Shown one piece after another: positions 1-46,024 of a stretch of DNA of 46,024 nt. Where the stretch lies: assembly GCA_030426085.1 (NCBI GenBank), contig JAUHYW010000080.1:1-46024 (forward strand). The letters are read 5' to 3'. How positions within the stretch are numbered: the stretch's first letter is position 1; every line of letters begins with the position of its first letter. This DNA comes from a bacterium. Lineage in GTDB: Bacteria > Myxococcota_A > Bradymonadia > UBA7976 > UBA1532. The position numbers were made by a program, and so were the translations under genes. The notes under the pieces were generated by a model. The model did no database searches. It had not been told where the DNA came from and was given only the letters and a program-made list of their open reading frames with translations.

Positions 1-1
1 G

Positions 2-70
2 ACCTCATTGGCCCGAGCAAACGGCGCCCGGCGGGCCGGTCGCACCTCATTTTCTGGAGCAAACGGCGCC
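2..70. repeat. Two direct-repeat copies, 42-bp period, at left edge
   Basis: ACCTCATT occurs at 2-9 and 44-51, and GAGCAAACGGCGCC at 15-28 and 57-70, both at an offset of exactly 42 bp, with a diverged spacer between. The first copy sits at the window edge, so this may be the tail of a longer array or a pair of direct-repeat binding sites upstream of the mys operon. No gene is supported in 1-361; its other contents are the inverted repeat at 211-243 and the promoter candidate at 267-295. Confidence 0.6.
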
Positions 71-210
71 AGAGGGGGTCTTCGGACCGGGATCTGCGCG
101 TGTGCCACTGCGCCGAGGGCCGCTCTCGTGGCCCGGACGACCCCGCCCGCCGGCCGCCTGTGGCCCGATCAGCGCCCCCGCCGACCGCCAGACGTCGAGG
201 CGCCCTCCCC

Positions 211-243
211 CGGGTGACAGCCCGGGGGCAGCTCTGTCACCCG
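211..243. promoter_or_regulatory. 10-bp-arm perfect inverted repeat, candidate operator
   Basis: CGGGTGACAG (211-220) and CTGTCACCCG (234-243) are perfect reverse complements separated by 13 nt. The element lies 24 nt upstream of a candidate -35 box and about 120 nt upstream of mysA. No T-tract follows, so it does not look like an intrinsic terminator. An activator or repressor site for the MAA operon is the simplest reading; the regulator is unknown. A second short palindrome, GTGATCAC, follows at 245-252. Confidence 0.5.
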
Positions 244-266
244 TGTGATCACCTGTCGCGCCCTGG

Positions 267-295
267 TTGCCTGCGCGGCCCCCGCGCGCTACACC
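267..295 (+). promoter_or_regulatory. Candidate sigma70-like promoter of mys operon
   Basis: TTGCCT (267-272), a 17-bp spacer and TACACC (290-295) match the bacterial housekeeping geometry with partial hexamer identity. Transcription would begin near 302, leaving a leader of about 60 nt before the mysA ATG. It is the best match in the non-coding 1-361 stretch, but GC-rich genomes give many weak matches. Confidence 0.35.
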
Positions 296-361
296 TGCCC
301 CTTCGGCCGCCGCCCCCACGGGCGCGGCGCCTCTCCCTCACCCTCAAGGCGGATCTCGAGC

Positions 362-1621
362 ATGCATCAGGTGGACAGTCGCTATCGCACGTCGAAGTGG
401 TACGGAGGCTCGGGCGAGATCGTGCCCCACCCGGCCGACGGCGCGTTCTCGGTCCGGGCTCAGTTCACCATCGAGTCCGACGTGCGGGTCATGCACGGCG
501 TCTTCGAGCCGCACAACGCCTTCCTCGCCGACTACTACCGGGAGTACGGGCGGTGCGTGATGGTGGTCGATCAGACCGTCGACGAACTGTACGGCGAGGG
601 CATCCGGGGCTACTTCGACGCCCACGGCCTGCCCCACCGCAGCCTCGTCGTGCGGGCGTGGGAGGTCGACAAGCACCAGCCGCTCGTCGACCGCATCATG
701 CACTTCTTCGCCGAGCAGCGGGTCTCACGTCACGAGCCGGTGCTGATCGTCGGCGGGGGCGTGCTCGCCGATGTCGGCGGGCTCGCGGCGGCGCTGTCCC
801 ACCGGCGCACGCCCTACGTGATGATCGGCACGACCATCATCTCGGCGATCGACGCCGGCCCCTCGCCCCGCACCTGCGTCAACGGGCACCGCTTCAAGAA
901 TCGCCTCGGCGCGTTCCACATGCCGGTGCTCACCATCGCCGACCACAGCTTCTTCCGCACGCTGCACCCGGCCCACCTGCGCCACGGCATGGCCGAGATC
1001 CTCAAGATGGCGTTCATCGACGACCACGCGCTGTACACCCTGCTCGCGGCGCACGGCGAGCGCCTCGTCGAGACCCGCTTCGGCACGCTGGTCGACGACC
1101 CGGCGCTCACCGCGGTGGCCGACACCGTGCTGTATCGCGCGCTGCGCTCGTACCTCGGCCACGAGGGCACCAACCCGTGGGAGGTGCACCAGGCCCGGCC
1201 CCACGCCTTCGGCCACACCTGGAGCCCGGGCTACGAGCTGCCGGCGGGCCTGCTGCACGGGCACGCGGTCAGCTCGGGCATGGCGCTCGGGGCGACGATG
1301 GCCGCCGAGATGGGCTGGATCGACGGCGGCGAGCGGGACGCGATCATCGAGCTGTGCAGCCGGCTGGGGCTGGCGGTGCATCACCCCGTGCTCGGCGACT
1401 TCGACCTGATGCTCGACGCGCAGGCGATGATGATCGAGAAGCGGGGCGGCACGCTGTGGGCCCCGCTGCCCAAGGGCGCCATCGGGGCCTGCGACTACGC
1501 CGAGCGGGTCGAGCCGTCGCTGCTGAAGGCGACCCTGGCGACCCAGAAGCGGCTGACGGCCGGGCTGCCCCGCGAGGGGCTCGGGATCCAGATGCACCGG
1601 TCCGACCTGGGGATGGGGTGA
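362..1621 (+). CDS. mysA: Sugar-phosphate cyclase, desmethyl-4-deoxygadusol synthase (MysA)
   Basis: Predicted 419-residue 3-dehydroquinate-synthase-fold cyclase that would turn sedoheptulose 7-phosphate into desmethyl-4-deoxygadusol, the first committed MAA step, using NAD and a divalent metal in the cytoplasm. Family signs are the NAD loop GGGVLADVGG (131-140), the stretch KNRLGAFHMPVLTIADHSF, the HGMAEILK motif and HAFGHTWSP (281-289); the last is typical of the EEVS/DDGS branch rather than true AroB. By family alignment E212, H285 and H299 are the likely metal ligands. The length fits DDGS/EEVS (about 400-420). The ATG at 362 follows an AAGGCGG-type ribosome site at 346-352. The choice of DDGS over 2-epi-5-epi-valiolone synthase rests mainly on the mysB, mysD and mysC neighbours. 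mysB starts 4 nt after the stop. Confidence 0.9.
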   Translation: MHQVDSRYRTSKWYGGSGEIVPHPADGAFSVRAQFTIESDVRVMHGVFEPHNAFLADYYREYGRCVMVVDQTVDELYGEGIRGYFDAHGLPHRSLVVRAWEVDKHQPLVDRIMHFFAEQRVSRHEPVLIVGGGVLADVGGLAAALSHRRTPYVMIGTTIISAIDAGPSPRTCVNGHRFKNRLGAFHMPVLTIADHSFFRTLHPAHLRHGMAEILKMAFIDDHALYTLLAAHGERLVETRFGTLVDDPALTAVADTVLYRALRSYLGHEGTNPWEVHQARPHAFGHTWSPGYELPAGLLHGHAVSSGMALGATMAAEMGWIDGGERDAIIELCSRLGLAVHHPVLGDFDLMLDAQAMMIEKRGGTLWAPLPKGAIGACDYAERVEPSLLKATLATQKRLTAGLPREGLGIQMHRSDLGMG

Positions 1622-1625
1622 GCCG

Positions 1626-2453
1626 ATGAAGCCCACCGACGCGTCGCCGCTGCGGCCGGTGACCCCCCACGCGATCCTCGCCGCCCGCCTGACCGCGCTC
1701 GTCGCGCGGGTCGAGGCGGCCGGCGGCCTCGCGCCCGAGGCGCTCGCCGAGCTGCGGGCCGTCGAGCGCCTCGCCGCGGGGCTCGACCCCTACCTCGACG
1801 CCCACACCACGCCCCCGTCGCCGGCCCTCGCCGCGCTGGAGGCGGCCACGCTGACCCAGGACTGGCCCGCGCTGCACCGGGCCGGCGAGACCGCCGTCGA
1901 GCTGGAGTCGGAGATGCTCTGCGGCGCGGTGGAGGCCCGCTTCCTGGCCACGCTGGTCGGGCTCACCGGCGCGAAGCGGGTGCTCGAGGTGGGTATGTTC
2001 ACCGGCTACTCGGCGCTGGCCATGGCCGAGGCCATGCCGCCCGACGGCCGCCTGATCGCGCTCGAGCGGGAGCCGTGGCTGGCGGCCTTCGCCCGCCCGT
2101 TCTTCGACGCGGCCGGCTGCGGCGATCGGATCGAGGTCCGGGTGGGCCCGGCGCTCGATGAGATGCGGCGGCTGGCCGACGCCGGGGCGCAGTTCGACCT
2201 GATCTTCATCGACGCCCACAAGGCGGAGTACGTCGACTACTGCCGGCTGGCGCTCGCCGGCCTGCTGGCGCCCGGCGGCGTGATCGCGGTGGACAATACG
2301 CTGTTGCAGGGCGAGCCGTGGCGGGGCGACTCCACCGACCGGGGGGTGGCCATCGACCGCTTCAACCGGGCGGTGCGCGACGACCCCCGGGTGGCGCAGG
2401 TGCTCGTGCCCCTGCGGGACGGCATCACCCTCGTGCGCCGGGTCGCGCCGTGA
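1626..2453 (+). CDS. mysB: SAM-dependent O-methyltransferase, 4-deoxygadusol-forming (MysB)
   Basis: 275-residue class I, metal-dependent O-methyltransferase of the caffeoyl-CoA-OMT type. It is predicted to methylate desmethyl-4-deoxygadusol to 4-deoxygadusol. The SAM-binding motif I VLEVGMFTGYSAL is at 119-131; the metal and catalytic acidic residues sit in FIDAHK (D196) and VDNTLLQG (D223, N224). The N-terminal 90 residues are helical and Ala/Leu-rich, as in MysB homologues. The length agrees with MysB (about 280). It starts 4 nt after mysA, and its TGA overlaps the GTG start of mysD, so translational coupling is likely. Alone it would be called a generic OMT; the MAA role comes from context. 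Confidence 0.88.
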   Translation: MKPTDASPLRPVTPHAILAARLTALVARVEAAGGLAPEALAELRAVERLAAGLDPYLDAHTTPPSPALAALEAATLTQDWPALHRAGETAVELESEMLCGAVEARFLATLVGLTGAKRVLEVGMFTGYSALAMAEAMPPDGRLIALEREPWLAAFARPFFDAAGCGDRIEVRVGPALDEMRRLADAGAQFDLIFIDAHKAEYVDYCRLALAGLLAPGGVIAVDNTLLQGEPWRGDSTDRGVAIDRFNRAVRDDPRVAQVLVPLRDGITLVRRVAP

Positions 2454-3478
2454 AGCCGCGCCTGCTCCAGCTCGTGGGCTCGGCGGTCGACGACTTCTTC
2501 TGCGATCTGGCGCGCTTGTGGAGCGAGGGCTCGATCGCCGCCACCCGCGCGGCGGGCTACCCCGACCACATCGCCTACGTCACCCCCGGCGGGCGGTGGC
2601 GCTTCCCGACCTCGCTGGCCCCCGAGGCGCTCGCCGCCGCCGAGCCGATGCCGCTCGACCGGGCCATCGCCCACATCGGGTCGCTCGGGGTCGACCTGAT
2701 GGTGCCCCATATGTACTGCCTGCCGGGCATGACCACCTATCGGGCGCTCTTCGACCTGCTCGGCGTCCCGTACTTCGGCAGCCCGCCCGCGCTGATGGCG
2801 AACACCGCCCACAAGGCCCGGGCGCGGGCCATCGTCGCCGCGGCGGGGGTCGCGGTGCCCGAGGGCGAGGTGGTGCGCCGCGGCGAGCGGCCCGGCCTCG
2901 CGCCGCCGGTCGTCGTCAAGCCGGCGGCCGCCGACAACTCCCACGGGGTCGCGCTCGTCCGCGCTGCCGACGCGCTCGACGGGGCCCTGGCCGCCGCCTT
3001 CGAGCACGGGCCCGAGGTGCTCGTCGAGCGCTTCGTGCCCCCCGGCCGCGAGGTGCGCTGCGGGGTGGTCGAGCGCGGGGGGCGGCTGCTGTGCCTGCCG
3101 CTCGAAGAGTACCCCGTCGACGCCGACAGCCGCCCCATCCGGACCTACGCCGACAAGTTCGCCCGCGCCGCCGACGGCGCGCTGTACGCGGTGGCCAAGT
3201 CCGTCGACAAGGCGTGGCTCGTCGACCCCGACGACCCGCTGACCGCGCGGGTCTGGCAGGCGGCCCGGCGCTGCTATCGGGCGCTCGGCTGCCGGCAGTA
3301 CGGCCTCTTCGACTTCCGCGTCGATCCGGACGGGCGGCCGTGGTTCCTCGAGGCGGGGCTGTACTGCTCGTTCTCCTCCAAGGGCGTCATCTGGACGATG
3401 GCCCGGGGGGCCGGGCTGCCGCTCGACGACCTGATGGGCGGGCTCTTGCGGGGGGCGCTCGAAGGCGGGGCGCCATGA
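2450..3478 (+). CDS. mysD: D-Ala-D-Ala-ligase-like ATP-grasp enzyme, MAA second-amino-acid ligase (MysD)
   Basis: 342-residue ATP-grasp ligase predicted to add a second amino acid (Ser, Thr or similar) to mycosporine-glycine, giving a disubstituted imine-type MAA. Hallmarks are HMYCLPGMTTYRALFDLLGV, the ATP-grasp segment PVVVKPAAADNSHGVALV, PPGREVRCGVVERGG, CLPLEEYPVD and DFRVDPDGRPWFLEAGLYC. In the last motif E301 is a metal ligand, while Gly replaces the Asn of classical D-Ala ligases, a pattern I recall from MysD. The GTG start at 2450 overlaps the mysB stop (GTGA) and gives the expected MysD N-terminus (LLQLVGSAVDDFF). Its own TGA overlaps the mysC ATG. Which amino acid it uses cannot be read from sequence. 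Confidence 0.9.
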   Translation: MKPRLLQLVGSAVDDFFCDLARLWSEGSIAATRAAGYPDHIAYVTPGGRWRFPTSLAPEALAAAEPMPLDRAIAHIGSLGVDLMVPHMYCLPGMTTYRALFDLLGVPYFGSPPALMANTAHKARARAIVAAAGVAVPEGEVVRRGERPGLAPPVVVKPAAADNSHGVALVRAADALDGALAAAFEHGPEVLVERFVPPGREVRCGVVERGGRLLCLPLEEYPVDADSRPIRTYADKFARAADGALYAVAKSVDKAWLVDPDDPLTARVWQAARRCYRALGCRQYGLFDFRVDPDGRPWFLEAGLYCSFSSKGVIWTMARGAGLPLDDLMGGLLRGALEGGAP

Positions 3479-4878
3479 CGAGCTATCCGTTCGACACCTG
3501 GCCCCGCGCCGCGCTGCACCCGCCGGAGATGCCCCGGAGCCGCTGGGTGGGCGTCGGCCGCGCCGTCGGCGCGCTGGGGGCCCTGGCGGCGGCCGCGCCG
3601 CTCACCGCCGGCCTCACCGGGGCCGCGCTCGCCGGGGCCTTCGGCGAGGTCCGCCGCGAGGCGGCCGATGGCCCCACGGTGCTGATCAGCTCGAGCCACA
3701 TGACCAAGGGGCTCGTGCTCGCCCGGGCGCTGCGCGCGGTCGGCTGCCGGGTCATCGCGGCCGACATCGCGCCCTATCACCTCGGCGGCGTGCGCTTCTC
3801 GAGGGCGGTGAGCGCCTACCACCGGCTGCCCGACCCCCGGGGCGACCTCGACCGCTACGTCGCCGCGCTGCTCGATATCGTGGAGCGGGAGCAGGTCGCC
3901 GTCTTCGTGCCGGTCAACCAGCCGCCGTTCGCGCAGTACGACGCCGAGGCCCGGGCGGCCCTGATCGAGCGCGGGTGCCGGGTCTTCCACATCGATCCGG
4001 CGCTGTGCCGGGTGCTCGACGACAAGCACCGCTTCGCCGAGGCCGCCCGCCGGGCCGGCCTGAGCGTGCCCGACACCCGGCTGTTCGAGGCGCCGGCCGA
4101 CGTGCTGGCCTTCGACTTCCCGCCCGGCGCGCGCTACCTGCTCAAGCCGGTCGTCTACGATCCGGTCGATCGCCGGGCGGTGAGCCATACGCTGCCGATG
4201 GCCGATCGGGAGGCCTTCCGGGCCTTCGTCGGCGGGCTGACGATCAGCCCCGAGCGCCCGTGGGTCCTCCAGCGGTTCGTCGAGGGGCGGGAGTACTGCG
4301 CCCACGTCACGATCGCCAAGGGCCGCCCGAGCGCCTTCGTCTGCACCGAGTCCTCGCCGCATCAGCTCAACTACGCCCCGGTGCGCCACCCGAAGATCTT
4401 CGCCTGGGTGATGGCCTTCGTCGCCACGCTCGAGGTCGAGGATGCCCTGATCTGCTTCGACTTCATCGAGGACGCCGACGGCGAGGTGTACGCCATCGAG
4501 TGCAACCCCCGGCCCCACTCGGCGATCACCGCGTTCCACCGCGACCTCGAGGCCCTCGGCCGGGCCACCCTCGACGGCGTGCCCCAGGGCGCCCCGCCGC
4601 TGGAGCCGGCCCCCGACGTCGAGCCGACCTACTGGCTGGCCTGCGAGCTCGAGCGGCTGGCCCGCGTGCGCTCCCCGGCCCAGGCCCGCCGGTGGCTGGC
4701 GCACCTCGCCCGCGGGCGGGACGCGGTCTTCGCCTGGGACGACCCGCTGCCGTTCTTCGCGCTGCACCACCTGCTCGTGCCGTCGCTGCTGCTGCGTCAG
4801 GCCCTGGGCGACGGCCGGTGGACCCACATCGACTGGTGCATCGGCAAGGTCGCCGCGCCCGACCCCCACGACCCCTGA
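3475..4878 (+). CDS. mysC: ATP-grasp 4-deoxygadusol:glycine ligase (MysC)
   Basis: 467-residue ATP-grasp enzyme predicted to condense 4-deoxygadusol with glycine to form mycosporine-glycine. An N-terminal Ala/Leu-rich hydrophobic segment (about 24-57) precedes the catalytic region; similar segments occur in cyanobacterial MysC and may anchor it at the membrane. Family motifs are VLISSSHMTKGLVLARAL, the block FSRAVSAYHRLPDP, the lid/ATP region YLLKPVVYDPVDRRAV, SPERPWVLQRFVEGREYC and AIECNPRPHSAIT, with metal ligands E342 and N344. The ATG overlaps the mysD stop as ATGA. It lies after mysD, so the order A-B-D-C differs from the common cyanobacterial A-B-C-D. Confidence 0.92.
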   Translation: MTSYPFDTWPRAALHPPEMPRSRWVGVGRAVGALGALAAAAPLTAGLTGAALAGAFGEVRREAADGPTVLISSSHMTKGLVLARALRAVGCRVIAADIAPYHLGGVRFSRAVSAYHRLPDPRGDLDRYVAALLDIVEREQVAVFVPVNQPPFAQYDAEARAALIERGCRVFHIDPALCRVLDDKHRFAEAARRAGLSVPDTRLFEAPADVLAFDFPPGARYLLKPVVYDPVDRRAVSHTLPMADREAFRAFVGGLTISPERPWVLQRFVEGREYCAHVTIAKGRPSAFVCTESSPHQLNYAPVRHPKIFAWVMAFVATLEVEDALICFDFIEDADGEVYAIECNPRPHSAITAFHRDLEALGRATLDGVPQGAPPLEPAPDVEPTYWLACELERLARVRSPAQARRWLAHLARGRDAVFAWDDPLPFFALHHLLVPSLLLRQALGDGRWTHIDWCIGKVAAPDPHDP

Positions 4879-4891
4879 CGCCCCCGACGCC

Positions 4892-6520
4892 ATGACCGCT
4901 CCGCCGCCAGCACCGACATCCGGTGAGTCGATGGCGCTCCTGCGGGCGCTGGGGCCGACGCTCGCGCTGTGCGCGCTCGCCGAGTGGTTCATCATCGACG
5001 CGATCGTGAGCGCGCTGTCGGTGGAGCTCGTCGACGGGGCGCCCGGCCGCTCGCTGCGGCACTTCACCGCCGGCCTGCTGCTGTCGCACTTCGCGTTCGG
5101 GCGGCTGCTCGAGCGCACCGCCGGGCTGCTCGCGGCCCGGACCGGGGAGCGGGTCACCGACACCCTGCGGCGCATGGCGGGGCTCGATCTGGCGACCTTC
5201 GAGCGGCTGGAGGCCAGCGCGCTGATCCCCCGGCTGACGACCGATGTGGAAGAGGTCCGCAGCTTCGCGACCGGGCTCGCCCGCATGCTGCGGGCCGCCG
5301 CCGCGCTGACCATCGGGCTGGGCTACTGCCACGCCCTCTCGCCGACCGCGGCGCTCATCGCGGCGCTGGTGCTGGGCGTGGTCGCCGTCATCATCCTCGT
5401 GGGGCACTTCGAGCGGGACGCCCACCTCGGCCGGCTCGCCGCCGCCCGGGACGGGGTGCAGCGGCTCGTCGAGGACGCCATCGCCGGCTTCGTTCAGCTC
5501 CGCCAGCACCGCCCGCGGCGGCGGGCCATCCTGGGCGAGGTGCGCCGGCGCAGCGCGCAGCTCGACGCCGAGCGGGATCGGGTCAGCGTGGCGTTCGTCG
5601 AGACCCACGCCCAGGAGCGCTACCTGCTGTACTTCGGGCTCGCGATCTGCGCGTGGTTCCTCATCCAGCTCGAGGGGCGCAGCCCGACCGCGGCGGCCCC
5701 GATCACGCTGCTGGTGATGTACGTCGGCCTGACCCAGCTCGAGGCGACCCGGCTGCTGCCCCAGGCGATGGACGCCCAGCACGCGTGGCGCCGGCTGTGC
5801 GCGGCGCTCGACGGCCTGGGGCCCGCCGCCCGGGCCCCGGCCCCGCCGCCGGGGCGGCCCGACGCGCTGCCCGAGCGGCCGTCCCGGGTCGAGCTGCGCG
5901 GCGTCTGCTACCGCCGCCCCTCGACCGCCCACCGGGCCGGGTTCGAGCTGGGCCCCATCGACCTGATCCTGCGCGCGGGCGAGGTGGTCTTCGTCACCGG
6001 CGAGAACGGCAGCGGCAAGTCGACCTTCCTCAAGGTGCTCACCGGCCTGTATCGGGCCGACGCCGGCGCGCTGCTCGTCGACGGGCGGGCGGTCGGGCCC
6101 GAGGACATGTCGGCGTGGCGGTCCCGCTTCGCCTCGATCTTCAGCGACTTCGCGCTCTTCGACCGGCTGTACGGGGTCGAGGCGGTCGACCCCGAGCGGG
6201 TGCGGCGCCTGCTCGACGAGCTGCAGCTCGGGCACAAGACCGCCTGGGTCGACGGGCGCTTCACCGAGCTGGAGCTGTCGACCGGGCAGCGCAAGCGGCT
6301 GGCCATGGTCGCCGCGCTGCTGCGCGACCGGCCGATCCACGTCTTCGACGAGTGGAGCGCCGAGCAGGACCCCGAGTACCGGGCGTGGTTCTACGATACG
6401 CTGCTGCCCCGGCTGGCGGCGCGGGGCGCGATCGTGCTGGCGGTGACCCACGACGAGGACTTCTTCGACCGGGCCGACCGGGTGCTGCACTTCGACGCCG
6501 GGCAGATGGTGCAGCGGTGA
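4892..6520 (+). CDS. ABC half-transporter (membrane + ATPase), cyclic-peptide/siderophore exporter type, first of pair
   Basis: 542-residue fused permease-ATPase. The N-terminal ~320 residues hold about five or six hydrophobic segments (e.g. 16-40, 127-172, 245-265). The ATPase domain has Walker A GENGSGKST (370-378), the signature LSTGQRKRL (462-470), Walker B HVFDEWSAEQDP and the switch His in VTHDEDFF. The DEWxAxQDP block and FYDTLLPRL stretch are typical of the SyrD/PvdE-like cyclic peptide exporter family, which moves small peptide-like products out of the cytoplasm. It starts 13 nt after mysC and its stop overlaps the start of the second half-transporter, so the two probably form a heterodimer. 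Transport of an MAA is inferred from operon position; import or an unrelated cargo cannot be excluded. Confidence 0.85.
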   Translation: MTAPPPAPTSGESMALLRALGPTLALCALAEWFIIDAIVSALSVELVDGAPGRSLRHFTAGLLLSHFAFGRLLERTAGLLAARTGERVTDTLRRMAGLDLATFERLEASALIPRLTTDVEEVRSFATGLARMLRAAAALTIGLGYCHALSPTAALIAALVLGVVAVIILVGHFERDAHLGRLAAARDGVQRLVEDAIAGFVQLRQHRPRRRAILGEVRRRSAQLDAERDRVSVAFVETHAQERYLLYFGLAICAWFLIQLEGRSPTAAAPITLLVMYVGLTQLEATRLLPQAMDAQHAWRRLCAALDGLGPAARAPAPPPGRPDALPERPSRVELRGVCYRRPSTAHRAGFELGPIDLILRAGEVVFVTGENGSGKSTFLKVLTGLYRADAGALLVDGRAVGPEDMSAWRSRFASIFSDFALFDRLYGVEAVDPERVRRLLDELQLGHKTAWVDGRFTELELSTGQRKRLAMVAALLRDRPIHVFDEWSAEQDPEYRAWFYDTLLPRLAARGAIVLAVTHDEDFFDRADRVLHFDAGQMVQR

Positions 6521-8115
6521 AGCTGCTGTCGTTCGTCGACCCCGCGGCCCGCGCCCGCCTGGGCCGCGCGCTGCGCCTGGTGGCGCTGGGGCAGACCGTG
6601 GGGCTCGTGATCTTCCCGCTGGTCAACGCCTGGGTGCTCGGGCGGGTGCCGAGCGACGCGGTCTGGGGCTGGGGCGTCGCCTGCGTGCTGGTCCTGGCGC
6701 TCAGCTACGCGCTGCGGGTGCGCAGCGCCGTCGCGCTCATCACCGGGCTCAACCGGGCCCTGGCCCGGGAGCGGGTGCGCCTCTTCGAACGGGTGTGCGC
6801 CAGCCGGCTGGCGGCGGTGGAGCGCGACCCGGGGCTGCCAGCCGCGTTCGCCCGGGACATGGTGCGCATGCTCTCGGTGGTCGACCTGATCGGGCCGGTG
6901 ATCTACTGCGTCGCGATCGTGCTCGCCAGCCTGCTCTACGTGGGGCTGCTCGACGGGCGGCTGCTGCCGGCGTGGGTGCTCGTCCTGGCGCTGGCGGCGG
7001 GGTGGACCCGGCCCCGGCTGCGGCGGCTGTGGCGGGCCACCGGTGAGCACCGCGACGCCCGGGCCCCGCTGACCCGGGGGGTGCGCCAGTTCATGGCCGG
7101 CTTCAAGACCCTGCGGGCCGACGACCGGGCGATGGGCGCGTTCCTCGCCGACCTCGACGACCGGCGGGCGGCGGTCGAGCGCAGCGCCGGGGCCATGGCG
7201 CGGGCCGAGCGGGGCGCGATCAACGGCAGCAGCACGCTGCTGCTCGCCGGCATCGGCCTGCTGCTCTTCGTGCTGCCCCACGAGATCGACGTGAGCCCGG
7301 CGACGATCCACGAGCTGATCGTGGTGGTGGTCCTGACCTGGGGGCCGGGGCTGTTCCTCATCGAGGTCGTGCCCCGGCTGATGGCCGCCGAGGAGGCGGC
7401 GCAGAACCTGCGGGCGACCGACGACCGGCTGGGCGGCGAGGACCCCGACGAGGCCCCCGCGCCGGCGGCCTTCGACGGCCTCGAGCTGGACCGGGTGGCC
7501 TTCGAGTACCCGACCGCCGACGGCGGGCCCGGCTTCGCGGTCGGGCCGTTCGACGTCGAGCTGCGGGCCGGGCAGCGGCTGATGCTCACCGGGGGCAACG
7601 GCAGCGGCAAGACGACGCTGATGAAGGTGGTGACCGGGCTCTATCGGCCGACCCGGGGCGTGATCCGGCTCGACGGGCGGGCGGTCGGCCCGCGGGACGT
7701 GGAGGGCTATCGGTCGCTCTTCACCGTGGTGCTGGTGCACCAGCACCTCTTCGACCGGCTGTATGGCATCGAGGCCGATCCGGCGCGGGTGCGGGCGCTG
7801 CTCGACCGGTTCGCGCTGACCGGGGTGGTGGACCACCGGGACGGGCGCTTCACCACGCTGGCGCTCTCGGCGGGGCAGCGCATGCGGCTGGCCCTGGTCG
7901 TCGCGCTGCTCGAGGACCGCCCGATCCTGGTGCTCGACGAGTGGGCCGCGCACCAGTCGCCCGGTCAGCGGCGCGTGTTCTACGAAGAGCTGCTGCCCGA
8001 GCTGACGGCCGCCGGGCGCACGGTGGTGCTCGTCAGCCACGACGCCCGGTTCTTCCACCTCTCCGACCGGCGCATGCACCTCGCCGGGGGCCGGGCGGTG
8101 GCGCTGCCGCCGTGA
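6517..8115 (+). CDS. ABC half-transporter (membrane + ATPase), second of pair
   Basis: 532-residue partner of the preceding gene, with the same layout. Hydrophobic segments lie near 15-40, 47-65, 125-170, 245-265 and 270-295. Walker A GGNGSGKTT starts at residue 359, followed by the signature LSAGQRMRL, Walker B ILVLDEWAAHQSP and VSHDARFF. Both ATPase sites look intact. The GTG start at 6517 overlaps the TGA of the first half-transporter (GTGA). The two proteins differ enough to suggest an obligate heterodimer rather than a recent duplication. This is the last gene of the operon; a convergent Cys-rich gene begins 3 nt beyond its stop, leaving no room for a terminator. Confidence 0.85.
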   Translation: MKLLSFVDPAARARLGRALRLVALGQTVGLVIFPLVNAWVLGRVPSDAVWGWGVACVLVLALSYALRVRSAVALITGLNRALARERVRLFERVCASRLAAVERDPGLPAAFARDMVRMLSVVDLIGPVIYCVAIVLASLLYVGLLDGRLLPAWVLVLALAAGWTRPRLRRLWRATGEHRDARAPLTRGVRQFMAGFKTLRADDRAMGAFLADLDDRRAAVERSAGAMARAERGAINGSSTLLLAGIGLLLFVLPHEIDVSPATIHELIVVVVLTWGPGLFLIEVVPRLMAAEEAAQNLRATDDRLGGEDPDEAPAPAAFDGLELDRVAFEYPTADGGPGFAVGPFDVELRAGQRLMLTGGNGSGKTTLMKVVTGLYRPTRGVIRLDGRAVGPRDVEGYRSLFTVVLVHQHLFDRLYGIEADPARVRALLDRFALTGVVDHRDGRFTTLALSAGQRMRLALVVALLEDRPILVLDEWAAHQSPGQRRVFYEELLPELTAAGRTVVLVSHDARFFHLSDRRMHLAGGRAVALPP

Positions 8116-8118
8116 GGC

Positions 8119-8757
8119 TCAGCGGCGGGTGGGCGCGCAGATCGGCTCGCCCCGGGGCGCCACGCAGACGGTGCCCGCCCGGCAGCGCACCGCGGCGCAG
8201 GGGTCGGCGTCGTCCGGCACGCAGATGGGGGCCCCGTCGACCGCTTCGCAGTGGGTCCCGGCCATGCAGCGCGCGGTGGCGCAGGGGTCGGCGGCCGCCG
8301 AGCGGGTGAGCTGGGGGGCGCAGGTGGGGCCGTCGGCGGTCGCCACGCAGGCGGTGCCGGCCTCACAGCGCACGGTGGCGCAGGGGTCGTCGGCGTGGCG
8401 GGGCACGCAGACGCCGTGGCCTCCGATGTCGACGCAGACCGCCTCGGGCACGCAGAGGGTCACCGCGCAGGCCGGGCCGCCGACGACCGGGCGCGGGGCG
8501 CAGACGCCCATGGCATCGGGCATGTCATCCCGCACGACGCAGATCTGATCCCCGGGGCACTGGATCCCGGCGATCCCGCCGCAGGCTTCGGGCAGGTCGA
8601 CGCAGACCCCCATCGCGTCGGGGTGCCGGTCGCGGGTGACGCAGATCGACCCCTCGTCGCAGGGGACGCCGGCGACGCCGCCGCACTCGGCGGCGAAGGC
8701 GGGGGCGGTGAAGGCGACGAGGGCGATGAGGGCGGACGGCAGGCGCAGGGCGTTCAT
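8119..8757 (-). CDS. Secreted Cys-rich repeat protein
   Basis: 212-residue protein with a clear Sec signal peptide (hydrophobic 5-20, cleavage after AFA). Two N-terminal repeats of the form CGGxAGxxCxxxxxICVxRDxxPDAMGVC are followed by repeats of the form DPCATxRCxAGTxCxAxxxGPxCxP. These resemble small disulfide-knotted EGF/Kazal-like modules common in myxobacterial surface proteins; no enzyme motif is seen. A GGAGAG ribosome site lies at 8763-8768 (minus strand). It converges on the MAA operon with 3 nt between stops, so any link to MAA export would be speculation. Confidence 0.8.
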   Translation of the reverse strand: MNALRLPSALIALVAFTAPAFAAECGGVAGVPCDEGSICVTRDRHPDAMGVCVDLPEACGGIAGIQCPGDQICVVRDDMPDAMGVCAPRPVVGGPACAVTLCVPEAVCVDIGGHGVCVPRHADDPCATVRCEAGTACVATADGPTCAPQLTRSAAADPCATARCMAGTHCEAVDGAPICVPDDADPCAAVRCRAGTVCVAPRGEPICAPTRR

Positions 8758-8854
8758 GGCATCTCTCCGATGGCTCGCGTGAAAGGGTCTTGGCTGTCGC
8801 TGTCTGTTCGGTGGGCGGGCGGTGGCTCCGTCCGCTCTGCCCCGTACAACCGGC

Positions 8855-8889
8855 GACCCGCCCGCAGGTTGCGCGGGCGGGTCGTTTTT
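8855..8889 (+). terminator. Intrinsic terminator or leader attenuator
   Basis: GACCCGCCCGC (8855-8865) pairs perfectly with GCGGGCGGGTC (8873-8883) across a 7-nt loop, followed by G and five T (8885-8889). The T-tract makes it a plus-strand terminator. The nearest plus-strand gene upstream ends 740 nt earlier, so it either stops MAA-operon read-through that has run antisense over the Cys-rich gene, or acts in the leader of the downstream esterase gene. Confidence 0.75.
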
Positions 8890-8942
8890 CTCGGCGGCCG
8901 CTGCTAGCGTCGGCCGTCGTCGCCCCCCGTGGAGGTCGTCCG

Positions 8943-9953
8943 ATGTCGTTCTCGGCCAAGGTCACCATCATCTACCCGCTCGCCGCCGGCGAGATGACGC
9001 TGCGCACCGAGGACGACTGGAGCCGGGGCATCCCGCCGACCCACCGGGAGGGCAACCGCTTCGAGTTCGAGCTGGAGACCCCGACCGAGGTGCTGGCGTT
9101 CAAGCCGGTCGTCGACCACGGCACCCACCTCGACTGGTCCGAGGGCAACAACTACCTGCTCTACGCCCTCGCCGGGCATCACAAGATCATCTACCCGTTC
9201 TTCACCGGCTCGCCGGACCACGGCCGCATCACCCGGATCCACACCGTCGAGGCCATGGGCCGCGCGTGGCGCATGCGGTTCTACCTGCCGCCGGGCTACG
9301 GGGAGAACCCGCTCAAGCGCTACCCGGTGCTGTACATGCACGACGGCACCAACCTGTTCTTCCCCCACGAGGCGTTCATGGGGCAGCAGTGGCAGGTGGG
9401 CAAGACCATGGATCTGCTCAACGGGCTGAGCGTCATCGAGCGCATCGTCGTCGTCGGGCTGCATGCCATCGATCGCATGCACGATTACACCGCGCCGGGC
9501 TATCACGACTACGGGCGGGCCGTCGTCGAGCACATCAAGCCCTACGTCGACGCGCAGGTCAGCACCCTGGCCGATCCGTCGGCCAACGCGGTGATGGGCT
9601 CGTCCCTCGGCGGGGTGGTCTCGATGCACCTCGCCTGGCAGTACCCCGAGGTCTTCGGCGCGGCGGCCTGCCTGTCGAGCACCTTCGGCTACCAAGACGA
9701 TCTGTTCGAGCGGGTGGCGAGCGAGGCGAAGAAGCCCATCCGGCTGTATCTGGACAGCGGCTGGCCCCGGGACAACTTCGAGCGCACCCGGCACATGCGC
9801 GACATCCTGCTGCTGCACGGCTTCGACTACGGGCACGACCTGCTGCACTTCACCTTCCCCCACGCCCGGCACAACGAGCTGCACTGGGCCGACCGGATCC
9901 ACGTGCCGTTCCAGTTCCTGTTCGGCAAGCGGGCCGGCGGCCGGCCGTCGTAG
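8943..9953 (+). CDS. Esterase-D-like alpha/beta hydrolase
   Basis: 336-residue putative serine esterase (Esterase/Fes-IroE superfamily). An N-terminal beta-rich region of about 90 residues precedes the catalytic domain, which starts around RMRFYLPPGYGENP and contains YPVLYMHDGTNLFF, the nucleophile elbow GSSLGG and a C-terminal HARHNELHW holding the likely catalytic His. No signal peptide is seen. GGAGG at 8931-8935 precedes the ATG. An extended -10 (TGCTAGCGT, 8902-8910) just after the terminator is a possible promoter. Substrate unknown; siderophore-ester or carbohydrate-ester hydrolysis are family possibilities. Confidence 0.8.
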   Translation: MSFSAKVTIIYPLAAGEMTLRTEDDWSRGIPPTHREGNRFEFELETPTEVLAFKPVVDHGTHLDWSEGNNYLLYALAGHHKIIYPFFTGSPDHGRITRIHTVEAMGRAWRMRFYLPPGYGENPLKRYPVLYMHDGTNLFFPHEAFMGQQWQVGKTMDLLNGLSVIERIVVVGLHAIDRMHDYTAPGYHDYGRAVVEHIKPYVDAQVSTLADPSANAVMGSSLGGVVSMHLAWQYPEVFGAAACLSSTFGYQDDLFERVASEAKKPIRLYLDSGWPRDNFERTRHMRDILLLHGFDYGHDLLHFTFPHARHNELHWADRIHVPFQFLFGKRAGGRPS

Positions 9954-9960
9954 CGCGGGC

Positions 9961-9989
9961 TTCCCCGCCGTGCGCCGCCGGTGTAGGTT
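9961..9989 (+). promoter_or_regulatory. Candidate promoter giving a leaderless Nudix transcript
   Basis: TTCCCC (9961-9966), a 17-bp spacer and TAGGTT (9984-9989) lie just 6 nt upstream of the ATG at 9996, so the transcript start would fall at or next to the start codon. No Shine-Dalgarno sequence is visible upstream of this ATG. Confidence 0.35.
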
Positions 9990-9995
9990 GCGCCC

Positions 9996-10628
9996 ATGCC
10001 GAGCTATGACCACCCCCGCCCCGCCTTCACCGCCGACGTCGTCCTGCTGCGCTGGCGCGGAGGCTACGTCGAGCTGCTGCTCATCGAGCGCGATCGCGAC
10101 CCCTTCGCCGGCCGCTTCGCCCTGCCCGGCGGCTTCGTCGACCCCGGCGAGGATCCCCGGGCCGCCGCCCTGCGCGAGCTGGCCGAGGAGGCCGGCGTGG
10201 GCGAGGTCCCGCTGTACGAGGTGGGCGTCTTCGGCGCGCCGGGCCGCGACCCCCGGGGCTGGGTGGTCAGCAGCGCCTGGATCGGGCTGGCCCCGCCCGA
10301 CGTGCGGGCCGAGGCCGGCGACGACGCCCGCAGCCTGAGCTGGCACCGCCTGGGCGCGCTGCCCCCGCTCGCCTTCGATCACGGGGACATCGTCGAGGCC
10401 GCCCGCCGCCGGCTGCGCGAGATGACGACCTCGGGCACCGCGCCGCTGCGGCTGCTGCCCGAGCCGTTCCGCACGAAGCAGGCCCGCCACCTCTACGCCC
10501 AGCTCCGGGGCGAGCGCATCTCGCCCAGCGCGTTCAAGGCGTGGCTGAGGCGGCGGGGCGCGGTCGAGCGGACGGGGCCGGCCCGCTTCCGAAGGGCGGC
10601 GTCGCTGCGCCCCGACTGGCTGCGCTGA
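9996..10628 (+). CDS. Nudix hydrolase with C-terminal winged-helix-like domain (NrtR-like)
   Basis: 210-residue protein. The N-terminal Nudix domain carries a full Nudix box (GGFVDPGEDPRAAALRELAE followed by EAGV), so hydrolysis of a nucleoside diphosphate derivative, possibly ADP-ribose, is plausible. The C-terminal ~70 residues (LLPEPFRTKQARHLYAQL, then FKAWLRRRGAVERTG) resemble the winged-helix tail of NrtR regulators of NAD metabolism. It could be enzyme, ligand-sensing repressor or both. It converges with the downstream GNAT gene with only 7 nt between stops. Confidence 0.82.
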   Translation: MPSYDHPRPAFTADVVLLRWRGGYVELLLIERDRDPFAGRFALPGGFVDPGEDPRAAALRELAEEAGVGEVPLYEVGVFGAPGRDPRGWVVSSAWIGLAPPDVRAEAGDDARSLSWHRLGALPPLAFDHGDIVEAARRRLREMTTSGTAPLRLLPEPFRTKQARHLYAQLRGERISPSAFKAWLRRRGAVERTGPARFRRAASLRPDWLR

Positions 10629-10635
10629 GCGCGCG

Positions 10636-11487
10636 TCAGCCGGGTGGGGCCTCGGGCGGCGCGACGGCGACCCCCAGCTCGTAGAACCAGCTCTCGGGCG
10701 CGAAGCCCAGCGCGGCGTAGATCCGGTCGGGGCGGCTGTCGACGTCGGCCAGCATCCACGCCCGCCGGCCGCCGTCGGCGAAGAAGCGCCGGGCCACGGC
10801 CACCAGCAGGTTGCTGACGATCTTGCGCCCGCCGAACCCGGGGTGCGCGGCGACGTCCTGGAACCGGGCCTCGGGCCCGGCCGGGTCGAACATCAGCCCG
10901 CAGTGGGCCACGAGCCGCCCGTCGAGCCACGCGCCCCAGTCCACGCCCTGCCCCGCCTCGACCCGGATCCGGCGGCTGCCGACGGCCCAGCGGGCGAACG
11001 CGGCGTGGGCCGGGTCGTCGCCGCCGAACGCGGCCCCGGACAGCGCCTGCGCCGCCCGCCACTCGGCCTCGCCCCGCAGCGGGCGGCACTCGAGCCCCGG
11101 CGGGCCGGGCGGGGGTCGGCTCAGCGGGCGGTCGGCGTCGATGCGGCGCACCCGCAGGACGTAGAGGGTGTGCGGGGTGTCGGCGGCCCGGGCCTCGGCG
11201 GCGACGTCGCGGTCGGCGGTCTCCCACACGAAGTAGGCCCGCTTCGGCTGCGCGGCCCGGGGTTCGGCCCGCCAGCGCGCGAGCCAGGCGTCGAGCCCAG
11301 CGACGAACGGCGAGGCGGGCAGGACGAGCCGGTGGCCGAAGGCCGATCCGGGGTTCTCCGGCTCTTCGGTGGCCACGTAGCCCGCCCGGGGGTGGTGCAG
11401 CCGGGCGCCGGGCATGGCGTAGCGCAGGGTGCGATGGGCCGGCCGGGCGAGCAGCGCGGCGATGGACGGGGGGGTGTCTCGGGGCAT
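10636..11487 (-). CDS. GNAT-family N-acetyltransferase
   Basis: 283-residue protein with a C-terminal GNAT fold: AHPGFGGRKIVSNLLVAVA is the acetyl-CoA-binding motif A region, followed by YAALGFAPESWFYELGV. The N-terminal half (FGHRLVLPASPFVAGLDAWL, KRAYFVWE) is not recognised. A GTG/ATG-rich upstream extension exists, but the ATG at 11487 lies 6 nt downstream of a -10-like TATACT, which favours it and suggests a leaderless mRNA. Substrate unknown. Confidence 0.75.
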   Translation of the reverse strand: MPRDTPPSIAALLARPAHRTLRYAMPGARLHHPRAGYVATEEPENPGSAFGHRLVLPASPFVAGLDAWLARWRAEPRAAQPKRAYFVWETADRDVAAEARAADTPHTLYVLRVRRIDADRPLSRPPPGPPGLECRPLRGEAEWRAAQALSGAAFGGDDPAHAAFARWAVGSRRIRVEAGQGVDWGAWLDGRLVAHCGLMFDPAGPEARFQDVAAHPGFGGRKIVSNLLVAVARRFFADGGRRAWMLADVDSRPDRIYAALGFAPESWFYELGVAVAPPEAPPG

Positions 11488-11493
11488 GGCGCC

Positions 11494-11499
11494 AGTATA
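11494..11499 (-). promoter_or_regulatory. -10 element TATACT for leaderless GNAT transcript
   Basis: On the minus strand TATACT (5/6 match to consensus) ends 6 nt before the ATG at 11487. The -35 region is poor. The short distance implies transcription begins at the start codon. Confidence 0.45.
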
Positions 11500-11588
11500 T
11501 CGAGCGGGGCGCCGGGCGGCGTCTCCCGGCGATGGTCTTCGCCGCACGAAACAGCGGCAGATCCACCTCTTGCGCCCGGTGGCCGGCC

Positions 11589-11618
11589 TTGCGGGGCCCC
11601 GAGAGCGGCCCGTATCAT
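11589..11618 (+). promoter_or_regulatory. Promoter of the repeat lipoprotein gene
   Basis: TTGCGG (11589-11594), an 18-bp spacer and TATCAT (11613-11618) form one of the better sigma70-like matches in the window. The strong ribosome site GGGGAGGA (11632-11639) follows and places the start at the ATG at 11648. Confidence 0.5.
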
Positions 11619-11647
11619 CGCCCGACGATCCGGGGAGGATGTTTCTG

Positions 11648-14600
11648 ATGACGACTCTGCGCCAGTGGGCGTTCCTGGCGAAGTTCGGCGTGCTCTGCGG
11701 CGCGCTCTGCGGCGGCCCGCTCGTCGGTTGCGTTCAGCAGGACGGGGGGGGCGACGACGACCCCGACATGCGGGTGCTCGACGTGGCGCTGGCCGCCTGC
11801 GAGGACGGGCGGGACAACGACGGCGACGGCGACATCGACCTCGATGACCCCGGCTGCGACTCGCTGGCCGACGACGACGAGGGCGACGAGGTCCGGGCGG
11901 CCTGCGACAACGGGGTCGACGACGACGGCGACGGCGACATCGACGGCGACGATCGGGGCTGCGCCGACGCGGATGACGACGACGAGAGCGACGACCCGCC
12001 GACCCAGTGCGCCAACGGGGTCGACGACGACGACGACGGCGCGATCGACGGCGACGACCGAGGCTGCGCCGACCCCCAGGACGACGACGAGAGCGACGAC
12101 CCGCGCCTGCCGGCGTGCCAGAACGGCGAGGACGACGACGACGACGGCTTCGTGGACTTCCCGGCCGATCCCGGCTGCGGGTCGCCCGAAGACGACGACG
12201 AGGCCAACGGCGGGGGGCCCATCCTGCCCCAGTGCGGCAACGGGCTGGACGACGACGGCGACGGCGACGTCGATCTGGCCGACTCGGGGTGCAGCAGCGT
12301 GGCCGACCCCCGGGAGGCGCTGGCCCCCGACGCGCCGCGGCCGGGCTGCAAGAACAGCGTGGACGACGACCTCGACGGCGTCACCGACTTCCCCCTCGAC
12401 CCGGGCTGCTCGGCGGCCGGCGACGAGGAGGAGGACGATCCGGCGATCGCCCCGGGCTGCGGCAACGGGGCCGACGACGACGGCGACGGGTTGACCGACT
12501 ACCCCCGCGATCCGGGCTGCCAGGGGGTGGGCGACCGGGACGAGACCGACCCCGCGGTGACCCCGGCCTGCGCCGACGGGGCCGACAACGACGGCGACGG
12601 GTCGGTGGACTACCCCGACGACCGGGGCTGCGAGAGCGCGTCCGACAGCTCGGAGGGCGGCGCCTGCGGCCGGATCTACGCCGCGGTCGAGGTGCGGCCG
12701 GGGCGGGTGGTGCGGGGCGACTCCCGGGGCGGGGCCTTCGAGTCGGAGGGCTCGTGCGGCGGCCGGGGCGCGCCGGAGATCGTCTTCGTGCACCGGGTCG
12801 AGCGGCCGATCGAGGCCCTCGTGATCCGCACCGATCTGGAGGAGAACTCGCTGGAGTCGGCGATCTACGTGCGTCGGGGCTGCCTCGACGAAGACTCCGA
12901 GGTGGCCTGCAACCGGGAGCCGCTGCGGGACGACGTCGCCGCCAATCAGGTGGTGGTGCCCGAGCCGTCGCCGGGCGAGTACTACATCTTCCTCGACGGG
13001 GCGTCCGGCCGGGGCGGCGAGTTCGCGATGATCGTCGAGGAGGTGCCGCTCGCCGCCTGCCTCAACGGCGAGGACGACGACGGCGACGGGCTTTCGGACT
13101 ACCCCGACGACCCGGGCTGCGTGGTGCCCGCCGACCGGGACGAGGCCGACCCCGAGGTGGCCCCGGCCTGCTTCGACGGCGAGGACAACGACGGCGACGG
13201 GCTGGTCGACTATCCGCTGGACTTCGGCTGTCAGGCCGCCGCCGACGAGGACGAGGTCGACGTCTGCGGGCAGGGGCTGCGCATCCTGGAGTATCCGGTG
13301 GTGGCCGACTTCGTGCTCGGCGACACCAGCGACGGCAGCACGCAGTTCACCGGGAGCTGCCAGAGCGACGGGCCGGAGAAGATCTACGTCTACGAGAACC
13401 CGGTCAACGCGGCCCTGACCTTCACCGTGGACTTCCCCGAGACGATCGTCCGCACGTCGCTGTACGTGCGCCGGCAGTGCACCAGCGGGGCCAGCGAGCT
13501 GGGCTGCGGGGTCGACGGCGAGAACGAGCTCGAGCCCAAGGGCACCGTCGAGCTGGAGCGGGCGGCCCCCGGCACCTACTTCATCTTCGTCGACACCCAG
13601 TTCGGCCTCGGCGGGCCGTTCAAGCTCGCCGTCGACGCCCGCCGGCTGGACCCGGGCTGCTCGGACGGCATCGACAACGACGAGGACGGCTTCATCGACG
13701 CCGACGACGTGGGGTGCAGCGAGCCGGAGGACGAGGACGAGCGCGACCCGCCGCTCGCCGCCCGCCCGGCGTGCTTCGACCGGGCCGACAACGACGACGA
13801 CGGCCTGATCGACTACCCGTTCGATCCCGGCTGCTTCGGTAAGGGCGACGCCGACGAGGCCGACCCCGACGCGCCCCCGGAGTGCGCCAACGGGGCGGAC
13901 GACGACGAGGACGGGCTGGTCGACTTCCCCGCCGACCCCGGCTGCGCGGCCCGGGGCGACGATCAGGAGCAGGGCGACCGGCGCAATCCGCAGTGCACCA
14001 ACCGCATCGACGACGACATGGACGGCGCGACCGACTACCCCATCGACCCCGGCTGCGCGGCGCCGGGTGATCTGAGCGAGGCCGACGACGCCGAGCCGCC
14101 GGCGTGCAGCGACGACGTGGACAACGACCGCGACGGGCTGATCGACTTCCCGTTCGACCCGGGCTGCCGCGCGGCGGGGCATGTGAGCGAGGCCGACCCC
14201 GACGAGCCCGTCGCGTGCAGCAACGGCGAGGACGACGACGGCGACGGGGTGGTCGACTTCCCGTTCGATCCCGGCTGCCCGTCGGCGGGCGGGGAGGACG
14301 AGACCGACCCCAACTTCCCGCCGACGTGCGCCAACGGCATGGACGACGACCGCGACGGGCTGATCGACTTCCCCGACGACCGGGGCTGCCGGTTCCGGGG
14401 CGACACCAACGAGACCGACCCCTTCGACCCCCCGTCCCGCTGCGAGAACAGCATCGACGACGACGGCGACGGGGCCATCGACCTGCGCGATCCGGGCTGC
14501 ACCAACCGGGATGACGACGACGAGCTGGATCCGGCCGATCCGCCGGAGTGCGCCAACGGCATCGACGACGACCAGGACGGCCTGATCGACTGGCCGGCGG

Positions 14601-15655
14601 ACTTCGGCTGTCAGGCCCGGGGCGACTCGCCCGAGGCCCAGACCTGCCGCGAGGGCGTCGAGGTGCTCGACATCGCGCCGGGCGAGGTGGTGGTCGGCGA
14701 GACGCTCGCCGATGACGGCGACGACTACCGCGGGCGCTGCGGCGGGCGCGAGGCGCCGGATCACGTCTTCCGCTATGTGCTCGACGCGCCGGCCGATCTG
14801 CGCATCAGCGCCGACAACCCGGGCACCGACTACCCGGCGGTCATCCACGTATCCCGCGACTGCGAGGAGCCCCGGGCGATGGTGGCCTGCGCCGGCGACT
14901 TCCAGCGGCCCGATCCGACGGTGGTGATCCAGGATGCCGAGCCGGGTGAGTATTTCATCACCATCGACGGCGGCGGGCCCGAGCGCTGGGTCAGCGACGG
15001 CGGCGACATCCCGATGCCGGTCGACCCCAACGGCTTCCAGGCGAACGACGACATCGACAACGACGACTGGAACGACGGCGGCAACGACGCGTTCGACGGC
15101 TACGGGCGCACCATGCTGACCGTGGGTGGGGTTCAGCAGCAGGCCGTCGTGGGCCTCGGCGTGCGCAACATCAACGTGGGCGGCATGGGCATCACGGTGA
15201 CCAGCGAGCTGGTGAACAACGTCTGGCGGCTGCGCTACGACCCGGCGATCGCCAACGACGAGACCCCGGTGAGCTTCAACATCACCGGTAACATGGGCAG
15301 CGACGGCAGCACCCAGGGCCAGCAGCCGCGGGTGGAGTTCGCCGGGCGGCAGCTCACCTACCTGTTCACCACCGACGGCGTCCCCCGCGATCCGCCGGTG
15401 GTGCACCTCTTCGTGCCGTCCGACCCGGAGCAGCTCGGCGCGGTGACCTACGCGAACCAGGGCGACAACGTGACCATCACCGTGCGCGAGATCACCTTGC
15501 CGGCGACGTTCTACGTGGCGCTGTCGTACGCCGCCAACGGCAACCCGGGGGTCGTGGCCAACGCGCTGGTGGGCGACTTGCAGATCCAGGCCGGCGGCGG
15601 GGGGGCCGAGGCGCCCCGCTTCGGCAACTACGAGCTGACGGTCGAGGCGCAGTAG
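11648..15655 (+). CDS. Giant Asp-rich lipoprotein with 19 Cys-framed calcium-loop-like repeats and three beta domains
   Basis: 1335 residues. A lipoprotein signal ends in the lipobox LVGC (Cys28), so the mature protein is membrane-anchored. It holds 19 repeats of the form CxNGxDDDxDGxxDxPxDPGC, arranged 8 + 2 + 9, separated by acidic linkers such as DEADP. The DxDxDGxxD core resembles dockerin, thrombospondin-3 and MopE-type metal-binding loops, so calcium or another cation is the likely ligand, and the two Cys per repeat probably form a disulfide. Three beta-rich domains (about 338-470, 539-668, 1000-1118) end in GEYYIFLDG-like motifs as in PPC (bacterial pre-peptidase C-terminal) domains; a beta-rich tail follows. 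No catalytic motif was found. The ATG at 11648 is preferred over 11639 for its ribosome-site spacing. Its 3' end overlaps the convergent kamA by 28 nt. Confidence 0.88.
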   Translation: MTTLRQWAFLAKFGVLCGALCGGPLVGCVQQDGGGDDDPDMRVLDVALAACEDGRDNDGDGDIDLDDPGCDSLADDDEGDEVRAACDNGVDDDGDGDIDGDDRGCADADDDDESDDPPTQCANGVDDDDDGAIDGDDRGCADPQDDDESDDPRLPACQNGEDDDDDGFVDFPADPGCGSPEDDDEANGGGPILPQCGNGLDDDGDGDVDLADSGCSSVADPREALAPDAPRPGCKNSVDDDLDGVTDFPLDPGCSAAGDEEEDDPAIAPGCGNGADDDGDGLTDYPRDPGCQGVGDRDETDPAVTPACADGADNDGDGSVDYPDDRGCESASDSSEGGACGRIYAAVEVRPGRVVRGDSRGGAFESEGSCGGRGAPEIVFVHRVERPIEALVIRTDLEENSLESAIYVRRGCLDEDSEVACNREPLRDDVAANQVVVPEPSPGEYYIFLDGASGRGGEFAMIVEEVPLAACLNGEDDDGDGLSDYPDDPGCVVPADRDEADPEVAPACFDGEDNDGDGLVDYPLDFGCQAAADEDEVDVCGQGLRILEYPVVADFVLGDTSDGSTQFTGSCQSDGPEKIYVYENPVNAALTFTVDFPETIVRTSLYVRRQCTSGASELGCGVDGENELEPKGTVELERAAPGTYFIFVDTQFGLGGPFKLAVDARRLDPGCSDGIDNDEDGFIDADDVGCSEPEDEDERDPPLAARPACFDRADNDDDGLIDYPFDPGCFGKGDADEADPDAPPECANGADDDEDGLVDFPADPGCAARGDDQEQGDRRNPQCTNRIDDDMDGATDYPIDPGCAAPGDLSEADDAEPPACSDDVDNDRDGLIDFPFDPGCRAAGHVSEADPDEPVACSNGEDDDGDGVVDFPFDPGCPSAGGEDETDPNFPPTCANGMDDDRDGLIDFPDDRGCRFRGDTNETDPFDPPSRCENSIDDDGDGAIDLRDPGCTNRDDDDELDPADPPECANGIDDDQDGLIDWPADFGCQARGDSPEAQTCREGVEVLDIAPGEVVVGETLADDGDDYRGRCGGREAPDHVFRYVLDAPADLRISADNPGTDYPAVIHVSRDCEEPRAMVACAGDFQRPDPTVVIQDAEPGEYFITIDGGGPERWVSDGGDIPMPVDPNGFQANDDIDNDDWNDGGNDAFDGYGRTMLTVGGVQQQAVVGLGVRNINVGGMGITVTSELVNNVWRLRYDPAIANDETPVSFNITGNMGSDGSTQGQQPRVEFAGRQLTYLFTTDGVPRDPPVVHLFVPSDPEQLGAVTYANQGDNVTITVREITLPATFYVALSYAANGNPGVVANALVGDLQIQAGGGGAEAPRFGNYELTVEAQ
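11798..14611 (+). repeat. Coding repeats: 19 copies of a ~60-bp Cys-framed acidic module
   Basis: Nineteen 20-21-codon units, each bounded by two Cys codons, with tandem GAC codons in the core. Copies 1-8 lie at about 11798-12633, 9-10 at about 13059-13233, and 11-19 at about 13660-14611. Units diverge at the base level but keep Asp positions, so selection seems to act on the metal-loop pattern. Confidence 0.9.
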
Positions 15656-16815
15656 CCCGGGTCGACGTAGCGGGTCACCGCGCCGTCGATCGGGCTCTCG
15701 AGCCGCCACACCCCGGGCGCGAGCGGCCGCACCCAGCGGCTGTCCACCGGCACCTTGCCCCCCCCGCCGGGGATGTCGATCACGTAGGTCGGCCACGCCA
15801 GCCCGGTGAGCCGGCCGCGCAGCGCGCCGCTGATCGCGAGCCCTTCGTCCAGCGAGATCCGGAAGTGCCCGGTGCCCACCGTCAGGTCGGGGTGGTGCAG
15901 GTAGTAGGGGCGCACCTGGGCGTCGAGCAGCCCTTCGAACAGCGCGGCGAGCACCCCGGCGTCGGCGTTGACCCCCCGCAGCAGCACCGCCTGGTTGAGC
16001 ACGGTGAGGCCGGCGTCGACGAGCTGGCCCAGCGCGGCGCGGCTCTGCGGGGTCAGCTCGCGGGGGTGGTTGAAGTGGGTGACCACGTACAGCGGGCGGT
16101 GGGCCGCCAGCCGGCGGGCGAGGGCCCGGTCGACGCGCATGGGCAGGGTCACCGGGAACCGGGTGTGGATGCGGATGCGGCGCACGCCGACGGATCTCAA
16201 GCGACCGAGCAGGTCGTCGAGGCGGTCGTCGGGCAGCATGAGCGGGTCGCCGCCGCTGAGGATGACCTCGCGGATGGCGGGGTGGGCGGCGAGGTAGGCC
16301 AGCGCGCCGTCGAGCGCCCGCCGCAGCCGGATGGGGCTGTCGTTGAGCGCCACCTTGCGAAAGCAGTAGCGGCAGAACATCGGGCAGCGGAGCGTGGGGA
16401 ACAGCAGGGCCCGGTCGGGGTAGCGGTGCACGAGGATGTCGGCCTGCCCGTGGGGGCCGTCGCCGATGGGGTCGGGGCGCTCGCCGGGCGCCGGGCGCAG
16501 CTCGGCCGGGTCGGGCAGCGCCTGCTTGCGGATGGGGCAGTGGGGGTCGTCGCGGTCGATCAGGCCCAGGTAGTAGTCGCTGACCAGCATCTGGTAGCGC
16601 TCGACGACCGCGGTCAGGGCCGGGGCGTCGGCCGGATCGACCAGCCCCCGGGCGACGAGCGCGGCCACGTCCCGGGCGCCGCGCACCAGCGAGCGGGCCC
16701 ACGGTTCGGCCTCGGCAGAGGGTCGGGCGGGCGCCTCGGGGAGCAGCGGCAGGGCGGCGTCGCTCAGGGGTCGGTGCTCGCGGGGGGCGCGTCGGGGTGA
16801 TGCGGGCAGCGCCAC
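15628..16815 (-). CDS. kamA: KamA-family radical SAM aminomutase (lysine 2,3-aminomutase-like)
   Basis: Predicted radical SAM/PLP enzyme that moves the alpha-amino group of lysine to the beta carbon. The 4Fe-4S motif is CPMFCRYC (C144, C148, C151 counted from GTG 16815). VILSGGDPLM, LHHPDLTVGTGHFR and VIDIPGGGGKVPV follow; in the last, K354 is the PLP Lys. Both Asp residues that recognise the lysine side-chain amine in clostridial KamA (in the PDLT and VID motifs) are present, favouring lysine over glutamate. The start is uncertain: GTG 16815 overlaps the upstream zinc-ribbon gene, and GTG 16686 is an alternative. No EpmA or EF-P gene is nearby, so EF-P modification versus beta-lysine synthesis is open. 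Confidence 0.85.
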   Translation of the reverse strand: MALPASPRRAPREHRPLSDAALPLLPEAPARPSAEAEPWARSLVRGARDVAALVARGLVDPADAPALTAVVERYQMLVSDYYLGLIDRDDPHCPIRKQALPDPAELRPAPGERPDPIGDGPHGQADILVHRYPDRALLFPTLRCPMFCRYCFRKVALNDSPIRLRRALDGALAYLAAHPAIREVILSGGDPLMLPDDRLDDLLGRLRSVGVRRIRIHTRFPVTLPMRVDRALARRLAAHRPLYVVTHFNHPRELTPQSRAALGQLVDAGLTVLNQAVLLRGVNADAGVLAALFEGLLDAQVRPYYLHHPDLTVGTGHFRISLDEGLAISGALRGRLTGLAWPTYVIDIPGGGGKVPVDSRWVRPLAPGVWRLESPIDGAVTRYVDPGYCASTVSS

Positions 16816-16967
16816 CCGCCCTCGGCGCGGCGCATGGGGTTGTGGCACGCCGAGCAGGGCGGCGCGCCGAGGTCGGGGTCGGGCGGGGGCGGCTTGTGCC
16901 CCGGCCAGGTCATGCCCATGAACTCGAGGAACTGCCACCACAACCCGGGGCCGCGGGATTCGGACAT
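16764..16967 (-). CDS. Small zinc-ribbon-like protein
   Basis: 67 residues starting MSESRGPGLWWQFLEFMGM. The C-terminal part has CSAC and CPHH separated by 12 residues, a plausible Zn-binding knuckle. The ATG lies 4 nt downstream of the coiled-coil gene's stop, and the 3' end overlaps the start of kamA, as expected inside an operon. Function unknown; a short adaptor with an aromatic N-terminus and zinc knuckle is all that can be seen. Confidence 0.6.
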   Translation of the reverse strand: MSESRGPGLWWQFLEFMGMTWPGHKPPPPDPDLGAPPCSACHNPMRRAEGGWRCPHHPDAPPASTDP

Positions 16968-16971
16968 CGGG

Positions 16972-17571
16972 TCACTCGTCGTCGGCGCCGTTCTCGTCGG
17001 CGCCGTCCTCACCCGCGCCGTCCGCGGCCGCCTCGGCTTCGGCGGCCTCTTCGGCCTTCTGCGCGGCGAGCTTCGCCTCGAGCTTCTCGGCCTCGGCCAC
17101 CAGCTCGTCGGCGAGCTTGTCGAGCTTCTCGAGCCGCTTGATGAAGGTGCCCCGCAGCTTGGCGACGGCCTTGGCCTGGGCCTTCTTGGCCTTCTCGTCG
17201 CCCTTCTCGTGGGCGGTGCGGAAGGCGTCGAGCGCGGCGTTGTGGGCCTCGATGTAGCCCTCGATGCCCTCGAGCATGCCCATGTTGAGGGTGTTGAGCC
17301 CCTCGTCGAGGTCGGGGAACTTCGAGACCTGGCGCTGGATGGTGTTGATCTTCTGCTCGACCCGGCCGCGGATGTCGGCGACCTGCTCGAGCAGCTTCTC
17401 GTCGGGGTCGACGAGCACCGGCTTCTCGGCGGGGGTCTTCTCGAGCAGCCCGGTCTCGCCGAGCAGGGCCGCCTCGGCTTCGAGGTCGGCGCCCTCGAGG
17501 TCCTGGGCGTGGGCGGCGCCGGCGAGCAGCAGGCTCAAGCCGGCGGCGGTCAGCAGAGTGCGTGGGCTCAT
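16972..17571 (-). CDS. Secreted alpha-helical/coiled-coil protein
   Basis: 199 residues with a Sec signal peptide (LLTAAGLSLLLAGAAHA, cleavage after AHA). The mature part is almost entirely charged amphipathic helix, with heptad-like stretches (KLLEQVADIRGRVEQKINTI, then RLEKLDKLADELVAEAEKLE) and a low-complexity acidic tail rich in Gly, Ala, Asp and Glu. A GGAGGA ribosome site precedes the ATG. It heads an operon with the zinc-ribbon protein and kamA. No family recognised; a periplasmic structural or chaperone-like role would be a guess. Confidence 0.75.
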   Translation of the reverse strand: MSPRTLLTAAGLSLLLAGAAHAQDLEGADLEAEAALLGETGLLEKTPAEKPVLVDPDEKLLEQVADIRGRVEQKINTIQRQVSKFPDLDEGLNTLNMGMLEGIEGYIEAHNAALDAFRTAHEKGDEKAKKAQAKAVAKLRGTFIKRLEKLDKLADELVAEAEKLEAKLAAQKAEEAAEAEAAADGAGEDGADENGADDE

Positions 17572-17601
17572 GGGTCGATTCCTCCGAGGGCGATGGCCGG
17601 T

Positions 17602-17630
17602 ATGATGGTCCGGCGGGCCCGCCGACGCAA
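17602..17630 (-). promoter_or_regulatory. Candidate promoter with palindromic spacer
   Basis: On the minus strand TTGCGT (17630-17625) and CATCAT (17607-17602) are 17 bp apart. The spacer contains the perfect palindrome CGGCGGGCCCGCCG (17611-17624), so a regulator may bind between the hexamers. It would drive the coiled-coil / zinc-ribbon / kamA operon. Confidence 0.4.
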
Positions 17631-17641
17631 CCGCCCCTGGT

Positions 17642-18379
17642 TCATTCGTATGCCCGCCCGGCGCCCGCCCCGGCGCCGCCTGCGCGGCGGGCCAGGGCCC
17701 GGGCGGCGAGCCGGTCGCTGGTATTGGCGATGACCCAGTGGCCGAGCACGGCGGCCCAGATCGAGCCGCTCCACAGGGTCACCGCGGCGAAGACGACGCC
17801 CATCGGCAGGGTGCCGGCGGTCTCCCGGCCGGGCTTGTGCAGGTGGGCCAGCACGTAGATCAGGGTCGTCAGGGCGATCGCGCTCCACGGGTCGAGGCGG
17901 GCGGCGAGCCCGAAGAGCAGCAGCCCCCGGAAGAACAGCTCGTAGGCCACGAGGTAGGCGCCCCACGTCAGCGCGTTGAGCGCGACGCGCCCGGCGGGCC
18001 AGCGGGCGCTGCGGATGGGCGGGTAGTGCTCGGTGAAGTCCGGGCGGCGGGCGGCGAGCGCGACGGCGGGCAGCGCCAGGGCCAGGATGATCAGGGCGCC
18101 GACGCCGGTGGCCGCCGGATCGGGCAGGGTCAGGCCGACCGTCTCGGGCCCGGTCGGGCGCAGCAGCAGCATCGCCAGCGAGGGCACCAGCCCCAGCCAC
18201 AGCGCGCCGAGGGTGCGCGAGAGGTAGACCGCCCGGGCGCCGCCCTCGTCGTCGGGGCCGACGAAGCGGGCCAGCCGGGCGGGCGAGCAGCGGTAGTGGA
18301 AGGCGATGAAGCCGGCGGCCATCACCAGCAGCAGCGCGGCGAACGGGGCGTCCGCCGGGGGCCAGGGCAGCGGGCTCAT
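17642..18379 (-). CDS. CPBP-family intramembrane metalloprotease-like protein
   Basis: 245 residues with about seven hydrophobic segments. Motifs of the CPBP (CAAX protease and bacteriocin-processing) family are YELFFRG, then HLHKPGRETAGTLPMG and GHWVIANTSDR, supplying the Glu and His residues expected at the active site. The first motif has a single Glu (YEL instead of the classical EE), as in some subfamilies. The ATG at 18379 is one base downstream of the epimerase stop, with GGAG upstream. Substrate unknown. Confidence 0.78.
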   Translation of the reverse strand: MSPLPWPPADAPFAALLLVMAAGFIAFHYRCSPARLARFVGPDDEGGARAVYLSRTLGALWLGLVPSLAMLLLRPTGPETVGLTLPDPAATGVGALIILALALPAVALAARRPDFTEHYPPIRSARWPAGRVALNALTWGAYLVAYELFFRGLLLFGLAARLDPWSAIALTTLIYVLAHLHKPGRETAGTLPMGVVFAAVTLWSGSIWAAVLGHWVIANTSDRLAARALARRAGGAGAGAGRAYE

Positions 18380-18380
18380 C

Positions 18381-19385
18381 TCACGGCTCCGCGGGGGCCG
18401 GGGGCAGCCAGCCGGCGGCGCGGTAGCCGGCGACGGTCTCGGCCAGCCGGGTATCGAGCGGCGCTGCCGGGCGCCAGCCGAGCGCGGTGACGGCGTCGGT
18501 CGTGCACCACCAGTCGCCGCCGATGGCCTCGCGGTACTTGTCCCGGTTGAGCACCGTCGGGCGGTCGCGCAGCCGCCCGACCAGCTCGCCGAGGGCGGCG
18601 GCGACGCCGGTGATCGGGGCGGGCAGCGTCACCACCCGCACCGTCCGGCCCGCGGCGTCGCCGATGCGCCGCCCCAGCTCGGCGTAGGTCGGGGACTCGG
18701 CGCAGGCGACCTGATAGACCCCCGCCCCGCAGCCGCCGTCGGCGCCGGGCGGCACCGGGTCGCCCCGCTCGGCGATCGCGATCAGGGCCTCGGCCAGATC
18801 GGCGGCGTGCACCAGCCCGATGCGGGCCGGGCGGCGGGTCGGCGCGACGTGCCACCCCCGGGCGGCGCCCCGGAAGAGCGGCAGGGCCCCCCGATCGCCG
18901 GCGCCGAAGACCATCGGCGGGCGCACGATCGCGACCCGGCCGCCCGCGGCGACGGCCGCCTGCTCAGCGGCCCGCTTGACCCGCCCATAGCGCGAGACCG
19001 GCGTCGGTGGATCGGTCGGGCGGCGGGGGCGCTCGCCGGTGATCGGGCCGGCGGCGGCCAGAGAGCTGACGAGCACGAGGCGGGCCCCGGCGTCGGCCGC
19101 GGCCCGGGCGACGTGGGCGGTGCCGTCGACGTTGACCGTGCGGAACTCGGCCTTCCACGGGACCTTGAGCAGGCTGGCGAGGTGGTAGATCACGTCGACC
19201 CCGCGGGCGGCGGCGGCGAGCGTCTCGGGGCGGCCGATGTCCCCCACCCGCGGCTCGGCCTCCAGCCCGGCGGTGTCGGAGGTGGGGCGCACGAGCGCCC
19301 GCACGGCGACGCCCCGGGCGGCGAGGGCCCGCACCAGGTAGCGCCCGATGAACCCGGTGGCGCCGGTGACCAGCGCCCGGCTCAC
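18381..19385 (-). CDS. NAD-dependent epimerase/dehydratase (extended SDR)
   Basis: 334-residue extended short-chain dehydrogenase. The N-terminal Rossmann loop TGATGFIG, the DVIYHLAS strand, LVLVSSLAAAGP and the catalytic YGRVKRAAE (YxxxK) are all present, so it should bind NAD(P) and act on a nucleotide sugar, sterol-like or flavonoid-like substrate. The GTG start at 19385 overlaps the kinase stop (GTGA), implying coupled translation. The C-terminal region (EAIGGDWWCTTDAVTALGW) is typical of the family. Confidence 0.82.
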   Translation of the reverse strand: MSRALVTGATGFIGRYLVRALAARGVAVRALVRPTSDTAGLEAEPRVGDIGRPETLAAAARGVDVIYHLASLLKVPWKAEFRTVNVDGTAHVARAAADAGARLVLVSSLAAAGPITGERPRRPTDPPTPVSRYGRVKRAAEQAAVAAGGRVAIVRPPMVFGAGDRGALPLFRGAARGWHVAPTRRPARIGLVHAADLAEALIAIAERGDPVPPGADGGCGAGVYQVACAESPTYAELGRRIGDAAGRTVRVVTLPAPITGVAAALGELVGRLRDRPTVLNRDKYREAIGGDWWCTTDAVTALGWRPAAPLDTRLAETVAGYRAAGWLPPAPAEP

Positions 19386-22300
19386 GACTCGGCCCTCACG
19401 TCCACCGTCTCGACGTAGTCCGCCAGCTCGGCGCAGACGGCCCGCACCCGCTCGACGTCGCCCCCGCGGGCGGCCTGCTCGATGCGCTGGCCCAGCGCCG
19501 AGACCGCGCTCATGCCGTAGGCCCGGCCGGTGCCCTTCATGCTGTGCCCCAGGCGGGCGACGGTCGTCAGGTCGCCGGCGTCGAGCGAGGCGTCGATGGT
19601 CTCGAGGTCGTTGCGCCGGTCCTGAAGGAAGGGCGGGATCAGGTCGAGCAGATCGGGGGCGACGTGGGCCAACGGCCGCTGGGGCAGCTCGCCGGGCAGG
19701 GGGGGCAGCGGGGCCGAGGGCTCGGTGGTCGGGGCCTCCTCCGGCGCGGCGAGCAACCCCGGACCGGAGGTGCTGCGCGGGCCCACCCGCCGCGCGCCGC
19801 CCCGCCGGCCGGCATCGATGGCCGACAGCAGCGCCGACCGGTCGACCGGCTTGGTCACGTAGCCGTCGCAGCCGGCGTCGACCGCCCGCTGGCGGGCCTC
19901 GGCGTCGATGCGGCCGGTCACCATGATGATCGTCACCGCCGGGCCGATCATGTCCCGCATCCACCCGGCCAGGTCGAAGCCGCTCTCGTCGGGCAGGGTC
20001 GCGTCGACCAGGACCACCGTCGGCGGGGTGCGGTCGACGACGGCCCGGGCGCTGGCCCCGTCCTCGGCGATCCGCAGCCGCATCGGCACCGAGCGGCGCA
20101 GGTGGCGCACCAGCAGGCGCCGGCTGTCGGCGGCGTCGTCGACGATCAGCGCGATCGGATCGCTGCTCGCGAAGCGCTCGACCGCCTCTTGCAGCGAGCT
20201 GCCCGACACCGGCTTGGGCACGAAGCCGTCGAAGCCCACCTCGAAGCACCGCCGGCGCACGTCGGCGGTGGCGTGGGCCGTGACCGCCACGATCGGCGTC
20301 GGCCGGATCCCGAGGCGGGCCTCGTCCGATCGGATCCGCTCGACCGCCGCGAAGCCGTCGACCTCGGGCATGTGCAGGTCCATCAAGATGATGTCGTAGG
20401 CCACCTCGCGGGCCGCCTCGATCGCGAGCCCCCCGTGCTCGGCGGTGTCGACCTGGTGCCCCCGGCTCTCGAGGCGTCGGCGGGCGACCGCCCGGTTGTC
20501 GGGGTGATCCTCGACGAGCAGCACCGCGCAGTGCCCCACCGGGGGCAGCGGGTGCAGGCTCGGGGACCGCTGGAAGCCCCGGTCGAGCCCGACGGCGGCG
20601 ATGATGGCGTCGATCAGGGCGTCCCGCCGCAGCGGCAGGGTGAGCCGCTGGCCAGCGGTGTGGGGCCGCCCCAGCTCGGCCACCGGGGCCAGGCGGACGA
20701 CCGGGACCACGCTGTTCGGCACCGGCACCCGGCTGAGCACGACGTCGGCCTCGGCGGCCAGCGCGGCGGCCGGCGAGGCGACCACGGTGACCCGCGCTCC
20801 GTAGGCCTCCAGCATGCGGGGGATCAGCTCGGCGTGGCTGTTGCCGGGGTGCACCAGCACCGCCCGCACGTCGTCGAGGGTCCAGGGCACCGGGCCGTCG
20901 TCGACGGTGTCGACCGCGACGTCGAACGGCAGCTCGACCCGGAAGCGGCTGCCCCGGCCGACCTCGCTCCACAGCTCGATGCGCCCGCCCATGTGCTCGA
21001 CGAGGAACCGGGTGATCGACAGCCCCAGGCCGGTGCCCCCGCCGCCCACGTCGGCCGTCGCCGCCACCCGGTGGAAGCGCTCGAAGATGCGCTCGTGCTC
21101 CCCCGGCGGGATGCCGTATCCGGTGTCGACCACGTCGATCCGCACCCGCTGTCGCTCGCTGTCGGGCGCGCAGGACACCTCGATGACCACCTCGCCCTCT
21201 TCGGTGTACTTCACCGCGTTCGAGGCCAGGTTGGTCAGCACCTGCCGCACCCGGTGCACGTCGCCGACGAGCGGGGACGGCAGCCGGGGCTGCACCGCGG
21301 CGACCACCGCGATGCCCTTGGGCTCGGCCCGCACCGCCGCCGTCTCGGCGACGTCCTCCACCAGCCGCCGCAGGTCGAACGGCGCGTGGTCCAGCTCGAT
21401 GCGCCCGGCGTCGATGCGGCTGAAGTCGAGGATGTCGCTGATCAGGTTGAGCAGCGTCTCGGAGTTGCTGCGGGCCGCCCGCAGCAACGACTTCTGGTCG
21501 GCGTCGACCGCGGCGTCGAGGGCCAGCTCGCACAGCCCGAGCACGGCGTTGAGCGGGGTCCGGATCTCGTGGCTCATGCTCGCGAGGAAGTCGCCCTTGG
21601 CCCGATCGGCGTGCTCGGCGGCCTCCTTGGCCCGCTGGAGCGCCTGCTCGGCCTCCAGGCGTCGCAGCTCGGCCCGCCGGGCCTCGAGGATGTTGCCGAA
21701 GGCCTGGAGCAGCGGCTGGAGAAAGGTCACGATCGCCCGGTCGTAGCCGTCGGGGCGCCCGGCGAGGCCGATGACTCCGATGAGCCGGCCCCCCGCGGTG
21801 CACGGCAGCCCGAGGAAGTGACCCGGCTCGACCGGGCCGAGCGGCGTCGCCTCGAGCGGCGGGCCGGCGCGCTCGGGATCGGCGAAGACCGGGTGCCCGG
21901 TCTCGAGGACCCGGGCGGTGAGCGGATCGAGATCGGCGACCGGCAGCACCCGCGGCGGCCGTGAGCCATCGGGCGGCCGCTGCACCGCCATGAGCATCAG
22001 GCCCGGGGGGTCGGTGGGCGCCCGCTCCAGCTCACCGAGGAAGCCGGCGGGGCTGTCGGTGAGCGACAGCAGCGCCTCGAGCAGCTCGCCGTAGATGTCG
22101 GCCGACTGCCCCTCGCCGATGAAGCGGGACTGCACCCGGGCCAGGGCGTCGAGCAGGTGGTTCTGCTTCTGCACCGCCCGGCTCTGGGAGCGCACGGCGG
22201 TCAGATCGCGCAGGAAGCACGCCGCGCCGCTCACCCGCCCGTCGTGCACGATCGGGCGCATCGACAGCGCCATCGGCCCCGCGCGGTGCAGCACCGGCTT

Positions 22301-22876
22301 GTCGAGCTCGGTCCGGACCTGCTCCCCGGCCAGCGCCCGGTCGTAGAACTCCTGCCACACCCCCGCCAGGAACGGCGTGCGGGCGTAGTCGATGACGCAC
22401 GCCCCCACCCGGGGCCCGCGGCCCATGGACTTCACGAAGGCCTCGGCGAAGCTTCGGTTGAAGGCGGTCAGGCGGTAGTCGGTGTCGACCGACCACACGT
22501 TGTCGTCGTGCACGTCGAGCACCGCCCGCAGGCGCGCCTCGCGCTCGCGCAGCGCCACGGCCGCGTCGTCCAGCCCGTCGAGCGCGTCGATCGCGACGGC
22601 CGCCCCGTCGCCCGGCCCCTCGGCGTGGAGCGGCGTGAAGCGGAAGCAGCGGGGCGGGCCTCCGCCCGGCGGGGCCACCTCGACGACGACCTGTCGGGTG
22701 AGCCGCCCCGTCTCCAGCGCCGCAGCCAGCTCGGCGGGCAACGCCGCCCGCCACGCCTCGAAGGACGGCCAGCCCTCGAACACCCCGCTCGAGCCATAGC
22801 GGCGCACGCCCGCCGACGACACCGATACGAATGCGGATGCACGGGTCTCTCCGGCCCGGTCTTCCGCGCGCGACAT
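19382..22876 (-). CDS. Hybrid sensor histidine kinase: PAS-GAF-HisKA-HATPase-(degenerate REC)-REC-REC-HPt
   Basis: 1164 residues without obvious membrane segments, so probably a cytoplasmic sensor. A PAS domain (about 110-230) and a GAF-like domain (about 255-405) sense the signal. HisKA has SHEIRTPLNA with phospho-His H436; HATPase has TNLASNAVKY, DTGYGIPP and GGTGLGLS. A degenerate receiver (about 675-770) lacks a clear phospho-Asp. Two intact receivers follow, with D833 (LMDLHMP) and D958 (LVDATLP), then an HPt domain with H1111 (GHSMKGTG). The phosphorelay can therefore be completed within one chain. It is first in an operon with the epimerase and CPBP protein. Confidence 0.9.
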   Translation of the reverse strand: MSRAEDRAGETRASAFVSVSSAGVRRYGSSGVFEGWPSFEAWRAALPAELAAALETGRLTRQVVVEVAPPGGGPPRCFRFTPLHAEGPGDGAAVAIDALDGLDDAAVALREREARLRAVLDVHDDNVWSVDTDYRLTAFNRSFAEAFVKSMGRGPRVGACVIDYARTPFLAGVWQEFYDRALAGEQVRTELDKPVLHRAGPMALSMRPIVHDGRVSGAACFLRDLTAVRSQSRAVQKQNHLLDALARVQSRFIGEGQSADIYGELLEALLSLTDSPAGFLGELERAPTDPPGLMLMAVQRPPDGSRPPRVLPVADLDPLTARVLETGHPVFADPERAGPPLEATPLGPVEPGHFLGLPCTAGGRLIGVIGLAGRPDGYDRAIVTFLQPLLQAFGNILEARRAELRRLEAEQALQRAKEAAEHADRAKGDFLASMSHEIRTPLNAVLGLCELALDAAVDADQKSLLRAARSNSETLLNLISDILDFSRIDAGRIELDHAPFDLRRLVEDVAETAAVRAEPKGIAVVAAVQPRLPSPLVGDVHRVRQVLTNLASNAVKYTEEGEVVIEVSCAPDSERQRVRIDVVDTGYGIPPGEHERIFERFHRVAATADVGGGGTGLGLSITRFLVEHMGGRIELWSEVGRGSRFRVELPFDVAVDTVDDGPVPWTLDDVRAVLVHPGNSHAELIPRMLEAYGARVTVVASPAAALAAEADVVLSRVPVPNSVVPVVRLAPVAELGRPHTAGQRLTLPLRRDALIDAIIAAVGLDRGFQRSPSLHPLPPVGHCAVLLVEDHPDNRAVARRRLESRGHQVDTAEHGGLAIEAAREVAYDIILMDLHMPEVDGFAAVERIRSDEARLGIRPTPIVAVTAHATADVRRRCFEVGFDGFVPKPVSGSSLQEAVERFASSDPIALIVDDAADSRRLLVRHLRRSVPMRLRIAEDGASARAVVDRTPPTVVLVDATLPDESGFDLAGWMRDMIGPAVTIIMVTGRIDAEARQRAVDAGCDGYVTKPVDRSALLSAIDAGRRGGARRVGPRSTSGPGLLAAPEEAPTTEPSAPLPPLPGELPQRPLAHVAPDLLDLIPPFLQDRRNDLETIDASLDAGDLTTVARLGHSMKGTGRAYGMSAVSALGQRIEQAARGGDVERVRAVCAELADYVETVDVRAES

Positions 22877-22973
22877 ACACCTTCCCCGGATCCCGCCGTG
22901 TTTCGCCGACGAGCGCGTCGCCTGGACCGGACCCGCGCCGCTCCGCCCGGATCGATCGTTGGTCGACCCTCGA

Positions 22974-23002
22974 ACGATACTTGATCCGACGCCCCGACCG
23001 AA
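22974..23002 (-). promoter_or_regulatory. Candidate promoter of the hybrid-kinase operon
   Basis: On the minus strand TTCGGT (23002-22997) and TATCGT (22979-22974) are separated by 17 bp, about 97 nt upstream of the kinase ATG. Two 8-bp palindromes, GATCGATC and GGTCGACC, lie in the leader just downstream. Confidence 0.35.
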
Positions 23003-23018
23003 TCGCCTTCGCGGTGCG

Positions 23019-25067
23019 TCAGCCGGGCACCCGCTCCAGCGCGGCCGCGACCGCCTCCCCCAGCCGGCGGTTCAGCGCGCGGCGACCGCTCAGACCCAGC
23101 GCCCCGGCGGCGTCGGTCGGCGGCCGCCGCTGGAGGACCCGGGCGACCAGCGCCCGACGGTGCGCGTCGGCGGTGCGCGGATCGGCCACCGCCCACGGCG
23201 CCAGCCGCCACATCAGATCGATCACCGCCCCGTAGACCCGGCGCCCGGCGGCGAAGAGCGCCAGCTCGTCCCGCTCGCCGGGGTCGAAGCGCGGGGGCGG
23301 CGCCGGCGCGCCCCCGAAGAGCGGCGCGGCCATCGCCGGATCCAGATCGCGCAGCGGCTCGGCCAGCGCGTGGGCGAACTGAGCGGCGAAGCGGCGGCGG
23401 GCGGCCTCGACCAGCCGGGCGCCCGCCGGCGACAGGGACCGCAGCACCACCGCCGAGTGCAGGCCGCTGCTGCGCCCCCGGGTGAGCCCGACCCGGGCCA
23501 CCGCGAAGCCGGCCCGATCCCAGAAGCGCAGGAGTCGGGCGGTCGCCCCGAAGGCCGAGCCCAGGTAGTCGACGCCCGGGGAGCGCTCGGCGACCGCGGT
23601 CAGCAGCCGGGAGCCGATGCCCCGACCCCAGGCGGCCGGATGCACCGCGATGCGCACCACCCGTCGGGCCGCGAGCCGGGGCGCCTCGGCCAGCCCCAGG
23701 TGGGCGGCCAGCGTCTCGGGCAGCATGTGCCCCGCCGGCCGCCGCCCGCCACGGTGGATCGCCGCGCTCAGCTCCGGATCCAGCCGGCCTTCGTCGGTGA
23801 TCAGCGCCGCCGCCAGCGGCGCCCCGGACCGGTCGCACGCGGCCCACACCGTGACCCGGGGCCCGTCGAGCAGGCGCTCCAGATCAGCCGGGCTGGTGCG
23901 GTAGTGGGCGCTGACGAGCAACCCGAAGAGCGCCCGCAGTCGGGGCTCGTCGGCGGCGAGGGCGTCCCGGTCGAGCGGGCCGTAGCGCAGCGTATCGGGG
24001 TCGGCGGCCGCGGCGACCGCGTCGTCCACCGGCCGGGCGTCGAGCAGCAGCGCCCGGAACACCGCCGCCTCGACCGGATCGCCCGCCCCGTAGCGGATGG
24101 GCGCGTCGAGCCGCAGCCGGCGCCACTGCGGCCGCACCCGGTCGAGCAGCCCGGTGAACCGCACCGCGAAGCCCCGCCCGGTGCCCTCGTAGCCGTGCAC
24201 CGTCGTCGAGAATACGACCCGGGGGTGGCCCGCGAGCACCTGCCCCAGCAGCGCCACCGGCAGGGCCGCCGCCTCGTCGACCAGGATCAGGCCCGCCTCG
24301 GGCAGCCCGGTCACCGCCAGCTCGGCCGGCGCGACGAAGCGCAGCCCGTCGATGGCTCCGGCGACGCGGCGGGCGTGCTCGAAGACCGGGGCCACCGCCG
24401 CCGCCGACGGCGCGATCAGGGCGATCCCCCGCCCGCCGAGCGCCCCGTCGCGCAGCAGCCGCCCGGCGGCGATGCCCAGCGCGGCCGACTTGCCCCGCCC
24501 CCGATCGGCCACCAGCACCACCGGGCGCTTGCGGCGGCCGGTGGCCACCTCGAGCACCGCCCGGACGGCGGCGGCCTGATCGGCGGTGAGGCAGGCCGGG
24601 TCGTCGGGGGGCGGGCTCGGCGGGCCGGCGGTCGAAGGCGGCGAGGGGTCACCCGCGTCGCCGGTCGCGGCGAAGCCGGCTGCGCCGTCGAAGACCCGGG
24701 CCAGCCGCGCGGGAAAGCGGCCGTCGCCCCAGCCACGGGGGACCCGCAGGATCAGGACGCCCCCGCCGATCACCGCGCCGGCGACCGCGCCCAGCGCGTC
24801 GGGCCAGGCGCCGTCGGTCAGGTCGAGGACCGCGATGTCGCATTGCTGCCCCAGGACCGATCGCGGATCGGCCGGCGAGGCCGACCGCGCGAGGCCGGCC
24901 GGCGGATCCGAACCGACCCACAGCGGGTCATCGCCCGCCGCCCGCAGCGCCTCGGCCAGCGCCGCGGCCGATCCGCCGGCGACGATCAGCCCCCGCCGAT
25001 GCCGCCCGGCCCCCGCCCGCAGCGCGCGGATGCGAGCCGCCAGCGCCCCGGCGTCGACCTCGCTCAC
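23019..25067 (-). CDS. tmcA: tRNA(Met) cytidine acetyltransferase TmcA
   Basis: 682-residue enzyme that makes N4-acetylcytidine at the wobble base of elongator tRNA-Met using acetyl-CoA and ATP. Diagnostic segments are the helicase Walker A in VADRGRGKSAALG, Walker B LILVDEAAALPVAL, FSTTVHGYEGTGRGF and the GNAT core RIAVHPAAWGRGIGSRLL, followed by LGSAFGATARLLRFWDRAGF. The GTG start at 25067 overlaps the stop of the tiny membrane gene (GTGA); an in-frame ATG further upstream at 25253 only adds a shadow of that gene. Its place at the end of a carboxylase operon is unusual but may reflect co-transcription only. Confidence 0.92.
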   Translation of the reverse strand: MSEVDAGALAARIRALRAGAGRHRRGLIVAGGSAAALAEALRAAGDDPLWVGSDPPAGLARSASPADPRSVLGQQCDIAVLDLTDGAWPDALGAVAGAVIGGGVLILRVPRGWGDGRFPARLARVFDGAAGFAATGDAGDPSPPSTAGPPSPPPDDPACLTADQAAAVRAVLEVATGRRKRPVVLVADRGRGKSAALGIAAGRLLRDGALGGRGIALIAPSAAAVAPVFEHARRVAGAIDGLRFVAPAELAVTGLPEAGLILVDEAAALPVALLGQVLAGHPRVVFSTTVHGYEGTGRGFAVRFTGLLDRVRPQWRRLRLDAPIRYGAGDPVEAAVFRALLLDARPVDDAVAAAADPDTLRYGPLDRDALAADEPRLRALFGLLVSAHYRTSPADLERLLDGPRVTVWAACDRSGAPLAAALITDEGRLDPELSAAIHRGGRRPAGHMLPETLAAHLGLAEAPRLAARRVVRIAVHPAAWGRGIGSRLLTAVAERSPGVDYLGSAFGATARLLRFWDRAGFAVARVGLTRGRSSGLHSAVVLRSLSPAGARLVEAARRRFAAQFAHALAEPLRDLDPAMAAPLFGGAPAPPPRFDPGERDELALFAAGRRVYGAVIDLMWRLAPWAVADPRTADAHRRALVARVLQRRPPTDAAGALGLSGRRALNRRLGEAVAAALERVPG

Positions 25068-25246
25068 CCGGGACCGCCCGACCCCCGGCGGCCGACGCGC
25101 ACGAAGAGCAGGCCCGCGCCGATCGCCAGCGCCAGCCAGCCGCCGATCAGCGCGAAGTCGAGCCCGGTGAGAGCCTCCTGCTGCGCCAGGTGCAGCCCCA
25201 GCGCGCCCGAGGCGACCCACAGCAGCACCAACCCGACCCACCTCAT
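25064..25246 (-). CDS. Small two-segment membrane protein
   Basis: 60 residues with two hydrophobic stretches (VGLVLLWVASGALGLHLA and LIGGWLALAIGAGLLFVRV) and a short basic tail. The ATG overlaps the biotin carboxylase stop (ATGA) and its stop overlaps the tmcA GTG, so it is well framed as a real operon member. No family recognised; function unknown. Confidence 0.7.
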   Translation of the reverse strand: MRWVGLVLLWVASGALGLHLAQQEALTGLDFALIGGWLALAIGAGLLFVRVGRRGSGGPG

Positions 25247-27258
25247 GCGTCACCCTCCGGCCCTTCGCCCAGCTCGACGAGCACCGCGCCGGCGTCGACC
25301 ACCGCGCCCTCGCTCACCCGGATGGCCGTCACCACCCCGTCGGCCGGCGCGGTGAGGGTCTGCTCCATCTTCATCGCCTCGAGGATGACCAGCGGCGCGC
25401 CGGCGGCCACCGCCTCGCCCACCGCCACGCACACCCGGACCACCTTACCCGGCATCGGCGCCACCGCGCCGCCCTCGGCCGCGTCGGCCTCGGCGTCGGG
25501 GAACCGGGGCGCCTCGATACACAGCGAGGCCCCGTCCAGATCGCGCACCCGGCGCCGGGCCCCGTCGGCGACCACCGTGAACCGCCGCACGACCCCGTCG
25601 GCGAAGCGCAGCGCGACGCGGGGCCCGTCGAGCGCCTCGATCGCGACCTCTTCGGTCTCGGTGTGCCCGTCGCCCTCGATGGTGACCGCGAACCGCCGCT
25701 GATCGACGGCGTGATAGGCCAGCCGCAGGCTCCGGCCGTCCACCGCCCACGCGTCGCCCAGCGGGGGGAACGGGTTGTTGGTCCACCCGGCGCGGATGGC
25801 GGGCATCAGCGGCCGCCGCGCCACCCGCCCCGCCGCGTCGGACAGCGCCGCCGCGATCAGGCGCCGTCGGCGGGCCAGCGGGTCGTCGGGCGGGGCCCAG
25901 TCGGGCAGGTGATCGACGATGAAGTGGGTCGACAGCTCGCCCGCAGCCCACGCCGGGTGGCGCAGCACCGCCAGCAGGAAGTCGCGGTTCGTCGTCGGCC
26001 CCTGCACCCCCAGCCGGCGCAGCGCCCCGATCATGCGCCGGGTCGCCCGGTCGCGGTCGGCCCCGCCGGCGATCACCTTGGCCAGCATCGGGTCGTAGTG
26101 GATGCCCACCACCGACCCCCGCTCGACCCCGGCGTCGACCCGCACGTCGGCCATCTCGGGCGCCTGCCAGTCGACGATGGCCCCGGTGCTCGGCAGAAAC
26201 CCGTCGGCCGGATCCTCGGCGTAGATCCGGCACTCGATCGCGTGCCCCGCGCGGGTGATCGCCTCTTGCGGCGGCACCGGCCGCCCCGACGCCACGTCGA
26301 GCTGCATCGCCACCAGATCGAGCCCGGTGATGCGCTCGGTGACCGGGTGCTCGACCTGCAAGCGGGTGTTGACCTCCAAGAAGAAGAAGCCCCCGTCGGG
26401 CGCGACGATGAACTCCACCGTGCCCGCCCCGCGGTAGCCCAGCGCCTCGCCCGCGGTCAGCGCCGCGGCGCACAGCTCGGCCCGCAGCGCCTCGTCGACC
26501 GCCGGTGAAGGGGCCTCCTCGATGATCTTCTGGAACCGCCGCTGGACGCTGCACTCCCGCTCGAAGCAGTGGATGACCCGGGCGCCGTCGCCGACGATCT
26601 GCACCTCGATGTGCCGCGGCCGCTCGATGTACGTCTCCAGGATGAGCGTCGGATCACCGAAGCCGCTCTGCGCCAGCCGCTGCGCCTCCTCGATCGCCCC
26701 GGGCAGCGCCTCGGCCGCCCGCACGATGCGCATGCCCTTGCCCCCGCCCCCGGCGGCGGCCTTGACCAGCAGCGGATAGCCGATCGCCTCGGCCTCGGTC
26801 GCGAACCGCTCGACCGACTGGTCCTCGCCGGCGTAGCCCGGCGCCACCGGCACCCCCCGCGAGGCCATCAGCGCCCGGGCGGCGGCCTTGTCCCCCATCG
26901 CCCGGATGGTCTCGGGGGTCGGCCCGACGAAGACGAGGCCCGCCGCCTCGACCGCCGCGGCGAAGTCGGCGTTCTCCGCCAGGAACCCGTAGCCGGGGTG
27001 GATCGCGTCGGCCCCGGTCGCCTCGGCCGCGGCCAGGAGCGCGCCGACGTCGAGGTACGACCCGGCGGCCGGCGCCGGCCCGATGCGGACCGCCTCGTCG
27101 GCCTCGGCGACGTGCGGCGCGTCGGCGTCGGCGTCGCTGAACACCGCCACCGTCAGCAGCCCGTAGTCCCGGCAGGTGCGCATGATGCGGCGGGCGATCT
27201 CGCCCCGGTTGGCGACCAGCACCTTCTCCAGCCGGCGCGCCGTCGTCTCTGACTGCAT
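25243..27258 (-). CDS. Acyl-CoA carboxylase biotin carboxylase + biotin carrier subunit
   Basis: 671 residues. The N-terminal biotin carboxylase begins LEKVLVANRGEIARRI, with the ATP-grasp glycine loop KAAAGGGGKGMR, FLEVNTRLQVEHPVTE and the carboxylase C-domain. A C-terminal biotinyl domain carries EAMKMEQ, whose Lys is biotinylated. This is the alpha chain of a propionyl-, methylcrotonyl- or geranyl-CoA carboxylase-type enzyme, partnered by the adjacent carboxyltransferase. The ATG at 27258 with a GAGGG site is preferred over GTG 27282. The gene lies immediately downstream of a MITE-like element that now forms part of its leader. Confidence 0.9.
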   Translation of the reverse strand: MQSETTARRLEKVLVANRGEIARRIMRTCRDYGLLTVAVFSDADADAPHVAEADEAVRIGPAPAAGSYLDVGALLAAAEATGADAIHPGYGFLAENADFAAAVEAAGLVFVGPTPETIRAMGDKAAARALMASRGVPVAPGYAGEDQSVERFATEAEAIGYPLLVKAAAGGGGKGMRIVRAAEALPGAIEEAQRLAQSGFGDPTLILETYIERPRHIEVQIVGDGARVIHCFERECSVQRRFQKIIEEAPSPAVDEALRAELCAAALTAGEALGYRGAGTVEFIVAPDGGFFFLEVNTRLQVEHPVTERITGLDLVAMQLDVASGRPVPPQEAITRAGHAIECRIYAEDPADGFLPSTGAIVDWQAPEMADVRVDAGVERGSVVGIHYDPMLAKVIAGGADRDRATRRMIGALRRLGVQGPTTNRDFLLAVLRHPAWAAGELSTHFIVDHLPDWAPPDDPLARRRRLIAAALSDAAGRVARRPLMPAIRAGWTNNPFPPLGDAWAVDGRSLRLAYHAVDQRRFAVTIEGDGHTETEEVAIEALDGPRVALRFADGVVRRFTVVADGARRRVRDLDGASLCIEAPRFPDAEADAAEGGAVAPMPGKVVRVCVAVGEAVAAGAPLVILEAMKMEQTLTAPADGVVTAIRVSEGAVVDAGAVLVELGEGPEGDA

Positions 27259-27270
27259 CTCGTCCCTCAA

Positions 27271-27430
27271 GAGCTTGCCCACAAAATACGGTCGAGCACA
27301 GTGCCGGGCCGAGCGCCGAGGTCCAGGATGGAGGCCGCAGGAATACTCGAAGTATTCCGAGCGCCGACAGACACCGAGATCGGCGCTCGGGACGGTGCTG
27401 GGCGAAGCGCCGAAGTTTGTGGGAAAGCTC
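27271..27430. mobile_element. MITE-like element, ~160 bp, imperfect long inverted repeats
   Basis: The left end GAGCTTGCCCACAAA (27271-27285) is mirrored by TTTGTGGGAAAGCTC (27416-27430) with one mismatch. Further inside, each side carries matching GCxCAG...CCGAGCGCCGA blocks, so arms of about 55 bp are imperfect inverted repeats. The centre holds a perfect hairpin, GGAATACT-CGA-AGTATTCC. TCAA flanks both ends (27267-27270 and 27431-27434), a plausible 4-bp target-site duplication. It has no ORF and sits between two carboxylase subunit genes, starting right at the carboxyltransferase stop codon. REP-type palindrome is the alternative. Confidence 0.6.
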
Positions 27431-29032
27431 TCAATGCCGGAAGACGCCGAACTGCATCGTGCCCTCGACCGGCCCGGTCAGCGCCGCCGACAGCGCCAGC
27501 CCGACCACGTCCCGGGTGTCGCGGGGGTCGATGACCCCGTCGTCCCACAGGCGGGCGGTGGCGAAGAGGGCGTCGGACTCCTTGTCGATCTGCTGGCGCA
27601 GCATCGTCTTCATCATCTCGAGCTCCATCTCGTCGACCGGCCGGCCGCCCCGGGCCGCCGCGCCCCGCTTGACGATGTCGAGCACCCCGGCGAGCTGCTC
27701 CCCGCCCATCACCGCGATGCGATGGTTGGGCCACGAGAACAGGAACCGCGGCCCGTAGGCCCGCCCCGACATGGCGTAGTTGCCCGCCCCGTAGCTGGCG
27801 CCCATCATCACCGTGATCGCGGGCACGGTGCTGTTGCTCACCGCGTTGATCATCTTCGCGCCGTGCTTGATGATGCCGCCCTGCTCGTAGGCCGTGCCCA
27901 CCATGAACCCGGTGATGTTCTGCAAGAACAGCAGCGGCACCGACTTCTGGTTGCACAGCTCGATGAACTGCGCCCCCTTGTTGGCCGCCTCCGAGAACAG
28001 GACCCCCTGGTTGGCCAGCACCCCCACCGGGTGCCCGTGCACCGTGGCCCAGCCGGTGACCAGCGTCGGCCCGTACAGCGGCTTGAACGGGTGGAACCGG
28101 CTGCCATCGACCACCCGGGCGATGACCTCGGCGGCGTCGAACGGCACCCGCACGTCGCTCGACGCGATGCCGAGCAGATCGTCGACGTCGTGGGCCGGCG
28201 GATCGGCCGGGTGGCGCGGCCCGCCGCCCTGCTTGCGCCACTCGAGCAGCCGCACGATCTCCCGCCCCAGCCGGATCGCGTCCCGCTCGTCGGCGGCGAG
28301 GTAGTCGCTCACCCCGCTGATCTTGGCATGCATCGCCGCCCCACCCAGCGACTCGTCGTCGGCGTCCTCGCCGGTGGCCATCTTCACCAGCGGCGGCCCG
28401 GCGAGGTACACCCGGGCCTGCCCGTCGACCATCACCGTGTAGTCGCTCATGCCCGGGATGTAGGCCCCGCCGGCGGTCGAGCTGCCGAAGACGAGGCAGA
28501 TCGTGGGCTGGCGGGCGGCCGAGGCCCGGGTCAGGTCGCGGAAGGCGGCCCCCCCGGGCACGAAGATCTTCGACTGGTTGGGCAGATCGGCCCCGGCCGA
28601 CTCGATCAGGTTGATGGTCGGCAGCCGGTTGTGCTCGGCGACCTCGGCCAGCCGGCGCGACTTGAGCACCGAGTACTCGTTCATCGCGCCGCCTTTGACC
28701 GTCGACTCGGTGGCCGAGATCAGGCACTCGACGCCCGACACCAGCCCCACCCCGCCGATCATCGAGGCCCCGGTGCGGACCCCGCCGCCGACCCGATGCC
28801 CGGCGAGCGGGCACAGCTCGAGGAACCACCCGTCCCGATCGAGCAGCAGCTCGACCCGCTGCCGGGGCAGCAGCTTGCCCCGGGCGAGGTGCCGCTGCAC
28901 GTACTTCTCGCCCCCGCCGGCCCGGGCCCGGGCCAGCGCCGCGCCGACCTCTTCGAGCCGGGCGAGGTTCGCCGCGCGGTTCTGCTGGAAGACCTCGCTG
29001 TGGGGATCGACCCGGGTCGGCAGCACCCTCAC
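27431..29032 (-). CDS. Acyl-CoA carboxylase carboxyltransferase (beta) subunit
   Basis: 533-residue carboxyltransferase that transfers CO2 from carboxybiotin to an acyl-CoA. Motifs include [50 protein letters not shown], the second oxyanion site [36 protein letters not shown] and [12 protein letters not shown]. The pattern is closest to methylcrotonyl/geranyl-CoA carboxylase beta chains, so a branched or unsaturated acyl-CoA is likely; propionyl-CoA is possible. The GTG start at 29032 overlaps the upstream gene's stop (GTGA). Its own TGA may include bases of the target duplication left by the MITE-like insertion. Confidence 0.9.
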
Positions 29033-29895
29033 GCGGCCAGCCCCAGGATGCGCCGGGTCTCTTCGGGCGAGGCCACGGTCCGCCCGGCCTCGGTGGCCGC
29101 CTTCGCCAGCGCCTCGACGAGCTGCCCGTTGCTGGTCGCCTTCTCCCCGTCGGGCAGATAGAACGTGTCCTCCAGCCCGGTGCGCAGCATGCCGCCCAGC
29201 TCGGCGGTGCGCCGGTGCACGGCCCACACCTCGGCCCGGCCGATGACGATCGCCTGCCACGCGGCCTTCGGCGGCAGCTCGTCGACCAGCAGCGGCAGCC
29301 AGGCCGCCTTGGCCGGCATACCGCTCGCGACGCCCATCACCAGCGAGACGTGGGGGTGATCGCCCAGCATGCCCTTCGCGGCGAACATCGCCACCGAGCG
29401 CACGATGCCGGTGTCGAAGCACTCGCACTCGGGGATGACATCGTGGGCGTCCATCGCCGCGATGAACCGCTCGATCTTGGCGACCGGGTTGTCGAACAGC
29501 ATCGGCGGCCAGGCCCACTGCCCGTTGCTGCGCAGCTTGAGGTAGTTCAGCGAGCCGGCGTTGAGCGCGGCCATCTCGGGCTTCACCGACTCGAGGCAGG
29601 CCACCGGCCCCGAGATGTCGTCGCCGACGACGCCGGTGGACATGTTGATGACCACCCCGGGGCACGCCTCGCGGATGGCGTCGCAGATCGACTGCGCGAC
29701 CGCCGGATCCCACGACGGCAGGCGCCCCATACCCGGCCGCTGATCGCGGAAGTGGCAGTGCATGATCGTCGCCCCCGCGTCGAAGGCCCGCCGGGCCTCG
29801 GCGGCCATCTCCTCGGGCGTCACCGGCACATGATGCCGCTGGGGGTCGGTGAGCACGCCGGTCAGGGCGCAGGTCAGGATCGCCGCGTCGGACAT
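29029..29895 (-). CDS. Beta-keto acid cleavage enzyme (BKACE, DUF849; Kce-like)
   Basis: 288-residue TIM-barrel, zinc-dependent condensing/cleaving enzyme. The family reacts a beta-keto acid with acetyl-CoA to give acetoacetate and a new CoA ester. The zinc ligands H46 and H48 are visible in [31 protein letters not shown] and [14 protein letters not shown] are family blocks. The exact substrate cannot be read. Being first in an operon with an acyl-CoA carboxylase suggests the CoA-ester product feeds a catabolic route. A GGAGGCGG ribosome site precedes the ATG. Confidence 0.85.
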
Positions 29896-29928
29896 CGGGG
29901 CCGCCTCCGCTGGATGGGCTCGGCGGCG

Positions 29929-29957
29929 ACGCTATCGACTCGGGGGTCGGCGGTCAA
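29929..29957 (-). promoter_or_regulatory. Promoter of the BKACE-carboxylase operon
   Basis: On the minus strand TTGACC (29957-29952), a 17-bp spacer and TAGCGT (29934-29929) lie about 35 nt upstream of the BKACE ATG, overlapping the 3' end of the upstream TOPRIM-like gene. The -35 is 5/6 consensus. Confidence 0.55.
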
Positions 29958-30582
29958 TGGGCCGGGTGGGCGCCGCGGTCGGATGGCGGAGCAGCTTGCG
30001 GACGAAGCGGTCGAGCTCCGGCAGGACCGGTCGCACGTCGTCGAGGCGCCCAGCGAGGGTTCGGGCCATCGGCGCGTAGCGGGGGGCCGACTTGAGCGAC
30101 CGACCGCGCCGATCCCGGTCGAGCAGCCCCAGCTCGGCCAGCGCGTTCTCCGGGCGGGGCGTCGCCTCCAGCGCGGGCGTCGACGGGCGGTGGGCGGCCA
30201 CCAGCCAGGCCTCCGTCGCCTGCGCGGGCAGGGCGATCAGCAGCTCCGGTCGAGCCGCCCCGGCGCCGAGCCAGCCCTTGATCGTGGCGCAGAGCCCGGC
30301 GGTGTCGGCGACGCCGAAGCGCGCGCAGCGGTCGGCGTCGAGGTGCACGAGCAGCAGATCGACCGCCTGCCACTCGAGCAGCCACTGCAACCCCGGCCCG
30401 TTCGCGCGGCACCAGCGCTCGACGCGGGTGTCGCCGCCCGCGGGGTCGAGGGCGTCGAGGTCGGGCTGGAGATACAGGGGGCGGATGGGCCGGCCGAGGA
30501 TGTGCTCGACCAGGACCCGGAAGACCTCGACGTCGGTCGGCCCCTCGCAGACGAACGCCACCGTCGGCTCGGCCGCGCTCAT
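29932..30582 (-). CDS. TOPRIM-like (DUF4276-type) protein, partner of AAA ATPase
   Basis: 216 residues. The layout is TOPRIM-like: the N-terminal [10 protein letters not shown] supplies the conserved Glu, [11 protein letters not shown] the DxD, and [15 protein letters not shown] is the motif usual in DUF4276 proteins. The C-terminal part ([18 protein letters not shown]) is basic. Its ATG overlaps the stop of the ATPase gene (ATGA), so the two are translationally coupled. ATPase plus TOPRIM-like effector is the arrangement of several anti-phage modules (PARIS, AbiL/RloAB-like); nuclease activity here is inferred. Confidence 0.72.
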
Positions 30583-31796
30583 ATGTTGGGCATGCCGCCG
30601 AGCCAGCCCTCGGTCCAGAGCTGGGACAATGGCTTGCCGGCGGTCTCCATCTTCGCCCGCGTCGCGCCGTCGACCGAGATGCGCCTGACCGTCGTGGCGC
30701 CGCGGCTGTCGCGGTCGACCACGAACAGCCGCACCCGGTCGTCATCGAGCGCGAGCCCGTCGAGCACCTGGGCGTTGTGCGCCGTCAGCAGGAGCTGCGG
30801 CGCGGCGTCGTCTTCGAGCACGATCCGCTGGACGGTGCGCACCAGCTCGCGGGCCAGGCGGGGGTTGAGCGCCTGGTCGACGTTGTCCACGGCCGCGATC
30901 GGCGGCGTCGTGGGGTGCGCCACCAGCGTCAGCAGAAACATCACATACAGCGCGCCTTCGCTGGCGTCGAACGCGGACAATGTATTGCGGCGCTCGGTCA
31001 TGTGCCGGTCGCGGAAGCCGAGGACCGCGCGGGTCGAGGCCACCGAAGGCGACAGGTTGGCTTCGCTCGCCGAGCCGATCTGGAAGTCGCCCATCCAGTC
31101 GATCAGGTGATGGGCTGCCTGGAGGTGGGCTCGGCCCCGCGGCGTCGACCGGGCCTCGCGGACGGCCTCGGCCAGCCGACCGCCCATGAGCCCGGTCGGG
31201 CGCGGCTGACGCTGCGTGTCGTCGGCGGTGGTGCCGCGGAGCATCGGGGTGAACGGGGTGTAGATGCCATAGTCATCGAGCGCGTCGAGCAGGCGGGCGG
31301 CGTGGGTGTCGGGGAAGACACCGCGGGCGAGCGCGGCGATGGAGCTGTGCTTGTCGAGGCGCACCGAGGCGCCGTCGTCGACCTGGATCCGGGCCGCGCC
31401 GGGCCCCCGGCTGGCGAGCTGCTCGGGGCCCGCCGGCGTGCGCTCGATCACCGCCTCGTGGGAGATGCCCCATGACTGCGCCGGGTCCTTGATGGGGTTG
31501 TTGAGGCTCACCCGGTACTCGGCGACGCCCGCGCGGGCCGCGAGTGAGATGGCCGGGCGCACGCGGCGGCCCCGGAACGCGGTCTTGTAGAGGGCCGGCA
31601 GCCCCGGCCGCACGCCGCGCTCCTTGAACGCCGCGTCGTCGACCCGGCCCCGGGCTGCGCAGCCGAGCAGGCCGATGGCTTCGAGCAGGTTGGTCTTGCC
31701 CGATCCGTTGGAGCCGACGAAGACGTTGAACCGGCCCGGCTCGAAGGTCACGTCCGCGAGCGACTTGTAGCCCTGGATGTGCACCTCGTCGAGCAT
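30579..31796 (-). CDS. AAA (AAA_21/OLD-like) ATPase
   Basis: 405-residue ABC/SMC-type ATPase. The N-terminus has HIQGYKSLADV and Walker A FVGSNGSGKTNLLEA; the signature-like SAFDASEGALYVMFLLTL precedes Walker B AAVDNVDQALNP and a LLTAHNAQVLDGL switch region. This is the COG1106/AAA_21 class common in two-gene defence systems. AGGAG precedes the ATG and a good promoter lies just upstream, so the pair forms an independent transcription unit. An antiviral role is inference. Confidence 0.82.
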   Translation of the reverse strand: MLDEVHIQGYKSLADVTFEPGRFNVFVGSNGSGKTNLLEAIGLLGCAARGRVDDAAFKERGVRPGLPALYKTAFRGRRVRPAISLAARAGVAEYRVSLNNPIKDPAQSWGISHEAVIERTPAGPEQLASRGPGAARIQVDDGASVRLDKHSSIAALARGVFPDTHAARLLDALDDYGIYTPFTPMLRGTTADDTQRQPRPTGLMGGRLAEAVREARSTPRGRAHLQAAHHLIDWMGDFQIGSASEANLSPSVASTRAVLGFRDRHMTERRNTLSAFDASEGALYVMFLLTLVAHPTTPPIAAVDNVDQALNPRLARELVRTVQRIVLEDDAAPQLLLTAHNAQVLDGLALDDDRVRLFVVDRDSRGATTVRRISVDGATRAKMETAGKPLSQLWTEGWLGGMPNI

Positions 31797-31822
31797 CGGT
31801 GACTCCTGATCGTGACGGGCCC

Positions 31823-31851
31823 GGCATACGCCGTTCGCCGTCGACGGTCAA
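31823..31851 (-). promoter_or_regulatory. Promoter of the ATPase/TOPRIM pair
   Basis: On the minus strand TTGACC (31851-31846), 17 bp and TATGCC (31828-31823) are followed by AGGAG and the ATG at 31796. The -35 hexamer and spacing are the same as at the BKACE promoter. Confidence 0.55.
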
Positions 31852-31861
31852 GCGCGCCGAC

Positions 31862-32350
31862 CTACTCCAGCGCGACGCTCACCGGGGACGAGACCGAGAA
31901 CCCGCAGCGGCCGACCCGGGCCTGTGCGCTCAGCTCGATGCGGGTCGCGTCGCGGTAGTCGGCGCAGCCGGCGGCGAGCCCATGCACCACGAAGCGACCG
32001 TCGTCCTCGACCTCGACGCCCTCGACCTCGGGCCACGACCGGCCGGTGATGTCCCGCTCGGCGGCGTCGAAGATGGCGAAGGCGAAGCCGTCGATGCGCG
32101 CGCCGCAGCTCAGGCCGTGCAGCTCGATCTCGACGGCGCCGGTCCGCTCGGCGTCCCAGCCGGCGACGACCCCGGTGACCACCGGGACCCCCGGCTCGCC
32201 GCAGGTGGGCAGCTCGACGACGGGCACCGCGGCGACCGGCGCGTCGCCGTCGGCGAGGGCCGCGCGCCCGAGGGCGTCGATGTCGGGGTCGCCGCAGGCG
32301 GCGAGGGCCGAGAAGAGCAGCGCGAAGCAGATGAGAAGAGCGCGGGGCAT
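31862..32350 (-). CDS. Small lipoprotein
   Basis: 162 residues. The signal peptide MPRALLICFALLFSALAAC ends with lipobox LAAC (Cys19). The mature part carries four further Cys and a beta-rich, Ig-like pattern (VVTGVVAGWDAERTGAVEIE, VEDDGRFVVHGLAAGC), compatible with a carboxypeptidase-regulatory-like or Ig-like fold. AGGAGG lies 5 nt before the ATG. No function is recognised. Confidence 0.7.
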   Translation of the reverse strand: MPRALLICFALLFSALAACGDPDIDALGRAALADGDAPVAAVPVVELPTCGEPGVPVVTGVVAGWDAERTGAVEIELHGLSCGARIDGFAFAIFDAAERDITGRSWPEVEGVEVEDDGRFVVHGLAAGCADYRDATRIELSAQARVGRCGFSVSSPVSVALE

Positions 32351-32451
32351 CGGGGCCTCCTGTCGTCGGGGTGATCCCACGGTGCCCGCTCGCGGCGGCC
32401 GGGCCGGAGCGAAGACTTTTTCGCCCCCCGGCCCCCGAGAGGGCTGCGCGC

Positions 32452-32467
32452 GTCCCACCGGTGGGAC
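32452..32467. promoter_or_regulatory. Perfect 16-bp palindrome GTCCCACCGGTGGGAC
   Basis: The palindrome sits in the 226-bp gap between two divergent lipoprotein genes, about 100 nt from each start. A homodimeric regulator could control both. It is not followed by a T-tract on either strand. Confidence 0.5.
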
Positions 32468-32576
32468 ATGATGGTCTCACCGCGCCCGCTGCGACGGCGC
32501 CCGAGGCCGCATTCCACCGCGGAGACCGGTTGGATCGGCGCTTGCGAGGCAGCGGGGCGACCGCTGGGAGGGACCC

Positions 32577-34133
32577 ATGAAGCTGCGCGTATCGCTCGCC
32601 CTGATGCTCTGCGTCTCGCTGACCGCCTGCGCCGACGACCCGCCGGAGGCCACCGGCCCGGCCGAGGGCTACACCGGGCACGGCGAGCCGGCCGACTTCA
32701 CCCCCACCGTGGTCACCAAGTCCACCGCGCTCGGCGTGCCGGCCAGCTTCGACGGGCACACCGTGATGGAGGACGGCTTCCTCAACGCCAGCGACACCAT
32801 CACCGCCGCCCAGCTCCAGGCCTTCCTCGAGCGCACCCCCTACGGCAACCGCTCGTGGATCGCCGACGCCTCGGTGCCCGACGGCCGGCGGGCGGCCGAG
32901 GCCATCATCGCCGCCTGCCAGACCTTCGACGTCAACCCCATCGCGGTGCTCGCCCGGATGCAGGTCGAGCAGCGGGCCATCAGCACCACCAGCCCCATCA
33001 GCACCCACGCCCGGGACTACACCCTCGGCTGCGGCTGCCCCGACAACCGCCCGTGCAACACCGCCTACAAAGGGCTCTACGAGCAGGTCCTGTGCGGCGC
33101 GCGCACCATGCGCGGGCGCTACGAGGACTCGGAGGACGGCAGCGGGCAGTGGCGCCGGGGGCATACGAAGTCGACCCTGGACGGCTTCTCGATCACCCCC
33201 ACCAACCACGCCACCGCCGCGATGTACGCCTACACCCCGTGGCGGGGCAGCACCTCGAACAAGATCGGCAACTGGCTGGTGTGGAACATCACCCTGAAGT
33301 ACGCCCGCCACTTCGCCGAGCTGGGGGTCGACCTGCCGGGGGGCGACGCCCCGAGCCCGAGCGCCGGCGGCGACTGGATCGGCGAGGCGTGCGCCGAGGG
33401 CATGTGCCGCTTCTCGAACAGCTTCTGCGTGCAGGGCGCGGCGGGCGACATGTGCAGCCAGAGCTGCGAAGGCTACTGCCCCGACCGCCAGGGGGCGGCG
33501 GTCACCTTCTGCGTCGACGCGGCCCACTTCGGCGGGGCCGGCGGCGGGCTGTGCACGGTCAAGGCCGAGAGCCGCAACGGCTTCTGCGGCGCGCTGGGCA
33601 TGGAGGCGAAGACCCTGACCCGCTTCGTGGGCAGCAGCGGCGCCCCGGGCACCAGCGCGACGGTGTGCGTCTTCCCCAGCGCGCCGAGCGACCCCGGCCC
33701 CAGCGACCCCGAGCCGAGTGAACCCGAGCCCAGCGATCCCGAGCCCAGCGACCCCGGCCCCAGCGACCCGCCGGCCGATCCCGCGCCGGCCGACCCCCCG
33801 CCCGGCGGCAGCGACGTGCCGCCCGAGGGCGACGTCGGCGCCCGATGCGAAGGCCAGACCGCCTATCGCACCCTCGACGGCGCCACCGACGTGGCCGACT
33901 GCGCCGCGGTGAACCTGACCTGCGGCGCCGGCTTCTGCCTGGGCGACGGCCCGTCGGCGCCGGCCAGCTACGACGACCCCCGCTGCGCGACCCTGGACTT
34001 CGCCGGCAAGTGCGAGGGGCAGATCGCGGTCTACTGCGACAGCTACGGCAACTTCTTCGCCCAGGACTGCGCCGAGTGGGGCACCCGCTGCGGCTTCGCC
34101 GACGACGGCGACGGCTACTGGTGCCGCCGCTGA
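32577..34133 (+). CDS. Lipoprotein with lysozyme-like domain, SDP linker and Cys-rich tail
   Basis: 518 residues. The lipoprotein signal ends LTAC. Residues about 65-230 (ITAAQLQAFLERTPYGNRSW, IIAACQTFDVNPIAVLARMQ, VEQRAIS) look like a lysozyme-fold or glucosaminidase-like peptidoglycan domain, with the Glu in VEQRA as possible catalytic residue. A Cys-rich module follows (CRFSNSFCVQGAAGDMC), then a (P/E)SDP-repeat linker at about 33683-33805, then a second Cys-rich domain (CEGQTAYRTLDG, CEGQIAVYCDSYG). A GGGAGG site precedes the ATG. Cell-wall binding or remodelling is plausible; the activity is not proven by motifs. Confidence 0.75.
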   Translation: MKLRVSLALMLCVSLTACADDPPEATGPAEGYTGHGEPADFTPTVVTKSTALGVPASFDGHTVMEDGFLNASDTITAAQLQAFLERTPYGNRSWIADASVPDGRRAAEAIIAACQTFDVNPIAVLARMQVEQRAISTTSPISTHARDYTLGCGCPDNRPCNTAYKGLYEQVLCGARTMRGRYEDSEDGSGQWRRGHTKSTLDGFSITPTNHATAAMYAYTPWRGSTSNKIGNWLVWNITLKYARHFAELGVDLPGGDAPSPSAGGDWIGEACAEGMCRFSNSFCVQGAAGDMCSQSCEGYCPDRQGAAVTFCVDAAHFGGAGGGLCTVKAESRNGFCGALGMEAKTLTRFVGSSGAPGTSATVCVFPSAPSDPGPSDPEPSEPEPSDPEPSDPGPSDPPADPAPADPPPGGSDVPPEGDVGARCEGQTAYRTLDGATDVADCAAVNLTCGAGFCLGDGPSAPASYDDPRCATLDFAGKCEGQIAVYCDSYGNFFAQDCAEWGTRCGFADDGDGYWCRR

Positions 34134-34152
34134 GTCCGCCGCCGAGGCCCGC

Positions 34153-34626
34153 TCACTCCAGCTTCAGCTTCATGCCCTCGTGGGACGGCGCGAACCCCAG
34201 CTTCTCGTAGAACCGGTGCGCGTCGGGCCGCCGCTTGTCGGTGGTGAACTGCACGAGGTGGCAGCCGCGCTTCTTCGCCCGGTCGATGGCCCAGCGGAAC
34301 ATGCGCCCGCCGAGGCCGGCGTTGCGCTGCTCGGTCGCCACCCGCACCCCCTCGATCTGGGCCCGCGGCCGACCCTGGTAGGTCAGCGAGGGGATGACCG
34401 TGAGCTGGAGCACGCCGACCACCCGCTCGCCGAGGCGCTCCCGGGCCACCGCCACCAGCAGCGTATCGTTGGGGCTGTCGGCGATGGCGTCGAACGCCCG
34501 CCCGTAGCCCTCGGGCAGCGGATCGGCGTACTGCTCCCGGATCTGGCCCAGCGGGTCGTCGGCCAGCAGCTTCACGACGCCGGCCAGATCGCTGCGGCGG
34601 GCGGTCCGCAAGATGATCGCGCTCAC
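34153..34626 (-). CDS. GNAT-family N-acetyltransferase
   Basis: 157 residues, a single GNAT domain: VGVLQLTVIPSLTYQG, the motif RVATEQRNAGLGGRMFRWAI (acetyl-CoA loop) and AHRFYEKLGFAPSHEGMKL. The GTG start at 34626 overlaps the aldehyde dehydrogenase stop (GTGA). It is the last gene of a unit with the dehydrogenase and the acetolactate-synthase-like enzyme. Substrate unknown. Confidence 0.82.
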   Translation of the reverse strand: MSAIILRTARRSDLAGVVKLLADDPLGQIREQYADPLPEGYGRAFDAIADSPNDTLLVAVARERLGERVVGVLQLTVIPSLTYQGRPRAQIEGVRVATEQRNAGLGGRMFRWAIDRAKKRGCHLVQFTTDKRRPDAHRFYEKLGFAPSHEGMKLKLE

Positions 34627-36053
34627 GGCGTACGCAGCACGAGCAGCCGGATCTCGGTCATGTCTTCGATGGCATAGCGGATGCCTTCCCGCCCCAGGCC
34701 GCTGTCCTTCACCCCGCCGTAGGGCATGTGATCGACCCGCCACGAGGGCACGTCGCCGATGACCACCCCGCCCACGTCCAGCTCGTCCCACGCCTTGTGA
34801 GCCTTGTAGATGTCCCGGGTGAAGATGCCCGCCTGCAAGCCGAACGCGCTGTCGTTCACCTCGGCCAGCGCCGCGTCGAAGTCATCGAACGGGGTCAGCA
34901 GCGCCATCGGCCCGAAGGCCTCTTCGCGATAGCACTTCGCGTCCCGGGGCACGCCCTCGAGCAGCGTCGCCTCGAGCATCGCCCCCTCGCGCCCGCCGCC
35001 GCACAGGACCGTCGCGCCGCCCTCGACCGCCTCCTCGATCCAGCCGTGCAGGCGCCTCGCCTCCTTCTCGCTGATCATCGGGCCGATGAACGTCTCGGGA
35101 TCCTTGGGATCACCCGCCTTCAGGGCCTTCGTCGCCTCCACCATCCGGGCCTTGAAGTCATCGTAGATGCTCGCGTGCACGATGATGCGCTGCACGCCGA
35201 TGCAGCTCTGCCCCGACTGGTAGAAGGCGCCGACGATGATGCGATCGACCGCGTCGTCCAGATCGGCGTCCGCGTCGACCACGCACGCCGCGTTGCCCCC
35301 GAGCTCGAGCACCACCTTCTTCTTGCCCGCCCGGGCCTTGAGATCCCAGCCGACGCCCGGCGAGCCGGTGAACGACAGCAGCTTCAGCCGCGCGTCGGTG
35401 GTGAACAGATCGGCCCCCTCGCGGTGGCACGGCAGGATGCTGAAGGCGCCCTTCGGCAGATCGGTCTCGGCGAGCACCTCGCCGATGATGAGCGCCCCGA
35501 TGGGCGTGCGGCTGGCCGGCTTGAGCACGAACGGGCAGCCCGCCGCGATGGCCGGGGCCACCTTGTGCGCCGCGAGGTTCAGCGGGAAGTTGAACGGCGA
35601 GATGAACGAGCACGGCCCCAGCGGGACCCGCTTCCACATGCCGAAGCGGCCCTCGGCCCGGGCCGAGATCTCCATCGGGATGACCTCGCCGTTGATGCGC
35701 ACGCTCTCCTCGGCGGCGATGCGGAAGGTGTCGATGAGGCGGCTGACCTCGCCCTCGGCGTCCTTGATCGGCTTGCCGGCCTCGATACACAGGCTCATCG
35801 CCAGCTCGTCGAAGCGGGCGGTGAAGCGCTCGACGCAGTGGTTCAGCGCCGCCTGGCGGGCGTGCACCGGCATGCGGCGCATGGGCTCGGCGGCCTCGAC
35901 CGCGGCGGCGATGGCCCGGTCGATGTCGTCGGGGCTGGCCATCGCCACCCGGGTCGCGACCTCGCCGGTGTACTTGTCGGTCACCGCGAGGTCGGTGTTG
36001 GGGGTCTCCGGCGTATTGGCCAGGTAGAAGGGATAGGTCTCGGCGAGTGACAT
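34623..36053 (-). CDS. Aldehyde dehydrogenase family protein
   Basis: 476-residue NAD(P)-dependent aldehyde dehydrogenase. Catalytic Cys in YQSGQSCIGVQR and general base Glu in VLELGGNAACVV are intact; SPFNFPLNLAAHKVAPA, FTGSPGVGWDLK and MPYGGVKDSGLGREG are family signatures. Similarity in pattern is to the non-phosphorylating glyceraldehyde-3-P / phosphonoacetaldehyde dehydrogenase branch. GGAG lies before the ATG. It follows the TPP enzyme by 61 nt, so it may oxidise an aldehyde released by that enzyme; this is inference. Confidence 0.87.
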   Translation of the reverse strand: MSLAETYPFYLANTPETPNTDLAVTDKYTGEVATRVAMASPDDIDRAIAAAVEAAEPMRRMPVHARQAALNHCVERFTARFDELAMSLCIEAGKPIKDAEGEVSRLIDTFRIAAEESVRINGEVIPMEISARAEGRFGMWKRVPLGPCSFISPFNFPLNLAAHKVAPAIAAGCPFVLKPASRTPIGALIIGEVLAETDLPKGAFSILPCHREGADLFTTDARLKLLSFTGSPGVGWDLKARAGKKKVVLELGGNAACVVDADADLDDAVDRIIVGAFYQSGQSCIGVQRIIVHASIYDDFKARMVEATKALKAGDPKDPETFIGPMISEKEARRLHGWIEEAVEGGATVLCGGGREGAMLEATLLEGVPRDAKCYREEAFGPMALLTPFDDFDAALAEVNDSAFGLQAGIFTRDIYKAHKAWDELDVGGVVIGDVPSWRVDHMPYGGVKDSGLGREGIRYAIEDMTEIRLLVLRTP

Positions 36054-36114
36054 GATGACTCCGTGGGCGGGCGTGGCGGGCGTGGGATGAGCGGCCGGCG
36101 GTCGGGGTCACCCC

Positions 36115-37755
36115 TCAGATGAGCTGGGCCTTGGCCTTGATCTCCTTGTTGAGCACCCGATCGTTGCCGCTGTAGTCCACCGCGCAGTCGACGACGTGCA
36201 CCCCGCCCTCGGCGTGGCACGTGCGCAGCAGCGGGCCGAGCTCCTCGGTCGAGCGCACCCGGTGCCCGTGGGCCCCGTAGGCCTGGGCGTACTTGACGAA
36301 GTCGGGGTTGCCGAACTCCAGCCCGTAGTCGGGCAGGCCCATGTTGGCCTGCTTCCAGCGGATCATGCCGTAGGCGTTGTCGTTGAGGACCAGCACCACG
36401 ACGTTCATGTCGAGCCGCACCGCGGTCTCGAGCTCCTGGCTGTTCATCATGAACCCGCCGTCGCCGCAGATGGCCATCACCGGGCGGTCGGGGTGCACGA
36501 GGTGGGCCGCCATCGCCGAGGGCAGCCCGGCGCCCATGGTGGCCAGGGCGTTGTCGAGCAGCACGGTGTTGGGCTCGCAGGCCTTGTAGTTGCGGGCGAA
36601 CCAGATCTTGTAGATGCCATTGTCCAGCGCGATGATGCCATTGGGCGGCATGACATCCCGCACGATGGACACCAGCCGCTGGGGCAGCACCGGGAAGCGG
36701 TCGTCGTCGCTGCCCTCGAGCAGGTGGGCCTCGATGTGGCGCTTGACCTCCATGAAGAAGTCGAAGTCCCACCGGCCCTGCACCAGCACCCGCTCCTTGA
36801 GCTGCCAGATGCTGTTGGCGATGTCCCCGACGACCTCGACCTGGGGGAAGTAGACCGGGTCCACCTCGGCGGTCGAGAAGTTGACGTGGATGACCTTGCG
36901 CCCGCCGGGCTCCATGAAGAACGGCGGCTTCTCGACCACGTCGTGGCCCACGTTGATGATGAGGTCGGCGTGCTCGATGGCCCGGTGCAGGAAGTCGCCC
37001 GACGACAGCGCGGCGTTGCCCAGAAACCGCGGGTGGCGCTCGTCGACGACGCCCTTGCCCATCTGGGTCGAGAAGAACGGGATGCCGGTCTTGTCGATGA
37101 ACTGGGTCAGCATGCGCGAGGTCATCTTGCGGTTGGCCCCCGCGCCGACGAGCAGCAGCGGGTGGCGGGCGGCCTCGATCATGTCGACCGCCTTCTTGAC
37201 CGCCTTCTCCTCGGCGATGGGCCGCCGGCTGACGCTCGCCGGGACCAGCGGCATCTCGGCGTCCTCTTCGGCGATGTCCTCGGGGAACTCGAGGTGCCCC
37301 GCCCCGGGGCGCTCCTCGTGCACCACCCGGAAGCACTCCCGCACCCGCGAGGGGATGGAGTTGCCCGATACGATCGTGCGGGTGTACTGGGTCAGCGGGC
37401 GCATCATGCCGACGACGTCCAGGATCTGGAACTGCCCCTGCTTGCTGTGCTTGATCGGCTTCTGCCCGGTGATCATCACCATGGGCATCGCGCCGAGCTG
37501 GGCGTAGGCCGCCGCGGTGACGAGGTTGGTCGCCCCCGGGCCGAGGGTCGACATGCAGACCCCCGCCTTGCCCGTCAGCCGGCCGTAGGTGGCGGCCATG
37601 AACCCGGCGGCCTGCTCGTGGCGGGTGAGCACCAGCTCGATGCTCGACGCCCGCAGGGACTCGAGCATGGCGAGGTTCTCCTCGCCGGGGATGCCGAAGA
37701 TGTACTCCACGCCTTCGGCTTCGAGGGCCTTGACCAGCAGATCGGACGCTTTCAT
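36115..37755 (-). CDS. Acetolactate-synthase-like TPP-dependent enzyme
   Basis: 546-residue thiamine-diphosphate enzyme. The catalytic Glu is in TRHEQAAGFMA; the TPP/Mg motif GDGGFMMNSQELETAV continues to NDNAYG. YGRLTGKAGVCMSTLGPGAT and MITGQKPIKHSKQGQFQILD are acetolactate-synthase-like blocks. No small regulatory subunit gene is adjacent, which suits a catabolic (AlsS-type) or other 2-oxoacid decarboxylase/ligase role. AGGAG precedes the ATG; a weak promoter-like pair (GAAACA, 17 bp, TATCCC) has its -10 at 37784-37789. Confidence 0.83.
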   Translation of the reverse strand: MKASDLLVKALEAEGVEYIFGIPGEENLAMLESLRASSIELVLTRHEQAAGFMAATYGRLTGKAGVCMSTLGPGATNLVTAAAYAQLGAMPMVMITGQKPIKHSKQGQFQILDVVGMMRPLTQYTRTIVSGNSIPSRVRECFRVVHEERPGAGHLEFPEDIAEEDAEMPLVPASVSRRPIAEEKAVKKAVDMIEAARHPLLLVGAGANRKMTSRMLTQFIDKTGIPFFSTQMGKGVVDERHPRFLGNAALSSGDFLHRAIEHADLIINVGHDVVEKPPFFMEPGGRKVIHVNFSTAEVDPVYFPQVEVVGDIANSIWQLKERVLVQGRWDFDFFMEVKRHIEAHLLEGSDDDRFPVLPQRLVSIVRDVMPPNGIIALDNGIYKIWFARNYKACEPNTVLLDNALATMGAGLPSAMAAHLVHPDRPVMAICGDGGFMMNSQELETAVRLDMNVVVLVLNDNAYGMIRWKQANMGLPDYGLEFGNPDFVKYAQAYGAHGHRVRSTEELGPLLRTCHAEGGVHVVDCAVDYSGNDRVLNKEIKAKAQLI

Positions 37756-37827
37756 CGGGGCTCCTGACGCCGGGGTGCGCAGCGGGATACGCCGAGCCCC
37801 GGCGGGTGTTTCGTCGGCCGGGTCGGG

Positions 37828-38229
37828 TCAGTCGATGACGGCGGTGGCCTGGATCTCGACGAGGTAGCGGGGGTCGGCCAGCCGGGTGACGCCGACGAGG
37901 GTCGAGACGGGCAGGGTCTCGGGGCCGAAGAGCTTCACCAGCTCGACGTGGCCCTCTTTCAGGTAGCGGTCGACGTCGGTCACGAAGGTGTTGACCCGCA
38001 CCACGTCGGCCAGCGTCGCCCCGAACTCGGCCAGCGACGCCTGGATGTTGAGCACGGTCCGCTTCACCTGCGCCGCCATGTCGCCCTCGCCGACCAGCCT
38101 GCGCCCCGGCTCCATCGACACGGTGCCGGCCACGTGGATCTGCGTCGTGCCGGTCGCCTTGATCACCTGGGTGTAGGCGTTCATGTACGGCTGGTACACG
38201 TTCTCCGGGTTCTTGCGTTCGAGCGGCAT
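37828..38229 (-). CDS. RidA-like (YjgF/UK114) protein, cytoplasmic
   Basis: 133-residue RidA-fold protein. Family blocks IHVAGTVSM, GDMAAQVKRTVLNIQASLAE, DVVRVNTFVTDVDRY and VSTLVGVTRLADPRYLVEIQ are clear. The residue just before VEIQ, where RidA imine deaminases have the substrate-binding Arg, reads as Leu; an Arg occurs two residues earlier. Imine deamination is therefore uncertain. The ATG at 38229 has a GGGGGAG site. It lies 33 nt downstream of the hybrid kinase and is probably co-transcribed with it. Confidence 0.82.
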   Translation of the reverse strand: MPLERKNPENVYQPYMNAYTQVIKATGTTQIHVAGTVSMEPGRRLVGEGDMAAQVKRTVLNIQASLAEFGATLADVVRVNTFVTDVDRYLKEGHVELVKLFGPETLPVSTLVGVTRLADPRYLVEIQATAVID

Positions 38230-38261
38230 CTCTCCCCCTTGGTCGGTGGCCCGCGGGCCGG

Positions 38262-40364
38262 TCATACCTTCGCCCGCCGGGCCAGCGTGCGCAACAGCGT
38301 CAGCAGCTCGCGGATGGCGATCGGCTTGGTCACGTAGGCGTCGGCCCCGGCCTGCATGCAGCGCTCGCGGTCGCCGCGCATGGCGTAGGCGGTCAGGGCG
38401 ATGATCGGGACCCGGCGCCCGCCGCCGGCCTCCCGGGCCCGGATGGCGGCGGTGGCCTCGAGCCCGTCCATGCCCGGCATCTGCACGTCCATCAGGATCA
38501 CCGCGAAGCGCCGCTGCGCGTGGGCCCGCAGCGCGTCCTCTCCGGTGTCGACGATGACCGCCTCGATGCCCTGCCGCTCGAGCACCCGCCGCATCAGCAT
38601 CTGGTTGACCGGGTTGTCCTCGGCGACGAGCACCGGCAGGTCGAAGGCCAGCGGCGCCTCGTCGATCGGCAGGTCGACGACAGGCAGCTCGGCGCTCGGC
38701 CGGCTGACGTCGGTCCCCTCGAGGCGGGCGGTGAAGTGGAAGGTGCTGCCCCGGCCGACGACGCTCTCGAGCCAGATGTCGCCCCCCATCAGGTGCACCA
38801 GCCGCGAGGCGATGGCCAGCCCCAGCCCGGTGCCGCCGTACAGCCGGGTGGTCGAGCGCTCGGCCTGCTCGAACGGCTCGAAGATCTGCTTCTGCCGGTC
38901 ACGGGGGATGCCGATGCCGCTGTCGGTCACCGCGACGTGCACCGTGTAGCCGTCGGCGTCGGCCGCGGCCAGCTCGACGGCGACCTGCACCCCCCCGGTG
39001 TCGGTGTACTTGATCGCGTTCTGCGTCAGGTTGGCCAGCACCTGCTGCAACCGCACCGGATCACCCACCACCCGCCGGGGCAGCTCGGGGTCGACGTCGC
39101 AGGTCAGGGCCAGCCCCTTCTCCTGCGCGGCGATGCGCAGCGGGGCCAGGGTCAGGTCGATGCGCTCGTGCAGGTCGAACACCGTGCGCTCGAGCTGCAG
39201 CTTGCCCGCCTCGACCTTCGACAGATCGAGGATGCTGTTGATGAGCCCCAGCAGCGCGGTCGCCGAACCCCGCACCGCGTCGAGGCACTGCCGCTGATCG
39301 TCGGTCAGGGCGCTGCCCAGCACGAGATCGGTCAGGCCGATGATGCCGTTCATCGGCGTCCGGATCTCGTGGCTCATGTTGGCCAGGAACGCGCTCTTCA
39401 TGCGGCTGGCCGAGACGGCGGTCTCCTTGGCCCGCAGCAGCTCGGCCTCGGCCGCCTTGCGCCAGGTGATGTCCTCGATGATCGACAGGAAGTACCGCGG
39501 CTGCCCGGCCTGATCGCGCACCACCGACGCCGTCAGGTTGGCCCAGACGTAGCGCCCCGACTTGTGGATGTAGCGCTTCTCGTGGCTGAAGTGGTCGACC
39601 TCGCCCCGCAGCACCCGGTTGGCGACCTCGAGGTTGGGGCTCATGTCGTCGGGGTGGGTCACGTCGCGGAAGGTCATGCCGACCAGCGCGTCGTGGGTGT
39701 AGCCCAGGATCTCGCAGAACTTGGGGTTGGCCCGCACGATGTGGCCGCTCATGTCGACGTGGGCGATGCCCATGCCCGCCTGATTGAACGTGATGCGATA
39801 CAGCTCGGCCCGCTCGTGCAGCAAGGTGCGGATGCGCTGGCTGCGGTTCTCGCCCGGGCGCCCGTCGGCCTCGATGGCCGCCGGCTCGTCGGTCGCGTGC
39901 TCGATGTGGGCCAGGGTCGCCTCGAGCTGATTGAGGCGGGAGTTGTCGGCCACCACCCCGATCCGCATCGACGGGTGGCCGGGCACCGGGTGGATCGACT
40001 CCCGGATCCAGACCGGCTCGTCGTCGGGGCCGAAGAGCCGGTACTCCCGCTCGGCCCGGGGCAGATCGCGGGCGTCCTGCAAGCCGAGGTCGAGCCACAC
40101 CCGATCGGCGGGGTGCACCCGGCGGTGCCACTCGGTGGGATCGTCCTCGAAGTGATCCGGGGGGTAGCCGAGCAAGGTCGCCGCGGCGGCGCCGATCGCC
40201 TGGGGGATCACCCGCCCGTCGGGCTGGATCGCGTAGGTCACCGTCGGCAGGGCCGACAGCGCCGCCGTCAGCGCGCGCGTCGGCGGCCCCCGGTCGGCCG
40301 CGGTGGGCGGCCCGGGCGTTACGCTGTCGGCGGAGGCGATCGATCGATCGTCGGACGAACTCAC
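38262..40364 (-). CDS. Hybrid sensor histidine kinase: PAS-PAS-HisKA-HATPase-REC
   Basis: 700 residues. Two PAS domains (about 40-155 and 190-310; the second has [20 protein letters not shown] and [12 protein letters not shown]) precede HisKA with [12 protein letters not shown] (H332), HATPase with [20 protein letters not shown] and [10 protein letters not shown], then one receiver with D626 ([11 protein letters not shown]) and the conserved Lys in VTKPI. No membrane segment is obvious. The GTG start at 40364 lies 6 nt after a -10-like TATCCT. It sits between two RidA-like genes. The target regulator is not in the window. Confidence 0.9.
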
Positions 40365-40370
40365 CGAAGC

Positions 40371-40376
40371 AGGATA
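40371..40376 (-). promoter_or_regulatory. -10-like TATCCT for leaderless kinase transcript, with direct repeats
   Basis: On the minus strand TATCCT ends 6 nt before the GTG at 40364. It is embedded in CAGGATACG / CAGGATCACG direct repeats (40370-40389) that could be an operator. A TTTCCC hexamer lies 17 bp upstream as a weak -35. Confidence 0.35.
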
Positions 40377-40417
40377 CGCAGGATCACGCAGGGGGGAAAG
40401 GCGGCGATCCTACGGGC

Positions 40418-40930
40418 TCAGCGGCGGTGGCGCCGGGGCGGCAGGACGGCGTCGACCTGGATCTCGACGAGGTAGCGCGGATCGGCGAGCCGGGTGACGC
40501 CCACCAGGGTCGAGGCGGGCACGGTGCCCTCGCCGAAGAACGCCTGCTGCTGGGGGGTGCCCTCCCACAGATAGGCGTCGACGTCGGTCACGAAGATGTT
40601 GATGCGCACGACATCCTGGGGGGTGGCCCCGGCCGCGGCGAGCGAGCGGCGCACGTTCTCGAAGGTGGTCGCCACCTGGAGCGCCATGTCGCCCTCGCCG
40701 ATCAGGTTGCGGTCCTCGTCGAGCGAGACGGTGCCCGCGATGTGCACATGGGTCCGCCCGGTGGCCACGACCACCTGGCTGTAGACGTTGTTGAACGGCA
40801 TGTACACGTCGGGCGGGTCGAAGCGCACGATGTGCGCGAAGCCGCCGTGGGCGGCGGCGTACGAGCCGACGAGGCCCCCGCAGAGCAGAAGCAGGGCGGC
40901 GATGGACAGACGACGGGTATTGCGCGACAT
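40418..40930 (-). CDS. RidA-like protein with N-terminal export signal
   Basis: 170 residues. An N-terminal RNTRR plus hydrophobic LSIAALLLLCGGLVGSYAAA is a Sec signal or single membrane anchor, predicting a periplasmic RidA domain. The domain has VHIAGTVSL, GDMALQVATTFENVRRSLAA, DVVRINIFVTDVDAY and STLVGVTRLADPRYLVEIQ, nearly identical at its C-terminus to the cytoplasmic copy 2.2 kb away, and the same Leu before VEIQ. GAGGAG supports the ATG at 40930. RidA proteins are normally soluble and cytosolic, so export is unusual. Confidence 0.83.
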   Translation of the reverse strand: MSRNTRRLSIAALLLLCGGLVGSYAAAHGGFAHIVRFDPPDVYMPFNNVYSQVVVATGRTHVHIAGTVSLDEDRNLIGEGDMALQVATTFENVRRSLAAAGATPQDVVRINIFVTDVDAYLWEGTPQQQAFFGEGTVPASTLVGVTRLADPRYLVEIQVDAVLPPRRHRR

Positions 40931-40989
40931 GGCGGGCTCCTCACGGGATCCGGGGGTGGCGGACATCGGCGACGGCGCCGATGTAAAAG

Positions 40990-41028
40990 ATTGTTATGAG
41001 AACAATGTTAGATTCTCAATACGTAACA
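40990..41028 (-). promoter_or_regulatory. AT-rich promoter/operator with three nested inverted repeats
   Basis: In a GC-rich background, 40981-41030 is about 65% AT. It has ATTGTT/AACAAT (40990-41006), TGAGAA/TTCTCA (40997-41018) and TGTTA/TAACA (41006-41028), all perfect. On the minus strand TTGAGA (41019-41014), 17 bp and TAACAA (40996-40991) form a promoter for the exported RidA-like gene, so bound protein would block it. Confidence 0.6.
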
Positions 41029-41085
41029 TCCGCCAGCCGGGAGACTACGCGTCGGAGATCCGTCGGTGGGGCGCCGGGGCGGGGC

Positions 41086-41874
41086 TCAGCGGGGCACGGG
41101 CGGGCAGCCCATGATGTTCTGGCCGGCGTCGACGTGCAGCACCTCGCCGGTGACGCCCCGGGCCATGTCGGAGAGCAGGAACAGCGCCGCGTCGGCCACC
41201 TCGGCCTGATCGACGGTGCGCCGCAGCGGCGCGATGTCGCCCGCCTCGGACAGCATGCGCCGGAAGCCGGGGATGCCGGCGGCGGCGAGGGTCTTGATGG
41301 GCCCGGCGCTGATGGCGTTGACCCGGATGCCGGCCGGGCCGAGGTCGGCGGCCAGATAGCGCAGCCCGGCCTCGAGCGCCGCCTTGGCCACCCCCATCAC
41401 GTTGTAGCCCGGCACCACCTTCTCGGCGCCGTAGTAGGTCAGCGTCAGCAGCGAGCCGCCGGCCGCCATCAGCGGCTCGGCCCGGCGGGCCATGGCGGCG
41501 AGGCTGTAGGCGCTGACGTCCATCGCCAGCGCGTGCCCCGCCCGGCTGGTATCGGCGAAGCGCCCGAGCAGATCGTCCCGATCGGCGAAGGCCACCGCGT
41601 GCACCACGAAGTCCAGCCGGCCGTCGAAGGCCTCGGCCGCGGCGGCGAAGCAGGCGTCGAGCGCGGCGTCGTCCCCCACGTCACACGGCACGCACAGCGG
41701 GGCCTCGATCTGCGCGGCGAGCGGCTTCACCCGCCGCTCGAGGCGCGCGCCGAAGTAGCTCACCCCCACCCGGGCCCCGTGGCGGTGGGCCGCCTCGGCG
41801 ATGGCCCAGGCGATGGAGCGGTGGTTGGCGACGCCGAAGACGAGGCCGTTCTTGCCGGCGAGCAGGTCGGTCAC
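41086..41874 (-). CDS. fabI: Enoyl-[acyl-carrier-protein] reductase FabI
   Basis: 262-residue SDR that reduces enoyl-ACP with NAD(P)H in fatty-acid elongation. The N-terminal [13 protein letters not shown] nucleotide site, [22 protein letters not shown], the catalytic Tyr-x6-Lys (YNVMGVAK) and [17 protein letters not shown] are FabI hallmarks. The GTG start at 41874 overlaps the RimI-like stop (GTGA). It ends the cytochrome-to-FabI gene chain. Confidence 0.92.
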
Positions 41875-42326
41875 GGAGAGCCTCCCGGATCGGGGGTCGA
41901 AGCATCGAGCGCCCGGCGGTACAGCGCGGCGTCGACCCCGTCGGCGTAATAGCCGCGGCGGGCGCCCACCGGCGCGAAGCCGGCGGCGGCGTACAGCGCG
42001 CGGGCCGGGCGGTTGTCGGCCCGCACCTCGAGGAAGAGCGCCCGGGCGCCCCGGGCCGCGGCGTCGGCGGCGACGTGCTCCACCAGCGCCCGCCCGCAGC
42101 CCCGGCGGCGGGCGGCGGGGGCCACCGCCAGCTCGCACAGCTCGGCCTCGTCGGCGACCACCCGGTACTCGGCGAAGCCCAGCAGCGCCCCGCCCTCGAC
42201 CAGCACCCGGCGCGCGGTGTGGGGCGGCGTCGCCTCGAGGTCGGAGACCCGGCGGACCCCGCCCAGCGCCCCGGCGAGCAGCGCGCCGACCGCCGGCGCG
42301 TCGTCGGGATCCATCGGCCGGATCAC
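41871..42326 (-). CDS. RimI-like GNAT N-acetyltransferase
   Basis: 151 residues. [20 protein letters not shown] is the acetyl-CoA motif [21 protein letters not shown] followed by [14 protein letters not shown] is the RimI pattern (N-terminal protein acetylation). The GTG at 42326 overlaps the engB stop, and its own stop overlaps fabI, so translation of the three genes is coupled. No TsaB/TsaD genes are adjacent, so ribosomal-protein-specific activity is not certain. Confidence 0.84.
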
Positions 42327-42979
42327 CGATCCCCCGGATCGGCCCCATCGAGCGCCGCCCGGGCCGCGACGTCGACCGCCCGGGTGCCCGTCAGCCGCAC
42401 CACCCGCCGCCACAGCGGCTCGAGCCCGTCGCCGGTGACCGCCGACCACGCCACGAGCTGCTTCGGCGGCAGCCCCATCGCCTTGGCGATGCGCCCCAGC
42501 GCCGGCTTGCGCTTGCTGACCGGGAGCTTGTCGATCTTGGTGACCACCGGCAGCACCGCCCGCCCGTAGTGGCTGATCCAGGTGATCAGGTCGCGCTCCC
42601 AATCCCCCGGGGTGCGGCGGGCGTCCATCAGCAGCAGCAGCGCCTTCAGCGGGACCCGCTCGGCCAGATAGGTCTCGATCATGCGCCCCCACTGCGCTTT
42701 GACGTGGGGGGGCACCTTGGCGTAGCCGTAGCCCGGCAGGTCGCACAGCACGAAGCGGTCGTCGACCCGGAAGAAGTTGAGGAGCTGGGTCCGCCCCGGG
42801 GTGTTGCTCACCTTCGCCAGCCGGTGGCGGTTGACCAGGGTGTTGATGAGGCTCGACTTGCCCACGTTCGAGCGCCCGGCCACCGCGATCTCGGGCAGGC
42901 CGCCGGCGTCGGGCCAGTCGGGGGGGTGCACGGCGCTCTTGATGAACGTCGCCTGGTTGACATGGGGGTTGTAGGCCAT
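42323..42979 (-). CDS. engB: Ribosome biogenesis GTPase EngB (YihA/YsxC)
   Basis: 218-residue GTPase needed for 50S ribosome assembly. G1 is [10 protein letters not shown]2/G3 lie in [13 protein letters not shown] and [12 protein letters not shown]4 is TKIDK and G5 is SAVTGDG. The length and order match EngB. The C-terminus is extended slightly ([16 protein letters not shown]). Start ATG 42979, 4 nt from the stop of the upstream membrane gene. Confidence 0.93.
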
Positions 42980-42983
42980 GGGA

Positions 42984-43835
42984 TCAGGCGCCGAGCGCGA
43001 CGGCGGCCAGCGCCAGGGCCGCGCCGACCAGGGTCGACGCCCGCAGCGCCGAGGAGCGCTCCAGCCCGGCCACCGCCAGCAGCCCGGCCACCGCCCACAA
43101 GGCGCCCTCCGCCGGGCGCCAGGGCAGACCGCCGACCTCGATCATGCGCCAGATGACCGCCGCCGCCGCCAGCGCCGCCCCGATCGGGATCAGCCGCTCG
43201 CCGCCGGAGCGGGGCGTCGTCCACAGCGCCGAGGCCAGAGCCAGGGCGGCCACCGCCGCGGCGACGCCCAGGGCGACGGTGCCCTCGGGCTGCGCGCTCC
43301 ACGGCAGATCGGGCACGGTGAAGCTCTGCACCGCGCCGACCTCGAAGCGGGCCAGCCACGCCCGCACGCCGGCCTCGCCCGACTCCAGGCCGCCCATCCG
43401 GGCGAACATCACCGCCGCCGCGCCGGCCCCGGCCGCCGGCAGCGCCGGGGCCAGCCACCGCGGGCCGACATCCCGCGTACGGTACTGCAAGCCGCCCCCG
43501 AGCAGCCCCAGCAGCAGCGCGGCCCACAGCGCGTACTCGGCCCCGTCCACCGGCCGCCGCAGGGGCAGCCGGCGCACCTGCCGCCGCCCGCCGTCCCGCT
43601 GGAGCACCAGCACCGTGCTCACCGGGGCCCCGTTGGCGTCGACCGCCTCGGCGGTGATCGGGTGCCCGAAGTCGCCCCGGGGGTCGGCCACCCACCACAC
43701 GCCGCCCACGATCAGGGCCGCCGCCAGGGCCGCCGCCGCCCGATAGCGCCGGGCCGAGAGCGGCGACGAGGCGAACAGCCCGCCGAGCAGCGCCAGGGCG
43801 CACCCGGCCAGGGACAACAGCACCGCCCCGCTCAT
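42984..43835 (-). CDS. Multi-pass membrane protein beside ResB-like protein
   Basis: 283 residues with about seven hydrophobic segments: a pair at the N-terminus (LLSLAGCALALLGGLFA, AAALAAALIVGGVWWVA), a short soluble beta region (FGHPITAEAVDANG, VLVLQRDGG), then a membrane bundle. No CcsA WxxWDPKE motif is present, so it is not an obvious haem-handling CcsA. The ATG overlaps the ResB-like stop (ATGA). Context suggests cytochrome maturation or complex assembly, but no family is recognised. Confidence 0.7.
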   Translation of the reverse strand: MSGAVLLSLAGCALALLGGLFASSPLSARRYRAAAALAAALIVGGVWWVADPRGDFGHPITAEAVDANGAPVSTVLVLQRDGGRRQVRRLPLRRPVDGAEYALWAALLLGLLGGGLQYRTRDVGPRWLAPALPAAGAGAAAVMFARMGGLESGEAGVRAWLARFEVGAVQSFTVPDLPWSAQPEGTVALGVAAAVAALALASALWTTPRSGGERLIPIGAALAAAAVIWRMIEVGGLPWRPAEGALWAVAGLLAVAGLERSSALRASTLVGAALALAAVALGA

Positions 43836-44776
43836 GACCGCCCCTCGCGACGCCCGGCGAACACCAGCCCCAGCAGGGCCGCGATCATCACCCCGAAGCC
43901 GGCCAGCGCCACCCCGATCGGCCCGTCCCGGCGCACGCCGAGCACCAGCCGGGGCTCGGTGGCCACCTCGACCAGCTCGATCGCCCACGGCGCGGCGCCC
44001 ACCCGGGCGTCCAGGTCGGGGCTGTCGACGAAGTGCCACGCCGTCGCGCTGCCGCCCTCCCAGTCCACCTGGATCTGCGCCGCCGGCCCCAGCGCCCGGC
44101 CGAAGTCGGGCGACAGCCGCAGCACCGCGATCTGGGTCCCGTCCTCCAGCGCCGCGCCCGAGCCGGTGCGCACCGCCCGCTCGATGGGATCACCCCCGCC
44201 GCGGGGGGTCAGCTTCAGCCGGGCGTAGGCCGGCTCGTCGCCCGGGGCCACGTCGACCAGATGCAGCGCCCAGCGCCCGATGTGGGCCTCGCGCACCCCG
44301 TCCAGCGGCAGGACCGCCTCGCCGACGTGATGCTCCTTCATGGCCAGGGTCAGCGCGGCCCCGTCGGCGCTCAGCGTCGCCCCGAGCTGCGCGCCCAGGT
44401 GGGCCGCCGCCGAGCGCCCGGCGATGGTGCGGGTGTAGCTCTCGGTCGGCCGGGCGCCGCCCACCTCGGCCATGCCCGCCTCGCCCCCGGCCAGCCAGCC
44501 GCCGACCAGCGCCGTCGCCAGCCCCGCGGCGTACAGCGCCGCCCAGCGCAGGCGGGCCGTCGACGCGCCCAGATCGCGGGCCACCAGCGCGAACACCAGC
44601 AGCGCCGCCGGCAACTGCAAGACCAGCCCGCTCGCCGGGTGCTGCCCCGGCTCGGACACCAGCCCCAGCGCGGCGCCGGCCGCGACCCACAGCCCCAGGG
44701 CCCACGGGGTCCACGGCGAGGCGACCACCGCCCAGGCGGTGGCCCACGGACCGCGCATGCGCGGCAGTCGGGGCAT
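43832..44776 (-). CDS. ResB-like cytochrome c biogenesis membrane protein
   Basis: 314 residues. N-terminal membrane segments (WTPWALGLWVAAGAALGLV, LVLQLPAALLVFALVA, WAALYAAGLATALVGGWLAG), a periplasmic beta domain, and a C-terminal anchor preceded by EPRLVLGVRRDGPIGVALAG match the ResB/Ccs1 layout. It would help attach haem to apocytochrome c. The length is shorter than classical ResB (often 350-550). The ATG shares one base with the cytochrome stop (TGATG). The call rests on topology plus context, not on a strong motif. Confidence 0.6.
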   Translation of the reverse strand: MPRLPRMRGPWATAWAVVASPWTPWALGLWVAAGAALGLVSEPGQHPASGLVLQLPAALLVFALVARDLGASTARLRWAALYAAGLATALVGGWLAGGEAGMAEVGGARPTESYTRTIAGRSAAAHLGAQLGATLSADGAALTLAMKEHHVGEAVLPLDGVREAHIGRWALHLVDVAPGDEPAYARLKLTPRGGGDPIERAVRTGSGAALEDGTQIAVLRLSPDFGRALGPAAQIQVDWEGGSATAWHFVDSPDLDARVGAAPWAIELVEVATEPRLVLGVRRDGPIGVALAGFGVMIAALLGLVFAGRREGRS

Positions 44777-45222
44777 CACTCGGCTCCCTTCGCCGGGGTC
44801 GTCGGCGGCGTGTGGTCCTTCATCTTCGCCAGCGCGGCGGCCAGATCGAACGGCCGGAGGCCCGGCGCGTCGGCGGTGTGGCAGCCGTTGCACGTCGCCG
44901 GCTCGGCGCCCGAGCGCAGCCCGGCGGCCCGGGCGAGGTGCACGTCGACCATCACGAAGGCCGGCCAGTAGTGCTGCCCCGGCCCGTGGCACGCCTCGCA
45001 CTGCACATGCGGCTGGTCGATCGCGGTCGCGTGGCAGCTCGTGCACCGCGGGTCGCGCTGCTCGGCCGGGCTCAGCACCCGCCCGGCGCGGGCGTGGGCC
45101 GTCGTCTTCCACCAGGCGTAGGCCTCGGCGTGGCACGCGGCGCACTGCTCGGCCCCGATGTACTCGTCCGCGGCGGCGGGCGCGGCGAGCAGACAGACGG
45201 CGATGAGGGCGAGGGCGCGCAC
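44776..45222 (-). CDS. Secreted tetrahaem c-type cytochrome
   Basis: 148 residues after a Sec signal (ALIAVCLLAAPAAA). Four CxxCH haem sites are present: CAACH, CTSCH, CEACH and CNGCH. The block YIGAEQCAACHAEAYAWWKT, with a distal TTAHAR His, is typical of the cytochrome c554-like multihaem family, suggesting periplasmic electron transfer. GTG at 45222 is preferred because a -10-like TATACC lies upstream of it and downstream of the earlier ATG at 45282. First gene of the chain to fabI. Confidence 0.85.
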   Translation of the reverse strand: MRALALIAVCLLAAPAAADEYIGAEQCAACHAEAYAWWKTTAHARAGRVLSPAEQRDPRCTSCHATAIDQPHVQCEACHGPGQHYWPAFVMVDVHLARAAGLRSGAEPATCNGCHTADAPGLRPFDLAAALAKMKDHTPPTTPAKGAE

Positions 45223-45231
45223 GGTGGACCG

Positions 45232-45260
45232 GGTATAGCACCGGCGGGCGGGAGAGGGAA
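45232..45260 (-). promoter_or_regulatory. Candidate promoter of the cytochrome gene chain
   Basis: On the minus strand TTCCCT (45260-45255), 17 bp and TATACC (45237-45232, preceded by TGC as in extended -10) end 9 nt before GTG 45222, implying a leader of only a few bases. Confidence 0.4.
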
Positions 45261-45341
45261 GCGAGCGCCGTGCTGCTGCCATGCGGTCTCGCCGGGAAAA
45301 ACCCTCTTGTTGTTACACTTCGACCGGCTCGCGCCCTAGTC

Positions 45342-45377
45342 CCTGGGAATGCGCGGTGATTCCCACCGCCACCCAGG
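45342..45377 (+). promoter_or_regulatory. Structured leader with alternative hairpins
   Basis: GGGAAT (45345-45350) pairs with ATTCCC (45359-45364), while overlapping CCTGGG (45342-45347) pairs with CCCAGG (45372-45377). The two stems share bases, so they compete. They lie 24-60 nt upstream of a 35-codon ORF. Confidence 0.4.
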
Positions 45378-45401
45378 ATGACCTGCCCCGAAAGGCGAAC
45401 G

Positions 45402-45509
45402 ATGCCGAACCGACACCCCCCGTCCCTCCAGCAGATCCTCTATGCAGCCGTGCCCGTCGCTCTGGGGGGCCTGCTCGTCCGCTGGCTGGCCCACCTCATC
45501 GGCTGGTAG
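45402..45509 (+). CDS. Predicted 35-residue single-pass membrane peptide
   Basis: The ORF begins MPNRHPPSLQQILYAAVPVA and ends LVRWLAHLIGW. A polar start is followed by one hydrophobic segment (about 12-24) and an aromatic C-terminus. AAAGGCG at 45391-45397 may be a ribosome site. No family is recognised; a small regulatory membrane protein or type I toxin-like peptide is possible, and chance cannot be excluded. Confidence 0.4.
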   Translation: MPNRHPPSLQQILYAAVPVALGGLLVRWLAHLIGW

Positions 45510-45597
45510 GCGCAGATCCCAGAGGACGAGGGTAGCCGACGCCCGAAGTATCCGGCAGTCCGCTGACGCGAACCCGGCCCCGCCCCTGCCGAGTGTG

Positions 45598-46024
45598 ACT
45601 CGACCGGAGATACGGGCCTCCGCCCGAGCCAGCAACGCGACTCGACGGCGGATATGGAGGATCCAGCGCGTTGGAAGCCGCACTCGACGGCTCGACCCAG
45701 CGTGCTGCAGCACAGGATCGTCCAGTCGAGCCGTCGACTGCTCGATCCCACGCGGCGGGACGCGTACTCGACGGATTGCAACGGGCACCAGCGGTGGCTG
45801 GACGGCCACTGCGCGTGTCGAGTCGGCCTGCGCGAGCAGATGGAGGCCCACTGTAGACATCACAGTCGCGCTGACCGGGGGTCGGGCAGGAGGACTCGAC
45901 GGATTACAGTAGATTTGCCAGGGGGTCGGGCAGGGGTACTCGACGGGTTGCAGTAGGGTTCCCGGGGGGTCGGGCAGGGGTACTCGACGGGTTGCAGTGG
46001 GGTTCCCGGGGGGTCGGGCAGGGG
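45598..46024 (+). repeat. Tandem repeat array, 42- to 44-bp period, G-rich, truncated at window edge
   Basis: ACTCGACGG-like starts recur at 45598, 45640, 45682, 45724 (diverged), 45766, 45808 and 45850 (weak) every 42 bp, then at 45894, 45938 and 45982 every 44 bp. The last copies are nearly identical and run past 46024. Each late unit has G-runs GGG-N5-G6-N2-GGG-N2-GGGG (e.g. 45956-45980) that fit a G-quadruplex. Apart from this array and the 35-codon ORF, nothing else is supported in 45510-46024. Confidence 0.75.

Follow-up and report, generated by a model that had tools for sequence, protein, structure and literature searches.

A complete mycosporine-like amino acid gene set with divergent MysA and MysC and an adjoining ABC exporter pair in a Myxococcota genome

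Organisation of the locus

The window (the whole 46,024-nucleotide stretch of DNA that we analysed) carries near its start six co-directional genes with intact reading frames, four of them for enzymes of the mycosporine-like amino acid (MAA) pathway families and two for ABC half-exporters. As the contig starts 361 bp before mysA, the operon lies at the contig edge. The features are as follows.

211..243, no strand: perfect 10-bp inverted repeat, CGGGTGACAG-N13-CTGTCACCCG, 118 bp before mysA; candidate operator
362..1621, + strand: mysA, 419 aa; sugar-phosphate cyclase on the DDGS side, divergent (K170R, Thr347 to Lys)
1626..2453, + strand: mysB, 275 aa; class I O-methyltransferase, an ordinary MysB
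2450..3478, + strand: mysD, 342 aa; D-Ala-D-Ala-ligase-like ATP-grasp, an ordinary MysD with omega-loop pattern A-A
3475..4878, + strand: mysC, 467 aa; glycine-type ATP-grasp ligase, sister to the reference MysC as a whole
4892..6520, + strand: ABC half-exporter 1, 542 aa; cyclic-peptide-exporter-like, with a 65% identical paralogue at G000:C81
6517..8115, + strand: ABC half-exporter 2, 532 aa; probable partner of half-exporter 1

A gap of 4 nt separates mysA from mysB, the mysB/mysD, mysD/mysC and exporter gene pairs each overlap by 4 nt, and 13 nt lie between mysC and the first ABC gene. The initial annotation had called four consecutive genes, MysA, MysB, MysD and MysC, and had quoted the motifs HAFGHTWSP, WFLEAGLYC and AIECNPRPHSAIT; the genes are there and intact, all on the + strand, and all three motifs are present. 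It had also given the whole of 362-8115 as the MAA operon, which holds for the mys genes as far as 4878, while 4892-8115 consists of the two half-exporters that it did not name. Nor had it remarked on the order of the genes, A-B-D-C, which is unusual.

Third-position GC is 0.97-0.98 in every operon gene and matches the rest of the window. The core of the inverted repeat, GGTGACAG-N8-20-CTGTCACC, occurs at one site in the 10.1-Mb genome (reversed control, 0), and the repeat at 211-243 may be an operator. An Rfam search of window positions 1-9000 gave no match, and sigma-70 promoter and terminator scans, which are uninformative for this organism, found nothing. Two 42-nt direct repeats that are 71% alike occupy positions 2-85 at the contig edge. 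Further downstream, positions 11639-15655 encode a predicted repeat-rich protein of 1338 aa, partial paralogues of which are numerous in related genomes.

MysA and MysC carry most of the divergence

For comparison we used 13 MAA clusters, 12 actinobacterial (Actinosynnema pretiosum, L024; Pseudonocardia oroxyli, L025; and ten further genomes) and one cyanobacterial (Nostoc sp. HK-01), a set that leaves fungi, cnidarians and other phyla aside. All four genes have co-clustered homologues in these 13 independent clusters at 37-61% identity (tblastn did not detect mysB in locus L044), and the operon is therefore not a chance assembly. This bears out the earlier call of a complete mysABCD-type set. 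The order A-B-D-C is found in 0/13 reference clusters, all of which read A-B-C-D, the order that is typical of mysABCD clusters and is not essential to function.

The four proteins differ in how far they depart from the references. Mean identity of the window protein to the references is 38.7% for MysA and 42.3% for MysC, against 61-70% and 51-62%, respectively, among the references themselves; the corresponding values are 51.9% against 52-61% for MysB and 54.8% against 52-60% for MysD. Likewise, 56/143 invariant columns are changed in MysA (the 143 being positions invariant in 13 other DDGS, of which the others change 0-10) and 27/110 in MysC, compared with 5/69 in MysB and 7/91 in MysD; the leave-one-out maxima for any other sequence are 10, 8, 7 and 5 columns for MysA, MysC, MysB and MysD. 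Divergence of MysB and MysD is thus within or near the range of other family members. In the trees the reference clade leaves out MysA and MysC; MysB and MysD fall inside it or are unresolved at its base. The earlier reading of the operon as simply the known shinorine/porphyra-334 set is not supported as it was put, given the strong divergence of MysA and MysC.

On these comparisons, either MysA and MysC may have evolved at a higher rate or with altered constraint, or we may be looking at a mosaic operon. MysA might also come from an old, unsampled lineage, since its distance from EEVS is similar to that of the DDGS (39.4% identity to ValA, against 40.5% for the DDGS). The many substitutions at conserved MysA positions could alternatively be taken as signs of a decaying or inactive cluster in which MysA activity has been lost; this is highly unlikely in the face of six intact frames, third-position GC of 0.97-0.98, retained metal ligands, and MysB and MysD that are normally conserved.

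MysA is a DDGS-like cyclase

MysA carries the Pfam domains DHQ_synthase and DHQS_C. Its best solved structure is the Anabaena desmethyl-4-deoxygadusol synthase (DDGS) 5tpr (268 bits), followed by the EEVS ValA (4p53, 203 bits) and DHQS (∼100). AlphaFold models of MysA and MysC built from three-sequence alignments are too poor for active sites (mean pLDDT 57-58), and the MysA model still retrieves 5tpr first. In a tree of 23 cyclases MysA is sister to 14 DDGS with support of 100/99, on a long branch (2.01), and a tree constrained to join it to EEVS is worse by 28 log units and is rejected (AU p 0.00027). The initial annotation had proposed such a phylogeny, with a grouping of MysA with EEVS speaking against its reading; in both the tree and the AU test MysA lies on the DDGS side.

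Fingerprint residues that separate DDGS from EEVS were reportedly described by Kean et al. in 2014, a fingerprint cited in PMC4426668; the residues used here are named after that work and were checked empirically in the alignment. The combination Glu/Ala/Thr is present in 14/14 DDGS and Leu/Asp/His in 4/5 EEVS-like rows. MysA keeps Glu254 and Ala268, which are found in 14/14 DDGS and 0/5 EEVS-like rows, and has Lys in place of Thr347, so that Glu/Ala/Lys stand where EEVS have Leu267/Asp281/His360. The metal ligands Glu, His and His are kept. Additionally, Arg170 occupies the place of the Lys in the xxKxxVN motif, a Lys that every other aligned cyclase keeps (DDGS, EEVS, Ebo and DHQS), five cyclase relatives from the operon host's own bacterial family among them. 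In classical DHQS it is a substrate-binding residue, and its replacement by Arg is conservative. Because Arg170 replaces this invariant Lys, we file MysA as DDGS-like, a sister branch rather than a proven DDGS.

We reject MysA as an EEVS on the tree test and the fingerprint. MysA is roughly as similar to ValA (39% identity) as to DDGS (39%), which would fit an EEVS-type MysA in an operon whose product is gadusol-like or an aminocyclitol, but this account is highly unlikely: the tree, the AU test and the lack of EEVS Leu267 and Asp281 argue against it, as do an operon without oxidoreductase or aminotransferase and the presence of MysC and MysD.

The remaining enzymes and the predicted product

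In the trees MysB joins the MysB sequences rather than other Methyltransf_3 OMTs. MysC is placed with the MAA MysC and apart from other ATP-grasps (SH-aLRT 100), branching as sister to the whole reference MysC set, and MysD falls among MysD; the phylogeny that had been suggested for the two ligases thus places both with MAA ligases. At the positions that set Ser/Thr preference in cyanobacteria, the omega-loop residues of MysD are A-A. In yeast, X-A patterns other than F-A gave mainly shinorine, and we found no mention of A-A itself among the patterns reported (PMC11983340). By this rule, MysD is predicted to prefer Ser. The prediction of a shinorine-type product in turn rests on production of mycosporine-glycine by MysA-C, which we infer. 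The operon contains no dioxygenase, second methyltransferase or NRPS, and therefore implies no palythine or glycosylated product.

Together these data suggest, with a probability that we put at roughly 60%, that the operon makes and exports an MAA, leading from sedoheptulose 7-phosphate through mycosporine-glycine to a shinorine-type MAA that leaves via the ABC pair. MysA would cyclise sedoheptulose 7-phosphate to desmethyl-4-deoxygadusol, which MysB would O-methylate to 4-deoxygadusol. MysC would then activate 4-deoxygadusol with ATP and attach glycine to give mycosporine-glycine, and MysD would add a second amino acid, probably serine, yielding an imine of the shinorine type with absorption near 333 nm. 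The two ABC proteins would form a heterodimeric exporter carrying the product from the cytoplasm, presumably for UV protection. Counting against this pathway are Arg170, the Lys that replaces Thr347 of the DDGS fingerprint, the 56/143 changes in MysA, the atypical MysC, and an exporter of a type not found beside the other MAA clusters examined.

The same features could point to a changed MAA-like chemistry, in which MysA forms a modified ring or MysC uses a different amino acid in place of glycine, and a new MAA-type compound is exported. Divergence concentrated in MysA and MysC beside an ordinary MysB and MysD, the MysA active-site substitutions (K170R, Thr347 to Lys) and an exporter inside the operon are all in line with this, and cyanobacterial MysC2/MysC3, with altered specificity for Orn/Lys, show that MysC specificity can shift (PMC10510106). 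On the other hand, conserved MysB and MysD argue for little-changed substrates (desmethyl-4-deoxygadusol-like and mycosporine-glycine-like), Glu254 and Ala268 are kept in MysA, and deep divergence may just mean an unsampled lineage. We regard a changed chemistry as possible and not probable.

The ABC exporter pair

Each of the two ABC proteins carries an ATPase domain in which the Walker, signature and His motifs are intact. They score best against PRK10522 and cyclic-peptide exporters without reaching the curated cut-offs (TIGR01194, 245.9 and 228.4 bits against 286.2). An ABC exporter pair adjoins the MAA genes in 0/13 reference loci, where the sole ABC match is a weak ATPase-domain match ∼4 kb from mysA in L041. 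From its membership of the operon, we infer that the pair may export the MAA. No characterised MAA exporter gene was found in the open-access literature examined, and the pair is a testable candidate for one.

The operon host genome has three further ABC pairs of this type, of which the C81 pair is nearest (half 1, 65%). At the C81 locus (L066, 10446-15553) a sulfotransferase-like gene, the ABC pair and an Asp/Glu racemase lie together, and from its gene content the locus reads as a possible second small-molecule export cassette. At C106 (L070, 8906-18394) the ABC pair stands beside a tandem array of five cupin/JmjC-like proteins and an ORF of 121 aa that has no Pfam match, and this looks like a putative peptide-modification locus.

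Distribution and genomic setting

The initial annotation took the genome to be Myxococcota-like. This fits circumstantially, and the class is probably Bradymonadia, not that of the classical myxobacteria. MysD (E 1e-35) is present in 1/284 Myxococcota genomes sampled, the operon host alone, and in none of 318 genomes of a second class. MysC matches (E 1e-20) occur in 2/57 genomes of the host class, the host itself and G073 (34% identity); the tree places the G073 protein outside the MAA clade, leaving no other MAA-type MysC in this class of 57. In Actinomycetes MysC is found in 11/395 genomes (E 1e-40), so such searches do find MAA clusters. Weaker MysC-like matches in other Myxococcota (≤34% identity) were considered as MAA ligases and rejected, the two best lying outside the MAA clade, and no other mys genes were found in the 10-12 kb around these two. 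A MysC scan of genome contigs returned only two actinobacterial loci; few patterns were scanned and nearer relatives may exist. Among plasmids searched the full set is found only in Nostoc sp. HK-01, and viral contigs searched for the mys set yielded none.

Over 8.9-28 kb the downstream flank shares long blocks with the congener G209 that are 76-91% identical in DNA, and the contig is therefore native to the genus. The next conserved gene, an esterase, is 87% identical in DNA to that of G209, where other genes precede the orthologue and mys genes are absent. Contamination or mis-binning of a contig from a non-Myxococcota genome, which the position of the operon 361 bp from the contig end might suggest, is rejected on this synteny, the esterase included, and base composition is uniform. 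Within the genomes sampled the operon is lineage-specific, and it is compositionally like its surroundings. Horizontal gain, as had been proposed, is plausible on the strength of the single host among 284 genomes and a congener without the operon, with loss elsewhere as a possible alternative.

Mycosporine-like UV sunscreens in bacteria are known mainly from cyanobacteria and actinobacteria, and no earlier report of a complete MAA gene set in Myxococcota was found in the open-access literature. With this operon, Myxococcota joins the phyla of bacteria that have such a set. Because Myxococcota carries such a set with a divergent MysA and its own pump, MAA chemistry may be wider and chemically more varied. 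For tracing how DDGS and MysC arose, the window proteins offer an outgroup, and MysA is a natural active-site variant for probing DDGS versus EEVS chemistry. More tentatively, the operon might be the first sampled member of a deep, separate MAA branch, whose cyclase (with Arg and Lys replacing a conserved Lys and Thr of the active-site region) and first ligase would yield a conjugate or ring not made by known MAA clusters, with a dedicated ABC pump; this we consider unlikely. If true, the exported compound might, for example, shield the cell surface or affect neighbours.

Comparison with known systems

The EEVS ValA has the family and metal ligands in common with MysA at ∼39% identity, but its Leu/Asp/His fingerprint is lacking in MysA, whose placement with EEVS is excluded by the tree test. 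Cyclic-peptide-type ABC exporters (TIGR01194, PRK10522) have the same domain layout and Walker and signature motifs as the pair described here, which is linked to MAA genes and not to peptide genes.

In actinobacterial MAA clusters the four genes are clustered as here and MysD is up to 61% identical, but the order is A-B-C-D with no ABC exporter, in contrast to A-B-D-C with an ABC pair in the window. A HAD hydrolase of ∼220 aa is repeatedly found upstream of mysA in these clusters (L025, L041-L045 and L047-L050), several with a TauD-like dioxygenase near; neither is seen in the window, which has no more than 361 bp of sequence before mysA. Nostoc sp. HK-01 (plasmid AP018319) has the same four enzyme families, clustered and co-directional with A and B adjacent, at 40/50/44/57% identity for A/B/C/D. 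Its order is A-B-C-D, and an MFS transporter lies nearby, as does a MysH-like PhyH dioxygenase, whereas the window operon is ordered A-B-D-C and has the ABC pair and no dioxygenase. Window MysA and MysC both lie outside the reference clade that includes Nostoc sp. HK-01.
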